From assembly GCF_005145025.1 (NCBI RefSeq), contig NZ_CP039695.1:1483501-1547500 (forward strand): 64,000 nt of DNA, read 5' to 3'. A program made the translations under genes and the position numbers. Shown here in pieces: positions 1 to 64,000 of this stretch. The stretch comes from Novosphingobium sp. EMRT-2 (GTDB taxonomy: Bacteria > Pseudomonadota > Alphaproteobacteria > Sphingomonadales > Sphingomonadaceae). Below the pieces are notes generated by a model. That model ran no database searches and had not been told where the DNA came from. It saw nothing but the letters and a program-made list of their open reading frames with translations. Each line of letters opens with the position of its first letter. Position 1 is the stretch's first letter.

Positions 1-244
1 CCTTCACCCCTATCGCGGGGAAGCCATAGGCTCCCGTCTCGGTGCGATAGAAGCAGGCTTCGTAATCGGCCTCGGGGTCTTTCGCCTCCTTGCCCTTGGA
101 CGCCTTCTTCATCTGCTTGTCGAGCATCTGGCGCTTGGCCTTCTCGCTCCAGGCATGGACAATAAGGGGACTGTCCCCGATGAGCATGAGCGTGATCGTT
201 TCGATTTGAAGCGCCGGGAGGATGATCTGTTGGGAGGCGGCCAT
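1..244 (-). CDS. Conserved phage-type hypothetical protein (C-terminus cut by window edge)
   Basis: The minus-strand frame opens with ATG at 244 and runs off the left edge with no stop, giving about 81 visible residues. The N-terminus has the pattern LIGDSPLIVHAWSEKAK followed by a Lys-rich stretch and FPAIGVK. I associate this pattern with a conserved protein of alphaproteobacterial phages whose function is unknown. Its start overlaps the upstream gene's stop by one base (TAATG), so the two are probably translationally coupled. Similarity is from memory only; no enzymatic motif is visible. Confidence 0.6.
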   Translation of the reverse strand, partial: MAASQQIILPALQIETITLMLIGDSPLIVHAWSEKAKRQMLDKQMKKASKGKEAKDPEADYEACFYRTETGAYGFPAIGVK

Positions 245-612
245 TATGCGTTCCCTCCTGCAAGCCTGGCAATGTCGGCAAGAATGATATCGAAATCGCT
301 TGCCTCAAGGATCATGTCCTCGCTGAAAGTCCGACACCAGCGCAGCTTCCATTCGACCGCGCGTAGATCTGGAGCCGGCATATCGAGCAGAACGCCTTCA
401 GCTTTCACTAGCGCGTCACCCGACCCATTAAGGTAATTCTGCGCATCAGCCTCCGCTTTAGCCTTGATGCAATCCCGCATCGCAGCATCCCATTGCGCTC
501 GAAGGCCGGGGCCATAGATGTTGACGGCGGCGGCCACCGGAGCGGCGGCAGCAAGTGCGATACCAGCGGATAGGAATCCGCGGCGATCTGATGTAGTGGC
601 AATCGAAGCCAT
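244..612 (-). CDS. Small exported hypothetical protein with twin-arginine-like leader
   Basis: Encodes 122 residues. The N-terminus reads SDRRGFLSAGIALAAAAPVAAA, a twin-arginine pair followed by a hydrophobic Ala-rich stretch, which suggests a Tat or Sec leader or a membrane anchor. The rest is helical and charged with no recognised catalytic motif. AAGGAT lies just upstream of the ATG. The stop overlaps the start of the next phage-type gene, so it belongs to the accessory cluster. Function unknown. Confidence 0.55.
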   Translation of the reverse strand: MASIATTSDRRGFLSAGIALAAAAPVAAAVNIYGPGLRAQWDAAMRDCIKAKAEADAQNYLNGSGDALVKAEGVLLDMPAPDLRAVEWKLRWCRTFSEDMILEASDFDIILADIARLAGGNA

Positions 613-681
613 GACCTGATCCTTCGGTGATCGGTTGCGGTTAGGGCGGCTTGAGAGGGCTCAATCTCTCTTGCCGCCCGC

Positions 682-701
682 CTTTTATGCGCGTATAAAA
701 G
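682..701. promoter_or_regulatory. Palindrome in divergent promoter region
   Basis: CTTTTATGCGCGTATAAAAG is a near-perfect inverted repeat between the divergent genes at 612 (minus) and 706 (plus). Its position immediately before the RHH protein's ATG fits an autoregulatory operator. Function is inferred from position and symmetry. Confidence 0.45.
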
Positions 702-705
702 GCGC

Positions 706-882
706 ATGTCAACAATTAATCCGCGCAAAAAACCACGAGGCCGCCCGCCTGTCGAAAGCGAGGAGATCCGCGCTCGCGTGCAACAACCATTGCTAGGTAG
801 GTTGGACGAATACGCGGAGAAGAATAATTTGCCGCGCTCTGAAGCCATCCGCCGCCTGGTCGAAAAGGGGCTGGGCAGCTAA
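706..882 (+). CDS. Short ribbon-helix-helix-like DNA-binding protein
   Basis: A 58-residue ORF with a basic N-terminus (NPRKKPRGRPP, AT-hook-like) followed by LLGRLDEYAEKNNLPRSEAIRRLVEKGL, the strand-helix-helix pattern of CopG/Arc proteins. Such proteins act as dimeric repressors, in plasmid copy control or as antitoxins. It diverges from the leader-containing gene at 612, and the AT-rich stretch with TTTTATGCGCGTATAAAAG (about 682-701) between them could be its operator. No toxin is directly adjacent. The assignment is by pattern only. Confidence 0.6.
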   Translation: MSTINPRKKPRGRPPVESEEIRARVQQPLLGRLDEYAEKNNLPRSEAIRRLVEKGLGS

Positions 883-897
883 GACTTGCGACGCTTC

Positions 898-1254
898 CTA
901 AACCAAGTCCTCAACACCAACCTGCAGCGCCGCCGCCAGCTTGCACACAGTCTCTACCGAACCTTTCTTCCGGCCGGCTTCGATGTCAGCAATCTGAACG
1001 CGGTTCACGCCCGACGCGCTGGACAGGGTGGCTTGTGTCATGCCGCGAAACTCACGCCAGACGCGCAAGGGGTTTTCCCCGCTAACAAGCCGCTTCGCAA
1101 CATCGGCTGGCACCAGCTCATCGCGGCCGGCGGCGATGTCGGTCATGGCGCGATCATAGGTGCGCAGATCGGCGAGTTCATCGACCGCAGCCTTGAGGTT
1201 CCGGTACTCGTCCAGCGGGATCGTAATCATCTCGCCCATGTTCATCTCCATCAT
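898..1254 (-). CDS. XRE-family antitoxin of a HigBA/RelBE-type module
   Basis: 118 residues. The N-terminal part (MITIPLDEYRNLKAAVDEL) resembles RelB/Phd-type antitoxins. The C-terminal half is an XRE helix-turn-helix (FRGMTQATLSSASGVNRVQIADIEAGRKKGSVETVCKLAAAL, about residues 69-112). It should neutralise the toxin encoded just upstream and bind the operon promoter. Its ATG overlaps the toxin stop (ATGA), so the two are translationally coupled in the toxin-first order typical of HigBA. The exact start is uncertain because several Met codons cluster at the N-terminus. Confidence 0.8.
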   Translation of the reverse strand: MMEMNMGEMITIPLDEYRNLKAAVDELADLRTYDRAMTDIAAGRDELVPADVAKRLVSGENPLRVWREFRGMTQATLSSASGVNRVQIADIEAGRKKGSVETVCKLAAALQVGVEDLV

Positions 1255-1499
1255 TCGTAGATGCCGCCGCGCGGCCCAATTTCCAGAACGGCCAACACCA
1301 CGCCATCATCCATGATGACGCGCCAGTCGCCGACCCGCAGCCTGATCCCTTCGCGACCCTTGAGCGCCTTGACGTTGTTCGCGAGCGATACCGGATCAGC
1401 CGCATATTGCTCGACCTTGCTGATGATCCGAGCAGCATCATTCGCGGGCATCTTGCGAAGGGTCTTGATCGCGGCGCGGGTATAGCTGATCGGCTTCAT
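1251..1499 (-). CDS. RelE/HigB-family toxin
   Basis: 82 residues, the usual size for RelE/ParE-fold toxins. The sequence has the family pattern: ISYTRAAIKTLRKMP at the N-terminus, IRLRVGDWRVIMDDG in the central strands, and VLEIGPRGGIYE at the C-terminus. The family cleaves ribosome-bound mRNA or poisons gyrase; HigB/RelE-type mRNA cleavage is more likely here given the RVGDWRVI core. It is the first gene of the pair, with tandem inverted repeats directly upstream. Confidence 0.85.
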   Translation of the reverse strand: MKPISYTRAAIKTLRKMPANDAARIISKVEQYAADPVSLANNVKALKGREGIRLRVGDWRVIMDDGVVLAVLEIGPRGGIYE

Positions 1500-1507
1500 G
1501 CGATTTG

Positions 1508-1542
1508 TGTAGCCTAAAGCTACATTGTAGTCAATAGCTACA
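1508..1542. promoter_or_regulatory. Tandem operators of the toxin-antitoxin operon
   Basis: Two inverted repeats lie head to tail just upstream of the toxin ATG at 1499: TGTAGC-CTAAA-GCTACA (1508-1524) and TGTAGT-CAATA-GCTACA (1526-1542). Their centres are 18 bp apart. This fits cooperative autorepression by the XRE antitoxin-toxin complex. The repeats are seen directly; the binding protein is inferred. Confidence 0.7.
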
Positions 1543-1658
1543 TTTACAGATGTGCGTTTCGCCTTGCCACCGCTGCAACGAAAACGTATCAGTTTCATCA
1601 CCTCGGGAACTGCGCCCATAGGCCGGAAGCCCGATCCCCACAGATCAGGATTGACCCC

Positions 1659-1970
1659 GTGAGCGACATCGTGTTCCTTCGCGGCGTGAGCGAGAATCGC
1701 GACTTCGAGGCGCTTGGGCGCTACGTGGATGCCAGCGAGCGTATCGACAGGCTGTTGTCCGCGCGTCACAATCTCGGCTCCGCCATCGCGCAGATCGTCA
1801 GGCCGTTGTCGTTGCCCGCCGACAAGACCTCGATACCGTCCATCGATGTCGACGCGCTTGCCGAGCAGGTGAGCAACCTCACCGTGATCGAAAGCGAGCT
1901 GCGCGCCGCGATCGATGACGCCAACCAATACGCCGAAGCCGCCGGGAAGAAGGCCGTTCGCCGCCTGTAG
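1659..1970 (+). CDS. Phage-associated hypothetical protein upstream of tape measure
   Basis: 103 residues from a GTG start. It is mostly helical with Ala-rich amphipathic segments and no recognised domain. The GTG overlaps the stop of an upstream 36-codon reading frame (1552-1662, GTGA overlap), which may be the 3' remnant of another phage structural gene. Its place directly before the tape-measure gene is where tail-assembly chaperones or minor tail proteins often lie, but the sequence alone does not show that function. Confidence 0.5.
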   Translation: MSDIVFLRGVSENRDFEALGRYVDASERIDRLLSARHNLGSAIAQIVRPLSLPADKTSIPSIDVDALAEQVSNLTVIESELRAAIDDANQYAEAAGKKAVRRL

Positions 1971-2002
1971 GCGACACCGCAACATCACCGACAAGCATCG
2001 AT

Positions 2003-2029
2003 AGCCGTCCCTGACCGGGGCGGCTTTTT
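2003..2029 (+). terminator. Intrinsic terminator before the tape-measure gene
   Basis: Stem AGCCGTCCC / GGGGCGGCT (one G-T pair) with loop TGACC, followed by five T. It sits between the 1,659 gene and the tape-measure gene. Confidence 0.75.
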
Positions 2030-2043
2030 CATTTGGAGCGACC

Positions 2044-2930
2044 ATGACCGACAAGGTCGAAGTCAAGATCGTTGGCGACGAGTCCAGCGCGCAGGCCGCG
2101 CTGCGCCGTTCGGCCGCTGCGGTCACGGAAGCCTCCAACGTGATGCGGGACCGCCTGGGCGCGATCCGCGATCGCTCACGCGAGGCGTTCGCTGGCATGG
2201 CGCAGGACGCGCAGAAGGCTGAGGGTGATGTCCAGCAGGCCACCACCAGCATTGGCTCCGCGTTCGATCGGCTGAAGGCCCGCTTCGATAGTTTCACCAC
2301 GGGCTTCAAGCAGGGGTGGCGCGAGGCCGACGCTGAGATCAAGGCGGCCCGCCAGAGCGCGGAGAATGCTTCCGCTTCGGGCGGCAAGCTCGAGCGCGGG
2401 TTCGGGGGCGCCCTCGAAGTCGCCAAGGGCTTCGTGATTGCCAAGATCGCCGAGCATATTGCCGAGATCGGCTCCAAGACCATCGAAACGGCGACCGAGT
2501 TCGAGCGACTTCGCTCTGTCCTGACGACGCTGCAGGGATCGGAGGCCGGTGGCGCGGCGCAGTTCGCCCAGCTCAAGAAGTTCTCGACCGACACGCCTTA
2601 CGAGCTTTCCGAGGTCGTCGAATCGTTCGCCAAGCTGAAGTCGCAGGGCCTTGACCCGTCGAATGCCGCCCTCACCTCCTACGGCAACACCGCCGCGGCG
2701 ATGGGCAAGTCGCTCGACCAGATGATCGAAGCCGTGGCTGATGCCGCGATGGGCGAATACGAGCGCCTCAAGGAATTCGGCATCAAGGCGGTCGATGCCG
2801 GCGACAAGGTCATCTTCAATTTCAATGGACAGGCGACCGAGGTCAAAAAGAACAGCGCCGACATCCAGGCTTACCTCCAGAAGATCGGCAACACCGACTT
2901 TGCGGGCGCGATGGACCGCCAGATGGATAC
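2044..2930 (+). pseudogene. Phage tail tape-measure protein, truncated
   Basis: About 295 residues match the N-terminal part of tail tape-measure proteins, which set tail length in siphophages. The start is coiled-coil-like and Ala/Gln-rich, followed by the conserved core TEFERLRSVLTTLQGS, STDTPYELSEVVESFAKLKSQGLDPSNAALTSYGNTAAAMGK and IEAVADAAMGEYERLKEFGIKA. Family members are normally many hundreds of residues longer. After GAMDRQM (about 2,927) the frame continues to 3,324, but only as the antisense of a convergent gene, so the 3' part has been deleted. RBS TTGGAG precedes the ATG. Confidence 0.85.
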
Positions 2931-3276
2931 TTGCGGCGTACTCCGACTGTTCAAGCGCACGATCCGCCTCAACGATAGCCTCCTGCATAGCCTTGAGACG
3001 ATCCCTATAACCCTCCGCCATGATGATGCAGGCATCCCGCTGCTTGGTCAGCCGCTCGTTTTCCTTGGCCAGTTGGTCGAGGGCGGTGAGGGCGTTGGCC
3101 AGCAAATCTGGCCAAGGGGACGGCGTGAAGCCACCACGATCATCTGCCCACCGCGACCCGCATGCTTCGCATATCGTCCAGATGGTTCCTCCGCGATGGG
3201 TGTCCTCATGAGTGCAGATGCTGCGTCCGGCATAGTCGAGCGCCCTCCGCACCGCTTCAATGTCGATCTCGCTCAT
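2930..3276 (-). pseudogene. Phage early-region hypothetical protein, C-terminus lost at deletion junction
   Basis: The frame starts at ATG 3276 (MSEIDIEAVRRALDYAGRS). It has a probable zinc-binding set (CTHEDTH plus CEACGSRW) and a coiled-coil segment (LAKENERLTKQRD). Genuine-looking sequence ends about ALEQSEYAAS near 2,930. Beyond that the open frame, which runs on to 2176, is only the antisense of the tape-measure gene. Its ATG overlaps the upstream stop (ATGA). The product is likely a chimera; function unknown. Confidence 0.65.
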
Positions 3277-3923
3277 GACTGTTGTTCCTCGGTTGGGGTG
3301 CCGCTCGATAGGGGCGCATCCTGACGGACCGCGCTCTCGTGAACGGAGCCGGTGCCCGTCTCCGCCCTGCGGGCATCGATCGCTTGCGCGGTGAACCGGA
3401 TGAGTTGCTCTCCGTCGCCACTGAGCATCCAACCATAGGTCTGGCGGTGCAGACTCAACTGGAACAGCCACGGAATGCCGATGCGGCTTGCCCGCTTGCT
3501 AATGAAAACCCAGTGGCGCGGATTCCACGAACGCAGCCGCGAGGCCTTTCCTATGCTGAACCAAACCGACCATTCCCAGCATAGTTGAGCGCGATGGTGG
3601 TAGCTAACTAGCGTCCACGAGCCCCGGACATTCGTCCTTGAAAACCAGCGCAACGGAGACTGCCACCCCTTGATCTGCTTGAGAGCACGAACCGTTGCCA
3701 GACCAAGGACAGTATGGGGCTCGCCACTGGTTGCGCGATACGCTTCAACCAAGTCTAGGAGGTGGCGCGCTGTCGATTGGGTGATGTTGTCAGCAGGGCC
3801 GTACCAGCGAGCAACCGACATTATCTTGTCAGCGTCAGGGATTGAAGCCCGTAGGGTGGAGACGCTTGCGGCTCCATCGTCAGACGAAAGCCCGCCCGGA
3901 CGCCCCTCCATATCCTCGCTCAT
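3273..3923 (-). CDS. Phage early-region hypothetical protein
   Basis: 216 residues, rich in Trp and Arg in the central part (GWQSPLRWFSRTNVRGSW, WEWSVWFSIGKASRLRSW). No recognised domain. It lies in a chain of minus-strand genes joined by 1-8 base overlaps; both its start (ATGA with the 3920 gene) and its stop (ATGA with the 3276 gene) overlap neighbours. The overlaps support real translation even though the function is unknown. Confidence 0.5.
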   Translation of the reverse strand: MSEDMEGRPGGLSSDDGAASVSTLRASIPDADKIMSVARWYGPADNITQSTARHLLDLVEAYRATSGEPHTVLGLATVRALKQIKGWQSPLRWFSRTNVRGSWTLVSYHHRAQLCWEWSVWFSIGKASRLRSWNPRHWVFISKRASRIGIPWLFQLSLHRQTYGWMLSGDGEQLIRFTAQAIDARRAETGTGSVHESAVRQDAPLSSGTPTEEQQS

Positions 3924-4105
3924 ACTTCACCGCCTTCCTTGGATGGCGTAGGCTCCTTGGGCTGATGATCGCCGCACCAGTCTTGCACATATACGATCGG
4001 CCAATAGAAGGATCGCTGCCCCGCCCATGCGGTCGCTTGCGGCGGAACGAGACGGCAGCGGCTATTTTCCATGAACCGGCACGTCGCACAGGTCTGCTTA
4101 TCCAT
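3920..4105 (-). CDS. Small cysteine-rich phage protein
   Basis: 61 residues with CATCRF, SRCRL and WCGDHQP, a probable zinc-binding Cys/His arrangement. It is common for phage early regions to encode such mini zinc-ribbon proteins of unknown role. It overlaps both neighbours in the minus-strand chain (8 bases upstream, ATGA downstream). Confidence 0.55.
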   Translation of the reverse strand: MDKQTCATCRFMENSRCRLVPPQATAWAGQRSFYWPIVYVQDWCGDHQPKEPTPSKEGGEV

Positions 4106-4538
4106 GGGTCACCTCTGCTTTGGTGAGGGCGGCGATAGCCCTGCCTAGGGGGCAGTTGCGCTCATGCTCAGCGGCGCTATTCTCGCGCATGTCAGCGTCG
4201 CAATAATCGCAGAATACGTCTGCAATGCCCGCCGCGATTTCCGCATCGACTATCCCTTTCAACGCCTCCACCAGATCCCGGTGAGCATCGGTCTCCGGGT
4301 TATTGGCAGTTGTTGGCAGGGGGGTGGCCTCACGGTTTGCGCGGATGAGCGCTTTCTTCGCGACCTGCGCATCTGTCTTGCGGCGCTGCAATTCCGGGCC
4401 TACCGCCTTAGGATCGGCATAGTAGTCGTCGCCAATGCGGATGAACCATTCGCTACCGCCACCAAGATGGCTGACAATTACCTTCGTCAGTTCGCGAAGG
4501 TGCTTGGCCAATGCGGCCTCCAACGGTGTCTCTGTCAT
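4098..4538 (-). CDS. Phage early-region hypothetical protein with Cys/His cluster
   Basis: 146 residues starting MTETPLEAALAKHLRELTKV. A C-terminal cluster CDYCDADMRENSAAEHERNC looks like a CCHC-type zinc finger. The N-terminal half has no recognised fold. ATG 4538 was chosen over the upstream in-frame start because it overlaps the preceding gene's stop (ATGA) and matches the spacing of the rest of the chain. Function unknown. Confidence 0.55.
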   Translation of the reverse strand: MTETPLEAALAKHLRELTKVIVSHLGGGSEWFIRIGDDYYADPKAVGPELQRRKTDAQVAKKALIRANREATPLPTTANNPETDAHRDLVEALKGIVDAEIAAGIADVFCDYCDADMRENSAAEHERNCPLGRAIAALTKAEVTHG

Positions 4539-4747
4539 GAGGGGTTCCCTTCGGTGGAAGGCGTGCCAAAAACCTTGGCAAGGCATTGGGGGCACGTTTC
4601 CCAATCGTAATCGCCATGCTCGCAAGGCCCCATCGCGCGGATGAAACTCTCGCGCTGGGCTTCACGCATGGCCTTCTTTTCCTCTGGCGTGGCATTGCGC
4701 TCCCATTCGCGGGCACGCTCCAGCAGCCTCTCAAGCTCGGGGTCCAT
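4535..4747 (-). CDS. Small charged phage protein with zinc-ribbon-like end
   Basis: 70 residues. A highly charged helical N-terminus (DPELERLLERAREWERN) is followed by CEHGDYDWETCPQCLAK, a likely Cys/His metal site. Its ATG overlaps the upstream stop by one base (TGATG) and its stop overlaps the next ATG (ATGA). No function can be assigned. Confidence 0.5.
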   Translation of the reverse strand: MDPELERLLERAREWERNATPEEKKAMREAQRESFIRAMGPCEHGDYDWETCPQCLAKVFGTPSTEGNPS

Positions 4748-4956
4748 CAGGGGTTCTCCACCTTGTAGGCGATGATGTCGTTGTCGTGGTTGTGGGATTG
4801 CCAGCGCCACCAGTCTTCACCAGGGCCAGACCAAAACTTGGCTCGTTCCCGTTCAACGACCTGGCCATCGCGGAACACCACGGTCACCATCGTATCTGGC
4901 GCCACAGGGCACGGCCCACCGGAGTGCGCAACGAAGCCTTCGGGGAGAGAGGTCAT
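4747..4956 (-). CDS. Small phage-type hypothetical protein
   Basis: 69 residues beginning MTSLPEGFVAHSGGPCPVAPDTMVTVVFRDG, with a Trp-rich end (PGEDWWRWQ). The GGPCPV...V..RDG pattern recurs in small phage proteins that I cannot name. Overlaps on both sides (ATGA upstream, TGATG downstream) place it in the same operon. Confidence 0.55.
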   Translation of the reverse strand: MTSLPEGFVAHSGGPCPVAPDTMVTVVFRDGQVVERERAKFWSGPGEDWWRWQSHNHDNDIIAYKVENP

Positions 4957-5534
4957 GGGAGGAAATCTCCGATGCAAAAGGCGTGCTGGTCCGGCTCATC
5001 AAGCGCGACCAACCTCACCGCCTCCGATCGCCGGTCATATGGTCCATCGCAAATAGCGCCCTTGAGCACCCACCACTTGCCAGCCCAAATTCCGCGACCA
5101 GGAACAATCCGAGAAGGATCGTCGCCATAGGCCGCAGCAAGGCTGCCGGCGCGCGCGATTGCATCTTGGTTGCGGCGCTCAACGGCTGCCATCGCCGCCT
5201 CATACCTTTCGGCCCACTCACCCTTGCCCCCGCCCACATCGGGGTTCGGAGTCGGTTCGACTCCCGATTGCGGAATCCCGCTCGAATGGTTGGACATCGC
5301 AACTGCGGGACTCGGCGGGATTGCGTCGGTCAATGAAGATGGTTGGTCACCGCTAAGTGATTGTTTTTCATCACTGCCCGCATTCCGTCCCCGGGCACCA
5401 TTGGAAACCCCGAATTTCCCCGCATGACCCTTTACAAGCCCGGGAAATCCTAGGAATATCCTCACATATTGACCCGCATTAACCCGCGAAGGACTTGGCG
5501 CAGCCGGGGGCTTTGGGGGATCAGATGGGGGCAT
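4953..5534 (-). CDS. First gene of the overlapping phage early operon (hypothetical)
   Basis: 193 residues from ATG 5534, or about 114 from an internal ATG at 5297. The last 100 residues look like folded protein (EWAERYEAAMAAVERRNQDA and GRGIWAGKWWVLKGAI). The first 80 are Pro/Ser-rich and may be untranslated leader. It diverges from the integrase at 5565 with only 30 bases between the starts if the long form is used, so the shorter start leaves more room for the integrase promoter. Function unknown. Confidence 0.5.
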   Translation of the reverse strand: MPPSDPPKPPAAPSPSRVNAGQYVRIFLGFPGLVKGHAGKFGVSNGARGRNAGSDEKQSLSGDQPSSLTDAIPPSPAVAMSNHSSGIPQSGVEPTPNPDVGGGKGEWAERYEAAMAAVERRNQDAIARAGSLAAAYGDDPSRIVPGRGIWAGKWWVLKGAICDGPYDRRSEAVRLVALDEPDQHAFCIGDFLP

Positions 5535-5564
5535 TCTTCGGAAATCCGATAATGTGAGGCCCCC

Positions 5565-6818
5565 ATGCCCCTGACCGATACGGCAGTCCGGAACGCAAAG
5601 CCCCGAGAGAAGGCATTCAAGCTTGGTGACAGTGGCGGCCTATATCTTCAGGTGACGCCAACAGGCGCGAAACTGTGGCGCCTCAAGTACCGCGTGCACG
5701 GCAAAGAGAAGAAGCTGGCGATCGGCGTTTACCCCGAGATCAGCCTCGCCGATGCTCGGGCAAAGCGCGATGCCGCCAAGGCAGAATTGGCCTCGGGCAA
5801 AGACCCTTCACGCGAGAAGCAACGGCGGGCGATCATCGCCAAGGCTGACGCCGGCAACACGTTCGCCCTGATCGCATCCGAGTTCATCGCGCATAAGAGG
5901 CGTGATGGAAATCGGGCCTGGGCACCCAAGACTGCCGACAAGAATGAGTGGTTGATCGGACTGCTTACCCCCAGCCTTGGCTCGATCCCGATCGCGGACA
6001 TTGAGCCGGCCGAGGTGCTTCATGCGGTTCGCAAGATCGAAGCTCGGGGCGCCATCGAGTCAGCCCGTCGGGCTCTTCAACTTGCAGGTGGAGTGTTCCG
6101 GTACGCGGTAGCGACCACCCGCCTTCGATCCGATCCAACCCGCGATCTGAAAGGCGCCCTGCTCTCACCCGACGTCAAGCACAGGGCCGCAATCCTCGAC
6201 CCCAAGAAGCTGGGTGAATTGCTTCGGGCGATCGACGGCTACAATGGCCACTACACCACGAAATTCGCTCTGGAACTCGCGCCGCATGTGTTCGTGCGTC
6301 CGGGCGAACTCCGGCACGCCGAATGGCCAGAAATCGACTTCGACAAGTCGGTGTGGGCTATCCCGGCTGCCAGGATGAAGATGCGCAAACCGCATCATGT
6401 GCCCCTGTCCCGGCAAGCGCTCGAGATCTTCCGCCGCCTTTATGCTGTGCGCGTGAGCGAAGGTTACATCTTTCCCAGTATTCGAACGCACAAGCGGCCG
6501 ATGAGCGAAAACACCCTCAACGCGGCATTGCGCCGGCTGGGGTTCGGTAGCGATGAAGTTTCGGCGCACGGCTTCCGCGCAACGGCGTCAACGCTGCTGA
6601 ACGAAGCACAAGACGCGAAAACCGGACAACCCCTTTGGAGCGCCAATGCGATCGAAAGGGCATTGGCCCATGGCGACGAGGACAAGGTCCGCGCCGCCTA
6701 TCACCGCGGCCAGCATTGGCCGGAGCGCGTGAAGATGGCCCAGTGGTGGAGCGATTATCTCGATACGCTCCGTACTGGGGCCGAGATCGTGCCGTTTCCC
6801 GAGAGGGAGGCCGGATAG
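5565..6818 (+). CDS. Tyrosine site-specific integrase (P4-type)
   Basis: 417 residues, full length for P4/CP4-57-type integrases. An N-terminal arm-binding (DUF4102-like) domain (about 1-85: LTDTAVRNAKPREKAFKLGDSGGLYLQV) is followed by a SAM-like core-binding domain (about 100-190) and a catalytic domain with Arg245 (FVRPGELR), His335-x-x-Arg338 (HGFR), His369 (LAHG) and nucleophile Tyr379 (AAYHRG). All catalytic residues are present, so it is probably active. It would catalyse insertion or excision of the element, usually at a tRNA gene, but no tRNA lies in the window. Confidence 0.95.
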   Translation: MPLTDTAVRNAKPREKAFKLGDSGGLYLQVTPTGAKLWRLKYRVHGKEKKLAIGVYPEISLADARAKRDAAKAELASGKDPSREKQRRAIIAKADAGNTFALIASEFIAHKRRDGNRAWAPKTADKNEWLIGLLTPSLGSIPIADIEPAEVLHAVRKIEARGAIESARRALQLAGGVFRYAVATTRLRSDPTRDLKGALLSPDVKHRAAILDPKKLGELLRAIDGYNGHYTTKFALELAPHVFVRPGELRHAEWPEIDFDKSVWAIPAARMKMRKPHHVPLSRQALEIFRRLYAVRVSEGYIFPSIRTHKRPMSENTLNAALRRLGFGSDEVSAHGFRATASTLLNEAQDAKTGQPLWSANAIERALAHGDEDKVRAAYHRGQHWPERVKMAQWWSDYLDTLRTGAEIVPFPEREAG

Positions 6819-6826
6819 AGTTTCAC

Positions 6827-6841
6827 CGGGCACGGTGCCCG
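6827..6841. repeat. Short palindrome just after the integrase
   Basis: CGGGCAC-G-GTGCCCG, a perfect 7-bp-arm palindrome 9 bases after the integrase stop. It lacks a T-tract, so it is not a typical terminator. It could be a protein-binding site or part of an attachment region; no second copy was noticed. Confidence 0.35.
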
Positions 6842-6917
6842 ATGAAAGCGGGCCAGCTGGGGAGCCACTACCTCCCCCGCCGGCCCTGACCACCAACCGC
6901 CACAGGAGGGCGATTCG

Positions 6918-7289
6918 ATGACTTGTGCCGACCTAGACACCCTTGCCGTAGCGAGCAAATGGCCCTCGACCGTGCTGGGGGAAGATGATCCGATTTCCCG
7001 GTTTTGCATGATGTTCGTTGCGCACAACGAGGACCCCAGCCTTGAGCCGGAATACCTCGCAGCGCTGTCCGCCATGGACGAATACCAGCCGCAAACGAGC
7101 CGCGACGCGCTGCGGAAGTTTGTCGCGATCTACGATTGCGGCGGGCATCCTACCGACGATCGGGAGAAGGCCTTGATCGCCCAGGCGAAACACGTCCTCC
7201 AAACGAAGCCAACGCGAGCGCGAAACACCAGGCCGTTAGGCGAATGGTCCTCGTGGCGCAGGAAATCTCCGTCAAGGCAGGTCAGATAG
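6918..7289 (+). CDS. Hypothetical protein downstream of integrase
   Basis: 123 residues with a good RBS (CAGGAGGG) before the ATG. The composition is plausible for a soluble protein (MTCADLDTLAVASKWPSTVLGEDDPISRFCMMFVAHNED), but I recognise no domain. The C-terminus is Arg-rich and overlaps the next ORF by 46 bases in another frame. It probably belongs to the element's plus-strand early or replication genes. Confidence 0.45.
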   Translation: MTCADLDTLAVASKWPSTVLGEDDPISRFCMMFVAHNEDPSLEPEYLAALSAMDEYQPQTSRDALRKFVAIYDCGGHPTDDREKALIAQAKHVLQTKPTRARNTRPLGEWSSWRRKSPSRQVR

Positions 7290-7504
7290 CGCAGTTGATC
7301 GAGACCTGCGAAGAGGCGGCCCACAATCTGTACGCGGGGTATGAGAGAAGCAAAGAGGAACAGTCAGCGGCGTTACGCAGGATCGACTTGTTCCACGACT
7401 TGGCGCGCAGCGTGGCGGTGCAAATCGAGAAAGCAGGGGAGCAGATCGAGCGAATGGAATCCGATTTAGGCCACCCGAACGCAAATCTGGCCGGAGTCCA
7501 CTGA
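7244..7504 (+). CDS. Small helical hypothetical protein
   Basis: 86 residues, almost entirely helical and probably coiled-coil (SVKAGQIAQLIETCEEAAHNLYAGYERSKEEQSAALRRIDLFHDLARSVAVQIEKAGEQIERME). It overlaps the preceding gene in another frame and ends one base before the next ATG (7506). No function recognised. Confidence 0.45.
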   Translation: MVLVAQEISVKAGQIAQLIETCEEAAHNLYAGYERSKEEQSAALRRIDLFHDLARSVAVQIEKAGEQIERMESDLGHPNANLAGVH

Positions 7505-7505
7505 C

Positions 7506-8472
7506 ATGCAGCTTCCAACTACCATAAACGTGCTTCCAGCCGTTTCTGAAACGCCGGATTTCGCGCTCGACGATTTACGCGTGTTCTCGAGCATCCCCAA
7601 TGCTCATTACGATGTGGTGCCCCTGCTCGGCATGGTCGCGGTTTACGAAACCGACACCCTTACACGCGCTCGACATCAGGGCGCTTGCTGCAATCGCGCT
7701 CCGGGATGGGATGTCTCTAGTTCGCTCCGGCGGCGGTCGGGGCTGCTTCGCGAAATGGCAGACGCTCGCCGATGACATCGGGGTCGACATCGCCCGATTT
7801 TCGAAATCCCTCAAACGGCTGCGCGAGTTCGGTTACGTCGTGATTGAGCAGCAGGACGATGACCGCCGACGCAAAACAATCCGGGTCGTATATCCCGAAA
7901 ATAGTTGCACTGAGCGACAAGTATCTAATGCGGAAATGGTTGCCACCAGCGACAACAATCTCAGCGAAATGGTTGACATGGGAGACAACCAATCGGGCGA
8001 GATAGTTGACATACGCGATTTTGAAACCCGCAGAAATCTGCCAAAAACTACCCCCTATTATATTCCCTTAAAGGGGGAATTACATGTTGCCGAAGCAAGA
8101 GGATTATATGCTGTTGAAACAGCGCGCCGGTTTGGCGCGTGTGATGACGATGATGATTTTTCAGATGAGATAGCGAACGCTGTCCAGCAGGTCGGCAAGC
8201 GTGCTTCCAAGGCGGAGCTTCCAACCAGCGGCATCCGCCTGAACGACATTCTACCTGGCGCTTGGAAGAGCAAGTCCATTGGCGCCTGCCTCGCAGGACT
8301 CGAGCGCGGGCTGCAACTCATCGGCTACCGCACAGACCGCCTGATCCCGGAGGACGCGGAGTCCGTCCAACGGTTCCTGTCGAGCCTGGCTAACGTCAGC
8401 GCCGGCGAGCAAGATGGATACCGCGCCGAGCGGATGCTCGAACGGATCGAACAAGCGGAAGCCGCGGCATGA
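7506..8472 (+). pseudogene. Winged-helix (replication-initiator-like) protein with a +1-type frameshift
   Basis: The start at 7506 gives MQLPTTINVLPAVSETPDFALDDLRVF...VYETDT, then the sense-like sequence switches frame near 7,655-7,665 to HALDIRALAAIALRDGMSLV. The second frame carries a winged-helix domain (TLADDIGVDIARFSKSLKRLREFGYVVIEQQDDDRRRKTIRVVYP), an acidic linker and a helical C-terminus ending at 8472. The wHTH plus position suggest a plasmid- or phage-style replication or regulatory protein. In the second frame the residues before the switch look like noise, so a one-base indel (or sequencing error) in one ancestral gene is the simplest reading. Confidence 0.65.
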
Positions 8473-8564
8473 CTCGCGCGCCTCATCTCGAACCAGTTCA
8501 CCCCGTGAGCGCCGGCACGAGTGCCCGCGTGCCGTCGCTCCACCACCATCGGAGACTATCGTGA
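8469..8564 (+). CDS. Very short ORF linked by overlaps (doubtful)
   Basis: 31 codons. The ATG overlaps the previous stop (ATGA) and the TGA overlaps the next GTG start (GTGA). The product is His/Arg-rich (PSLHHHRRLS) with no domain. The double overlap is the only support, and it may be a translational-coupling leader rather than a functional protein. Confidence 0.3.
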   Translation: MTRAPHLEPVHPVSAGTSARVPSLHHHRRLS

Positions 8565-8833
8565 TCAATGCCGCCATTGACCGGGCACCGCTTCAGCGCG
8601 CCTCCCGAAACTTCAGATCAGAAACCGAACGCCGCGTTGAACGCGCAGCCCTGATCGCATCCGACCAGGCAAGCCGGATCGCAGTGCGCTCGATCCGCGA
8701 AGCAATGGCGGGGGCTGACGGGACCTCTGAGCAAAGACTGGCGTCGCTCTTTTCTGCCGAAATACACTCGCGGAACCACCTGCGCCTTGACTGTAGCGCG
8801 ACGATTACGGAGTCCGGTCGGCGTCAATTATGA
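8561..8833 (+). pseudogene. Hypothetical protein gene split by IS21 near its 3' end
   Basis: GTG start at 8561. The first 77 codons (ending HLRLD at 8791) belong to the host gene, and the IS then supplies a different tail and a stop at 8833. If the IS and one target copy are removed, the frame continues exactly at 11589 for 12 more codons (RRPTPQKGVRDS) to a TGA at 11625-11627, giving an ancestral protein of 89 residues. It is helical and Arg-rich with no recognised domain. The truncated version may still work, since only the last dozen residues are changed. Confidence 0.6.
8785..8791. repeat. Left copy of the IS21 target-site duplication
   Basis: CCTTGAC, identical to 11582-11588. Seven bases is within the 4-8 bp range known for IS21. 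Confidence 0.88.
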
Positions 8834-9050
8834 TGGCCGATAGGTGGCCGCGCCGGTTGGTGAATTCTGGCTACCATTTGCTGTTGCGGGGAGCAACCGT
8901 CGAGCGACAATTACGACGCTGGGTAATTGTCGCTGACGCTGGCCGGAAGCGAGGGTCTGAAGCGCATGGGATGGTTGGCATGTAATTGCCGCTGGCGACA
9001 ATTACCCGTTGCCTCAGCAAGGGTGCTCCCGAGCGCGAAGCCAGCGACAA

Positions 9051-9860
9051 TTATGATGGCCGGTCCGGGGCGCCATTCGGCGGGTCGTAATCGCCGGCGT
9101 TGATACGGGCGACGGCGGAACGTTTGCGGTAGCTTTCGCCGTTCATCTCGATGATGATCGAGTGGTGCACGAGGCGGTCGATCGCGGCGACAGTCATAGC
9201 GGGATCAGGGAAGACGTTGTCCCATGCCGAAAATGGCTGGTTGGCGGTAATGGCGAGCGAGTGGCGTTCGTAGCGGTGGGCGATGAGCTCGAACAAGGCG
9301 CTGGTCTCGACCTGGTCCTTGCGGACGTAGGACAGATCGTCGAGCACGATGAGATCGAACTTGTCGAGCTTGTCGAGCATGGCGGGTAGGCTGAGGTCGC
9401 GGCGCGCGGACTGGAGCTTCTGGACCATGTCGGTGGTGGAGCAGAACAGGACGCGCCGCCCCGTGTCGATGAGGGCATGACCAATGGCAGCAACTGCGTG
9501 CGTCTTGCCGGTCCCGCTCTGGCCGAACAGCAGCAGGTTGCCGCCGCTCTCGATCCAGTCGTCACCGGCGGCGAGGGACAAGAGGTGCGGTTTGCGGATG
9601 CCGGGGGCTGCGTCGAAATCGAAGGTGGCGAAGGTCTTGCCTGCGGGCAAGCCGGACTGGTCGCGATGGCGCTGGATGCGCCGGGAGGAGCGATCGGCCA
9701 TCTCGATCTCGAGAAGCGAGGCCAGCAGGTTGGCGGCCGGCCAGCCATCGCGATCGGCGGTGTCGGTGAGGCGCTTCCAGTTGCGGTTGATACTCGGCAG
9801 GCGCAAGGCCTTGAGCAGGGTAGGCAGCACGGCGGCGGCCTGGTCCTTGGTGCGGGTCAT
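9051..9860 (-). CDS. istB: IS21 transposition helper ATPase IstB
   Basis: 269 residues, DnaC-like AAA+ ATPase. Walker A is GQSGTGKTH (near residue 115) and Walker B is LIVLDDLSYV; the C-terminus has ATVAAIDRLVHHSIIIEM-type sensor sequence. IstB assembles on target DNA and stimulates the IstA transposase, controlling target choice. The ATG overlaps the istA stop by one base (TGATG), the usual coupling in the family. A standard IstB length indicates an intact gene. Confidence 0.95.
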   Translation of the reverse strand: MTRTKDQAAAVLPTLLKALRLPSINRNWKRLTDTADRDGWPAANLLASLLEIEMADRSSRRIQRHRDQSGLPAGKTFATFDFDAAPGIRKPHLLSLAAGDDWIESGGNLLLFGQSGTGKTHAVAAIGHALIDTGRRVLFCSTTDMVQKLQSARRDLSLPAMLDKLDKFDLIVLDDLSYVRKDQVETSALFELIAHRYERHSLAITANQPFSAWDNVFPDPAMTVAAIDRLVHHSIIIEMNGESYRKRSAVARINAGDYDPPNGAPDRPS

Positions 9861-11365
9861 CAGTACACCTCCCCGCTGGCGATCAAGCTGTTGTAGCTGT
9901 GCAGATCGGGAGGCGGGATAGTGACATCGCGCTGCGATCTTGCGGTTGGCAGGAACTCGTCCCTGAGCGCATCGACATCGGGCAAGCGCCCTCTGTCGAG
10001 TGCCTCATCGATCCGCCGGGCCAGCACGTCGACACAGTCGCCCCTGGCGGCGATATCGAGCAGCGCGACGGCATCGCGGCAGGCCTGCCGTCCATCGAGT
10101 TGGGCATCGAAGGCTTGCCAGGCCCGCCGGTAGGCGTGATCGGGGAACAGGGCTTCGCGGTAGACGAGGTTGCGCAGCGCACCAGGCTTGCGGCGCAGGT
10201 TACCGATCATGTGCCGGAAATCGATGCTGTGCCCCCGGTGGGGATGGCTGATCCGCACACGCGGCGTGGACATTACCCTGTCCGGACCGAGGAAGAGCTC
10301 AATGCGATCGTCAAAGAGATGCGCGTTGAGGCGCCGTCCGACGAGGCGGGAAGGCACCGAATAGGTAACCCGATCGATGGCGACGGTGCCGTTGCGGGTG
10401 ACATCGACGGTGACCATGGCGAAATCGGTGGTTCGCCTTGCGGGCAGCGCCTTGAGTACCCTGCGTTCTGCATCGATGTGCGCAGCATGCCGCCGGTTCT
10501 GTCTGGCGACCTGCGCCTCAACGAACTCGCGCCAGGCCTCGATGCTGACGAAATCGCGGCTTCCCCGCCGGCGTAAGGCCTGATCGAGCCGTCGCTTGAG
10601 ATGGGCATGGGGACCTTCGATCGATCCGTTCTCGTGCGCCTCGCCGCGGTTGTTGCGGGTAGCGAGCATGCCGTAATGACGGCACAGCTCGTCATAGCTT
10701 CGGGTAAAATCCCGCTGCGCATCGGCGTCGAGGTTTTTGTAGGCGGCTGACAGGGAATCGCTGCGGTGTTCGGCCGGCGCGCCGCCCAGCTTCCACAAGG
10801 CATCCTGCAGGTGCTCCGAAAGGGCGGCAAAGCTCTCCCCGCCCAGCACGACAGCCGCATGCTCCCAGCCACTCGCCGCCAAGCGGAAGTGGTAAAGGCG
10901 ATAGGCCAGGGTCTCGCCGGCAACGGTGACCTTGAGACTGTCGCATACCGTGAAATCCGACAGGCCCTGCCGACCGGGCTCATGATGCTGCGGGAAGAAG
11001 ATCTCCTTCTCGCCGCCGTGCAGTGCCCGCCAGCGGGCGATCCGGCGTTCAAGTGTTCGTCGTATCGCATCGGGAACAGCATCCTCGCCGAACTCGTCCT
11101 GGAGCGTCTCGAAGACCGTGACGGCAATGATACCGTCGATCTGGAGCAACTCCTCGACGCGTGGCCAGAATGGCTCGAGCGGATCGGCGCGGGTGCGCCA
11201 GTGGCGCTCCTTCTTCTTCTGGGACGGAAGCTGCGGATCGTTCTCGATCCGGCGTGCGCTGCGCTCGCTGATACCGGCCTTGGCAGCCGCGACGGCCTGG
11301 GTGTGTTGGCGACGATGGGTCATGAAGAGAAATACCTGCTGATCGGAAATGTGGTGGCCCGGCAT
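9860..11365 (-). CDS. istA: IS21 DDE transposase IstA
   Basis: 501 residues, full length. An N-terminal HTH region (HTQAVAAAKAGISERSARRIEND) is followed by an RNase-H-fold DDE core with candidate residues Asp in FTVCDSL, Asp in HRSDSLSAAYKN and Glu in NGSIEGPHAHLKRRL. The C-terminal part has VDVTRNGTVAIDRVTYSVPSRLVGRRL, the beta-barrel-like domain of IstA. It cuts and joins the element ends with IstB. The first gene of the pair, it reads toward the left end. Confidence 0.95.
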   Translation of the reverse strand: MPGHHISDQQVFLFMTHRRQHTQAVAAAKAGISERSARRIENDPQLPSQKKKERHWRTRADPLEPFWPRVEELLQIDGIIAVTVFETLQDEFGEDAVPDAIRRTLERRIARWRALHGGEKEIFFPQHHEPGRQGLSDFTVCDSLKVTVAGETLAYRLYHFRLAASGWEHAAVVLGGESFAALSEHLQDALWKLGGAPAEHRSDSLSAAYKNLDADAQRDFTRSYDELCRHYGMLATRNNRGEAHENGSIEGPHAHLKRRLDQALRRRGSRDFVSIEAWREFVEAQVARQNRRHAAHIDAERRVLKALPARRTTDFAMVTVDVTRNGTVAIDRVTYSVPSRLVGRRLNAHLFDDRIELFLGPDRVMSTPRVRISHPHRGHSIDFRHMIGNLRRKPGALRNLVYREALFPDHAYRRAWQAFDAQLDGRQACRDAVALLDIAARGDCVDVLARRIDEALDRGRLPDVDALRDEFLPTARSQRDVTIPPPDLHSYNSLIASGEVY

Positions 11366-11581
11366 CGCAAACCCATCGCTCGTTGTTCGATGAGTGTTCC
11401 GATACCACCGCCCGCCACAGCCCCGATCAGCCCCCCCGAAAGAAGGGGAAAAAGATCGCCACCGGTTGTCTGGTCCGCTCTCCGGTCGGGGCTACGCCCC
11501 TCCCTACGATCAGCCCAGACAACCGATCCTACCGGCCATCATAGTTGCCGCTCAACCGGCCATCGTAGTTGTCGCCACGCA

Positions 11582-11588
11582 CCTTGAC
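11582..11588. repeat. Right copy of the IS21 target-site duplication
   Basis: CCTTGAC, directly after the CA end of the element. An exact duplicate implies no large rearrangement since insertion. Confidence 0.88.
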
Positions 11589-11697
11589 CGTCGCCCAACA
11601 CCGCAAAAAGGTGTGAGGGATAGTTGACTGCTGTTTTGTACCCGTCGACGAAATTCATAGGACGGATCTCAGCACCAACTCTTACTGCCCGTCGCCG

Positions 11698-12654
11698 CTA
11701 GCACGTCGGTTCGCCTTTATTCATCTTCTTCAACCGGTTGTGAAGATCACTCCATATCGGTTCTCCCGAATCTATCGGGGACTGCCCGAAAGGCAGCGAC
11801 ACTGCGCCGGATCGGCCGGTGTCCAGATCATGGAAAATGATGGCTGCGTCATAAGCTTTGCTTAAAGCGCCCGGCACAAGGGCTGCACGGAGTTCGTCAT
11901 CTGCATTGGGAGCCACAAACCCGATCCCGAAGGGCACAGAAACCTTGGCCTTAGGAGGTATGTTGACAGGGGAGAGCGTCCACTCCACCCCTCCACCGTT
12001 TTGAGCATTCAAGTCGTTCTTGTTCAACTGACGCTCCCAGCGCCCCTTTCCATCTCCGCTAAGCTTTGCCGACAAGCCCTCACCCTTAATTGTAAGTTCC
12101 CACGACAATCTAAGGGGGCGGTCGGTGAGATTTCGTAAGTCAAAACTCGATATCCCGAGCATGACGTCATCATTTTCGACGTCGCCCACCTTCCCGAAAT
12201 TGGCATATCCAGCTACTGGCCACTTGATGCAGGTAGTGGCGAGCGGAAGCCCCGGAACAAGCGTCTCGGGATGAATGTAACCTGGCACTGGGGGCTCGAG
12301 AAGGAGCAGAAGAGGTGGAACGGGTAAACGCTTTGGTTTTGGCGTATACCATGCCTCTGCGCGCTCCAAGCCAACGTGAACTACTAGTAGCACAGCAGCC
12401 ACCAGGAACCGATTCATGCGGGTGAGACGCTTTGTCGTAACGCTAAAGAATAAGATCGATAGGCATAGCAGAAACGATGCCGCAATCATCAATCTAGCAA
12501 CAAAAAGTGTGTTCAGCCCAGCGGTCGCCAGCGAGCCCAAGAGCAATGCCGCTGCGGTGCTGATTAGCAGCGAACCAATCGGATGGCTGGCAACAGCTCT
12601 AAGAATTGGAATAGACATCGCAAGCAGGATGCGAACGCCCAACGATAGCGTCAA
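11698..12654 (-). CDS. Membrane-anchored hypothetical protein
   Basis: 318 residues. The first 120 include about three hydrophobic segments (SLLISTAAALLLGSLATAGL, RLMIAASFLLCLSILFF, FLVAAVLLVVHVGL), followed by a Pro-rich hinge (PKPKRLPVPPLLLLLEPPVP) and a probably extracytoplasmic beta-rich domain. No family recognised. Its start at 12654 is uncertain; ATG 12615 is an alternative. It stands alone, next to the IS21 insertion, with no obvious operon partner. Confidence 0.55.
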   Translation of the reverse strand: MTLSLGVRILLAMSIPILRAVASHPIGSLLISTAAALLLGSLATAGLNTLFVARLMIAASFLLCLSILFFSVTTKRLTRMNRFLVAAVLLVVHVGLERAEAWYTPKPKRLPVPPLLLLLEPPVPGYIHPETLVPGLPLATTCIKWPVAGYANFGKVGDVENDDVMLGISSFDLRNLTDRPLRLSWELTIKGEGLSAKLSGDGKGRWERQLNKNDLNAQNGGGVEWTLSPVNIPPKAKVSVPFGIGFVAPNADDELRAALVPGALSKAYDAAIIFHDLDTGRSGAVSLPFGQSPIDSGEPIWSDLHNRLKKMNKGEPTC

Positions 12655-13272
12655 GGTGCTGACAGCTCAATCGCACCAAAGAAAGCGGAGTTATCGCGCC
12701 GGCGGCCGGGACTAAAACTTCAAACTATCGATAACGTCATAACCTCACGCAGTGAGAACAAAAGCGGTTCCACAGCGCTTATGTCGTTCAATCCGCCCAG
12801 GTAGGACCCGCGATTTCGCCGCCGTTTCCCGTCTGACGGGCGCTGAGAGGCAATACCCCATTCGGATGGATCAGGAGATGGTTTCGACATTATCGAGCCG
12901 GGTGCGCTTACAGCGGCAAATTCGGCAAGGAAGCGCGCAGTAGCGGAGTGAAGCTGTCTGGGCTGGTATCAGACGCTTTGGATCGGAAGGCGCAACGGGG
13001 TTACTACATCAACGCCCTTGAGATCCGCGACCAGAGGTCATTGCCAAACGCCGCTAGCTGTCCCGATGGATCTTCCTGCACCGGATTGAATATGGTCCAC
13101 CGCAAGTTCCAATCGAGGGCAAGCGCCGGTGCCAGATCGGATCGGTTGTCCGCTTCGCCGCTTACAAGAACGATCGGAACAGCCACAGCATCGAAGCCGT
13201 CCGTTCGATCATAATTTCGATGGCAACCGGGCCGGCACCAAACATTGTACCTGTCACTGACGTACTCGCAGC
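12655..13272. other. 618-bp stretch without a supported gene
   Basis: Only ORFs of 60-88 codons occur, none with a good RBS plus a recognisable motif. The minus-strand frame 13004-13186 (VPIVLVSGEADNRSDLAPALALDWNLRW) has protein-like composition and could be a degraded remnant, but I cannot support a gene. No terminator or repeat was noticed. Confidence 0.4.
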
Positions 13273-13833
13273 CTAGATCAGCGCCCGCCCGAGCAACCCT
13301 ATCGGCGCAATCAGACCGCAGGCCAGAATAACCGCGCAGCCGGTCCCACCAGCACCATTCGAGGACGGTCCAGCCGTATCGACCTCTCCATTCTCCGCCT
13401 GCCGCTTCATCTCCCTGATCACATTGTCGATCTTGCTCTTTGCCTCACCGAATAGATCGAGTGCCACCACCTGTCCGCCACGGACGTTCTGCTTTGCGGT
13501 GCCAGACACTTCGAACAGGTACGGCGACACCTCATTGTAGATGATTGTGCCGCTGACCCCGGTCCATGACCCCATTGTCATGCCCGTGGTGAAGGTGATG
13601 GTGCCGGAGGCCTCGTCGACCGCGTCAACGCGATAGTTCGACGCCTGCACGGCAGACTTGCACAGAGCCACCATCATTTCGCGCGTTGCACTAAAACGCC
13701 CGTCAACGAATGAGGGACGGTCCGGGGCCGTAGCCGTCTCTTCTCCGACCACGACAGGGGCACCGCATCCTGGGCAGGTTGCCGCCTGGTCCGAAATGTC
13801 ACGATTGCATTCAGAGCATTTGATGAGCGCCAT
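13273..13833 (-). CDS. Zinc-ribbon membrane-associated hypothetical protein
   Basis: 186 residues from ATG 13833 (MALIKCSECNRDISDQAATCPGCGAP). The N-terminal CxxC...CxxC motif is a zinc ribbon of the double-Cys type. A middle beta-rich domain (SGTITFTTGMTMGSWTGVSGTIIYNEVSP) follows, and the C-terminus is hydrophobic (GTGCAVILACGLIAPIGLLG), a likely single membrane anchor. Such zinc-ribbon-plus-TM proteins are common and uncharacterised. It sits in a run of minus-strand envelope-type genes. Confidence 0.6.
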   Translation of the reverse strand: MALIKCSECNRDISDQAATCPGCGAPVVVGEETATAPDRPSFVDGRFSATREMMVALCKSAVQASNYRVDAVDEASGTITFTTGMTMGSWTGVSGTIIYNEVSPYLFEVSGTAKQNVRGGQVVALDLFGEAKSKIDNVIREMKRQAENGEVDTAGPSSNGAGGTGCAVILACGLIAPIGLLGRALI

Positions 13834-13872
13834 ACAACCCACCCGCCTTGCAGTTACGCCAGTGGTGGCTGG

Positions 13873-14715
13873 TCAATCCACCGCGAAATCGAAGATGCGG
13901 GCTGTCACCGCGCCCCCAGCCCCGCCGCCTGCGAGCGAGTAGATGAAACCGTACTCGCCCTTTGCTAATTGCGCGGTGGGCTGGACGCGGAAGACGCCGG
14001 GCCTAACCATCTGATAGTCGAAGCCGATGCGATCCTTGTCCATGACGCCGGTCTTGGCGCCGGCGAGATTGATACTGCCGACGCGCGCTTCACGACGTCC
14101 GCTCTTTTCCATGAGGTGGACAAGCGTGAATTCGGCCGCCGAGGTCACGGTCGCGGCGGTGCCCGATGCCCAGGTCACGGCGGCATTCTGGGTATTCGGA
14201 TTGGATTCGTCGAAGAAGAAATAGAACGTCGGCTGTTTCGCCGGCGTGTGCGTCCGGGCCGAAGCGTTCTGGATCGCCGCTTTCACGCTCATGGAAGCGA
14301 TGCCGCCGGTCAATGCATACCCGAACAGGCCTCCGGTCTTGGCCTGGTTGGTGACGGTCGGATCGATCCGCACCATCTTTTGGGCCATGTCGTTCAAGAG
14401 GTAGACACCCGGGGCATGCGGGACGGCCGGGTCTGGCGAGTCCAGCGACAACTGCGCCGGGGCAGCACTCACTGCCGGCGCCTCGAGCAGCGCCGCAATC
14501 ACCGGCCCGGACACCCCCTTCTTCTTCAGATCAAGGATCTGATCGACGCTCAGATCCATGTGGGTCGCCGAGTTTTTGACCTTGGCAACGACCGCCTCAT
14601 CACCAATGCCGGATTGTGACAACAGGATGATCTCATCCAGAGTGAGAGGTGACGCCATCGCTGGCACAGAGAGACCCGCGGCGACGAGCGCCATAACGCA
14701 CCCAACGGTTTTCAT
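13873..14715 (-). CDS. Exported hypothetical protein
   Basis: 280 residues with a clear Sec signal peptide (MKTVGCVMALVAAGLSVPAMA). After it comes a helical repeat-like segment (LTLDEIILLSQSGIGDEAVVAKVKNSATHMDLSVDQILDLKKKGVSGPVIAALLEAP) that recurs in bacterial periplasmic proteins. The remainder is beta-rich, ending KGEYGFIYSLAGGGAGGAVTARIFDFAVD. Start ATG 14715 was chosen because it begins the signal peptide. Probably periplasmic or outer-membrane associated; function unknown. Confidence 0.65.
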   Translation of the reverse strand: MKTVGCVMALVAAGLSVPAMASPLTLDEIILLSQSGIGDEAVVAKVKNSATHMDLSVDQILDLKKKGVSGPVIAALLEAPAVSAAPAQLSLDSPDPAVPHAPGVYLLNDMAQKMVRIDPTVTNQAKTGGLFGYALTGGIASMSVKAAIQNASARTHTPAKQPTFYFFFDESNPNTQNAAVTWASGTAATVTSAAEFTLVHLMEKSGRREARVGSINLAGAKTGVMDKDRIGFDYQMVRPGVFRVQPTAQLAKGEYGFIYSLAGGGAGGAVTARIFDFAVD

Positions 14716-14866
14716 AATGCCCCCCGAAGAATCGATGCAGCTTGATGGCATGCTGCGATGACAGTGGCGAGCCGAGGATTGATCAAATTTGGCGGCGCCG
14801 GATCATGCATTGTATCGGAGAGGTCATCCGCGGACAGGTCCCATTCCGATGGATGGGTCGATAGGG

Positions 14867-15403
14867 CTAGGGCTTCTCGTTCATCAGCCCGGGCGGAAGC
14901 TCCAGCCTGATTACCTTCCACGTTGCGAACCCACGTCTCTCGAGCAAAAATGAAGGCCCTTCCTGGTTCAGTTTCACATTGCGCAACCGAACCCGGAACC
15001 GATCGAGAGACACGTACCTTGCCTGACTTTGGATGTCTGGATTGTCCTCGATCTTGGTCTTTTCCGTCGGATTTTGGCCTCGGAGGATCGCGGCAATTCC
15101 ATCTGGTGTGACGTAGGCATCGATCATACGATCCACGATGCCAGGAAGGACAAGTAGGCCCAGACCAGAGAACGGATTGTTTTTCATCTCTGGATCGTTC
15201 TGCATCTTATTCACTAGCGCGGCCGTCATCTGCGATTTCAGATTGTCACGAACGGCCGGAAAATCGACGTTTGCCTCAAGCTTGTCAGAGTCCGCATCTA
15301 TCGCAGCGGCTCGCAGCGAATGCAGCGCATAGTATGGCGATCCGCCGTAGATGCCGATCGCAACCAGACCAATTGCCATAGCGATTAGGATCGACTTCTT
15401 CAT
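14867..15403 (-). CDS. DUF2939-like exported protein
   Basis: 178 residues from ATG 15403 with an N-terminal hydrophobic anchor (KKSILIAMAIGLVAIGIYG). The following YYALHSLRAAAIDADSDKLEANVDFPAVRDNLKSQ matches DUF2939 proteins, which have a single TM and a periplasmic domain of unknown function. A further conserved element is the Phe/Arg-rich C-terminal strand region (RFRVRLRNVKLNQEGPSFLLERRGF). No enzymatic residues are known for the family. Confidence 0.75.
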   Translation of the reverse strand: MKKSILIAMAIGLVAIGIYGGSPYYALHSLRAAAIDADSDKLEANVDFPAVRDNLKSQMTAALVNKMQNDPEMKNNPFSGLGLLVLPGIVDRMIDAYVTPDGIAAILRGQNPTEKTKIEDNPDIQSQARYVSLDRFRVRLRNVKLNQEGPSFLLERRGFATWKVIRLELPPGLMNEKP

Positions 15404-15680
15404 TTCAACCCTCGAGAATCGACGCTGATATTCAAGACCACTTTGGGTGTACGGGAAAGACGCCGGCGAGAGGCAGACTGAAATAGATCGGATTTGACCA
15501 CCGGCATCGACCAAAGAGCACCCAGCGACTTAGGGCGCGTGGAAGAATTCCGCTTTGGAGGATGTCTGCTATTCGGGATCGCCGACGAGCGTTCGAACGG
15601 CAAGGAGGGCGGGGTAATCGGACATTAGGCTGACGGCATTATCGGAGCTTGCTTGAAACGCGACAATGAGATGAACGGCT

Positions 15681-16130
15681 ATGAGCTATTCTGACGAACT
15701 TGATGCGGTGCTGGCGCGGGACGATGCTGACAAGTTGATCCGACAGCTTGACGCTTACGCCAGCTATTATGCCAATGGAGAGGGTGAGTGGCCAGAAGAA
15801 CACGTTGAGGATTTCAGCGAGATTCTGGAATGCCACAATTACGATTCTGAACAGGCGCTAGCCTACGTTATCCTCGCAGTAGCCCGCGTGGACGATGCAG
15901 ATTTCCTTCGCCTCATGGGATGCAGCCTCCTCGAAGACGTGCTGCGAAATCCGTCGGACGAGATATTGCAGCGCATTGTCGCTCAGGCACGCAAATCGGC
16001 GCGGTTTCGTTGGATGCTTAGCTGTCCATTCAAAGTAGCACTGGCCGTCAATGCTTGGGATGCGATAGAAGCCTTCCGCATTACAGGTCCACATGATGAG
16101 CCACCTCTCGACACCTTGCCTTCTAGGTAG
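15681..16130 (+). CDS. Acidic hypothetical protein, possibly immunity-like
   Basis: 149 residues, acidic and helical (SYSDELDAVLARDDADKLIRQLDAYASYY). The repeated helical pattern with VARVDDADFLRLMGCSLLEDVLRN is reminiscent of HEAT-like DUF6869-type proteins that occur beside toxin systems, but this is a weak resemblance. It stands alone on the plus strand. No toxin is next to it. Confidence 0.5.
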   Translation: MSYSDELDAVLARDDADKLIRQLDAYASYYANGEGEWPEEHVEDFSEILECHNYDSEQALAYVILAVARVDDADFLRLMGCSLLEDVLRNPSDEILQRIVAQARKSARFRWMLSCPFKVALAVNAWDAIEAFRITGPHDEPPLDTLPSR

Positions 16131-16260
16131 CTATTGTCCGCAATCGCGGCGTGTCCGGAAGGGCGCTTGTCGTCGAAACTTGGTGGATTGCGGTCATGCA
16201 GCTTATCGATGACGTAGGGCGTGAAACCACATAAATTGACCGTCAAACCGGGGGCAATCA

Positions 16261-16467
16261 ATGACAGAGATTTGCATCGGCGGTCGGTATCTCATCGATG
16301 GATATCCAGCGACCGTAATTGGCATCCTTGCCGGCCGGCAGTTTGCCGCAGGATATCCCGCGGACGAATGGGCTGATGTTCTTGGGACCGGCATACTTGT
16401 CAACGATGATCAGGCGGGGCTGTTGCATTACCCTGACCTTGGAGACATCCGCATCGAACCTTTATGA
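16261..16467 (+). CDS. Small hypothetical protein
   Basis: 68 residues (TEICIGGRYLIDGYPATVIGILAGRQFAAGYPADEW), probably all beta, SH3-like in feel. Purine-rich GGGGGCAATCA precedes the ATG. It is in a low-density region between the accessory cluster and the metabolic chromosome. No function recognised. Confidence 0.4.
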   Translation: MTEICIGGRYLIDGYPATVIGILAGRQFAAGYPADEWADVLGTGILVNDDQAGLLHYPDLGDIRIEPL

Positions 16468-17031
16468 CTGCAGATGGGCGTTCCGGTAAGACCGCTCTCA
16501 AGGGAAAATTTGGGATAGCTGCCGCTCCGGCCACGCCCGAATTTGTCTACGCCGTCTAGCCAATTCCGAGACCACGGCAGCGCTGCAAAGCCCGACCGTC
16601 CTCCGGCCAGGACCGACGCGATCGGCCCCGAAGGCCCGCCAGCCAGCAAAACGGCAAACTGAAACTGAAACTAATGTTTATTGAATCGCAGACCCCTCAC
16701 AGGGAGATGTCTGGAAATGGCAGATTTCCCCATTGGACGTGATCACACTGAGCGATAGCAAGTCGGAGGCGGGGTGAAGATCACTGCCTCGGCTGCACTC
16801 AAGGCCCCGAACACCAAAGCGGCGCAAATTTTTTTCGGGGCAGCATAAGCTAAAAGGGGCTTCAATGGGGGCACTGAAAATCTCGTAAAATCAAAACGAT
16901 ATTTAAATCAACGCACTAATGCGTATTTGAGATGACGTCCCCGACCATAGCGCACTGATGAGTGTCCTGATCGAACTTCGCCAGGCGGCGGGGCGACGCC
17001 ATCCTCGAACACCCCAGTCGCGTTTCGAAAC
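16468..17031. other. 564-bp stretch without a supported gene
   Basis: This is the likely edge of the accessory region. The only notable content is an AT-rich part (about 16,820-16,935: AAATTTTTTTCGGGG and ATATTTAAATCAACGCAC). No tRNA, attachment repeat or terminator could be defined. Confidence 0.45.
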
Positions 17032-17664
17032 CTACGGCAGCGGGATGGTGTCGTCGGTCGTGACAAGGCCCTGCCCCTCGGCCGCAATGGCCACCGCTAC
17101 CGAAGGCCGCCGCCCGACAACGCGCAGCAGCGCGGCGATGCGGGGAAAGGGCGCCAGGGAAATTTTGAAATACCGCGTCCAGCTGGCGATCACGAAGAAA
17201 TAGGCATCCGCGGCGGTAAAGGTCGCCCCGGTGAGAAAGGGGCCAACAAGATCGCGCTCGGCCTGCGCAAGGCGGCCCTCGATCCGCTCCAGCGCAACGG
17301 CGCGCGCGCGTTCGTCAAGCGGCCAGCGCAGCGGCACGAAGCTCTTGTGCAATTCGGCGGCGGTGAAGCTCTGCCATTCGAGCACCCGGTAGCGCTCCAT
17401 CGTGCCGACGGCGGAAAGCAGATCGTCGCGACCGAACCGTTCGCACAGGTATTGGGCGATCACGACGTTCTCGGTCAGCCATGTGCCGTCCTCAAGCAGC
17501 AGCAGCGGCACCATCCCGCGGGGGGCGACGGTGCGATAGTCCGAACCGTCCGGTCGGCGCTTCTGCGATACGTCGACCACTTCAAGCGCGAATGGCGCAC
17601 CGATTTCCCGCAGCAGGATATGGACGGAGAGCGAACTTGCGCCGGGATGGGTAAACAGCTTCAT
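17032..17664 (-). CDS. Beta-class-like glutathione S-transferase
   Basis: 210 residues, full GST length. The N-terminal thioredoxin-like domain (1-80) starts MKLFTHPGASSLSVHILLRE and has the cis-Pro region RGMVPLLLLEDG and the glutathione-binding TENVVIAQYL. The alpha-helical C-terminal domain has FTAADAYFFVIASWT. It closely follows E. coli GstA in layout (WQSFTAAELHKSFVPL), but the usual beta-class Cys10 (GACSL) is Ser10 here (GASSL). It conjugates or reduces electrophiles with glutathione; the substrate is unknown. It stands just downstream of the molybdenum-hydroxylase operon. Confidence 0.88.
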   Translation of the reverse strand: MKLFTHPGASSLSVHILLREIGAPFALEVVDVSQKRRPDGSDYRTVAPRGMVPLLLLEDGTWLTENVVIAQYLCERFGRDDLLSAVGTMERYRVLEWQSFTAAELHKSFVPLRWPLDERARAVALERIEGRLAQAERDLVGPFLTGATFTAADAYFFVIASWTRYFKISLAPFPRIAALLRVVGRRPSVAVAIAAEGQGLVTTDDTIPLP

Positions 17665-17736
17665 CGCAGGTTTGGTTTTCGTTTCAGGAACGCCGCTCCG
17701 GCATTCGGCACATGTATCAAGGCAGGGCGATCCCTC

Positions 17737-19068
17737 TCACTGCTCTCGCAGTTCCCGCACGTTCGCGGCGGTCAGATTCGAAGCCTGCGTGCCAAACCGG
17801 GCGGTAACGTAGTTGGCAACCGCCGCGATCTCCGCGTCCGAATAGGCGGCATGGAAGGCCGGCATGTAGGGACCGGGCGAATGCGCCGAACCGCCTCCAT
17901 TCAGCACCATCAGCGCGACATTGTTGCCGGTACGATCGTTGACGGCGCGGATACCGGTCAGCTGCTGGAAAGGACTGACGGCTCCCTTGCCGCTCCACGC
18001 GTGGCAACTGACGCAAGCCTGCTCGAACACGCGCTTGCCGTGAGGATTGCCCGTCGGGCCTTGCGAAGCGACAGGGTTGGCCGGCCCGGCCATCGCGGGC
18101 AGGCCAGAGCTGCGAATGGACGGAATGGTCCGCAGATAAGCCGCGATCGCGGCAACATCCGAAGGTGTCAGCCGCCCGGTGCTCAATGCAACCACCTCGG
18201 CCATCGGACCGGAGGCGACACCGCGTTGCGGCGCATGCCCGCGCGCAAGATAGCTGACGAGGTCGTCCGACGACCATGCTCCGATGCCGCTGACCTGGTC
18301 GCTGGTGATATTGTAGGCGTTCCAGCCTTCGGCGGCACCGCCGGCGAACTTCTGCCGGGTGTTCATGGCCTGCATCAGCGTGCGCGGCGTGTGGCATTCG
18401 CCGCAATGACCGGCCGCTTCGACCAGATAGGCGCCGCGGTTCCACTGGGCATCGCGCTCGGCGACCGGACGGAACACCGGTTCGCGGTTGAACAGCGCTC
18501 CCCAGATCGCCATCAGCCAGCGCTGGTTGAAGGGGAAGCTAAAAGTGTTGGGCAAGTTTGCCCGCCGCACCGGGGCCAGACTGGCAAGATAGCGACGGAT
18601 CGCCAGGACATCGTCATCGGTTAGCATGGCGTAGGATGCGTAAGGGAACGCCGGGTAGAGCCGCTGGCCATCGCGGCCGATGCCCTTGTGCACGGCGCGC
18701 ACGAATTCGGCATCGCTCCAAGCCCCGATACCGGTCTCCCGGTCGGGCGTGATGTTGGGGGTGTAGATCGTGCCGAACGGCAGCTTGAACGCACGCCCGC
18801 CGGCAAATGGCTTGCCACCCTTGGCGGTGTGGCAGGCCTGACAATCGGCTGCCTCGGTCAGATAGCGGCCCTTCGTGAGCGGATCAGCCGATGCCAGTTC
18901 GGGTGGGACCCCGGTGGGCGATCGTCCACGGTAGGTGGCCAGATCGACCTGCTGGCCGCCCGCGAACGCCAGCGGGCCGGGCAAGGCCACTTGCCACCAG
19001 GCAAGTCCTCCCGCGATGGCTACCGCCGCAATGGCGCCAAGGACGATCGTTTTGCGGGGCCGTTTCAT
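17737..19068 (-). CDS. Membrane-anchored triheme cytochrome c subunit of a molybdenum hydroxylase
   Basis: 443 residues. An N-terminal hydrophobic anchor (IVLGAIAAVAIAGGLAWW) is followed by three c-type heme sites: CQACH, CGECH and CVSCH, each in an AdhB-like cytochrome domain. Family members accept electrons from alcohol/aldehyde dehydrogenases or IorAB/NicB-type hydroxylases in the periplasm and pass them to the quinone pool or terminal oxidase. Its ATG overlaps the stop of the large subunit gene (ATGA), so it is the third gene of the operon and the presumed electron acceptor. Confidence 0.92.
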   Translation of the reverse strand: MKRPRKTIVLGAIAAVAIAGGLAWWQVALPGPLAFAGGQQVDLATYRGRSPTGVPPELASADPLTKGRYLTEAADCQACHTAKGGKPFAGGRAFKLPFGTIYTPNITPDRETGIGAWSDAEFVRAVHKGIGRDGQRLYPAFPYASYAMLTDDDVLAIRRYLASLAPVRRANLPNTFSFPFNQRWLMAIWGALFNREPVFRPVAERDAQWNRGAYLVEAAGHCGECHTPRTLMQAMNTRQKFAGGAAEGWNAYNITSDQVSGIGAWSSDDLVSYLARGHAPQRGVASGPMAEVVALSTGRLTPSDVAAIAAYLRTIPSIRSSGLPAMAGPANPVASQGPTGNPHGKRVFEQACVSCHAWSGKGAVSPFQQLTGIRAVNDRTGNNVALMVLNGGGSAHSPGPYMPAFHAAYSDAEIAAVANYVTARFGTQASNLTAANVRELREQ

Positions 19069-21227
19069 CGCCAGGCACTCTTGCTCAGCAGGGAGGAATC
19101 GACGGGCATGCGGCTGAGCTGGATGCCCGTTGCGGCGTAGATGGCGTTGTTGAGCGCGCCCTGGACCGTGACCGTGCCAGGTTCGCCGATCCCGCCGGGC
19201 GCCTCGGCGCTGGGCACGATATGGACCTCGATCTGCGGCATCTCATCGATGCGGACGACGCGGTAATCGTGGAAATTGCTTTCCTGCGTCCGCCCGTTCG
19301 CCAGGGTGATCTGGCCATAGAGCGCGGCGGAAAGGCCAAATACCATGCCGCCCTGTATCTGGGACACGATGCCGTCCGGATTGACGGGCGATCCGCAGTC
19401 CACCGCCGTGGTCAGCCGCTTGACCGCCACCGTGCCGTCCTCGGCCACGACAACTTCGGCCACGGTGCAAAGATACGTACCGAACACGTATTGCAGATTG
19501 ATGCCACGCCCCGCGCCGGCCGGCAGCGGCGTGCCCCAACCCGCTTTCTGCGCGGCAAGATCGAGCACCGCGCGGGCGCGTTGATGTTTGCCGATCAGGC
19601 TGCGGCGAAAGGCTAGCGGGTCCTGCCCCGCTTCGCGCGCCACGCGGTCAACGAAGCTTTCGGTGGCGAACACGTTCATATTCGGTCCGACACCGCGCCA
19701 GAACGCGGTGTACACGCCGCGTGGTTCGTGGCGGACCCAGTCCACGAGCAGGGCGGGCATGTCGTAGGGCGTTTCCGCCGCGCCATCGACGGCATCGCTA
19801 TCAATTTTGCCGTCGTAGGCGGGCGGCAGCCAGCGCGCGACCACGCTGGGGCCGACAACGCGATGCGACCAGGCCTCGACCTTGCCGTTCGCGATCCTGG
19901 CCTTGAGCCAGGCGCCATAGACCGAGCGATAGGGCGCCCGCGCTACATCCTCTTCCCGGCTCCAGACGACCTTGACCGGGCCATCGACATGTTTGGCGAT
20001 ACGCACGGCCTTGCGGACCCCGTCCACCTCCAGGCGGCGACCGAAGCCGCCACCGATAAGATGGTTATGGACCGTTACCTGTTCCGGACTCAGACCTGCC
20101 TCTTGCGCGGCAGCCCGCTGCGTCATCGTCATCACCTGCGTGCCAACCCAGACCTCGCATTTTCCGGACGTGAGGTGGACGGTGCAGTTCATCGGCTCCA
20201 TCGGGGCATGGGCCAGGAGGGGCAAGGCGTAGTGCGCCTCGATCACGCCATCGCCCGACAATTTCGCCGCTGCGCCGGTATCCAGCGCGACGTGCGCCTC
20301 GGCTTGCGATGCCTTGTCCAGGTCGGCCCACAAGTCGGCGCTACCCAAAGTGGCGTTGGGGCCATCGTTCCAGGTGATGTCCAGCGCCGCCAGCGCGCGC
20401 ATCGCCGCCCAGCTGGTTTCGGCCACCACCGCGACCATGTCATCAAGCACGATCACCTGCTGCACGCCGGGCAGGGCCTTGGCCGGGCGATCATCGACCC
20501 GCACGACCTTCCCGCCTACCACCGGAGCGCAGGCCAGCGAGGCGAACCGCACGCCTTCGGGCATCGCGTCGATACCATAGCGGAGCGAGCCATCTACCTT
20601 GTGCGCGGTATCGAGCCGTCGCTGCGAACGACCGATAAGGCGGAAGGTTTCTGGCGACTTGAGTGGCGGATCAGCCGGAACCGGCTCACGCGCGGCCTGT
20701 GCGGCCAGCGCGCCATAGGCAAGGCGTCGACCACTGGGCTGGTGGACGACTTCACCCGGCTCGGTGCGGCATTCCGCCGCCGGCACACGCCATTGCCGCG
20801 CGGCAGCTGCGATCAGCATGGCACGGGCGCTGGCGCCGGCCTTGCGCATGACCGGCCAATAGCCGCGTACCGATGTCGAACCGCCGGTGGCCTGCACCTT
20901 GAAGATCGGATTGCCGTAGAGCGCGTCGTCGGCCGGCGCCTCTTCCAGCTTGACCGCCTCAAGCGCGACATCCAGTTCCTCGGCGATCAGCATCGCCAAA
21001 GCGGTGTAGATTCCCTGCCCCATCTCGGTCTGCGGCATCACCAGGGTTACGTTCCCGTCCCCAGCCAGGCGGATGAAGGCGTCGGGGGCGAAGGCTGCGG
21101 AGGCGGGGGCCGCGCCGGTTGCCGCAACCACCGAAACGCCCCGGACGGTAAGGCCAAGCACCAGCGCACCGGCGCCAAGCGACGCGCCGCGCAGCACCTG
21201 TCGGCGCGAGAGAGCCGGATCAGCCAT
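19065..21227 (-). CDS. Periplasmic molybdopterin-binding hydroxylase large subunit (IorB/aldehyde dehydrogenase type)
   Basis: 720 residues from ATG 21227, which begins a twin-arginine signal ([21 protein letters not shown]). This start overlaps the small-subunit stop. Family motifs include [40 protein letters not shown] and the C-terminal [24 protein letters not shown], which contains the conserved catalytic-type Glu (GEPG). It belongs to the isoquinoline 1-oxidoreductase, nicotinate dehydrogenase and membrane aldehyde dehydrogenase group, which hydroxylates N-heterocycles or oxidises aldehydes using water. The substrate cannot be read from the sequence; an aromatic aldehyde would fit the neighbourhood. 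Confidence 0.92.
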
Positions 21228-21675
21228 GACGCGCCGCCTCCTTGATGCCCTCGCGGATACGCACATAGGTTCCGCATCGGCAGATGTTACCAGCCATGGC
21301 GGCGTCGATCGCGGCATCATCGGGCGTCGGATTGCTGGCCAGCAGGGCCGCGGCCGACATGATCTGCCCAGACTGGCAGTAACCGCACTGGATCACGTCC
21401 AGATCGAGCCACGCCTTCTGGATGCGTGCCCCCGCCGGGGTCGCTCCGATCGCCTCGATGGTCGTGACCGGCCTGTTGCCAATCTCGCCCACCGGCAATT
21501 GGCAGGACCGGACGGGTGCGCCATCCACATGAACCGTGCAGGCGCCGCATTGCGCGATGCCACAACCGAACTTGGTGCCAGTCAGACCCAGATCGTCGCG
21601 CAGCACCCATAGCAGCGGTGTTTCGGCATCTACTTTGACCTCACGCTGTTGGCCGTTCACGTTGATGGTCGTCAC
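21220..21675 (-). CDS. 2Fe-2S small subunit of molybdenum hydroxylase (IorA type)
   Basis: 151 residues, standard size. The N-terminal plant-type ferredoxin fold has the motif [15 protein letters not shown]. The C-terminal all-helical domain has CGYCQSGQI and CRCGTY, binding the second 2Fe-2S cluster. It relays electrons from the molybdenum centre to the cytochrome subunit. First gene of the three-gene operon (small, large, cytochrome), all joined by overlaps. No signal peptide of its own, so it is probably exported piggyback with the Tat-dependent large subunit. Confidence 0.94.
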
Positions 21676-21949
21676 GCCTGATGCCTCCGATTTTTTGGCA
21701 GGTTATGGCAGATCGGATGCGACGGATAGCCCTACCTGCGTATGGTTTAACCGACGAAGAAGACCGGCGATAAATGGCCACCGCATTGAATGATGCCGGC
21801 GCACCTCTTCAGCGTCCCTGGAAGGGAGAGGCCCTTTTTGCCCAACAGCAAAGGGTGCGGAAGGATTGGGGACGCTTGGCGACCGTTCCATTCCATCCTG
21901 GAAAGTACCTTCAGCTCCGCTCTGGCATGACCCCGCCCGACCAGGGAGT

Positions 21950-24310
21950 TCAGTCCACGGCGGCGATGCTGGGCACGGTAAAGCTGAATACCGCGCCGCC
22001 GCCGGGCTCGTTCCGCGCATGCAGGTTCCCCCCCATGCCCTGCACCGCATTGCGACAGACCTGCAGCCCCATCCCCATGCCGGTAGCTTTGGTGGTAAAG
22101 AACGGTTCGAACAGCTTGTCGCGGACATCGTCCGCAATACCTGGGCCAGCATCCCGCACCGAAACCGCGATGCCTTCGGACACGTTCGAGATTTCGACGG
22201 TGATCTTGCGCGGATCGGACCCTGCCTGCATCGCCTCTGCCGCGTTGGTGATGAGGTTGACCAGAACTTGCTGGAACTCGACCGGATCGGCGAGCACCAG
22301 CGCAAGATCGGGATCACAGTGCAGCACCAATTGCGCCTCCGCCCGCCGGACCTCGCTTTCGAGCAGACCGCAGGTGGCCTGCGCCAGCGCGCTGATATCG
22401 ACACGCCGCAATTCGCGGCGCCGCGGCGCAAGACTCTCGCGCGTGTGCTCGACGATCGCCTGGACACGGTGAACCGTCCGGGTCAGCCGCTCGATGCCAC
22501 GGATCGCCGCCTCAAGGTTGGGTGTTTCCCCGGTCAGCCAGCGCATGGTGGTCTGCACATCCATCGCCATCGACGCGATGGGCTGGTTCAGTTCATGCGC
22601 GATGGTGGCGGAATAGGCACCCACCGTTGCAATGCGGTTGGCCCGCGCCAGTTCGTCCTGCGCGGCGCGGCGCATCTCCTCGATCCGCTGCTGTTCGGAA
22701 AGGTCGACGAGGTTTGACAGGTGCAGGTCGTCCGACAGCCGGTTCACGTTGAAATGAACAGGTATCCGGCGCAAATCCTTGCCGATCAGCACGGTCTGCC
22801 CGGAAATATGCTCTTGATCGTAATAGACCATCTCGAGCTGGCTTATCAGGACGTCACGGCCGTCCTCGGCGTTGTGCGCGGGCGGGTTGGCCGCCAGTTC
22901 GGCGAGGTCTGCATAGCCCATCATCTGGGCGAGCGCCCGATTGACCCGCGTGGTCCTGATATTCGACAGGCATTCCTCGAGAACATGCGGATTTCCCTCG
23001 AAATACGCCCGCAAGTTCTGGACGCCTTGCGCCTTGATGCGATCAAGGATGGGCTTGGTTACGCTGAAGTCCATCTCGGCGAAGCTGATGCCGCCCACGT
23101 CGAACAGGCTCGAATAGCGCGCTTCCGTGCGCAGCAGTTCGGCCGTCCGCTCGGCGACCCTGCGTTCGAGGTTGGCCATCAGGTCGTTGACGCGCTGCTG
23201 GGCCAACACCTCGTTGTGGATGTCCGTCGCGCCGCCATAGAAGCGCAGGATCTCGCCGGTCTCGGCGGACCGCACCGCCCGACGTGCCATCGACATCCAA
23301 TGGTAGCTGCCGTCCTTGTGCCGCAGACGGACCTGGCAGGCGATATCTTCGCCCGTTTCCAACGATCGCGTCAGCACCTGGCGCAATGGCCCGATATCCT
23401 CGGGATGGATGCATTCGCGCCAGGTTTGCCCGGCGATGCCTTCCTCTCGTTCAACGCCGGTAATCTCGGTGAAGCGCCGATTGAGAAAATCCCATTTCCC
23501 GTCAGCCGTCGAGCGCCAGAGCAACTGGGGAACCGAATCCGCAAAAACTGTCAATTCGCGTTGGCTTTCTTCCAGTTCGTTGCGGAGCTTTTGCAGTTCC
23601 TCCTTCGCGGTGACCTCTTGATGAACATCGGAAAGCCCGCCGAAGCGTTCAATCTCGCCGGTGAACGGTGAGCGGACTGGCTTGTCGTAAATTTGCATCC
23701 AGCGATACGAACCGTCGGCCTGGCGCACGCGGATCTCGAGGTCGGTCAGGGTCTGCGTGGCGACCGCATGGGGAACCGCGGCATGAAGCGCGGCAAGGTC
23801 ATCCGGGTGGACGACATCGTTGTAGCGCTCGTTCGCCAGCACACTTGAGCGATCCAGTCCGGTTACATGGGTCCAGTGTTCGTTGAGGTATTCGATCTCG
23901 CCCCGGGGGTTGGACCGCCACAATACGAACGGGACCGAGTTGAGGAAATGTTCGATCTCGGCCCGGCGGCGGTCTGCCTCCGCGCTCGCCGCGCGCAGGC
24001 GCCGCTGGCTTATCAACAGGAATGCGACAAAACCGATCGCGATGCAGGGTAACAGAGCCTGTAGTGCGGCAGCAAGCGGCTCACGGTCCGCCTGCGCCAT
24101 AAGCCGGGCGACGATAGCCAGCGCCATGCAGACAGGCGCCCCAACGAGAACGGCGATTTCCCCGCCGCCTGCAAGGGCCGCGGCGACTACGACAAGATGG
24201 AGAATGGAAACAGGCAGATTATCGCCAGAGGCCCGGTCGAGGAAAAACACCGCCCATGCCATGAGGAAGGCGCCGGACAGCCAAAGATAGCTGTATTTGC
24301 GGTCGGTCAT
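21950..24310 (-). CDS. Membrane PAS-domain histidine kinase (FixL/TodS-like output)
   Basis: 786 residues from ATG 24310 (15 bases after an alternative ATG). An N-terminal region with about four hydrophobic helices is followed by two PAS-PAC units (SVPFVLWRSNPRGEIEYLNEHWTHVTG and SVPQLLWRSTADGKWDFLNRRFTEITG), a third PAS-like segment, and the kinase core with IAHELNQPIASMAMD (phospho-His), NLITNAAEAM, DAGPGIA and MGMGLQVC. It lacks a receiver. The closest two-component partner is the FixJ-type regulator at 28,512-29,168, so the pair would bracket the hydrolase and TonB receptor genes and probably control them. Confidence 0.9.
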   Translation of the reverse strand: MTDRKYSYLWLSGAFLMAWAVFFLDRASGDNLPVSILHLVVVAAALAGGGEIAVLVGAPVCMALAIVARLMAQADREPLAAALQALLPCIAIGFVAFLLISQRRLRAASAEADRRRAEIEHFLNSVPFVLWRSNPRGEIEYLNEHWTHVTGLDRSSVLANERYNDVVHPDDLAALHAAVPHAVATQTLTDLEIRVRQADGSYRWMQIYDKPVRSPFTGEIERFGGLSDVHQEVTAKEELQKLRNELEESQRELTVFADSVPQLLWRSTADGKWDFLNRRFTEITGVEREEGIAGQTWRECIHPEDIGPLRQVLTRSLETGEDIACQVRLRHKDGSYHWMSMARRAVRSAETGEILRFYGGATDIHNEVLAQQRVNDLMANLERRVAERTAELLRTEARYSSLFDVGGISFAEMDFSVTKPILDRIKAQGVQNLRAYFEGNPHVLEECLSNIRTTRVNRALAQMMGYADLAELAANPPAHNAEDGRDVLISQLEMVYYDQEHISGQTVLIGKDLRRIPVHFNVNRLSDDLHLSNLVDLSEQQRIEEMRRAAQDELARANRIATVGAYSATIAHELNQPIASMAMDVQTTMRWLTGETPNLEAAIRGIERLTRTVHRVQAIVEHTRESLAPRRRELRRVDISALAQATCGLLESEVRRAEAQLVLHCDPDLALVLADPVEFQQVLVNLITNAAEAMQAGSDPRKITVEISNVSEGIAVSVRDAGPGIADDVRDKLFEPFFTTKATGMGMGLQVCRNAVQGMGGNLHARNEPGGGAVFSFTVPSIAAVD

Positions 24311-24576
24311 GCCACTCGGTCCCATCGCCCAACTCGCCCGTCATTCCATCGCTATTCGCGCCTGACAAGCCGCCGCCGCCATAAGCCTAACGTCAAACCC
24401 CTGTTGCCGCCAAGCACGTACAGAGCCGCCAGGAGGCGGCCCCGGCCAGTGCGTGAACACCATTAGCCGTCCGGCGCTCGACCGCGATTGCTGCGCGCTG
24501 GTATGTCCTCCCCCTACCTTGTTCTGCCTAGCCATCGCGAAGGGCCATGCTCAACCTCCCGCAAAAGGAGTAAGCC

Positions 24577-25413
24577 ATGTACCAGCACAACACGGCGCCG
24601 ACGCAGCACATCACAGTCGGCGATACGCGCTATGCTTATCGCCGGTTCGGCGAAGAAGGCGGAACACCGATCGTGCTCCTCCAGCATTTCACTGGCGGAA
24701 TGGATCACTGGGATCCGCTGCTGACCGATGGTCTTGCCCGCAAACGCCCGGTCATCCTGGTCAACAGCGCCGGGGTCGCCAGTTCCACGGGCACCGCCCC
24801 CCCGACGATCGAGGGGATGGCCGGATGCATCGCCGAATTCATCGATGCACTCCAACTCCGCACGTTCGATCTGCTCGGCTTCTCGATGGGGGGCATGGTC
24901 GCGCAGGCGTATGCCAAGCAACATGGCGACCGCGTGCGCAAGCTGGCTCTCCTGGGCACCAGCCCACGCGGCGGCGATCCCACGCCCTTCCAGACCGAAG
25001 TGGCGCAGCGCGCCAGTGGCAACGCCAACCTAGAGGACTTTGCCTGGCTGTTTTTTGGCCATTCCGAAGCGGGCCGCGCAGCCGCTGCGGCATTCTGGCA
25101 GCGCCGGCATGAACGGACAGAAGATATCGATCCGCCAAGCGGCATGGCCACGATCATGGCGCAAGTGGCCGCCGGACGGGACTGGCTCGTGCCACACGGC
25201 GAACGCTTTGCCGATCTTGCAGCGATCAACTGCCCGACGCTGGTCGTCAATGGCAGCCTCGACGTGATGCTGCCAACGATCAATTCATTCCATCTCCAGC
25301 AGCATCTGCCCGATGCGCAGCTAATTCTCTATCCCGACGCAGGCCATGCCGCGCAGTTCCAGTATCCCGAACTGTTTCTGGCCCATCTCCTCCTGTTTCT
25401 CGACGGACACTGA
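24577..25413 (+). CDS. Alpha/beta hydrolase
   Basis: 278 residues with the alpha/beta fold order: oxyanion region QHFTGGMDHWD, nucleophile elbow GFSMGG (Ser), acid residue in VNGSLDVMLP and catalytic His in PDAGHAAQF. The pattern resembles 3-oxoadipate enol-lactonase and haloperoxidase-like enzymes, but the substrate is not predictable. RBS AAAGGAG. First gene of a plus-strand set with the conserved protein and the TonB receptor, so it may act on the imported compound. Confidence 0.85.
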   Translation: MYQHNTAPTQHITVGDTRYAYRRFGEEGGTPIVLLQHFTGGMDHWDPLLTDGLARKRPVILVNSAGVASSTGTAPPTIEGMAGCIAEFIDALQLRTFDLLGFSMGGMVAQAYAKQHGDRVRKLALLGTSPRGGDPTPFQTEVAQRASGNANLEDFAWLFFGHSEAGRAAAAAFWQRRHERTEDIDPPSGMATIMAQVAAGRDWLVPHGERFADLAAINCPTLVVNGSLDVMLPTINSFHLQQHLPDAQLILYPDAGHAAQFQYPELFLAHLLLFLDGH

Positions 25414-25458
25414 GCAGCCTGCGGACGATTTTCGTCCCTGCAAATTGAAGGACATGCT

Positions 25459-26178
25459 ATGAATCCCCTCGCTACAGCAACCATTGCCGCCCATGGCGGG
25501 CTGGATCAATGGAAGCGCTTCAGCACGCTTTCCGCGCGGCTCGCCCAGGGCGGTGCGCTATGGCCGCTCAAGGGGGTCGGCGGCGTGCTGGACGATACCG
25601 TGGTGACCATAGACCTGACCCGCCAACAAGCCTCGCACGCGCCCTTTGGCGACGCGGCGCGCAAGTCCGCGTTCACGCCACATCGGGTTGCGCTTCTGTC
25701 CGGCGCGGATGCCGTGCTGGAAGAACTGCTCGACCCGCGCGCCTCGTTTGCCGGACACACCCTCGAAACCCCGTGGACCGAACTGCAACTGGCCTACTTT
25801 GCCGGCTGCGCGATGTGGACCTATCTGACGCTGCCCTTCCTGCTGGCCGAGCCGGGCGTCACCGCGCAGGAAATCGAACCCTGGGAGGAAAACGGCGAAC
25901 AATGGCGCCGCCTCGCCGTGACATTCCCCGCGAACATCGCCACCCACAGCACGCAGCAGACGCTCTATATCGGCAGTGACGGCCTGCTGCGGCGCCACGA
26001 TTACGACGTCGAGATCACCGGCAACACACCGGGCGCGCACTATCCGTCCGCCTATATCGACGTGCAGGGCATCCGTTTTCCCACCAGCCGCCGCATCTAT
26101 CCACGCCAGGCCGATGGCAAGCCGATGGCCGAGCCGCTCGTCGTGTCGATCGATCTTGGCGAAATCGTGCTGCGCTGA
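25459..26178 (+). CDS. Conserved hypothetical protein of the TonB-receptor operon
   Basis: 239 residues, no signal peptide. It begins MNPLATATIAAHGGLDQWKRFSTLSARLAQGGALW, has a middle Trp/Tyr-rich region (YFAGCAMWTYLTLPFLLAEPGV) and ends in predicted strands (TGNTPGAHYPSAYIDVQGIRFPTSRRIYP). The fold may be a LolA/LppX-like half barrel judging from the strand pattern, but I cannot confirm it. RBS GAAGGA. Lies 45 bases after the hydrolase and 62 before the receptor, so probably in one operon. Confidence 0.65.
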   Translation: MNPLATATIAAHGGLDQWKRFSTLSARLAQGGALWPLKGVGGVLDDTVVTIDLTRQQASHAPFGDAARKSAFTPHRVALLSGADAVLEELLDPRASFAGHTLETPWTELQLAYFAGCAMWTYLTLPFLLAEPGVTAQEIEPWEENGEQWRRLAVTFPANIATHSTQQTLYIGSDGLLRRHDYDVEITGNTPGAHYPSAYIDVQGIRFPTSRRIYPRQADGKPMAEPLVVSIDLGEIVLR

Positions 26179-26240
26179 TGCATCGCGGCCCATTGGAACG
26201 ACCATGGCGGTACGACCGATTGACCGATAGAAACCCCGGA

Positions 26241-28448
26241 ATGCGGCACACAATTTTCGGGGCGTGCTTGTTCGTCGCAGCCTTCTTCGCGGCGCCTTCG
26301 GCAGCGTTCGCCAGCGATTCCGGCAGCGGTGCTACCGCGATTGAGACCTCGCAGATCACCGTGACAGCCTTGCGCCGACCGCTGCCTGAAGATGCCGTGC
26401 CCGCCAGTCTGACCGTTCTGACCGGGCAGCAGTTGCAAGCCCGTTCCGTCCGCTCGTTTGCCGATCTGGCGATGGTCGAACCCAGCCTCCAGATTTCCGC
26501 TTATCAGGGCGAAAGCCAGATCTTCCTGCGCGGGATCGGCGCAGTCACGTTCCTTGGCGGATTTGATAGCAGCGTTGCGGTCAACCTGGACGGCGTTTAC
26601 CTTGGCAGGCCCAGCGCGGCAGCATCGGCGATGTTCGATCTCGACCGGATAGAGATCCTCAAAGGCCCGCAAGGCACGCTCTATGGCCGCAACGCCACCG
26701 GCGGCGCAATCAATCTGGTGAGCCGCGGACCGACGAAGGACTGGCACGCCGACGGGCGCGTGGCATTCGGCAATTATGCCCGCGCCGATGCGTTCGCCAG
26801 CATTGCCGGCCCGCTGACCGACAGACTGGCAATGCGCTTGTCGGTGGGGAGCAGCAATCACGCCGGCTACACCCGGCTGATCACCGGACGTAATGCAAGT
26901 GGCAAGGACCGCGTTGATCACGCCGAGGACCAACACGACCAGAGCGCCCGCTTGCGGCTGGACTGGCAGGCCCGCAGCAATCTGAAACTTACCCTCTCCG
27001 CCGATGTCAGCCGGGCTGATGACCGCGCCGTGGTGTTCCACTTTGCTGGGCCGGGCTATGGCAACAATCCCGTCTTCCTCGCGCGCCTTGCGCAAGGCAT
27101 CGTCGGCCCGGTCGGAGCGCGCACCATCGCCTCGTCCGTGCTGCCGTTCAACCGGCCGCTGAACTGGGGCCTGATGGCCCGGGCAGAGCTCGATCTGGGC
27201 AGCGCCATCCTGAGCACGACGGCAGCGTACCGCCAGACCCACCCGAAAAACTTCGACGACCTGTCGAACAGCACCGTGCTAGCCGAAACGCAGTACAAGG
27301 AAGAGGACGCCCGGCAATGGAGCGTTGACGTGGCGCTGCATTCGATGCCTTCGGCCACGCTCACCTACTGGCTCGGCGCCTCGCACTACATCGAGCGCAA
27401 TACGGTTCGCAACGAGTACTTCTTTCCCTATCTCGTTACGCTTCTGGGCGGCACCGGCAGTGCTGATTGCTGCCTGCTGCGGGCCAACGGCACCCAGCAC
27501 ACCCTTGCCAATGCGCTCTTTGGCGAGGTGGGCGGCGCGATCCTGCCTCGAACCACCGTCACCGTTGGCGGGCGCTGGACGCGCGAGCGTCGCCGAGGGA
27601 CCAATCTGCTCGATTTCACCGGGCTCCAGACCCTGAACAATGCGGTTCTTGCTCCAGCCGAGTTCCGTTCCTTCACGCCAAAGGCCGTGATCGACCACAC
27701 GTTTTCGGAGTACGGCCACATCTTCGTGTCGGCCGCGCGGGGCTACAAGGCAGGCGGCTTTAACCTCGGCTCTGCGCAGAACACGCCCTACGCCCCGGAA
27801 AAGATCTGGTCCTATGAACTGGGTGCCAAGTTTGCCGGCCCCAACTGGAAGATCGAAGCGAGTGCCTTTCACTACGATTACCGCGATCTTCAGGTGCAGG
27901 ATGTCGACGCCAATTCCGTGCTCATACGCAACGCCGCGACCGCACGGGTCGATGGAGTGGAACTGGGCCTGCGCGGCGCGAGCGGGCCGCGGTTCCGGTT
28001 CGCGGCGCAAGCGACCTGGCTGAATGCGCGCTTTTCGCGCTACGCCACCATCAACACCAAGCAGCCGGGCCTCGGCGTGCAAGACCTTGCCGGTAACCCG
28101 CTACCCCATGCGCCGCGCTGGCGCGTGCTGGGCTATGCCGAACGGGATTTTGCGCTGCATGGCGGCGCCATCCTGCGGCTGCGCGGCGATGCCAGCTGGC
28201 AGGACCGGACCTGGTTCACCGCCTTTCGCGATGCGCGGGCCACCCAGGCTGCGTGGTGGTGGCTCAAGGCCCGGGCGACCTGGATCCCCGCGCATGCGCG
28301 CTGGCAGGCCGCCGTCTTTGTCGACAATCTCACGAATACGCGCGCGTTCACCAATGTCTCGATCACCGGCGATCTCGACGCGAGCCGGGCGCTCGGCAAC
28401 ATGGCTCCGCCTCGCACGTTCGGGTTGGAGTTCGGCTTCAGTCTCTAG
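26241..28448 (+). CDS. TonB-dependent receptor
   Basis: 735 residues with a signal peptide (RHTIFGACLFVAAFFAAPSAAFA) and plug domain starting ITVTALRRPLPEDAVPASLTVLTG, including IFLRGIGAVTF, LDGVYLGRPSA, EILKGPQGTLYGRNATGGAINLV. The C-terminal beta-barrel ends FGLEFGFSL with a terminal Phe-x-Leu pattern. It would import a large or scarce ligand across the outer membrane. ATG 26241 begins the signal peptide; an in-frame ATG at 26178 overlaps the preceding stop but lacks support. Confidence 0.92.
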   Translation: MRHTIFGACLFVAAFFAAPSAAFASDSGSGATAIETSQITVTALRRPLPEDAVPASLTVLTGQQLQARSVRSFADLAMVEPSLQISAYQGESQIFLRGIGAVTFLGGFDSSVAVNLDGVYLGRPSAAASAMFDLDRIEILKGPQGTLYGRNATGGAINLVSRGPTKDWHADGRVAFGNYARADAFASIAGPLTDRLAMRLSVGSSNHAGYTRLITGRNASGKDRVDHAEDQHDQSARLRLDWQARSNLKLTLSADVSRADDRAVVFHFAGPGYGNNPVFLARLAQGIVGPVGARTIASSVLPFNRPLNWGLMARAELDLGSAILSTTAAYRQTHPKNFDDLSNSTVLAETQYKEEDARQWSVDVALHSMPSATLTYWLGASHYIERNTVRNEYFFPYLVTLLGGTGSADCCLLRANGTQHTLANALFGEVGGAILPRTTVTVGGRWTRERRRGTNLLDFTGLQTLNNAVLAPAEFRSFTPKAVIDHTFSEYGHIFVSAARGYKAGGFNLGSAQNTPYAPEKIWSYELGAKFAGPNWKIEASAFHYDYRDLQVQDVDANSVLIRNAATARVDGVELGLRGASGPRFRFAAQATWLNARFSRYATINTKQPGLGVQDLAGNPLPHAPRWRVLGYAERDFALHGGAILRLRGDASWQDRTWFTAFRDARATQAAWWWLKARATWIPAHARWQAAVFVDNLTNTRAFTNVSITGDLDASRALGNMAPPRTFGLEFGFSL

Positions 28449-28511
28449 GGTCAGGAGCCATTGCCGACACGGCAGGGCCAAGCACCCGTGCCACCCATCG
28501 GCAGCGTCCGC

Positions 28512-29168
28512 CTAGATGCCGAGCAGATCGATCTTGCGCAGCATATCGGCGACCGAGATCGACTTGAGTTTGCGCCCGGCGCTCGAGCGATGCATCTTGA
28601 CCGTGATCTCGGTGATGCCGAGTTCGTGGGCGATCTGCTTGTTGAGCAAGCCGCGCGCTACCCCGCGCAAGACGTCCGTTTCACGGGGTGTCAGGCTTTC
28701 GCCCAGACGCCGCACACTCTTGCGCTCGCCGCCGTCTTTTTGTTTCTCGCCTTCGGTGCGCAGTGCATGAGTCACCACGTCAAGCAGTTCCTGCTGCCGA
28801 AAGGGCTTTGGCAAAAAGTCGATCGCGCCGGCCTTCATCGCTCTGACGGAGGTGGCGACATCAGCGTGACCGGTAATGAACACGATCGGCACGAACTGGT
28901 TCATCTCCCGCAGTTGCGCCTGGAGTTCGAGGCCGCCGGTACCCGGCAGCCGTAGATCGAGCACGAGGCAGCATGGCCGATCAGGTATGCCATGCTGCAG
29001 CATGTCTGCGGTGGATTCGAACACGGCCGTTTCAAGGCTCACGGATTCGAACATATCCTGCAGACTTGCGCGCACGTCGGGATCATCATCTACGACAAGC
29101 ACAAGCGGCTGCCGCGATGTTACCTGGGCCGATGCTTCCTGCACGAGAACTGCCCTGACGGTAGCCAT
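28512..29168 (-). CDS. FixJ/NarL-type response regulator
   Basis: 218 residues. Receiver domain (20-135) with acidic patch DDDP, phosphorylation Asp71 (LVLDLRLPG), Thr/Ser (FITGH) and Lys121 (LPKPF). C-terminal LuxR HTH with LTPRETDVLRGVARGLLNKQIAHELGITEITVKMHRSSAGRKL. The product is a transcription factor. Start ATG 29168. It is convergent with the TonB receptor and divergent from the receiver-only regulator. The probable partner is the PAS kinase at 21,950-24,310. Confidence 0.92.
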   Translation of the reverse strand: MATVRAVLVQEASAQVTSRQPLVLVVDDDPDVRASLQDMFESVSLETAVFESTADMLQHGIPDRPCCLVLDLRLPGTGGLELQAQLREMNQFVPIVFITGHADVATSVRAMKAGAIDFLPKPFRQQELLDVVTHALRTEGEKQKDGGERKSVRRLGESLTPRETDVLRGVARGLLNKQIAHELGITEITVKMHRSSAGRKLKSISVADMLRKIDLLGI

Positions 29169-29384
29169 GGATCGCCTTTCCGGCCGATCGGCCTTGTATT
29201 GCGTCGCCAATCTACAGCGACTTTGCACGCAGTGCCAGCCGCCGCGCCCCATACCTCGGTATGGGACGCCACGGAACAAGAGCTAGGCAGCCGCAAGACT
29301 GCTATCAATTAGCTGCAAAGTAGCGGATGACCACTAAAGGCGACATCGGCCTGGCAATGCCACGCGGCCCCGAACGAGAGGACA

Positions 29385-29774
29385 ATGTTGGTGCCTGGGC
29401 CTTCCCCGAAAATGCCGGTTATCATCGGGATTGTCGACGATGATGATGACGTGCGCGAGGCATTGGAAGAGATGCTGGAAAGTCATGGCTATCTGACGAT
29501 TTCGTTCAAGTCGGCTACCGATTTCCTCAAATCTGCCGATGTCGCGCGTATGTTCTGCGTCATCACCGACTTCCAGATGCCGGGCCTGACCGGACTCGAC
29601 CTGATCGATGCGCTGCGGGAATTTGGACTGCCCACGATCCTGATCACCGCATTTGCAACGCCGATGATCGAGCAGCAGGCCCGTAACGCCGGCGTGCACC
29701 GTTTCCTGCGCAAGCCTTTCAATCCCCAGCAGCTTGTTGCCGCCATCAAATCCATTCGCGGCGGGATGTTGTGA
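29385..29774 (+). CDS. Single-domain response regulator (receiver only)
   Basis: 129 residues, a receiver without an output domain: IVDDDDDVREALEEM, phospho-Asp in VITDFQMPG, Thr in LITAFA and Lys in FLRKPF. RBS GAGAGGAC precedes ATG 29385. Stand-alone receivers can act as phosphate sinks or relay partners (FixT/DivK/Sma0114-like behaviour is known for the class). It is divergent from the FixJ-type regulator, and both may be phosphorylated by the same PAS kinase. Confidence 0.9.
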   Translation: MLVPGPSPKMPVIIGIVDDDDDVREALEEMLESHGYLTISFKSATDFLKSADVARMFCVITDFQMPGLTGLDLIDALREFGLPTILITAFATPMIEQQARNAGVHRFLRKPFNPQQLVAAIKSIRGGML

Positions 29775-29918
29775 ATCGTCGGCCGCACTGCGGGTAATCA
29801 CGGAGCCTTGGCGCCGGGCGGGGCATACCACGGTAGAGCTTTGCCGAATGCCGACACCCGATCATGGTGGCGACCAAGCCGCGTCACACCAGAGGGCGCC
29901 GCCACCAAGGAATTGCGC

Positions 29919-31325
29919 ATGCCCTATCACCTTCTCATCGACGGCGCTCTGGTCGACAGCGCCGACGTCATCGACGTCATCGACCCGACGACGGCCCAGC
30001 CCTTTGCACAGTCGCCGCGCGCCAGTGCCGCTCAGGCCGATGCCGCCATTCTGGCCGCCAAGCGTGCGCAGCCAGCCTGGGAAGCCCTCGGTTACGAAGG
30101 CCGCAGGCCCTATCTTGAGCGGTTTGCGGAGGCGATCACCGCCAACCTCGATTCCATTGCAGCCACTCTGACCCGTGAACGCGGCGGCCCGATTGCAGAT
30201 TGCCGCTTCGAGGTAAGCCGCGCACGCGATGCCATCGCCCACTTCGCCACGCAGTCTCTGGTCGACCGCGTGCTGCTCGAAACGCCCGGACAGCGCATCA
30301 TCGAACAACGCTACGCGCAAGGGGTGCTGGTCGCTATCATGCCGTGGAACAGGCCGATGACGCTGCTCTCCTTCAAGCTCGGGCCAGCGCTGATTACAGG
30401 TAACACGGTGATCGCCAAGCCCGCGCCGACCACGCCGCTTTCCACCCTTCTCCTCGGCCAGCTGGCTGCCGACATTTTCCCCGCCGGCGTCTTCCAGACT
30501 CTGGTGGATGCCAATGACCTCGGCCCTCTGCTGACCAGCCATCCCGACGTCGCTCACGTCAGCTTCACCGGCTCGACGCCGACCGGCAAAAAGGTGCTGG
30601 TGTCGGCCGCCGACACGCTGAAGCGCTTTACCCTGGAACTCGGCGGCAACGACGCAGCCATCGTGCTGGACGACGCCGACATCGCCAAGGTTGCAGACCG
30701 CATCTTTGCCGCAGCTTTCATCAATGCAGGCCAGGTCTGCTTTGCCACCAAGCGCGTCTACGCCCCGCGCCGGCATGCAGCCGATCTCGCAGCGGCCCTT
30801 GCCGAACGGGCCGCGGCGGCGGTTCTGGGCGATGGCATGAACCCTTCCACCACCATGGGCCCGCTGCAAAACCGCATGCAGTTCGACAAGGTGCTGGACG
30901 TGATCGCGTCCGCCCGCGCGCAGGGCGGCCGATTCCTGACCGGCGGCGACGCCACCGGTCAGGGCTACTTCATCCGCCCGGCAATCGTCACCGGTCTGCC
31001 CGAACAGGCGCGGCTGGTTCAGGAGGAACAGTTCGGCCCGGTTCTTCCGGTTCTGGCCTATGAGCATGTCGACGAAGCGGTGGCCGCGGCAAACGCCAGC
31101 GACTTCGGGTTGGGCGGCACCATCTGGGGCTCGGACACGGACCGGGCCATGGCCGTGGCCAGCCGCATCCAGACGGGCACCATCTGGGTGAACCAGCACA
31201 TGGCGCTGCCCCTGGACGTTCCGTTCGGCGGCGCCAAGCAATCGGGCATAGGTCTCCAGAATGGCCTTCCGGGCATGGAAGACGTGACCCAACTGCGCAT
31301 TCTCAACGCCATTCTGGCGGAATGA
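29919..31325 (+). CDS. Aldehyde dehydrogenase (NAD(P)-dependent)
   Basis: 468 residues starting [23 protein letters not shown], with RBS AAGGA seven bases upstream. Motifs: [41 protein letters not shown], catalytic Glu in LELGGNDA and catalytic Cys in GQVCFATKR. It oxidises aldehydes to acids. In this lignin-related context benzaldehydes such as vanillin are plausible substrates, but this rests on context. The following aldo/keto reductase is 11 bases away and co-transcribed. Confidence 0.9.
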
Positions 31326-31336
31326 GGGGACCGATA

Positions 31337-32182
31337 ATGGACAACACCACGTTTCGGATCGGCGGTGAACTTGAGGTAAGCCGGCTAGGCTTCGGCGCCA
31401 TGCGTCTCACCGGACCAGGCATATGGGGGCAGCCCACCGACCGGGAAGCAGCCCTCGCCACGCTCCGCCGGGTGCCCGAACTGGGCATCAACCTGATCGA
31501 TACGGCGGACAGTTACGGGCCGGATGTTTCCGAACCGCTGATCCGTGAAGCCCTGCATCCTTACGCCCCCGGCATGCACATCGCCACCAAGGCCGGGCTG
31601 CGCAGGCCCGGCCCCGATGCGTGGATGCCGCACGGCGATCCCGACTATCTCATCGCCCAGGCGCGCAGGAGCCTGACGCATCTTGGCGTAGAGCAGATCG
31701 ATCTGTGGCAACTGCACCGGATTGATCCCAGCGTACCGCGTGACGAGCAGTTTGGCGCCGTTCGTGCCATGATCGACGAAGGGATCATCCGCCATGCTGG
31801 GCTCAGTCAGGTAACAGTTGCGGAGATCGAGGCGGCGCAACGGGTCTTTTCGGTCGCGACCGTGCAGAACCGCTTCAATCTTTCCGATCGCTCGAGCGAG
31901 AATGTGCTGGATTACTGCACGCGCCACGCGATTGGATTCATTCCATGGTTTCCGCTCGCGGCAGGGGCGCTAACCGGGCCGGGCTCCGCCCTTGCCGTTA
32001 TCGCTCAGGCACATGCGGCGACGCCGGGCCAAATTGCCATCGCCTGGCTGCTGCGTCGCAGTCCCGTCACCTTGCCCATCCCGGGCACCGGGAGCGTGGC
32101 GCACCTCGAAGAAAATGCTCGGGCATTGCATATCGTGCTGAGCGATGACGAGTTCGCCAAGCTTGAGGCCGCTTACCGATAG
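31337..32182 (+). CDS. Aldo/keto reductase
   Basis: 281 residues, TIM-barrel AKR. The catalytic tetrad is readable: Asp in LIDTADSYG, Tyr in the same motif (DSYG), Lys in IATKAGL and His in LWQLHRID. The C-terminal NADPH-binding region has [19 protein letters not shown]. It interconverts carbonyls and alcohols with NADPH. It follows the aldehyde dehydrogenase in one operon and could remove excess aldehyde as the alcohol. Substrate unknown. Confidence 0.9.
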
Positions 32183-32463
32183 AATCGGGACTCATTACCA
32201 CAAGCCGCGAGCCTGAAAGACGTCGCGTTTTCCAGAAGGGAATTCCTCACAATCCGCCACCCCTACCAAGGGACGGGAAAGACAAACCATCGCAGGCCTG
32301 TTCCACCCCCGTCGTCGGGATCAGACTGGCCCTGTTCGGACCAGCTGCGGTGTAAACCGGGCGCCGCCACATTCGAGAACAAGATCCTTGAGCTGGCCGA
32401 TCACCCCCTGCCGGGGCGCTAGACCGCCGCGGCCACCCGCCTTCGCCACAACGGAGAATGAAG

Positions 32464-33009
32464 ATGTCCCGCATTGCCATCACCAGCCGTGACCAAGCCC
32501 CTGCCGCCTCCCAACCCACGCTCGATGCCGTGCAAAAGCAGCTCGGCTTCACCCCCAACTTCTTTGCCGTGCTGGCCAACAGCCCGGCGGTCCTTGCCGC
32601 CCACGGCGCCTTCGACGGTGCGCTCGGCAAGACGCTCGATTTGAAGACCCGCGAAGGGATCGCCCTTGCCACGGCGGCCGTCAACGGGTGCGAATACTGC
32701 ACCGCCGCCCATACCTATACCGGGCACACCTTCGCACGGCTTTCCGAGGCCGACATTGCGGCAGCGAAGCGCGGAGAGGCAGCGGATGAAAAGCTTGCCG
32801 CCGCGCTGCATTTCGCCCGGCGTGTCGCTGAAACGCGGGGCAAGGTTGGCGATGACGACCTGGCGCAACTGCGCGCGGCGGGCTACGGTGATGCCCAGAT
32901 CGTGGAAATCGTGGCCAACGTCGCCAAGAACTTCCTCACCAATCTCATCAACAACGTGGCGCAGACCAACGTCGATTTTCCGGCGATCACCGCCAGCGCA
33001 GCCGCCTGA
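32464..33009 (+). CDS. AhpD-like carboxymuconolactone decarboxylase family protein
   Basis: 181 residues of the peroxidase-related CMD family. The signature CEYCTAAHTY carries the CxxC pair and proton-relay His typical of AhpD alkyl hydroperoxidases. ATG 32464 lies seven bases after GGAG; an ATG two codons earlier is too close to it. The family reduces peroxides or acts in related redox steps. It is the first of a pair with the chloroperoxidase-like gene at 33,161. Confidence 0.85.
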   Translation: MSRIAITSRDQAPAASQPTLDAVQKQLGFTPNFFAVLANSPAVLAAHGAFDGALGKTLDLKTREGIALATAAVNGCEYCTAAHTYTGHTFARLSEADIAAAKRGEAADEKLAAALHFARRVAETRGKVGDDDLAQLRAAGYGDAQIVEIVANVAKNFLTNLINNVAQTNVDFPAITASAAA

Positions 33010-33160
33010 AAACGCACATGGCCGGGGCGGCGCGCGGACGGCGGAAGCCGCCCTATACTCTCGTGTTATTGCGCCGCGCTCGCGCAGTGTGGTTCTTTTG
33101 CATGCACCGGGCGCCGCTGCCGCGGCACTCGCTCCAACGGAACACGAAGGCTGATGCGTC

Positions 33161-34126
33161 ATGAGCCAAGCCGATTTCGAACTCTCCCGTCGCCAAGTGG
33201 TAGGCGGGGCCGCCCTTTCACTCGGGCTCGCGCTATTTCCTGATCCCGCAATGGCGTCCGTGCTCCAACACGCCGCATCAATAGGAAACATGACCATGGG
33301 AACGATCAAAGTCGCAGACGGCACAGAAATCTTCTTCAAGGACTGGGGACCGAAAGGCGCGCAGCCGATTGTGTTTCACCACGGCTGGCCGCTCAGTGCG
33401 GACGACTGGGACGCCCAGATGCTCTACTTTCTGGCGCAGGGTTATCGGGTGATCGCCCATGACCGCCGCGGCCACGGGCGCTCCACCCAGACCGATACGG
33501 GCAACGACATGGACACTTACGTGGCCGATGTCATCGCGCTCACCGATCACCTAGATCTGCGCAACGCGGTGCATATCGGTCATTCGACCGGCGGCGGAGA
33601 AGCGGCACGCTACGTCGCCCGCGCGAAGCCAGGCCGCGTTGCCAAGGCCATTCTCGTCGGCGCCGTCCCGCCGATCATGGTGCAGTCTGCCACGAACCCC
33701 GGCGGCACCCCGATGGCGGTATTCGACGGCTTTCGCACGGCGCTTGCAGCCAACCGCGCGCAGTTCTACCTCGATGTGGCGAGTGGTCCGTTCTACGGCT
33801 TCAACCGTCCGGGGGCCAAGATCTATCCCGGCACCATCCAGAACTGGTGGCGGCAAGGCATGATTGGCGGCGCCAAGGCGCACTACGACTGCATCGAGGT
33901 GTTTTCGGAAACCGATTTTACCAAGGACCTGCAGGCGATCGACGTCCCCACGCTCGTGCTGCACGGCGATGACGATCAGGTCGTCCCGATCGCGGATTCC
34001 GCGCAACTTGCCATCAAGTTGCTGCGCAAGGGCCAGCTAAAGGTGTACCCGGGCTATCCGCACGGCATGCTGACCGTTCACGCCGATGTGCTCAATCCCG
34101 ATATGCTGGCCTTTATCAAGGCCTGA
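33161..34126 (+). CDS. Exported alpha/beta hydrolase of the non-heme chloroperoxidase family
   Basis: 321 residues. The mature part starts [21 protein letters not shown], the usual N-terminus of cytoplasmic cofactor-free chloroperoxidase/esterase proteins. Ahead of it lies an in-frame twin-arginine leader ([18 protein letters not shown]). Catalytic triad: Ser in GHSTGGGEA, Asp in [10 protein letters not shown], His in YPHGM. The family hydrolyses esters and makes peracids. The leader suggests periplasmic location, unlike the family norm; the internal ATG at 33,298 could give a cytoplasmic form. Confidence 0.88.
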
Positions 34127-34151
34127 TCCGGAAACTGGAACGCTGCCCCGG

Positions 34152-34183
34152 AAAGGCCGCCCTCATCACGAGGGCGGCCTTTT
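34152..34183 (+). terminator. Strong intrinsic terminator
   Basis: Perfect 13-bp stem AAAGGCCGCCCTC / GAGGGCGGCCTTT with a five-base loop ATCAC and a following T. It ends the chloroperoxidase transcript 25 bases after its stop. Confidence 0.85.
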
Positions 34184-34301
34184 CGTGCACGAAAACGGCG
34201 CGCTTTGATGTGAGGTAAAATCCCTTCGCGCGGTGCAGTCTCGCGCCAGCCCTTCGGCGGCAGTAGCCGGTTCGAAAGGCGATCTTGGAGATAGAAAGTG
34301 C

Positions 34302-34342
34302 CGGGCGGCCCCAGGAGAGGGGGGGAGCATCGGGGCCGCCCG
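34302..34342. ncRNA. Long GC-rich hairpin, possible small RNA (unconfirmed)
   Basis: Perfect 11-bp stem CGGGCGGCCCC / GGGGCCGCCCG with a 19-base loop. On the minus strand the loop reads C-rich, with CCCCCCCTCTCCT, resembling the pyrimidine loops of anti-Shine-Dalgarno-type alphaproteobacterial sRNAs. The 453-bp gap it lies in (34,127-34,579) contains no supported protein gene. No clear promoter or terminator for this hairpin was identified. Confidence 0.35.
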
Positions 34343-34579
34343 ACAAGGTTGGGACCACATCAGGCCCTGTGCGTGCCAATAGCGGGATCGGGAGAGTTGG
34401 CACCGCATCGATTCCGGATCGATGCCATGATGGTGCGCTAGTTTCAGCCCGGAGGCTATAACGCGGAAGTATGTAGGGTGTCTTGCCAGACCATACCGAG
34501 GTGCTGTTCTCTTTCATCCATCGGAAGGACCACAAGCCTGCTCGCGTGGATTGCCGCGCGAACGCGATCATGTCCTCAG

Positions 34580-35872
34580 TCACGCCGCGCGCAGCAGCAG
34601 CGTTATTGCGAAACGGCCGTTGCGGCGGCCGAACGTGACCGTGCCGTTATGCGCGGCCGCCACGCGGCTGACGATGGCAAGGCCCAGCCCGGTCCCCTCG
34701 CCGCCGCGCGCGCTATCGCCGCGGGCGAAGGGGCGCAGCATCTGTTCGCCCGCGGTGGGCGCGATGCCGGCGCCGGCATCGCTGACCGTGATCCGCAGCG
34801 CGCCCTCTTCCAACACAGCGTCCATCCTGATCGGCGCCATGCCGTGACGCGCCGCGTTCGACAGCAGGTTGGCCACAGCCCGCGCTACCGCCTGCGGTCG
34901 CAGCGTGAAGACCAGGCCCGTTGCAACATTGGACGCGACATCGGGCAGGACCATGCCCGCCAGCCCGGCATCGGCCGCGGCATGCGCCAGAAGTCCGGCC
35001 ACGTCGGTCGGCACCGGTGTCTCGTTTTCGAAGCCGCGGCCGAAATCGAGGAACTGGGTCAGCATCGCCTCGATCCGGTCCACCTGCCGCAGCGCGGTGT
35101 CCTCCAGTTCCTCGTCCTGCCCGCGCAACATTTCCAATGAGAGCCGCAGCCGCGTCAAGGGCGTGCGCAAGTCATGGCTGACCCCGGCCAGCATCAGCGC
35201 GCGCTCGGCTTCCTGCCCGGCGATCCGCGCGGTCATGCGGTTGAGCGCGACGGCCACGGCGGCGACCTCCGCCGGGCCGGAAACGTCGAGCGGCGGCTGG
35301 GTGCCATCGGCGCGGTAGCCGTCCACGCTCCGCGCCAGTTGCCGCAGCGGCCGGTCGATCCGGCGCTGCAGCGCCAGTCCGCAGGCGATAGCGATCACGA
35401 ACGCCACGGACGAGGCAAGCATCAGGCTGGCCAGCGCCCCGCGCTGGCGCGGTGGCGTGATGCTGACCCAGTAATCGCCCTGCCCCATGCGCAGCAGGAA
35501 CCATAGCCGCCCACCCTTATCGGTGCGCCAGACGAGTTCGTCCTGCATGTGCAGGCGCGAAGCGAGAGTCAGCGTGAACTGGCGCTCGACCATCGTGGGA
35601 AAGCGCGGCCCGTCCGAAGGCACATCCGCCGCCGGGCGCACCGCCATGCTGCCCGCGCGGTTGATCCCGTCGATCAGCGTCGCCTGGCGGGCCGGGTCCA
35701 TATCGCGCATCGCCTGCGACAGCGCGGTGACCATGTCCGCGGTGACGGCGGCGACGCGGATCACTTGCGGGCGGATCACCAGCGTCATCACGAGAATGCC
35801 GGCAAGCAGCTGCCCCGCCAGCACCACCGCCACCAGCAGCGCCACGTTGCGATGGAACAGCCGCCGGAACAC
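34580..35872 (-). CDS. EnvZ-type sensor histidine kinase
   Basis: 430 residues from a GTG start at 35872, five bases after the regulator stop. Two TM helices (ALLVAVVLAGQLLAGILVMTL near the start and LMLASSVAFVIAIACGLAL about residue 160) flank a periplasmic sensor. Then come HAMP, HisKA with LAGVSHDLRTPLTRLRLSLEML, and HATPase with LSNAARHG, DAGAGI and GEGTGLGLAIVSRV. It phosphorylates the OmpR-type regulator upstream. The signal sensed is unknown; neighbouring EF-hand and repeat proteins suggest an envelope or metal-related stimulus. Confidence 0.92.
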   Translation of the reverse strand: MFRRLFHRNVALLVAVVLAGQLLAGILVMTLVIRPQVIRVAAVTADMVTALSQAMRDMDPARQATLIDGINRAGSMAVRPAADVPSDGPRFPTMVERQFTLTLASRLHMQDELVWRTDKGGRLWFLLRMGQGDYWVSITPPRQRGALASLMLASSVAFVIAIACGLALQRRIDRPLRQLARSVDGYRADGTQPPLDVSGPAEVAAVAVALNRMTARIAGQEAERALMLAGVSHDLRTPLTRLRLSLEMLRGQDEELEDTALRQVDRIEAMLTQFLDFGRGFENETPVPTDVAGLLAHAAADAGLAGMVLPDVASNVATGLVFTLRPQAVARAVANLLSNAARHGMAPIRMDAVLEEGALRITVSDAGAGIAPTAGEQMLRPFARGDSARGGEGTGLGLAIVSRVAAAHNGTVTFGRRNGRFAITLLLRAA

Positions 35873-35877
35873 GCGCT

Positions 35878-36603
35878 TCAGCCCCCCGCCGTCCTGTCGG
35901 CCATGCCTTCCGTCAACACATACCCGACGCCCCATACCGTTCGCACATGGCGCGGATCGGCCGCATCGTCGCCGATCGCGCGGCGCAGGCGGACGATTTG
36001 CACGTCGATGGCGCGGTCGGTCACTTCCGCATCGCGCCCCAGCGCCCGTTCGATCAGTTGCGCCCGGCTGAGCGGCCGCCCGGCGCTGCGCGCCAGTGCC
36101 GCGAACAGCGCGTATTCGCGCGAGGACAATGGCAGCACCGCGCCATCGCGGCTGACCGTCATTGCGGAGAAGTTGATGCGGAACGGACCGATCTCGCGCT
36201 CCTCGTCGCGCGCCATGATCCGCTCCGGCCCCAACCGGCGCAGGATCGCGGCGAGCCGCGCCACCAGTTCGCGCGGCAGGAACGGCTTGGCGAGGTAATC
36301 GTCCGCGCCCATCTCCAGCCCCAGCACGCGGTCGATCGGATCGCCACGCGCGGTGAGCATGATTACCGGCGTCGCGTCGCCCGCAGCGCGCAGCCGGCGC
36401 ACCACCGCCAGGCCATCCTCGCCGGGCATCATCAGATCGAGCACGATCACGTCGGCCGGCTCGCGTTGCAGCGCCGCGTCCATCGCCTTGCCCCCGTCCA
36501 CCGCGCGCACGGCATAGCCATGCTCGGACAGGAAACGCTGCAACAGCGCGCGCAACTCGGGATCGTCGTCGACAACAAGCACGCGGGGCGGACGGTGGCT
36601 CAT
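35878..36603 (-). CDS. OmpR-family response regulator
   Basis: 241 residues. The receiver has VVDDDPELRALL, phospho-Asp in VIVLDLMMPGEDG, Thr in MLTARGD and Lys in YLAKPF. The winged-helix output domain contains LSSREYALFAALARSAGRPLSRAQLIERALGR and RVIDVQIVRLRRAIGDD, ending VRTVWGVGYVL. It is the first gene of a two-gene operon with the sensor kinase. Direct repeats at 36,651-36,666, between it and the divergent gene at 36,794, fit its own binding site. Confidence 0.94.
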   Translation of the reverse strand: MSHRPPRVLVVDDDPELRALLQRFLSEHGYAVRAVDGGKAMDAALQREPADVIVLDLMMPGEDGLAVVRRLRAAGDATPVIMLTARGDPIDRVLGLEMGADDYLAKPFLPRELVARLAAILRRLGPERIMARDEEREIGPFRINFSAMTVSRDGAVLPLSSREYALFAALARSAGRPLSRAQLIERALGRDAEVTDRAIDVQIVRLRRAIGDDAADPRHVRTVWGVGYVLTEGMADRTAGG

Positions 36604-36650
36604 GCCCCGCCTTGTGCCATTCCCGCCCGGCCGCCGCCAGCGCGCAAGCT

Positions 36651-36684
36651 GTGACAAATGGTGACAGCGCGCCGTGCGTGTCAC
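36651..36684. promoter_or_regulatory. GTGACA direct repeats, candidate OmpR-type operator
   Basis: GTGACA at 36,651-36,656 and again at 36,661-36,666 form a 10-bp-spaced direct repeat, the geometry of OmpR/PhoB-family dimers. The same element recurs inverted as TGTCAC at 36,679-36,684. They lie in the divergent region between the regulator and the exported repeat protein. Confidence 0.55.
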
Positions 36685-36793
36685 GCCTTGCCGCATCATC
36701 GCGCTTCGCCGGCATCGTCGCGACACATCGCCCGGCCATTCCCTTTCCATCGCCGGACAACGGCGTTCATTTTCACGCAAAGGAAACCAGACC

Positions 36794-37309
36794 ATGATGC
36801 GCAAGACCATGAACACGATGATCGCCATGCTCGCCGCCACGACCCTGCTTGCCGGTGCCACCGCCGCCGAGGCAAGGCAGGGGATGGTGCGCGTTCGCGG
36901 CGCCAATGGCGCGGCCACCGGCGTCGCCGGGCCACGCGGCATCGCCGGACGCGCCCACGGCACCTATCAGTCGTCCGACGGCACAGTGACGCATGCCAGC
37001 GGCAGTGCGTTCCGCGGCGCCAACGGCAGCCGCGGCTATCGCGGCTCGTCCACGTCGGTTTCGCCCGACGGCACCGTGACGCGTAGCGGCCAGGCCGCCG
37101 CCAGCGGTGCGCGCGGGGCCGCCAGCAGCGCGGGCAGCTTCACCCGCTCGGCCGATGGCACCTGGAACGGCAGTCGCTCCACCCAGGCGACAAGCGCCAC
37201 CACCGGCAATTCCTATTCGGGTTCGACCACGATCGATCCGGCCACGGGCAAGCCCGTCCACTCCGGCAGCTGTACCGATGCCTCCGGCGCCACGATTCCC
37301 TGCCGCTGA
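36794..37309 (+). CDS. Exported Gly/Ser/Thr-rich repeat protein
   Basis: 171 residues with a Sec signal (RKTMNTMIAMLAATTLLAGATAAEA). The mature part is low-complexity, with repeated GTYQSSDGTVTHASGSAFRG-, STSVSPDGTVTRSGQA- and SFTRSADGTWNGSR-type units (SxDGTxT), and ends with a Cys pair (GSCTDASGATIPC). RBS AAGGAA. It resembles beta-rich surface or matrix-binding repeats. It diverges from the two-component operon and may be its target. Function unknown. Confidence 0.65.
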   Translation: MMRKTMNTMIAMLAATTLLAGATAAEARQGMVRVRGANGAATGVAGPRGIAGRAHGTYQSSDGTVTHASGSAFRGANGSRGYRGSSTSVSPDGTVTRSGQAAASGARGAASSAGSFTRSADGTWNGSRSTQATSATTGNSYSGSTTIDPATGKPVHSGSCTDASGATIPCR

Positions 37310-37387
37310 TCCCGGCCCTTCCCTTTCCCTCCGGCGCGGGGAGCTTCCGGCTTCCCGCGCCCTTCCCGTCGCCGTAAGGAAAAACCT

Positions 37388-37816
37388 ATGAAAGCCCTTT
37401 CGATCGCGCTGGTCGCGCTGGCCATCATCCCCGCCGTCGCCCATGCCGCCCCTGCCCGCGCCACCGCGCTGCCCGAAGGCGCCGCCGATCGCCTGCGCGA
37501 AGCCGATGCCAACGGGGATGGCGCGATCAGCCGCGCTGAACTGGGCGCATGGCGCGTCAGCCAGTGGCAACGCATGGATCGCAACGGGGACGGCGCCTTT
37601 TCGCGCGATGACCTGCCTGCGCTGATGCGCAGCCGCTGGGATTCGGATCGTCTGGTCCAGTTGCGCCAGCTCTACGACCGCAACGGCGATGGGCGCATCA
37701 GCCGCGCCGAATTCGTCGACGGCCCCGCCCCGGCCTTCGAGGCGGCGGACACCAACCGCGACGGCGTGGTTACCGCGCAGGAGATGCAGGCGTTGAAGGC
37801 CCGCAAGGCCGGCTGA
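37388..37816 (+). CDS. Periplasmic EF-hand calcium-binding protein
   Basis: 142 residues with a signal peptide (KALSIALVALAIIPAVAHA). Four EF-hand loops are visible: DANGDGAISRAE, DRNGDGAFSRDD, DRNGDGRISRAE and DTNRDGVVTAQE, all with Ca2+-ligand positions 1, 3, 5 and 12 (the last also lacks nothing essential). Calmodulin-like periplasmic sensor or buffer of unknown partner. RBS AAGGA. Follows the repeat protein by 78 bases and is probably co-regulated by the divergent two-component system. Confidence 0.9.
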   Translation: MKALSIALVALAIIPAVAHAAPARATALPEGAADRLREADANGDGAISRAELGAWRVSQWQRMDRNGDGAFSRDDLPALMRSRWDSDRLVQLRQLYDRNGDGRISRAEFVDGPAPAFEAADTNRDGVVTAQEMQALKARKAG

Positions 37817-37872
37817 GCCGCCGCCCGCTTCCCCAAACGCGCCCCTTGCAGCCGGATGTCCGGCCGGATCGA

Positions 37873-38208
37873 TCAGCGCTTGATCGGCAACCCGGCCGAA
37901 GCCCATGCGTTGAAGCCGCCCGCCAGGTGCGTGTCGACGGCGGCCTGCGCCACCGCGCATTTGTCGAGCGCCATGGCCGAACGCTTGCCGCCAAGGCAGT
38001 TCAGCACCAGTTTCCTGCCAGCCGCATCGGGCAGGCGCGAGGCCTGGAACGTCGACAGCGGCATGTTGACCGCACCGGGAATGTGGCCAGCGGCGAACTC
38101 GTCCGCCTCGCGCACATCCACCACCAGCGCCTTGCCCTCGTCCAGCAGCGCGGCAAGCTCGGTTGCGCCGATTTCCGCATGCCGGGGCGTTCCGAAACCG
38201 AAGACCAT
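37873..38208 (-). CDS. Single-domain rhodanese
   Basis: 111 residues from ATG 38208. Rhodanese fold: VVDVREADEFAAGHIPGAVNMPLS, and the active-site loop LVLNCLGGKRSA with the catalytic Cys. It transfers sulfane sulfur to cyanide or thiols. Divergent from the AhpD-like gene across an AT-rich palindromic region; the rhodanese/AhpD-like/thioredoxin group suggests redox or sulfur-stress response. Confidence 0.9.
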   Translation of the reverse strand: MVFGFGTPRHAEIGATELAALLDEGKALVVDVREADEFAAGHIPGAVNMPLSTFQASRLPDAAGRKLVLNCLGGKRSAMALDKCAVAQAAVDTHLAGGFNAWASAGLPIKR

Positions 38209-38262
38209 CCGTTGTCCTTTCCGTGTCCGGAGGGCGATTTGCGGCGCCCTCATAATTTGATG

Positions 38263-38292
38263 TTGCTTATATTGTAATTACATTATATAAGT
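38263..38292. promoter_or_regulatory. AT-rich palindromic operator between rhodanese and AhpD-like genes
   Basis: A core TGTAATTACA (38,273-38,282) is a perfect 10-bp palindrome. It is flanked by CTTATAT on the left and TTATATAAG on the right, giving an imperfect longer inverted repeat. The sequence stands out as very AT-rich against a GC-rich background. ArsR/BigR-type repressors use such sites near rhodanese genes; no ArsR gene lies beside it. Confidence 0.5.
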
Positions 38293-38333
38293 CAATATTA
38301 ATTTACAGCGAAATCCGGTAAAGGAGCATGACA

Positions 38334-38681
38334 ATGCACAAGGACTGGCCAGCGATGGCAACCGAACTCTCGGGGGCGATCAAGGAAGTGCGGCTTGGCG
38401 CGCCCGAGGTGATGAAGGCGTTTTCGGCCATGGCCAAGGCCGCCACGGATGCCGGCGCGCTCGATACCAGGACCAAGGAACTGATCGCGCTGGCCATTGC
38501 CGTGGCGATCCGCTGCGACGGCTGCGTGGCCTTTCACGCCCAGGCGGCGGTGAAGCACGGCGCGACGCGCGAAGAGGTCATGGAAACCATGGGCATGGCG
38601 CTCTACATGGGGGCAGGCCCCAGCCTGATGTATGCCGCGCAGGCGGTCGAGGCCTATGACCAGTTCGCGGCGAAGGGCTGA
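38334..38681 (+). CDS. Carboxymuconolactone decarboxylase/AhpD family protein
   Basis: 115 residues starting MHKDWPAMATELSGAIKEVRLGAPEVMKAF. The active-site signature CDGCVAFHAQAAVKHG (CxxC...H) marks an AhpD-like redox protein. ATG 38334 lies seven bases after AAAGGAG; ATG 38328 is too close. A stand-alone single-domain member, followed 21 bases later by trxC, so likely a peroxide-handling operon with a thioredoxin donor. Confidence 0.88.
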   Translation: MHKDWPAMATELSGAIKEVRLGAPEVMKAFSAMAKAATDAGALDTRTKELIALAIAVAIRCDGCVAFHAQAAVKHGATREEVMETMGMALYMGAGPSLMYAAQAVEAYDQFAAKG

Positions 38682-38702
38682 TTGCCAGAACGGACGAGCC
38701 GT

Positions 38703-39140
38703 ATGACCCCGACCGATGCCGCGATCGTCATCTGCCCCCGGTGCGAGGCGGCCAACCGCGTGCCGCAGGGGCGACTGACGCAGCATCCCACCTGCGGCAA
38801 ATGCAAGGCGCCGCTGTTCACCGGCCAACCGCTGAACGCCACGCTGGCCGCGTTCGACCGGCACGTGGGCAAGGGCACGCTGCCCGTGCTCGTCGATTTC
38901 TGGGCCGAGTGGTGCGGTCCATGCAAGATGATGGCCCCGGCCTTCGCCTCGGCCGCGCAGGCACTCGAACCCTCGGTGCGGTTGCTGAAGGTGGATACCG
39001 AACGGGAACAGGCGCTGGCCGCGCGTTATGGCATCCGGTCGATCCCGACGATGATCCTTTTTTCGGGCGGGCGCGAGGTGGACCGCATCTCCGGGGCGAT
39101 GGACGCACGCCGCATCACGGCCTGGGCGCAACGCCCCTGA
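38703..39140 (+). CDS. trxC: Thioredoxin 2
   Basis: 145 residues. The N-terminal zinc ribbon has CPRCEAANR and CGKCKAPLF, the distinguishing feature of TrxC. The thioredoxin domain has VDFWAEWCGPCKMMAP with the redox CGPC and the cis-Pro in RSIPTMILF. It reduces disulfides in the cytoplasm with thioredoxin reductase, notably under oxidative stress. It is co-oriented with the AhpD-like gene and probably supplies its electrons. Confidence 0.93.
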   Translation: MTPTDAAIVICPRCEAANRVPQGRLTQHPTCGKCKAPLFTGQPLNATLAAFDRHVGKGTLPVLVDFWAEWCGPCKMMAPAFASAAQALEPSVRLLKVDTEREQALAARYGIRSIPTMILFSGGREVDRISGAMDARRITAWAQRP

Positions 39141-39167
39141 TCGTTGCCGCCCATCGCAAGCCGTGCG

Positions 39168-39656
39168 CTACGCCGTGGCTTCCACAGACAACGGCAGGGC
39201 GGTTTCGTACTTCACCGCGCGCAAGGCGAAATGGGAAGAGGCCGCGCCCACCGACGGGTGCTTGAGCAGCACGCGCATCAGGAACGCCTCGTAATCCCGG
39301 ACATCGCGCGCCACCACGCGGATCATGTAGTCCCATTCGCCGGACATCGAATAGCATTCCATCATCCGGGGCTGATCGCGCACGAACGTCTCGAACGCTT
39401 CCACGCTCTCCGTCTGATGGCCCTTGAGCCGGACGTTACAGATCACGTTGACGCCCTGCCCCAGCCGTTCGGGGTCGGCCAGCCACACCGGCTTGTGCAG
39501 AACTCCCGCATCCTCAAGCTGCTTCACCCGTCGCCAGCACGATGGCGCGGTGCTGCCGACGCGCTGCGCGAGATCGGTGTTCGACAGCGCGCCATCGCGC
39601 TGAAGTTCCGTGACGATGCGCCGGTCGAGTGCGTCCAGGTCGAGCGATTCTTTCAT
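39168..39656 (-). CDS. Lrp/AsnC-family transcriptional regulator
   Basis: 162 residues. An N-terminal HTH (LDALDRRIVTELQRDGALSNTDLAQRVGSTAPSCWRRVKQLEDAGVL) precedes a RAM/AsnC effector-binding domain (MMECYSMSGEWDYMIRVVARD). ATG 39656 is preferred over a GTG three codons upstream. It diverges from phenylalanine hydroxylase, 92 bases apart, so it is a likely phenylalanine- or tyrosine-responsive regulator of that gene. Confidence 0.9.
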   Translation of the reverse strand: MKESLDLDALDRRIVTELQRDGALSNTDLAQRVGSTAPSCWRRVKQLEDAGVLHKPVWLADPERLGQGVNVICNVRLKGHQTESVEAFETFVRDQPRMMECYSMSGEWDYMIRVVARDVRDYEAFLMRVLLKHPSVGAASSHFALRAVKYETALPLSVEATA

Positions 39657-39748
39657 AATTTCCACGATTGCGAAATTCTATCTCACATATCGCACGATGC
39701 GCCTGCATTTTGAACAGGAATTGCACGCGCGTTGTGCGATCATGCGGC

Positions 39749-40615
39749 ATGGCTCAGGAACACACCGCCCGCCCGCCCGAAGCGGCAGAAGATTGGACGA
39801 TCCGGCAGGACTGGGCATCCTATACCCCCGCCGAACACGCGATGTGGGACCGGCTGTTCGAACGGCAGGCCAGGATGCTGCCCGACCGGGTCGTGCCCGA
39901 ATTCATCGCCGGGCTGGACGTCCTGCGCATGACGAAGCCCGGCATTCCCGATTTCGAGGAACTGTCCGAACGGCTGATGAAGGCGACGGGATGGCAGGTG
40001 GTCGCGGTACCGGGCCTCGTGCCGGACAAGGTGTTTTTCGAGCACCTCGCCAACCGCCGGTTCGTGGCCGGCCGCTTCATCCGGACGCCTGACCAGATCG
40101 ATTACCTGCAGGAACCTGATGTGTTCCACGACGTGTTCGGCCACGTCCCGCTGCTCGCGCACCCGGTGTTTGCCGACTACATGCAGGCCTATGGCGAAGG
40201 TGGTCTGCGCGCGGACGGGCTGGGAGCGATCGAGCGGCTGGCGCGGATCTACTGGTACACGGTGGAATTCGGACTCATCCGGCAGGAGAGCGGGTTGCGG
40301 CTCTATGGCGCCGGGATCGTCTCGTCGTTCGGGGAATCGGTGTTCGCGCTGGACGATCCCTCGCCCAACCGTCTGGGCTTCGACCTGCGGCGGTTGATGC
40401 GCACGCGCTACCGCATCGACGATTACCAGCAGAGCTATTTCGTGATCGACAGCTTCGAAGACCTGCTGCGACAGACCATCGAGACCGATTTCGCGCCGCT
40501 CTATGCGGAATTGGACGGCCAGCCCGATCTGGATGTCGATACGGTATTGCCGACCGATCGCGTGCATACGTTGGGGACGCAGGCCTATGCCCGCGAAAAA
40601 CACGCGACGGCCTGA
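39749..40615 (+). CDS. phhA: Phenylalanine 4-hydroxylase
   Basis: 288 residues, bacterial single-domain PAH. The 2-His-1-Glu iron site is HDVFGH plus Glu in YWYTVEFGL; the pterin region includes LAHPVFADYMQAYG and YGAGIVSSFGE. It converts phenylalanine to tyrosine using tetrahydropterin and O2. No pterin-recycling gene (phhB) is next to it. The AsnC regulator at 39,168-39,656 is divergent. The start at 39749 has a weak RBS. Confidence 0.95.
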   Translation: MAQEHTARPPEAAEDWTIRQDWASYTPAEHAMWDRLFERQARMLPDRVVPEFIAGLDVLRMTKPGIPDFEELSERLMKATGWQVVAVPGLVPDKVFFEHLANRRFVAGRFIRTPDQIDYLQEPDVFHDVFGHVPLLAHPVFADYMQAYGEGGLRADGLGAIERLARIYWYTVEFGLIRQESGLRLYGAGIVSSFGESVFALDDPSPNRLGFDLRRLMRTRYRIDDYQQSYFVIDSFEDLLRQTIETDFAPLYAELDGQPDLDVDTVLPTDRVHTLGTQAYAREKHATA

Positions 40616-40660
40616 TACTTCCCCCCAACCCGACACGGGCAAGCCCGGAGCACGCGCAAA

Positions 40661-40688
40661 AAGGGGCGACCGTTGCCGGCCGCCCCTT
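40661..40688. terminator. Bidirectional terminator between phhA and TonB receptor
   Basis: Stem AAGGGGCG (40,661-40,668) / CGCCCCTT (40,681-40,688) with a 12-base loop, between two convergent genes. A preceding A-run gives the T-tract on the minus strand. Confidence 0.75.
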
Positions 40689-40714
40689 CGCTGGCGTTCA
40701 CGCGCCGGGGAAGA

Positions 40715-43111
40715 TCAGAACTTCTTGTTCACCGTCACCGCGAATTCGCGTGGCCGGCCGACGTTCGAATAGGCCGTGCCGGCGGACGACGCGAGCGCCT
40801 GGAACCGCAACGGCAGGTAGTAATACTTGTCGAACAGGTTCTGCGCTTCCACCGAAATCGACAGATCCTCGTTTGCGTTCCGCCAGGTGATGCGAGCATT
40901 GGCCAGCGTGTAGGACGGGTTGTAATCCAGCGGCCCGAAGTTACCGCCGCCCAGCGCGAGGCGCCCGATCGTCTGCTTGCCCACATGCGACAGGTCGATG
41001 CGCGGCGTGATGGAACCGGAAGAACCGAGATCGGCGCGGTACTGCACGCCAAGGCTCCACCGCCACTTCGGCGTGGTGATCGGATCGGCCAGACGGATCG
41101 ATCCGCCCACCGTCGGCCCGATGCGCGACCACGAGCCGTCGATGTAGCTGAGCGAACCATCGATATCGAGACCGGGGATCGGGCTTGCGCTCAGTTCGGC
41201 CTCGGCGCCCGCCATATGCCCGTCACCCGCGTTCTGGATCGCCGCGCAGGGGAACGGATCGGTTCCCACGGCAAAACCATCAAGCAGCGAACAGTCGCCG
41301 ATCGGCAGCTGGATATTCTTGTAGTCGTTGTAGAAGCCGGAAAGGTTCAGGCGCAGCTTGCGGTCGAACAGATCGGTCTTCAGGCCGCCTTCGTAAGCGG
41401 TCAGCGTTTCCGGCGTGAAGGTACCGTTCTTCGCCTGCGCCTTGGTGAACGGACGCGCGGTCACACCGCCGCCCTTGAAACCGGTGCTGACGGTCGCATA
41501 GGCCAAAACTTGCGGGCTGAAGCGATAGTCGACCGAAATACGCCAGTCGACCTTGTGGCCATCGTACTTGGCAACCGAACCATCCAGCGCGCCGACACCG
41601 AAGATATCGACCAGCGGACCGCCGCTCCAGTTCTTGCGAACGAAGGTGTAGTCCTTGTGCTCCTTGGTGTAGCGCAGACCACCGGTGATCGTCAGCCCTT
41701 CGACGGGCCGGACGATGACCGTACCGAACGCCGCCTTGCTGTTGGCGTTGACCGGATCGTTGCCCAGGAACTGCAGGAACAACGGCGGCGCGCCATGGCC
41801 GATATAGCGGATGTCCTGCCGGGTGAAGTAGATCGACTGCTGGTCGTTGTAATAGCCACCCAGGGTCCAGTCGACCATATCGCCGATCTTGCCGTTAAGG
41901 CGCAGTTCCTGGCTGAAGAAGCGGAAGCGCAGATCGTTGAAGCCGGCGCCGCCAATGAGCGGATCGGGCGTGTAATCGTCATCGGTGCCAAACTGTTCGC
42001 GATATTTGCGATAGGCCGTGATCGACTGGATCTTCAGCGAATCGTTCAGCGAAATGTTCAAATTGCTGGAAACGCCCCAGCCCGTGAACTTCGTGGTGTT
42101 GGGCATGGTATAGGCTTGCGCGGCCTGCCCGCCAGCCGGAAGGTAGAAACTGGCATAGGTGCAATAGCGGCCGCAGGTAAAATCGATCCCGTCCGATTTC
42201 GCAGGGTTGGAATAGGACAGCACACCCGCCGCGTTGGTGCGGTTTTCGTAGGTGTAATCGCCGGTCACCGTCCAGTCGATCGTGTCGTTGGGATTGTAAC
42301 GCAGTGACCCGCGCAGACCCGAATAGTTCTTCTCGCCAAGCTTGGCGACAACGCAGTTCGACGGCGTGGAGGCATTGCCGGCGATACCGAGGGCATTGCC
42401 CGGCTTCGCACAGCCATAGTCAATCTGACTGACATAGCCGTCCTGGCGCTTGAACACCCCGGAAACGCGGGCATAGAGCCCCTCGGCAAGCTTGAAATTG
42501 GCACTTCCGCGCAGATCGATGCGGTTGCGGGAACCATAGGCCGCCTCGACCGAGCCGCTGTTTTCCGCGGCGGGCTTGGCCGAGAACAACTTGATCGCGC
42601 CACCGATGGAGTTCCGGCCCGTCAGCGTTCCCTGCGGACCACGCAGCACTTCCACGCGATCCAGGTCCAGCAAGTCCATGACGCTGCCGGTCAGGGTCGC
42701 GAAATAGACGTCATCGACGTAGATGCCGACGCCCGGTTCGTAGGCGGGGTTGAAGTCATACTGGCCGATGCCGCGAATGTAGGCCGCCATCGACGATCCG
42801 AAGGCCCCGCCCATCTGCGTCAGCTGGACGTTGGGCGCCTGGGCCGCGATCTGGGAAATATCCGTCTGGTTGCGTGCTTCCAGAAGCTTGGAATCGACCG
42901 CCGTGATCGACAACGGGGTATCCTGCAAGCGTTGCGACCGGAACTGCGCCGTCACCACGATTTCCCGCGACGCGGCGGATTCATCCGCTGATGATTGTGC
43001 CTGCGCGGCTTCCTGCGCGAAGGCGGGCATGGCGAGACCAAACGCCAGCGCCGCGGCACTTCCCGCGGAAAAAAGACGCACGATTCCTGCAGTACGGTTG
43101 GCGATTGCCAT
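40715..43111 (-). CDS. TonB-dependent receptor of the MarR regulon
   Basis: 798 residues. Signal peptide (VRLFSAGSAAALAFGLAMPAFA), a TonB-box-like region (REIVVTAQFRSQRLQDTPLSITAV), plug (YIRGIGQYDF, YVDDVYFATL, EVLRGPQGTLTGRNSIGGAIKL) and a 22-strand-type barrel ending REFAVTVNKKF. It belongs to the class common in sphingomonads that imports aromatic compounds, including lignin-derived dimers. Operator A lies 44 bases upstream and a further half site (TGTTAGTAT) lies at 43,123. Confidence 0.93.
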   Translation of the reverse strand: MAIANRTAGIVRLFSAGSAAALAFGLAMPAFAQEAAQAQSSADESAASREIVVTAQFRSQRLQDTPLSITAVDSKLLEARNQTDISQIAAQAPNVQLTQMGGAFGSSMAAYIRGIGQYDFNPAYEPGVGIYVDDVYFATLTGSVMDLLDLDRVEVLRGPQGTLTGRNSIGGAIKLFSAKPAAENSGSVEAAYGSRNRIDLRGSANFKLAEGLYARVSGVFKRQDGYVSQIDYGCAKPGNALGIAGNASTPSNCVVAKLGEKNYSGLRGSLRYNPNDTIDWTVTGDYTYENRTNAAGVLSYSNPAKSDGIDFTCGRYCTYASFYLPAGGQAAQAYTMPNTTKFTGWGVSSNLNISLNDSLKIQSITAYRKYREQFGTDDDYTPDPLIGGAGFNDLRFRFFSQELRLNGKIGDMVDWTLGGYYNDQQSIYFTRQDIRYIGHGAPPLFLQFLGNDPVNANSKAAFGTVIVRPVEGLTITGGLRYTKEHKDYTFVRKNWSGGPLVDIFGVGALDGSVAKYDGHKVDWRISVDYRFSPQVLAYATVSTGFKGGGVTARPFTKAQAKNGTFTPETLTAYEGGLKTDLFDRKLRLNLSGFYNDYKNIQLPIGDCSLLDGFAVGTDPFPCAAIQNAGDGHMAGAEAELSASPIPGLDIDGSLSYIDGSWSRIGPTVGGSIRLADPITTPKWRWSLGVQYRADLGSSGSITPRIDLSHVGKQTIGRLALGGGNFGPLDYNPSYTLANARITWRNANEDLSISVEAQNLFDKYYYLPLRFQALASSAGTAYSNVGRPREFAVTVNKKF

Positions 43112-43154
43112 ATCCCCTCTCCTGTTAGTATCCTCTACGGGAAAGCCTTGCTAA

Positions 43155-43173
43155 TTGTTAGTTAGGCATACAA
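43155..43173. promoter_or_regulatory. Operator A of the MarR regulon
   Basis: TTGTTAG-TTAGG-CATACAA, an inverted repeat between the TonB receptor (start 43,111, minus) and the MarR gene (start 43,306, plus). Matches three other copies in the cluster. Likely bound by the MarR protein, with autoregulation. Confidence 0.75.
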
Positions 43174-43305
43174 ACTTACTCATGGCAAGCGCTTCCTGCA
43201 CCATGCCGCAGCAAAAACCGCGCTGATGCACAAAAGCCACAAGAACTCTGCCCGCTTGGCGCCCGCCTCTTGCCGTACGCGCCGGGTGCGGCGATAGGAA
43301 ACGCC

Positions 43306-43797
43306 ATGACTTCCATGGCTTCCGCCCCCACCGATCCCCAGACCGACGGCAACGAAAACGTCGCCCTGCTGATCGACCTGCTGAAGCTCGCCACCTTCAT
43401 CGCCGGTCCGATGCGCGAAGGCGTGGCGGAGCCGCTCGCACTGAGTGCCACCGACCTGCGCCTGATCCTCGCGCTCGGCGGCGAAGGCGAACTGGCTGGG
43501 CACGACCTGTCCGAAATCATGGGAGTGCCTCCCATGAATGTCAGCCGCGCGCTGGCCAGCCTGCTGGAACGCGGCCTTGTCGAATCCGGCAGCGATCCGG
43601 CGAACCGGCGCCGAAAACCTTTCCGGCTGAGCGCGCGAGGGCAGGCTGTTTTTGCCGACACGCTGCCCGCCATGGCGAACGTGGGCGGAGCCCTTTTCGC
43701 CGATCTCGGCAAGGCGGAGCGCGCGGCGTTCGGCCAGGCCATGCAGGCCGTGCTGGCGCGCATTCCGGCCTGGATGGATCGTCACGGACCCGCCTGA
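43306..43797 (+). CDS. MarR-family repressor
   Basis: 163 residues from ATG 43306 with AGGAA upstream. The winged helix spans about 45-120: LALSATDLRLILALGGEGELAGHDLSEIMGVPPMNVSRALASLLERGLVESGSDPANRRRKPFRLSARGQAVFA. Dimeric MarR proteins release DNA on binding small aromatic ligands. Four matching inverted repeats sit within 6 kb. It is the only regulator in the 40.7-49.4 kb cluster, so it is the likely binder. Confidence 0.9.
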   Translation: MTSMASAPTDPQTDGNENVALLIDLLKLATFIAGPMREGVAEPLALSATDLRLILALGGEGELAGHDLSEIMGVPPMNVSRALASLLERGLVESGSDPANRRRKPFRLSARGQAVFADTLPAMANVGGALFADLGKAERAAFGQAMQAVLARIPAWMDRHGPA

Positions 43798-43816
43798 CGA
43801 TCGATCCCAACGCGCG

Positions 43817-44512
43817 TCATGATGTCGCCTTGCTGGCCAGCACCGCGCCAAAGCGGGGATGGGCGAAGTGCATCGGCACATCATGGCGGTGTGGCCATGT
43901 CTGGCGGATTTCCGCGCTGCGGATTTCATCCGGGCCGAACGGATTTTCGGGATAGCATTCGGTCAAGGGCTGTAGATGCGCGGTGGTCTTCGACCAGCCG
44001 GCTTCGTATTCGCCCTGCCACTGCATCATGTAGTCCAGCCGCTTGATCTTCCACACGCCATCTTCGCGCACGTAATCGTTCTCGTAGATCCCCGCTTCCA
44101 TAAATTGGAGCGGCAGACCTTCCGGCTTGAAGGCGCGTGTTTCGTGGCTGCCGCCAAACAGCATGCCGCGGAACCGGCCCTTTGCGGTTTGCCGGTCGGG
44201 CGCGACGGTGATGATGTCCTGCATCTGGAAATGATCGAGCAGGAAGCCATAGGCCGGCGCTTCCTCGCCCGGGGCCAGGAACAAGCTTCGGAACCAGGTG
44301 CCATAGAGCCGGCGGGCGCCTTCGCGGCCCCGGTAGATGCCCGACAGGAAGATCACCTCGCCATCCTCGGCAAAAAGCTCGGCCACGTCGTCGGCCCGGT
44401 TGAAGTCGATGTAATAGCCATAGGCCCAGTGCAAGCGGCGGATGGCGTTCACGTCCTCCAGCAGCCCCAAGCGGTTTTCCAGCGCCTCCAGGCGGGCGGA
44501 AACGTCCGTCAT
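43817..44512 (-). CDS. NTF2-like (SnoaL/LdpA-type) protein, candidate diarylpropane lyase
   Basis: 231 residues from ATG 44512. The NTF2-like fold is indicated by LEDVNAIRRLHWAYGYYIDFNRADDVAELFAEDGEVIFL and a C-terminal EAGIYENDYVREDGVWKIKRLDYMMQW. Members of the family dehydrate or cyclise, and sphingomonad LdpA, a cofactorless deformylating lyase of lignin diarylpropanes, is one of them. It shares operator B with the SDR and lies 2 kb from a lignostilbene dioxygenase, the enzyme that follows LdpA. The LdpA-like role is inferred from neighbours; aldehyde or sugar substrates of other SnoaL enzymes remain possible. Confidence 0.7.
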   Translation of the reverse strand: MTDVSARLEALENRLGLLEDVNAIRRLHWAYGYYIDFNRADDVAELFAEDGEVIFLSGIYRGREGARRLYGTWFRSLFLAPGEEAPAYGFLLDHFQMQDIITVAPDRQTAKGRFRGMLFGGSHETRAFKPEGLPLQFMEAGIYENDYVREDGVWKIKRLDYMMQWQGEYEAGWSKTTAHLQPLTECYPENPFGPDEIRSAEIRQTWPHRHDVPMHFAHPRFGAVLASKATS

Positions 44513-44535
44513 TTCTACTCTCCCAATTCCAATTT

Positions 44536-44554
44536 TTGTATGTAACACTAACAA
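44536..44554. promoter_or_regulatory. Operator B of the MarR regulon
   Basis: TTGTATG-TAACA-CTAACAA, in the divergent promoter between the NTF2-like gene (44,512) and the SDR (44,588), so one site can control both. Reverse complement aligns with operator A over the whole length apart from the 5-base spacer. Confidence 0.78.
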
Positions 44555-44587
44555 TAACAAGCGAGAGAACCATTGCGAGAGGAAAAC

Positions 44588-45525
44588 ATGGCGGCTGCAA
44601 AAAAAGACGGTTCGGAGTGGTCCGGCCAGGTCGCCTTCGTGACGGGGGTGTCACCGGGATCGGTCTTGGCGTGGCGCAGGCGCTTAGCGATGCCGGCCTG
44701 CGGCTGGCGCTCAGCTATCGCAACGAGGCCCATCGCGAACAGACCGCGCGCTGGTTTGCCGACAACGGGCGGGAACCGCCGCTGTTCGTGCCGCTGGATG
44801 TGACCGACCGTACCGGCTTCGCCGAAGCGGCCGAGTCGGTGGAACGGCATTTCGGCGCGGTGCACGTGCTGGTGAACAACGCCGGCGTCAGCGTGTTCGG
44901 ACCCACCGACGAGGCGAGCTATGCCGACTACGACTGGATCATGGGCGTCAATTTCGGCGGCGTGGTCAACGGACTGGTCAGCTTCCTGCCCGGGATCAAG
45001 GCGGCCGAGGGACCGCGTCACGTCGTCAACATCGCCTCGATGGCGGCCTTCCTGCCGGGGCCGCAAGCCGGCATCTACACCGCCAGCAAGTTCGCCGTGC
45101 GCGGCCTGACCGAATCGCTGCGCTACAACCTAGCCCCCCACGGCATCGGCTGTTCGCTGTGCTGCCCGGCGCTAACCCGGACCAACGCATGGGATTCGGC
45201 GCTCAAGCGCCCGGACACTTTCGCCGACAGCGGTTTTGCGCCCGTTGCCCGGGCGGAGCTGGAGCAGTTCGGGACGGCTTTCGAGGCGGGGATGGACCCA
45301 TACGAAGTCGGCCGCAAGGTGTTCGCGGGCATGGTCGAAGACAGGGCGCTTATCCTCACGCATCCCGAGTTCCGCGAGGATTTCGAGGAAATCTTCCGGG
45401 ACAGCGTGGCCGCCCTGCCCGACGAGGAAGCGCCGCCCGCCCGTCGGGAAATCGAACGCCTGCGGCGCGAGGCAAACAAGGCGGCAAAGGCCGGCCGGAT
45501 CATCGGTCTTTCCGATCTCACCTGA
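44588..45525 (+). pseudogene. Short-chain dehydrogenase/reductase with single-base frameshift
   Basis: The N-terminus in one frame is MAAAKKDGSEWSGQVAFVTG, then a second frame provides GVTGIGLGVAQALSDAGLRLALSYRN. Restoring one G in the G run at 44,644-44,648 would give the normal TGGVTGIGLG cofactor motif. Downstream the gene is intact: NNAGVSVFG, Ser in VVNIASMAAFL, YTASK catalytic Tyr-Lys. A classical SDR would oxidise or reduce the alcohol side chain of a lignin-type dimer, though the substrate is unknown. Either the gene is broken or the homopolymer is a sequencing error. Confidence 0.8.
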
Positions 45526-45596
45526 CGGCCATCGGTTGCGCCACGCGGCTTCGTCGCTATCCTCGCGATCGGCGGGGATTTCACGGAGAGATGACG

Positions 45597-46478
45597 ATGT
45601 GCGATCAGGATACCGAAGCCGATAACCAAAGCTGGCTGGCGTTGAACCGCCGCCAATTCACCGCCCTGGGGGCGGGCGCGGCAGCTATGACCATCGTACC
45701 CGGCTGCATGGCCCAGACGCGTGATGGCGCGGGCGCGATGAAGGTAGCCAGCCGCGCAGTGACGATCACCACGCCTGACGGAAAGGCCGATGCCTTCTTC
45801 GTCCACCCCGAAGGCGGCAAGCATCCCGCCGTGATCATGTGGCCGGATATCGCCGGCCTGCGCGACGCCTACAGGACCATGGGCACGCGGCTGGCCGAAG
45901 CGGGCTACGCTGTGCTCGTTGTCAACCAGTATTACCGCTCCAGCCCGGCGCCGATTCTCAACAGCCTGTCGGAATGGCGCTCACCCGAAGGGCAGCAAAA
46001 GCTGGCGCCGATGATCGCGGCGATCACACCGGCGGGAACCGTGCGGGATGCCGCCGCTTTCGTCGCCTGGCTGGACGGGCAGTCGGAAGTGGACACGGGG
46101 CGGAAGATCGGCACCTGCGGCTATTGCATGGGCGGACCGTTCACCGTCCGCACCGCGCTGGCCAATTCCGCACGGGTCGGCGCGGCGGCCTCGTTCCATG
46201 GCGCCAGCCTGGTCAACGACACGCCCGACAGCCCGCACAAGCTGCTCGCGCAGACTCAGGCGGCCTACCTCTTCGCGATCGCGCAGAACGATGACGCACG
46301 CGCGCCCGACGACAAGGTCCGGCTGCGCGAAGCGGCGGATGCTGCGAAGCGGCCCGCCGAGATCGAAGTCTATCCCGCCCAGCACGGCTGGTGCACGATC
46401 GACGCGCCGATCTACGACAAGGCGCAGGCCGAGAAGGCCTGGGGCCGCATGCTGGCGCTATACACACAGTATCTCTGA
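45597..46478 (+). CDS. Tat-exported dienelactone hydrolase-family protein
   Basis: 293 residues. A twin-arginine leader (LNRRQFTALGAGAAAMTIVPGCMA) precedes the DLH domain, with catalytic Cys in CGYCMGG, Asp in AQNDDARAPDDK and His in PAQHGWC. The family hydrolyses dienelactones or related esters. ATG 45597 is preferred because GGAGAG is six bases upstream. It is 71 bases after the SDR and probably in its operon; its partner substrate is likely periplasmic. Confidence 0.87.
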   Translation: MCDQDTEADNQSWLALNRRQFTALGAGAAAMTIVPGCMAQTRDGAGAMKVASRAVTITTPDGKADAFFVHPEGGKHPAVIMWPDIAGLRDAYRTMGTRLAEAGYAVLVVNQYYRSSPAPILNSLSEWRSPEGQQKLAPMIAAITPAGTVRDAAAFVAWLDGQSEVDTGRKIGTCGYCMGGPFTVRTALANSARVGAAASFHGASLVNDTPDSPHKLLAQTQAAYLFAIAQNDDARAPDDKVRLREAADAAKRPAEIEVYPAQHGWCTIDAPIYDKAQAEKAWGRMLALYTQYL

Positions 46479-46527
46479 CGGGTCCGTCAGACGGAAATGC
46501 TGCGCGCGGTGTGGCGCAGCATTTCCG
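46475..46527. terminator. Two tandem hairpins between convergent genes
   Basis: CTGACGG-GT-CCGTCAG (46,475-46,490) overlaps the hydrolase stop. CGGAAATGCTGCGC / GCGCAGCATTTCCG (46,492-46,527) is a perfect 14-bp stem with an eight-base loop. No T-tract follows, so a bidirectional or Rho-assisted terminator is likely. Confidence 0.65.
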
Positions 46528-46570
46528 CAATTCCCAAGATCATCTTGCTGCCCGGCGATGACGATGCGCG

Positions 46571-48052
46571 TCACGCCACCGCATCCAGTTGCGCCTGCGG
46601 CACCCACCAGCCGTGCACTTGCGGACGCAACCGGGCGGGTATCGCCACTTTCGCCACCGGCCCCGCCGCAAGGTTGCCGGCATCGACTACCCAGGCCTCG
46701 TGCACGAAGCTGTTGTCGCCAACCTGCCGGTCCACGATCATGATCAGCCATCCATCGTGCCCCGGGTCCTTCGCCGGCACGTGCACTGGCTCGTTATAGC
46801 CGGCCTGCGGCGGCAGGGGCAGCGCCTGCGAGACGTGCGGCGCGGCCGTGTCCATCCCGTCCAGACGGACCAGCAGGTTGAAGCTGACCCCCACCGGCCC
46901 GGCGAACAGCGGCGGCCCCTGCAACGCGGGATTCATCGACAGCATCCAGCCGTGGCCATAGCGGCGCCCCTGTTTCGCGGCGGGGATCACCGGGAAATCG
47001 CCCGGTGGCCCGATGATGGTTTCGGTCACTTCGCCGCTCTCCGCCTTGGGATCGACGGTCCAGCGGGTCAGCGCACCCTGGACCTCCTGCGGCGCCATGA
47101 AGATGCCCGATGGTTCGCGGATGAACGCGAAGGCGTTGGTGTTGTTCAGGCACGCATCGAAATGCAGCAGGCCGTTCTCGTCCTCCCACGCGTTCATCAT
47201 GTGGTAGGAGTGGCACCCCTCCGGTCCCTTGAACCACCGAATTTCCGATACGTCGCCATAGCGCGGCATCACGCCCAGCCAGGACGCGAGTTCCGGTTCG
47301 TGGTGCCAGTGCTCGCCCCCGGCCTTGATGCGATCCAGATCGGCCGTCGTCGGATAGATCGGGAACAGCGCATAGTTCTCACTGATCGTGAAATCGTGCA
47401 TCATCGCGCAGTAGGGCGCATCGAACCACTGCTCCGACTTCAGCACGCCATCAGGGCCGACAATGCAGTAGGCGACTTTCGGCGATGCAAGGCCGTCCGC
47501 CTCGTAGCCATAGAAGAACAGTTCGCCGGTCCCGGCATCGATCCGCACGTGGGCGGTCATGGTCTCGGACTTCAGCGCGCCGTCGAAATCATGCGAGCCG
47601 ATGGTTTCGAGCGTGCGGGGATCGACGCGATAGGGGCGCCCATCCTCCTTCGCCATGAGCAGGCGGCCAGCGTGCCAGACCGGCGTGGTGTTGGCGACGG
47701 TGCGGTCGATCCCGCGCACGTCCTCGTCATCGGTATAGGGGTTGCGGTATTTGCCGAAGCGCGCGCGGCCCCGTTCCTTCTCCGCCCTGTGCCGCGCCGT
47801 TTCCACGAACCGGATCGCAAAATCGGCCGTGCCGTCCGCGTTGAACGACAGGCGGCTGACCATGCCATCGCCCGACAGCGTGTGATCGTCGGCGAACTTG
47901 GGCGGAAAGGCCGGATCGGGAACCGCGCGGAAGAAGCTGCCGTGCACTTCGGCCGGCAGCGTGCCCTCCACGGCCAATCCCTTCAGGTCAACGTCCTGGC
48001 CAACCGGTTCGTTCAGGCCGGTGAAATACGGAGTCTGCGGAAAAGCGCCCAT
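46571..48052 (-). CDS. Carotenoid cleavage oxygenase family, lignostilbene-alpha,beta-dioxygenase type
   Basis: 493 residues, the length of LSD enzymes. The four iron His are in TAHVRID (H168), MMHDFTISE (H219), CHSYHMMNAWED (H284) and VHGWWVP (about H480). From memory of LSD-I of Sphingomonas TMY1009, the phenol-binding Tyr101 and Lys134 match Tyr102 (GKYRNP) and Lys135 (LMAKEDG). This supports cleavage of 4-hydroxystilbenes, such as lignostilbene, to two aldehydes. No signal peptide. Operator C lies 19 bases before the ATG. Confidence 0.88.
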   Translation of the reverse strand: MGAFPQTPYFTGLNEPVGQDVDLKGLAVEGTLPAEVHGSFFRAVPDPAFPPKFADDHTLSGDGMVSRLSFNADGTADFAIRFVETARHRAEKERGRARFGKYRNPYTDDEDVRGIDRTVANTTPVWHAGRLLMAKEDGRPYRVDPRTLETIGSHDFDGALKSETMTAHVRIDAGTGELFFYGYEADGLASPKVAYCIVGPDGVLKSEQWFDAPYCAMMHDFTISENYALFPIYPTTADLDRIKAGGEHWHHEPELASWLGVMPRYGDVSEIRWFKGPEGCHSYHMMNAWEDENGLLHFDACLNNTNAFAFIREPSGIFMAPQEVQGALTRWTVDPKAESGEVTETIIGPPGDFPVIPAAKQGRRYGHGWMLSMNPALQGPPLFAGPVGVSFNLLVRLDGMDTAAPHVSQALPLPPQAGYNEPVHVPAKDPGHDGWLIMIVDRQVGDNSFVHEAWVVDAGNLAAGPVAKVAIPARLRPQVHGWWVPQAQLDAVA

Positions 48053-48070
48053 CGATCCTCATCCTACCAA

Positions 48071-48089
48071 TTGTTATTATTTCATACAG
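48071..48089. promoter_or_regulatory. Operator C of the MarR regulon
   Basis: TTGTTAT-TATTT-CATACAG, 19 bases before the dioxygenase ATG. It agrees with operators A, B and D. This gives the dioxygenase its own controlled promoter in a 449-bp intergenic stretch (48,053-48,501) that otherwise has no gene. Confidence 0.72.
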
Positions 48090-48188
48090 GCCGGCGCGTC
48101 CGATGCCAACCGATTCCGCAAGGGCGCGGCGCGATTTGAAACGGAGGAAGGTGCAGCATTGCCGCATTTCGCCAGGGCCAAAACGGAA

Positions 48189-48220
48189 AGGACCGCCGCC
48201 GCAAATGCGACGACGGTCCT
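48189..48220 (-). terminator. Terminator after the CmcJ-like gene
   Basis: Read on the minus strand, AGGACCG / CGGTCCT with an extended imperfect inner stem, followed by TTTCCGTTTT. It would separate the CmcJ-like transcript from the dioxygenase. Confidence 0.6.
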
Positions 48221-48501
48221 GGAAGCTGCCTTCCCGCTGGGCGGGTAAATCGGCCTCCTCTCCAACCGATCAGAAGTCCGTCCCTAAACGCCTGTGGCTG
48301 ACCAAATGTTCGCACAGCGATGTGAAACAGGGAGCGACAAACAGGTTGTGGACTTCAAACGAAACGGACTGCGACTCCTTGCATTCCCGACTGCTCGCAA
48401 GCGAAGTTTATCGCGAAAATAGCCTCCTAGGCGGTACGACGCAATCACTGTTGCAAAGCAGGTGCCACGGGGTGCCGCAATTGCACCACCGGCGAACGGG
48501 A

Positions 48502-49290
48502 TCACGCCCACCACCAGGCCGTTGCGCGCATCTCTATGCTGACCCGGGCCGGCGCATCCGCCGGGCAATCGGGCAGGTCAAACGCCACGTGGGGAACGTG
48601 ATGCGCCCGATCCTCATCCGTATCGTTGGTCTTGAACAGGATCGCCTCGTCCCGCATCAGCGCGGGGAAATAGTGCCAGCGATGCGCGGCATTGTGCGCA
48701 ATCACCAGCCCTTCGAACGACCATTCCGGCTTGCCCTCCTCGTCGAACACGGCATCGGCTTCGATCAGGTCTTCCAGCGCCAGCGTGCGGGCATCGCACA
48801 GGGCCAGCGGCACGTCCTGCGGCGGCGGGGACAGCGCGCGCCATACGTTGTAATGCGCGCAGCGCAGGAACGGCCGGCCCGCCGCCCCGCGTTCGCCGAA
48901 CAGCGCGGCGGTCCTGTCCGAAATGTCGATATGCGCGAAGCGCGCCGGCATGGAATTGTTGAGGCTGCCCGCCCTGCCCGATCGTTCGCTGAAGCGCAGC
49001 AAGCCGGGGCTGCCGACGTGGACATGATCCGCCCCGGTCACATGGCGGACCAGTTCCACGATCTCGTGCATGTGCAGTGAAACGACCTGTTCGCGGTCTG
49101 TGAAATCGGAAACGGCGCTGCGATGGGTGACGAGTTGGAAGCCCTCGCGATCGATCGTTGTCCCGATGGCGCGCGCATCGTGCAAGGGCATGGGCACCGG
49201 CGAAATATCCACCTCGTCCCGCTCGTGCGCGTTGGCATAGTAGCGCGGGCGTGCGAAGCGGCGACCCGAATAGGCGATGAGCGCTTCCAT
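48502..49290 (-). CDS. CmcJ/NvfI-family (GA4-desaturase-like) protein
   Basis: 262 residues. It has the family pattern SRRFARPRYYANAHERDEVDISPVPMPLHDAR near the N-terminus, EIVELVRHVTGADHVHVG, RFAHIDISDRTAALF, and WRALSPPPQDVPLALCDARTL...HNAAHRWHYFPALMRDEAILFKTND. Members (CmcJ of cephamycin synthesis and related fungal proteins) are thought to be oxygenase- or isomerase-like, and bacterial homologues are often labelled 'methyltransferase' without proof. It is in the MarR regulon (operator D, 61 bases upstream), so a role on the imported aromatic is likely, but the reaction is unknown. Confidence 0.75.
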   Translation of the reverse strand: MEALIAYSGRRFARPRYYANAHERDEVDISPVPMPLHDARAIGTTIDREGFQLVTHRSAVSDFTDREQVVSLHMHEIVELVRHVTGADHVHVGSPGLLRFSERSGRAGSLNNSMPARFAHIDISDRTAALFGERGAAGRPFLRCAHYNVWRALSPPPQDVPLALCDARTLALEDLIEADAVFDEEGKPEWSFEGLVIAHNAAHRWHYFPALMRDEAILFKTNDTDEDRAHHVPHVAFDLPDCPADAPARVSIEMRATAWWWA

Positions 49291-49350
49291 CGATGCATCC
49301 TTCTCCTGCGCCCGCCGCTACCGCCGGACGATCCGGAGAAAAGACCACAA

Positions 49351-49369
49351 TTGTTAGTATTGCAAACAG
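49351..49369. promoter_or_regulatory. Operator D of the MarR regulon
   Basis: TTGTTAG-TATTG-CAAACAG, 61 bases upstream of the CmcJ-like gene. It is also close to the ligC terminator, which separates this regulon from the lig operon. Confidence 0.72.
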
Positions 49370-49370
49370 A

Positions 49371-49404
49371 AAGGTCCGCTCCGCCAGCGGGCTGAGCGGA
49401 CCTT
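49371..49404 (-). terminator. Terminator of the ligJABC operon
   Basis: Stem AAGGTCCGCT / AGCGGACCTT (10 bp) with a 14-base loop, T-rich on the minus strand, 20 bases after the ligC stop. Confidence 0.78.
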
Positions 49405-49423
49405 CGGGGAAAGGGTGCGGGAA

Positions 49424-50368
49424 TCAGCCCTGAGCGAGCTGCTGCTCCAGTTCACCCAGCACGCGATAGCAATCGAACACCTTGGCCACCGAGCTGTTGG
49501 GATCGCGCCCTTCGCGAATCGCGCTGACGAATTCGCGATCCTGCAGTTCGATGCCGTTCATGCTGACGGCAACCTTCGACACGTCGATCGGTTCTTCCTT
49601 GCCGTTCACCAGATCGTCGTAGCGCGCGATGTAGGTCGCGGTATCGCCGATATAGCGGAAGAACGTGCCCAGCGGTCCGTCGTTGTTGAAGGACAGCGAC
49701 AGCGTGCAGATCGCGCCGGTTTCGCTCTTGAGCTGGATCGACATGTCCATGGCGATGCCCAGCTCGGGATGGACCGGGCCTTCCACCGCGTTGGCCTTCA
49801 CGATCTTGCCCGCCTGATAGGCGAACAGATCCACCGTGTGCGCGGCGTGGTGCCACAGCAGGTGGTCGGTCCACGAACGCGGCTCGCCCTTGGCGTTGAT
49901 GTTCCTGCGGCGGAAGAAATAGGTCTGCACGTCCATCTGCTGGACGTTGAACTCGCCCGCCTTGATCCGGTTGTGCACGAACTGGTGGCTGGGATTGAAG
50001 CGGCGGGTATGGCCCACCATGCAGACCTTGCCGGTTTCCTCCTGCACGCGCAGCACGTCCTGCGCATCCGCCCAGCTATCGGCCAGCGGAATCTCGACCT
50101 GAACATGCTTGCCTGCCTTCATGCAGGCGATGGCCTGCGATGCGTGCATCTGGGTGGGCGTGCACAGGATCACGGCGTCCACGTCGTCGCGCGCCAAGGC
50201 GTCTTCCAGTTCGGTGGACGAATGCTTCGCGCCATACTTGGCGGCAACGGCGGCAGCCTGTTCGCCGGTGCGGCTGATGATCGAGACGATTTCGACGCCA
50301 TCGATGTTCTTCAGGCCATCGAGGTGCTTTTCGCCGAACGCGCCGGCGCCTGCGAGGGCGATACGCAT
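49424..50368 (-). CDS. ligC: 4-carboxy-2-hydroxymuconate-6-semialdehyde dehydrogenase
   Basis: 314 residues of the Gfo/Idh/MocA family: N-terminal Rossmann fold (IALAGAGAFGEKHLDGLKNI) and KHVQVEIPLADSWADAQ, followed by the C-terminal alpha/beta domain with WHHAAHTVDLFAYQAGK. It oxidises the ring-cleavage hemiacetal to 2-pyrone-4,6-dicarboxylate with NADP. It lies downstream of ligB, but a terminator-like hairpin lies between them. RBS GAAGGA. Confidence 0.95.
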   Translation of the reverse strand: MRIALAGAGAFGEKHLDGLKNIDGVEIVSIISRTGEQAAAVAAKYGAKHSSTELEDALARDDVDAVILCTPTQMHASQAIACMKAGKHVQVEIPLADSWADAQDVLRVQEETGKVCMVGHTRRFNPSHQFVHNRIKAGEFNVQQMDVQTYFFRRRNINAKGEPRSWTDHLLWHHAAHTVDLFAYQAGKIVKANAVEGPVHPELGIAMDMSIQLKSETGAICTLSLSFNNDGPLGTFFRYIGDTATYIARYDDLVNGKEEPIDVSKVAVSMNGIELQDREFVSAIREGRDPNSSVAKVFDCYRVLGELEQQLAQG

Positions 50369-50383
50369 GGGGTCAGTTCCTTC

Positions 50384-50415
50384 AAAAAAGACCGGGCGGC
50401 CCGGAAGCCGCCCGG
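50384..50415 (-). terminator. Terminator-like hairpin between ligB and ligC
   Basis: Minus-strand stem CCGGGCGGC / GCCGCCCGG (9 bp) with loop of six, directly followed by six T and then the ligC RBS. The whole structure fits an intrinsic terminator or attenuator in the middle of the operon. Confidence 0.7.
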
Positions 50416-50429
50416 CAGGGTGGATCGTT

Positions 50430-52715
<2,286 letters not shown>

Positions 52716-52719
<4 letters not shown>

Positions 52720-53537
52720 GCGACTTCAGTCCTCTCCGGTTTGAATGCGATCGTCTTGCCCGCCTGCTCGCGCTGGCGGCGGACCGTTCCGCTGGTCATC
52801 ACCGGTTCTATCCCCAGCGATTCCAGCGTCTTGCAGCTTTCTTCCATCTCGGCAGCGCGGCGGATGCCGTGCGTCGTCATGCGCTCTACATTGTAGGCGG
52901 CGCGGACCGCCCAGCTTTCCCGCTTCTCGCTGGCGTCGAGCGAGGCCAGCACTTCGTCCACCACGCCGGCGGCGCTTGCGGCCAGCATCATCTCGGCGGT
53001 CAGCGCCTCGACGCCCTTGACCATGATCGAACGGATCATCTTGATCGCGCTCGCCCGGCCGATCTCGTCGCCCACGATGCGCACGTTGGCGAATCCGGCT
53101 TCGCGTAACAGCGCTTCCGCGTCGGCCGCCGCTTCGCCGGCCAGCAGCAGCGGCACGTTCATGCGCGCGGGATGGACCGGCGCCAGCACCGCCACGTCGA
53201 CATAGCGCCCGCCCGCCGCCTCGATCGCCTTCGCAGCAGCGCGCTTGGTATCGGGCGCCACCGAATTCATGTCGCACCAGATCGCCCCCGCCTTCAGCAA
53301 CCCGGCATAGTCGCGCGCCGCCGGCAGGGCGGAATCCGCCGTCACCAGCGAAAGCGCGAAGTCCGCGCTGGTCAGCGCGCATTCGGCGGTGGCGCAGGCG
53401 ACGACGCCGGCCTGCTCCATCACCGCGCGCCGCGTGGGATCGATGTCATAGGCCAGCGCGCCCGCTTCCCAGCCGGCGGCCTTGGCGAACGTGGATCCGG
53501 CTTCGCCGAACCCGATCAGGGCAAGAGTGGCATCCAT
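52716..53537 (-). CDS. DUF1932 NAD(P)-binding dehydrogenase of the lig operon
   Basis: 273 residues. N-terminal Rossmann motif GFGEAGSTFA, then a 6-phosphogluconate dehydrogenase-like fold with the family DUF1932 C-terminus (catalytic-type Lys in SAIKMIRSIMVKGVEALTAEMM). It is the first gene of the ligJ operon and overlaps ligJ. A dehydrogenase beyond LigC is not required by the known pathway, so its role is open. It could serve a side reaction on the ring-cleavage semialdehyde. Identity by pattern only. Confidence 0.78.
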
Positions 53538-53592
53538 CGATCGCCCTCCTGCGCGGAGAGGCCCGCCCCGGGAAATGCAAAGATGGGCGCAG

Positions 53593-53606
53593 GCATAAAT
53601 TTATGC
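53593..53606. promoter_or_regulatory. Palindromic operator upstream of the ligJ operon
   Basis: GCATAAATTTATGC, a perfect 14-bp palindrome, 56-69 bases before the DUF1932 gene ATG and touching the LysR stop codon. A near copy precedes ligK. Confidence 0.68.
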
Positions 53607-54755
53607 GAAACCCGCCTCCGCAACCTCGTGCAGCAGCGTGACGAACGCGGCCTGCGGCGCGGTGGGCCGCCAACCCTGACGGGTGGTGATCCCGATCGTG
53701 CGCGTGACCGGAACCGGCGGCGGCCGCATCGCTAGCACACCGGCATCCAGTTCCACCGCGAGCTGCGCCGGCGACAGCAGCGTCAGCGCATCGCTTCCCC
53801 GCAGCAGCTGGCGCACGGTCAGCACCGATCCGCATTCGATCCCGACATGCGGCGGGTCCGCCCCCACCGCGCGCATCATCGCTTCCCAGTAATGGCGCAA
53901 CGGCGTGTCGCGCCCCGACAATATCCAGGGATAGGCGGTCATCGCCGCGCCATCGACCGTGGGCAGCGCCAGCAGCGGATGGCCCGCGCGCATCACCAGC
54001 GCGGGGCGATCCTCGAACACCGCTTCCTGTTCCAGATCGTCGAGCAGGGCCGCCTCGCGCAGCGCGCCCAGCATCAGGTCGATCTCGCCATCGCGCAGCG
54101 GGCCGGCGAGCTCGGCATGACTGCCTTCCACCACCGCGACATCCACCCCCGGCCAGTCGCGCACGAAGCGCAGCATCGTTTCCGGCAGCCAGCGCGCGCG
54201 CGAAAGCGGCATCGCCCCCACCACGATGCGCCCCGCCGCCTTGCCCTGCCAGGCCGCCACTTCGGCAAGGCCCGCGCGCAGTTCCGCCATGGCGAGGCCG
54301 AACCCGCGCGCGCGCCGCTCCCCAGCCGGCGTCAGCATCACCGAACGGCCGCGCCGGTCAACCAGCCGCTGCCCCAGCGCGACGGCCAGATCGGCCACGG
54401 CCCGGTGCAGCGAGGCGGTGGAAAGCCCGGTCTCCTCGGCCGCGACGGCATAGCTTCCCGCCCGAGCCAGCGCCAGGAACGCGCGCATCTGCGTGCCGGT
54501 CACACGCGGGGAACCGATGTGCGCAAGCGCCGCATCGGCGCGCGGCGCCAGCAGCAGCGCGGGTTCCGTCGGGGTCATGCCAGCCGCGCCGCGCTCGAAC
54601 AGCGCGCAGCCGAGGTCCGCCTCCAGCCGCGCGATCGCCTGTGTCAGCGCAGGCTGCGTCAGATTGATGGCGCGCGCCGCGCGGGTCACGCTGCCGTGCC
54701 GCACCGTTGCCGCCAGCGCAGCGAAGTGCCGGATATTGAGAGGCCGCTCGCTCAT
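53601..54755 (-). CDS. ligR: LysR-type regulator of the lig operons, with two HTH domains
   Basis: 384 residues, about 80 longer than a standard LTTR. The extra length is a second winged helix: HTH-1 about 7-64 (MSERPLNIRHFAALAATVRHGSVTRAARAINL) and HTH-2 about 88-146 (MRAFLALARAGSYAVAAEETGLSTASLHRA). The effector domain (about 165-375) begins GRIVVGAMPLSRARWLP. It is divergent from ligK and convergent with nothing, lying between the two lig operons, the classic LigR position. Assignment as ligR rests on location. Confidence 0.8.
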   Translation of the reverse strand: MSERPLNIRHFAALAATVRHGSVTRAARAINLTQPALTQAIARLEADLGCALFERGAAGMTPTEPALLLAPRADAALAHIGSPRVTGTQMRAFLALARAGSYAVAAEETGLSTASLHRAVADLAVALGQRLVDRRGRSVMLTPAGERRARGFGLAMAELRAGLAEVAAWQGKAAGRIVVGAMPLSRARWLPETMLRFVRDWPGVDVAVVEGSHAELAGPLRDGEIDLMLGALREAALLDDLEQEAVFEDRPALVMRAGHPLLALPTVDGAAMTAYPWILSGRDTPLRHYWEAMMRAVGADPPHVGIECGSVLTVRQLLRGSDALTLLSPAQLAVELDAGVLAMRPPPVPVTRTIGITTRQGWRPTAPQAAFVTLLHEVAEAGFA

Positions 54756-54767
54756 GCCACTCGCTTA

Positions 54768-55542
<775 letters not shown>

Positions 55543-55586
55543 GACAATACGTATGAGACAAGGGGTGCGCGCAAGCGCCCCTTCCC

Positions 55587-55649
55587 CGTTCGCGTCGAGC
55601 GTAGTCGAGACGCCGCGCGCAACGTGTCTCGACAGGCTCGACACGAACG
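55587..55649. repeat. REP-like palindrome between ligK and ligU
   Basis: Inverted arms with CGTTCGCGTCGAGC and the matching GCTCGACACGAACG, plus GTCGAGAC / GTCTCGAC. This type of palindrome is common in sphingomonad intergenic regions. It may stabilise or terminate mRNA inside the operon. Confidence 0.7.
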
Positions 55650-55659
55650 GAGCTTTGGC

Positions 55660-57727
<2,068 letters not shown>

Positions 57728-57736
57728 CAGCCCGCA

Positions 57737-57759
57737 CGGGCAGGCCCCGCGCCTGCCCG
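57737..57759 (+). terminator. Putative terminator after ligI
   Basis: Stem CGGGCAGGC / GCCTGCCCG with loop CCCGC, 10 bases after the stop, no good T-tract. Confidence 0.55.
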
Positions 57760-57851
57760 ATCACCCCCTTGTCAGGCCGCTGCACCACCCGGCGCGCAGC
57801 GAAAAATTAAACCCCTTCGGTTAGAGGCCACTCTGACGGAAGGGACGGCAA

Positions 57852-59018
57852 GTGATCCGCACGCAACCGCATATCGAGGGCGAGACCGCGCCGCGGTCGG
57901 CTTCCGTGCGCGCGCCCAACGCGGTGGCGTTTGGCCCGGCCCTTGCCGATCCCGCCTTTTGCGCGGCATGGACCCGCCTCGAAGCGTCCGCCGCCCTGCC
58001 AACGCAGGGCCTGGCCTTCGTCACCGCGCTAGCCTGTTCGATGCTGGCCGGCGCCGACATCAACGTTTTCGCCATCACCCACGAGATCGGCGGGCAGGAA
58101 CTGGCCGCGCAGGGCTGGGAGGGACTGGCGGCGCTGCTGCCCTTGTATCGCGATGCGTCCAGCCGACCACACCGCTGGCGGATGCCCGGCGCGCGCGAGG
58201 TCTATGAACCTTGCGATGCGCTCTATGATAGCCCCGAAGCCGCGCGCCGGCTCGCCCAAGCCATCGCCGGGCAATCGCAGCCCGTCTCGCTGGACCGGAT
58301 ACCGGCGCAGTCGCTGCTCGTCCCCACGCTGCGCGCGGCGATGAAAGGGCGCGGACTGGTGTCGGTCCGGTCCGCCCTGCCCTGTCCCACGATCACGCTT
58401 GGACCGGCGTGGGAACACCCTGACGACCAGTTCAACGCCGGCCGCCGTTCCGACTTCCGCCGCGCCGCGCGCAAGGCCGCGGCCATGGGTGCCGTGACCT
58501 ACGAGGTCCACGCGCCCGATCCAGACACCTTCGACCGCTGGTTCGACGAGGCGCTCGATGTCGAACTGCACAGCTGGAAGAAGGAGGCAGGGACGGCCAT
58601 GGCCAGCGATCGCGCCAAGGCCGATTTCTTCCGGGCCTTCTTCCGCGCCGCCAGCGCCGCCGGCACGTTCCGCGTCGCCTTCGTGCGCATCGATGGACAG
58701 CCGGCCGCCATGCAGCTTGCGATCGAGCACGCCGCGCGCTTCTGGCTGTTCAAGATCGGCTACGACGAACGCTTCGGCAAATGTTCACCGGGAACGCTGC
58801 TGATGCTGCACACGCTGCAATACGCCGCCGCGCGCGGGCTGATCGCCTACGAACTGCTCGGCAATATCGAGCCATGGATTTCCGAACTGTGGACGCGCGA
58901 TCACCACGAATGCGTGCGGCTGCGCACGTATCCGTTTTCGCTCGCCGGGCTGGCGGCACTGGCCGTGGACGGCGGCGATTGGCTGCGCCAGCGCCTGTTT
59001 CCCGAAACCGGTGCCTGA
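57852..59018 (+). CDS. CelD/BcsL-type GNAT acetyltransferase
   Basis: 388 residues from GTG 57852. The C-terminal GNAT_6-like domain has GRRSDFRRAARKAAAMG, LHSWKKEAGTAM and GYDERFGKCSPGTLLMLHTLQYA. Proteins of this family are tied to polysaccharide or cellulose biosynthesis. The stop overlaps the next ATG (TGATG), so it is coupled to the proline-dehydrogenase-like gene. Confidence 0.82.
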   Translation: MIRTQPHIEGETAPRSASVRAPNAVAFGPALADPAFCAAWTRLEASAALPTQGLAFVTALACSMLAGADINVFAITHEIGGQELAAQGWEGLAALLPLYRDASSRPHRWRMPGAREVYEPCDALYDSPEAARRLAQAIAGQSQPVSLDRIPAQSLLVPTLRAAMKGRGLVSVRSALPCPTITLGPAWEHPDDQFNAGRRSDFRRAARKAAAMGAVTYEVHAPDPDTFDRWFDEALDVELHSWKKEAGTAMASDRAKADFFRAFFRAASAAGTFRVAFVRIDGQPAAMQLAIEHAARFWLFKIGYDERFGKCSPGTLLMLHTLQYAAARGLIAYELLGNIEPWISELWTRDHHECVRLRTYPFSLAGLAALAVDGGDWLRQRLFPETGA

Positions 59019-59851
59019 TGCACGGCGTGAAAGCCGCCCTGCGTGACGCGCGATATGCCCTTCCCGGCCGTCTGGGGCGCCTGCTGCCCGCGCCGGATGC
59101 GCAATCCGTCGCGCGGCTGGCGCGGCGGCTCGAACAGCGCGGGATCTGGGTAACAACGGGTTACATCCCGGGGCCGGACGCGGAACCCGCTGCCGTGGCG
59201 GCCAAGAACATCGCCGTGATCGCGCTGCTGGCAGGGCAGGACGGCACGCCGTACCTCGCGGCGAAGCTGCCAACGCTGGCGTTCGACGAGCCAGCCTTCG
59301 CCACCATCGCGCAGGCGGCAGACAGCGCCGCCATGCCTCTCCTGTTCGATGCCCACGCGCTGAAGGACGCCGGGCCGATCCACGCATATCTCGCGGCCCT
59401 GCTCCCCGAACGCCCCTGCACCGGCTGCGTTCTCCCCGCACGCTGGCGGCGCAGCATGGATGATGCGGCGCGCCTGCGCGACACCACCGCCCGCCTGCGC
59501 ATCGTCAAGGGCGAATGGGCCGATCCCGACTGGCCCGATTGCGACATGGACCACGCCTATCGCGCGCTGGTGGAAACGCTTGCCGGCCGGTCGGCCCCGG
59601 TGGCGATCGCAACGCACAAGCCGGAACTAGCGGAGCATGCGCTGCGCACCTTGCGCGCCGCCGGCACGCCGTGCGAACTCGAACAGTTGCGGGGGCTGCC
59701 GATGCGGCGCACCACGGCCATCGCGCGCAAGCTGGGTGTGCCGGTCCGCGTCTATATCCCGTTCGGCGAAGGGTGGTGGCCCTATGCGCTCGACAAGGCG
59801 CTCGCCCGCCCGTACCTGCCGCTGTGGATGCTGCGCGACCTGATCGGCTGA
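59018..59851 (+). CDS. Proline dehydrogenase-like TIM-barrel protein
   Basis: 277 residues. The PRODH pattern includes VAIATHKPELAEHALRTL, FEQL-like CELEQLRGLPM and the C-terminal VPVRVYIPFGEGWWPYALDKAL, which in true enzymes holds FAD and proline contacts. It is shorter than typical monofunctional PRODH and diverged, so it may act on another substrate. Its coupling with a CelD-like gene points to a function outside proline breakdown. Confidence 0.75.
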   Translation: MHGVKAALRDARYALPGRLGRLLPAPDAQSVARLARRLEQRGIWVTTGYIPGPDAEPAAVAAKNIAVIALLAGQDGTPYLAAKLPTLAFDEPAFATIAQAADSAAMPLLFDAHALKDAGPIHAYLAALLPERPCTGCVLPARWRRSMDDAARLRDTTARLRIVKGEWADPDWPDCDMDHAYRALVETLAGRSAPVAIATHKPELAEHALRTLRAAGTPCELEQLRGLPMRRTTAIARKLGVPVRVYIPFGEGWWPYALDKALARPYLPLWMLRDLIG

Positions 59852-59857
59852 AACGCC

Positions 59858-60892
59858 CTACTTTTGATCCGCATCCACGCGCTTGTAGTCCTCCTGGATG
59901 GCCTTGGGCACATCCTCGAAGCTGTCCCACGGCAGCGGCTTGTGCAGTTCCATCGACCAGCGTTCGAGCCATTCGATCCCGTCCTTGCCGCTATAGGGAT
60001 CGGGCGTGCGGTACGCCGGATCACGCATCGCCTGGTCCAGCGAGACCGGACGCAGCCGCTGGCGCTTCAGAATGGCGGCCAGTTCGTCCATGCTGTCCGC
60101 ATTGAGCCGCGTGGCGTGCAACAGCATGACATAGGGAATGTCGCGACCGAACAGCGCGCGCGACGCCGTGCGATACCAGCCGATCGTGCGTTCGGTATAG
60201 GCCAGGTACGTCGCGCGAATGCGCTGCCGACGGGGTTCGTCATGCCGGGCGATGGCGTCATCGTAAGGCTCGGCGAACTCCCAGTCGTCCGCGTCGATGG
60301 TGACCGGGGCGTTGTGGTAGCCATGCTCCGTCAGCCACTGCTCGATCTCGCGCTTGACCGCTTCGGGCGATCCGGTCTCCAGATAGGGGTAGCGGAACCA
60401 GCGCGGCCGGCGATGGCGTTCCGCCAGCAGTTCGCGAATGACCGGCTCGCCGCGCGCGATGTCCGCAATATAGGCCCGCGCCCCGATCTGGTTGGGCGAA
60501 TTGTGCGAGAAGGTGTGGTTGCCCAGATCCATCCCGGCATCGAGCCAGCGCCGCAGGTTGGCGATCTGGCGCGGACGGTCGAGCGCGAGCTTCCCTTCGT
60601 TGACGAAGCCCGTCGCCGGAAAATGATAATGCCGCAGACCCCGCAGGATCATCACGTTGATGTAATCGACGTAGGCCTGGCTGTTGAGCTGGGTCAGGCC
60701 CGGCAAGTCATCGAACGTCAGCGCGATCGTGCCGCGTGGCGGGCGCGCGGCCGTCTTTGGCGCGGGCTTGGCAGCGGCATTCGTCGCAACCGAGGCGTTG
60801 GGCAAGGCATGGGCATTGGGCGCGGCACGGACGGCCGGCGCCACCAGCGCCAACATTATCAGTGACGGCAGGAACGACAGGAACTTGCGCAT
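59858..60892 (-). CDS. Polysaccharide deacetylase (NodB-type), exported
   Basis: 344 residues from ATG 60892 with a signal peptide (RKFLSFLPSLIMLALVAPAVRA). NodB motifs: TFDDLPG (Asp pair) and LGNHTFSHNSP (metal His), followed by WFRYPYLETGS. It would remove acetyl or related groups from a glycan in the envelope. It is convergent with the CelD/PRODH-like pair. Confidence 0.9.
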   Translation of the reverse strand: MRKFLSFLPSLIMLALVAPAVRAAPNAHALPNASVATNAAAKPAPKTAARPPRGTIALTFDDLPGLTQLNSQAYVDYINVMILRGLRHYHFPATGFVNEGKLALDRPRQIANLRRWLDAGMDLGNHTFSHNSPNQIGARAYIADIARGEPVIRELLAERHRRPRWFRYPYLETGSPEAVKREIEQWLTEHGYHNAPVTIDADDWEFAEPYDDAIARHDEPRRQRIRATYLAYTERTIGWYRTASRALFGRDIPYVMLLHATRLNADSMDELAAILKRQRLRPVSLDQAMRDPAYRTPDPYSGKDGIEWLERWSMELHKPLPWDSFEDVPKAIQEDYKRVDADQK

Positions 60893-61003
60893 TGGCTTCC
60901 TCTGACAGCGGGCAGTCCCCGACCGCGCTCTAGCGCGGCGAGCCGGGATGCGCCACTCGTCCAAAGGTTTGCATGCCCGGCGGTCCGATCCAAATAGGAT
61001 CGA

Positions 61004-62386
<1,383 letters not shown>

Positions 62387-62448
62387 GGGATCACTCCGGA
62401 AGGGCGGTCTTATCCTACACCGGCTCGACAGCAAGGCCAGCCGGTGCG

Positions 62449-62877
62449 ATGAAAACCGCGATGCGCCAATCCCTGACCGAACTTGCCGTTCCCACGCCGG
62501 GTCGCGGCCTTCACGAAATCACGCCCGAAGTCACGGGCTGGGTCGCCGCGCAGGGGATCGAGACCGGGCTGCTGACCGTGTTCTGCCGGCATACCTCGGC
62601 CTCGCTATGCATCCAGGAAAGTGCCGCGCCCGAAGTGCGCGGCGACGTGGTCCGCTGGCTCGACCGGCTCGCGCCCGAGAACGCTGGGTACGCGCACGAC
62701 GACGAAGGGCCGGACGACATGCCGGCGCACCTCAAGGCAATCCTGACCGGCGTTTCGCTGTCGATCCCGGTTGCGGGCGGGCGCCCCGTGCTGGGCACAT
62801 GGCAGGGCATCTACCTGGTCGAACACCGCCGGGCGCCGCACCCGCGCAGGGTGGTTCTTCATCTGCTGGGGGCATAG
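62449..62877 (+). CDS. YjbQ family protein (UPF0047)
   Basis: 142 residues from ATG 62449. The family motif [14 protein letters not shown] and [22 protein letters not shown] with the C-terminal [13 protein letters not shown] is intact. Family members have weak thiamin-phosphate-synthase activity; the true role is unclear. ATG 62449 was chosen as the first residues match family starts. Confidence 0.9.
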
Positions 62878-62953
62878 GCATACCGGCGCAATCCGCGCTT
62901 CATGGTGTCACGCGAATGCGCTAACGCGGGGCCGCCCCGATCCGGAGACCCCG

Positions 62954-63718
62954 ATGTCCGCACTTCTTCGCGCTACCGTTGCCGCAGCGCTGTTGCTCTC
63001 TCCCGCCGCCGCCATCGCGCAGGAAAGCCCCGCGCCCGCAGCGAGCGCAAGCCCCGCTCTGCCGCCCGTCGATCCCGCGCGGCTACAGGCCGCCACCGCC
63101 ACGGTCGACCACATCTTCCCGGCCGGCACGTATGCCAAGATCATGAACGGCACGATGGACGGCATCGTCCGGCAATCGGTCGACAGCATGACCGCGCTGC
63201 CGATGCGCGATCTTGTCGGCCTGGCGGGCCTGAAGCCCGAGGAAGCGGCCAAGGTCGGCAAGGGCACCATCGCCGAAGTCATGGCCATTCTTGATCCCGC
63301 CTTCCGCCAGCGCACGGATCTTTCCATGGCGGTGATGCGCGACGAGATGACCACGATGATGACCCAGTTCGAGCCGGACATGCGCGCAGGGCTGGCCGAA
63401 GCCTATGCCCGCCGTTTCTCCGCCGCCCAGCTCGACGAGATGAACCGCTTTTTCGCCACGCCCACGGGCAGGGAATATGCCAGCAATTCGATGACACTGT
63501 TCATGGACCCGGCCGTCATGGGCCGGATGCAGGCGCTGCTGCCGCAGATCATGCGCCAGATGCCGGCGATGGTCCAGAAGATGACCGCCGCCACCGCCAA
63601 CCTGCCCAAGCCGCGCCGCTATAGCGACCTGACAGCGACGGAACGCGCACGGCTTGCCCAGCTGCTCGGCCTCAGCGAGGCCGATCTGGCAGGGCGCCAG
63701 CCGCGCAAGGGCCAGTAG
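62954..63718 (+). CDS. DUF2059-like exported protein
   Basis: 254 residues with a signal peptide (SALLRATVAAALLLSPAAAIA). The domain has VDHIFPAGTYAKIMNGTMDGIVRQSVDSM, RFSAAQLDEMNRFFATPTGREYASNSMTLF, matching DUF2059. Likely periplasmic; function unknown. Confidence 0.78.
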   Translation: MSALLRATVAAALLLSPAAAIAQESPAPAASASPALPPVDPARLQAATATVDHIFPAGTYAKIMNGTMDGIVRQSVDSMTALPMRDLVGLAGLKPEEAAKVGKGTIAEVMAILDPAFRQRTDLSMAVMRDEMTTMMTQFEPDMRAGLAEAYARRFSAAQLDEMNRFFATPTGREYASNSMTLFMDPAVMGRMQALLPQIMRQMPAMVQKMTAATANLPKPRRYSDLTATERARLAQLLGLSEADLAGRQPRKGQ

Positions 63719-63738
63719 AGCAAAGCACCGGCGCGCGT

Positions 63739-64000
63739 TCAGTCCGCGGGGTTGTACTTCGCCAGGAACACGTCGAGCCGGTCCAGCCATTGCTGCATGT
63801 TGGCGCTGGTGGAAAAGCCATGGCCTTCGCCTTCCAGCGTGTAGAACTCATAGGGTTTGCCGGAGAGCTTGAGCGCGTCGGCAAACAGTTTCGACTGCTT
63901 GAAGGGCACGCGCTGGTCCTCGGTTCCGTGCATCATCAGCACCGGCACCCGCAGGCGATCCAGCGTGAACAGCGGCGATACGGTCTTGAGGTCGAACGTT
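63739..64000 (-). CDS. S9-family (prolyl oligopeptidase-like) peptidase, C-terminus only
   Basis: The frame enters from the right edge (TFDLKTVSPLFTLDRLRVPVLMMHGTEDQRVP) and ends ...FLAKYNPAD. It has the catalytic Asp (HGTED) and His (GEGHGF) of the alpha/beta hydrolase domain of S9 peptidases. The nucleophile Ser and propeller are beyond the window. Confidence 0.85.
   Translation of the reverse strand, partial: TFDLKTVSPLFTLDRLRVPVLMMHGTEDQRVPFKQSKLFADALKLSGKPYEFYTLEGEGHGFSTSANMQQWLDRLDVFLAKYNPAD

Follow-up and report, generated by a model that had tools for sequence, protein, structure and literature searches.

Operator-like repeats in the window cluster

Within the window, the whole stretch of 64,000 nucleotides of Novosphingobium sp. 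EMRT-2 that was analyzed, an earlier note had described four copies of a 19-bp inverted repeat before gene starts and had assigned all of them to one regulon defined by the MarR gene among them. The locus raises the question of which regulator reads these repeats, and whether the four sites form one set. The cluster comprises genes for a TonB-dependent receptor (40715..43111, minus strand; Pfam PF00593 and PF07715), the local MarR-type regulator of 163 aa (43306..43797, plus strand; Pfam PF12802, 40.5 bits against a cut-off of 27), an NTF2/SnoaL-like protein resembling the gamma-formaldehyde lyase LdpA (43817..44512, minus strand; Pfam PF13577, SnoaL_4), an SDR-family dehydrogenase (44588..45525, plus strand; Pfam PF00106), a dienelactone-hydrolase family protein (45591..46478, plus strand; Pfam PF01738), the lignostilbene dioxygenase NOV2/LsdA (46571..48052, minus strand; NCBIfam NF053780, 850.5 bits against a cut-off of 650), a CmcJ/NvfI-family oxidoreductase (48502..49290, minus strand; NCBIfam NF041278, 256 bits against a cut-off of 80), and a class III extradiol dioxygenase beta subunit of the LigB type (50430..51278, minus strand; Pfam PF02900, NCBIfam NF009903). 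The LdpA-like protein matches PDB 8abt (E=2.8e-102); its name is taken from the gene neighbourhood and the literature, and its activity as an erythro-DGPD deformylase is putative. The start codon of the SDR gene lies in a different frame from the body of the gene, with the apparent break at about 44,640-44,650, and the SDR proteins of relatives align to it only from residue 16-29. Between the sites the MarR gene is the only regulator gene, as had been noted, but a Lrp-type (39168-39665) and a LysR-type (53601-54755) regulator gene flank the cluster.

The consensus TTGTWWG-N5-CWWACAA (19 bp) was scored with the reversed pattern as a control, and its 15-bp core was taken as GTWWG-N5-CWWAC. All four sites were found at their reported positions; however, only two match the consensus exactly, i.e., box 1 (43155..43173, TTGTTAGTTAGGCATACAA), between the TonB receptor and local MarR genes, and box 2 (44536..44554, TTGTATGTAACACTAACAA), between the LdpA-like and SDR genes. 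Site 4 (49351..49369), upstream of the CmcJ-like gene, has one mismatch at an outer base, and its core matches exactly, as do those of boxes 1 and 2; site 3 (48071..48089), before NOV2, has two mismatches and fails the core, with the half-site GTTAT in place of GTWWG (the G is missing). Measured gaps to the gene starts were 43 bp from box 1 to the TonB receptor, 23 bp from box 2 to the NTF2-like ATG at 44512 and 33 bp to the SDR ATG at 44588, 18 bp from site 3 to the stilbene dioxygenase, and 60 bp from site 4 to the CmcJ-like gene, and this range of 18-60 bp agrees with the 19-61 reported before. At ≤2 mismatches the window holds five matches against 0.25 expected, and none of 100 shuffles gave as many; the fifth match, at 13819, lies within an ORF.

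Recurrence in other genomes separated the sites from one another. Relatives of the window cluster were picked for having the local MarR, and boxes 1 and 2, the latter upstream of the LdpA-like gene, were each kept at ≤2 mismatches in 15/15 of the clusters checked (from 49 such genomes), with two matches to the reversed pattern across all 15 loci. Among the 13 relatives covered for the other two sites, site 4 was kept in two (G080 and G015), and a counterpart of site 3 was absent from all 13. This recurrence, together with the broken core of site 3, indicates that boxes 1 and 2 are firm, conserved operator-like elements, for which a role as operators is predicted, that site 4 is lineage-specific, and that site 3 probably does not belong to this motif. 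The proposed set of four is borne out beside the same genes of relatives at sites 1 and 2 and in two genomes at site 4, and site 3 probably falls outside it.

Distribution of the box across the genome and the genus

Nine exact boxes are present in the EMRT-2 genome, two in the window and seven outside it, and the reversed pattern gave none; at ≤2 mismatches there were 29 forward and 21 reversed matches. Across the genus, an exact box occurs in 60 of 149 genomes and the reversed control in 0/149. Genes behind the boxes encode LigF, vanillate demethylase/PurU, FolD, formate dehydrogenase, a lignostilbene dioxygenase of the nov1 type, LdpA-like/SDR, TonB receptors, and an MFS transporter/SDR pair, and these kinds of boxed promoters are common to different genomes, although in the cross-genome neighbour tables the LigM and LigE queries, among others, also collect paralogues, and the identities given there for the MFS transporter are unreliable, its reference protein being out of frame at the start and containing stops. 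The 19-mer of box 2 is identical to the copy before LigF at C1:647533. Upstream of LigF-family GST genes (80 loci kept of 92), a box at ≤2 mismatches lies within 250 bp in 51/80, and the reversed pattern in 0/80. One GST (L010:18347-19126) was at one point taken as LigE-like, an assignment that was dropped because its match to PDB 4xt0 places it in the LigF family. LigE proper in EMRT-2 is encoded at L019:7135-7977 (NF042997; PDB 4yam); its box is degenerate (two mismatches, C1:989065), and that of N. aromaticivorans ligE has one mismatch. In an evolved N. aromaticivorans, a mutation 55 bp upstream of ligE is reported to raise LigE about 1000-fold on glucose, and the available excerpt of that report names no regulator for the inverted repeat in the ligE promoter (PMC11837543). 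The mutation maps to position 4 of the box, which explains its location.

DesR/Saro_0803-type regulators as probable readers of the box

A second MarR of EMRT-2 is encoded at C1:1849974, approximately 0.32 Mb from the window and divergently from a lignostilbene dioxygenase gene. It belongs to the NCBIfam Saro_0803 equivalog NF053777 (238 bits against a cut-off of 200), and an exact box adjoins its own gene. Boxes beside MarR genes were counted at 30 loci from the 49 local-MarR genomes and at 30 Saro_0803-type matches; at the latter, a box was present in at least 27/30, a lower bound because regions L143-L145 end short, yet a box adjoins all three. DesR of Sphingobium sp. SYK-6 is described in the excerpted text as a MarR-type repressor bound to three repeats, with ligM, desB, and desR as its targets (PMC6888825), and all three operators (IR-B, IR-M, and IR-R) fit the core GTWWG-N5-CWWAC. 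The SYK-6-like genome G337 holds all three operator strings, and its MarR next to IR-R shares 57% identity with the C1:1849974 MarR and 54% with the counterpart in G149, a genome whose contig C3 matches N. aromaticivorans pNL2 at 100% identity across 3019 bases. The recognition-helix core MDRATTMAI and a divergent NOV1-type neighbour gene are common to these three regulators; identity, helix core, and neighbour together make it very probable that DesR and Saro_0803 are orthologues.

According to the excerpted account of Saro_0803 of N. aromaticivorans, this regulator binds the nov1 promoter, its 22-bp core is placed at the same nov1 -10 region as the repeat, and the ligand, used at 0.5-2 mM, is resveratrol rather than vanillate (PMC10046596). 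The published nov1-promoter repeat GCAATA--TATTGC was located with a gap of 7 and overlaps a box in G149, and we infer that the 22-bp core contains the box.

Taken together, the shared core, the kinship of DesR and Saro_0803, and the ligE mutation within the box point to the MarR 0.32 Mb away as the likeliest reader. We regard it as probable, on sequence grounds, that the 19-bp box is an operator of the DesR/Saro_0803-type MarR class, that the C1:1849974 MarR is its reader in EMRT-2, and that the window is a branch of the lignin regulon. The earlier proposal of a MarR-type repressor as the likely binder stands, but not the cluster's own MarR as the regulator that defines the regulon, as 7/9 exact boxes lie outside the window.

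With the DesR/Saro_0803-type MarR as reader, the window cluster would belong, as one branch, to a regulon that spans the genome and handles lignin-derived, methoxylated aromatics. Its steps would run from outer-membrane uptake through LdpA-like deformylation to a stilbene and cleavage of the stilbene by NOV2; further steps would be beta-ether cleavage and O-demethylation by LigM, with the methyl carbon disposed of via tetrahydrofolate (PurU and FolD) and formate dehydrogenase. When substrate is missing, a dimeric repressor would occupy the box close to the promoter or the gene start, and an aromatic ligand would free it; from the DesR precedent, this ligand may be vanillate or syringate. Binding of the repressor at the window sites is likewise a prediction, and a second input to this box may come from the local MarR.

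The local MarR as a possible alternative or additional reader

The local MarR (43306-43797), which exceeds the Pfam MarR winged-helix cut-off, is not a member of the DesR/Saro_0803 family; it gave no match to NF053777 at E 0.001, it is only 12-15% identical to the DesR/Saro_0803 regulators, and its recognition helix is different. It is possible, but on balance doubtful, that this protein represses the window boxes and that the DesR/Saro_0803 type acts only on vanillate and one-carbon boxes elsewhere. Such a division is favoured by a box that precedes the local MarR orthologue at 29/30 loci (≤2 mismatches; reversed pattern 1/30) and by an exact box in 48/49 genomes that have it, an association that DesR alone leaves unexplained, as well as by the retention of boxes 1 and 2 in all 15 clusters. 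It is further consistent with the SYK-6-like genomes G337 and G576, in which no local-MarR match was found in the approximately 80 kb examined in each, the ldpA/SDR site is degenerate (two mismatches), and the stretch before the lsdA homologue contains no box; in these genomes, then, this branch may lie outside DesR control. A Saro_0803 type was not detected in G018, G074, G086, and G141, four incomplete genomes (52-94%) in which boxes accompany the local MarR, which counts against the DesR/Saro_0803 reading.

Sole control by the local MarR is contradicted by genomes that lack it. A regulon of this regulator alone predicts that the box is absent from such genomes; however, an exact box is present in 11/15 that have only a DesR/Saro_0803-type match, a set that includes G096, G106, and G107 at only 41-44% identity. 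The boxed promoters in these genomes are those of LigM/PurU, FolD, formate dehydrogenase, and the TonB receptor; exact TonB receptor/CmcJ boxes persist in G002, G056, G132, and G142, and the LdpA/SDR promoter of G096 carries a box with two outer mismatches and an intact core. The unlike recognition helix weighs in the same direction, as does the position of the box, which lies 51-157 bp upstream of the matched local-MarR gene start; since the putative promoter of the local MarR is separate from it, box 1 seems to serve the TonB receptor. The box thus persists in other genomes without help from the local MarR, and its core is that of the DesR operators; the claim that the local MarR defines the regulon is not supported, and this regulator may be a second reader.

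Assignment of boxes to a reader by half-site type (TAG versus ATG/TTG) was tried and rejected. TAG-type boxes are commoner with the local MarR (48/49 genomes versus 4/15 with the Saro_0803 type only), but half-sites swap at orthologous promoters, e.g., the LigF box has TAG in G105 and ATG/ATG in G139, so boxes cannot be assigned by their sequence.

A broader alternative, which we advance tentatively, is that two or three unlike MarRs (the DesR/Saro_0803 type, the local one, and a third) converge on one 19-bp operator as a multi-input switch. The third MarR gene (C1:3624273-3624788) adjoins an exact box, as do the other two. Such a switch would co-activate uptake, dimer cleavage, O-demethylation, one-carbon disposal, and possibly glutathione recycling in lignin-assimilating sphingomonads.

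In a third, unlikely reading, a separate, compact inverted repeat close to the gene start, TAAC-N4-GTTA, governs NOV2 (site 3) and, in some genomes, CmcJ; it may be the operator that the local MarR truly recognizes, with the 19-bp boxes left to the DesR type. Site 3 overlaps a repeat of this kind, which is found at NOV2 promoters; a TAACAA-N2-G-N-TA block directly precedes NOV2 in 13/14 genomes compared (counted by eye), CTAAC-N4-GTTAG at ≤1 mismatch occurs at NOV2 in 6/15 relative loci and at CmcJ in two (G077 and G098), and the compact repeat was not seen in SYK-6-like lsdA upstream stretches. However, the copy in the window is degenerate (two mismatches), the compact 14-mer is not enriched in the loci of the EMRT-2 genome (0 matches at ≤1 mismatch versus 13 reversed in 357,015 bases), and it may be a mere promoter element. 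Finally, an origin of the repeats by chance, as AT-rich palindromes in promoter DNA, is highly improbable and is refuted for sites 1 and 2 by the forward-to-reversed contrasts among exact boxes, in EMRT-2 and across the genus, and at LigF-family loci, although site 3 behaves in this way and the relaxed genome counts of 29 and 21 would suit it.

Comparison with known systems

In the excerpted report (PMC11837543), misregulation is given as the reason why N. aromaticivorans grows slowly on a lignin dimer, and the DesR/Saro_0803 operator predicted at ligF, ligE, ldpA, and ligM offers a candidate regulator for it. The same proposed operator also stands at formate dehydrogenase and at genes of tetrahydrofolate metabolism, and lignin conversion could benefit if the regulon were deregulated. 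Two regulators studied separately, one a sensor of vanillate and syringate and the other a resveratrol biosensor, are hereby joined as close relatives.

The ligE system of the evolved N. aromaticivorans agrees with this regulon in that its gain-of-expression mutation lies inside a box; hpvY, mutated in the same study according to the excerpt (PMC11837543), differs, as no box is present at its up-mutation 49 bp upstream of SARO_RS19130 (best match, five mismatches). The beta-1 dimer pathway of ldpA and lsdA has its LdpA-like, NOV2/LsdA, and LigAB-type genes clustered in the window as well; the excerpted account of that pathway names the LysR-type LigR and mentions no MarR (PMC12997858). With the Saro_0803-nov1 system, the window's proposed regulon shares a regulator of the same equivalog family and a nov1 repeat that overlaps a box in G149, but the published system is a one-promoter resveratrol sensor, and nov1 would here be one of many sites in a lignin regulon. 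The DesR system is alike in its MarR-type repressor, 15-bp operator core, and ligM target, and in a regulator that shares 57% identity with that of EMRT-2 and whose gene diverges from one for a lignostilbene dioxygenase; unlike the published DesR targets, the boxes of EMRT-2 additionally mark ligF, ldpA/SDR, nov1-type, MFS transporter/SDR pair, TonB receptor, folD, purU, and formate dehydrogenase genes.

Inverted repeats of the window cluster

The window cluster encodes a TonB-dependent receptor, a 163-aa MarR protein (local MarR; 43306-43797, forward strand), an NTF2/SnoaL-like protein, an SDR dehydrogenase, a dienelactone-hydrolase family protein, the NOV2 lignostilbene dioxygenase, a CmcJ/NvfI oxidoreductase and a LigB-type ring-cleavage dioxygenase. 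Judged by gene family and literature, it looks like a beta-1 lignin-dimer branch adjoining ring-cleavage genes; ldpA, lsdA (NOV2) and lig genes are named in PMC12997858 and PMC11323797. The cluster is flanked by Lrp/AsnC-type (39168-39665) and LysR-type (53601-54755) regulator genes. The ATG (44588) of the SDR gene (44588-45525) is out of frame with the conserved body, with an apparent break close to a run of G bases around 44645, and alignment to the SDRs of relatives begins only at residue 16-29; this could be a true frameshift or a sequencing error.

The earlier note had proposed that the single MarR of the cluster represses all its units through four copies of a 19-bp inverted repeat, TTGTWWG-N5-CWWACAA (the box). 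All four positions were verified in the window sequence: boxes 1 (43155) and 2 (44536) are exact, site 4 (49351) has one mismatch at an outer base, and site 3 (48071) has two, one of them in the core GTWWG-N5-CWWAC. Five matches of up to two mismatches occur in the window versus 0.25 expected. When the consensus was scanned beside the same genes in 15 relatives with the local MarR (out of 49 such genomes), boxes 1 and 2 were each kept in 15/15 at up to two mismatches, but site 4 was kept in 2/13 and site 3 in 0/13. A TAAC-N4-GTTA-like inverted repeat lies directly before the NOV2 start in 13 of the 14 genomes listed, counted by eye; this compact repeat (48040-48075) differs from the box and is degenerate in the window.

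Boxes across the genome

The 4.77-Mb genome holds nine exact boxes, two of them in the window. Stretches totaling 357,015 bases, picked because they contain sites, gave 9, 8 and 12 matches at zero, one and two mismatches; the reversed pattern, used as a control, gave none. Genome-wide, at up to two mismatches, the reversed pattern nearly equaled the box (21 versus 29 matches); therefore, sites with two mismatches were counted as evidence only where an orthologous promoter has a better box. Outside the window, exact or one-mismatch boxes neighbor genes for LigF (PDB 4xt0, E=4.8e-104) with a GFA protein, FolD, LigM (PDB 5x1i, E=1.4e-254) with PurU, a formate dehydrogenase gamma-like subunit (best model, with a score under the curated cut-off), a lignostilbene dioxygenase (NF053778) with the Saro_0803-type MarR (C1:1849974), an NTF2-like protein, an MFS transporter/SDR pair, a LigF-family GST, and a third MarR (C1:3624273-3624788) with a TonB receptor. 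One-mismatch boxes also accompany a TonB receptor gene (C1:182437), a glycine-cleavage T (GcvT) protein gene (C1:490763) and, lying before it, a gene for a pyridine-nucleotide disulphide oxidoreductase, perhaps glutathione reductase (C1:3469650); the last two would suit the pathway's one-carbon and glutathione requirements. The site at C1:3383333 does not fit this set of neighbors, since it lies before a gene whose protein has no Pfam match.

Upstream of the third MarR gene, which is followed by the TonB receptor gene, an exact and a one-mismatch box stand in tandem 44 bp apart (C1:3624826 and C1:3624870); the exact one is kept in two relatives (G080 and G015). The third MarR was found in 6 of 149 genus genomes at E 1e-20, three of these matches being only 34-35% identical.

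Kinship of DesR and Saro_0803

DesR of SYK-6 binds IR-B, IR-M and IR-R (PMC6888825), all three of which fit the box core. Among 397 family genomes, GTTTGTGTNACATAC was matched in 16, and IR-B and IR-M were both present in two SYK-6-like genomes, G337 and G576. There, IR-R adjoins a MarR gene that is divergent from a NOV1 homolog and 61-62% identical, over the matched part, to the Saro_0803-type MarR of EMRT-2. On alignment, the G337 protein was 57% identical to the latter and 54% to that of G149, and all three have the recognition-helix core MDRATTMAI. This identity, the common helix and the divergent NOV1 neighbor indicate that DesR and Saro_0803 are very probably orthologs.

According to PMC10046596, Saro_0803 binds a 22-bp core occupying the nov1 -10 box, which is overlapped by a repeat, GCAATA------TATTGC. 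With a gap of 7, this repeat occurs in 32/195 genus genomes; of the listed matches, the one in G149, adjoining NOV1 and Saro_0803, is alone in overlapping a 19-bp box. This box presumably lies inside the 22-bp core. The third contig of G149 matches N. aromaticivorans plasmid pNL2 (100% over 3019 bases). The ligE box of G149 has one mismatch and spans -58 to -40. PMC11837543 reports a mutation, located within an inverted repeat at 55 bp upstream of ligE, that raised LigE on glucose about 1000-fold; if this distance is counted back from the start codon, the mutation falls on box position 4. The hpvY gene, mutated in the same study, is without a box.

Candidate regulators of the boxes

Among 149 genus genomes, the exact box was found in 60 (the reversed pattern in none), the local MarR in 49 and the Saro_0803 type in 60. 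Exact boxes were present in 44/45 genomes with both regulators, 4/4 with just the local MarR (52-94% complete), 11/15 with the Saro_0803 type only, and 1/85 with neither (78% complete). The two MarRs forecast the box about equally well and the genomes are mutually related, so these counts alone do not name the reader. At up to two mismatches, stretches from all 15 Saro_0803-only genomes contained the box in 14, versus 3 for the reversed pattern, at LigM/PurU, NOV1 and TonB receptor/CmcJ among others, and between LdpA and SDR in G096. Other genomes have boxes at the same kinds of promoter, but for several boxes there no match to the reference genes was obtained. Of the 80 LigF-family GST loci kept from named genomes, 51 have a box of no more than two mismatches in the 250 bp upstream (reversed pattern, 0/80).

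G112, in which a Saro_0803-type MarR is present and a nov1 match is absent within the surrounding 20 kb, has exact boxes at LigM/PurU, FolD, formate dehydrogenase and a TonB receptor. In G147, G044 and G075, a local-MarR ortholog lies within about 4 kb of the Saro_0803-type MarR.

Because its relatives bind the core or its promoter, and because boxes are also kept in genomes that lack the local MarR, the DesR/Saro_0803-type MarR, encoded about 0.32 Mb away, is the best-supported candidate reader of the window boxes. That persistence speaks against a regulon defined by the cluster's MarR. The local MarR may nevertheless be a second reader, since it co-occurs with the box and its ortholog adjoins one in 29/30 loci; it is, however, only 12-15% identical to the DesR/Saro_0803 type. 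Box 1 looks aimed at the TonB receptor gene, because it lies closer to that gene and is separate from the putative promoter of the local MarR gene (CTTGCC ... GCGATA, just before the ATG). A SYK-6-like genome in which the ldpA box is degenerate, and in which none was found ahead of the lsdA homolog, argues against a simple explanation of this branch by DesR alone.

Comparison with known systems

The biochemistry of each piece is already known for single promoters. Neither a genome-wide DesR/Saro_0803 regulon nor the DesR-Saro_0803 kinship appeared in the titles and abstract openings covered outside subscription journals, and PMC10046596 mentions DesR in its reference list only. The operators of SYK-6 DesR fit the core of the box found in EMRT-2, and what was found extends an already known type of regulon considerably but does not amount to a new type of system.
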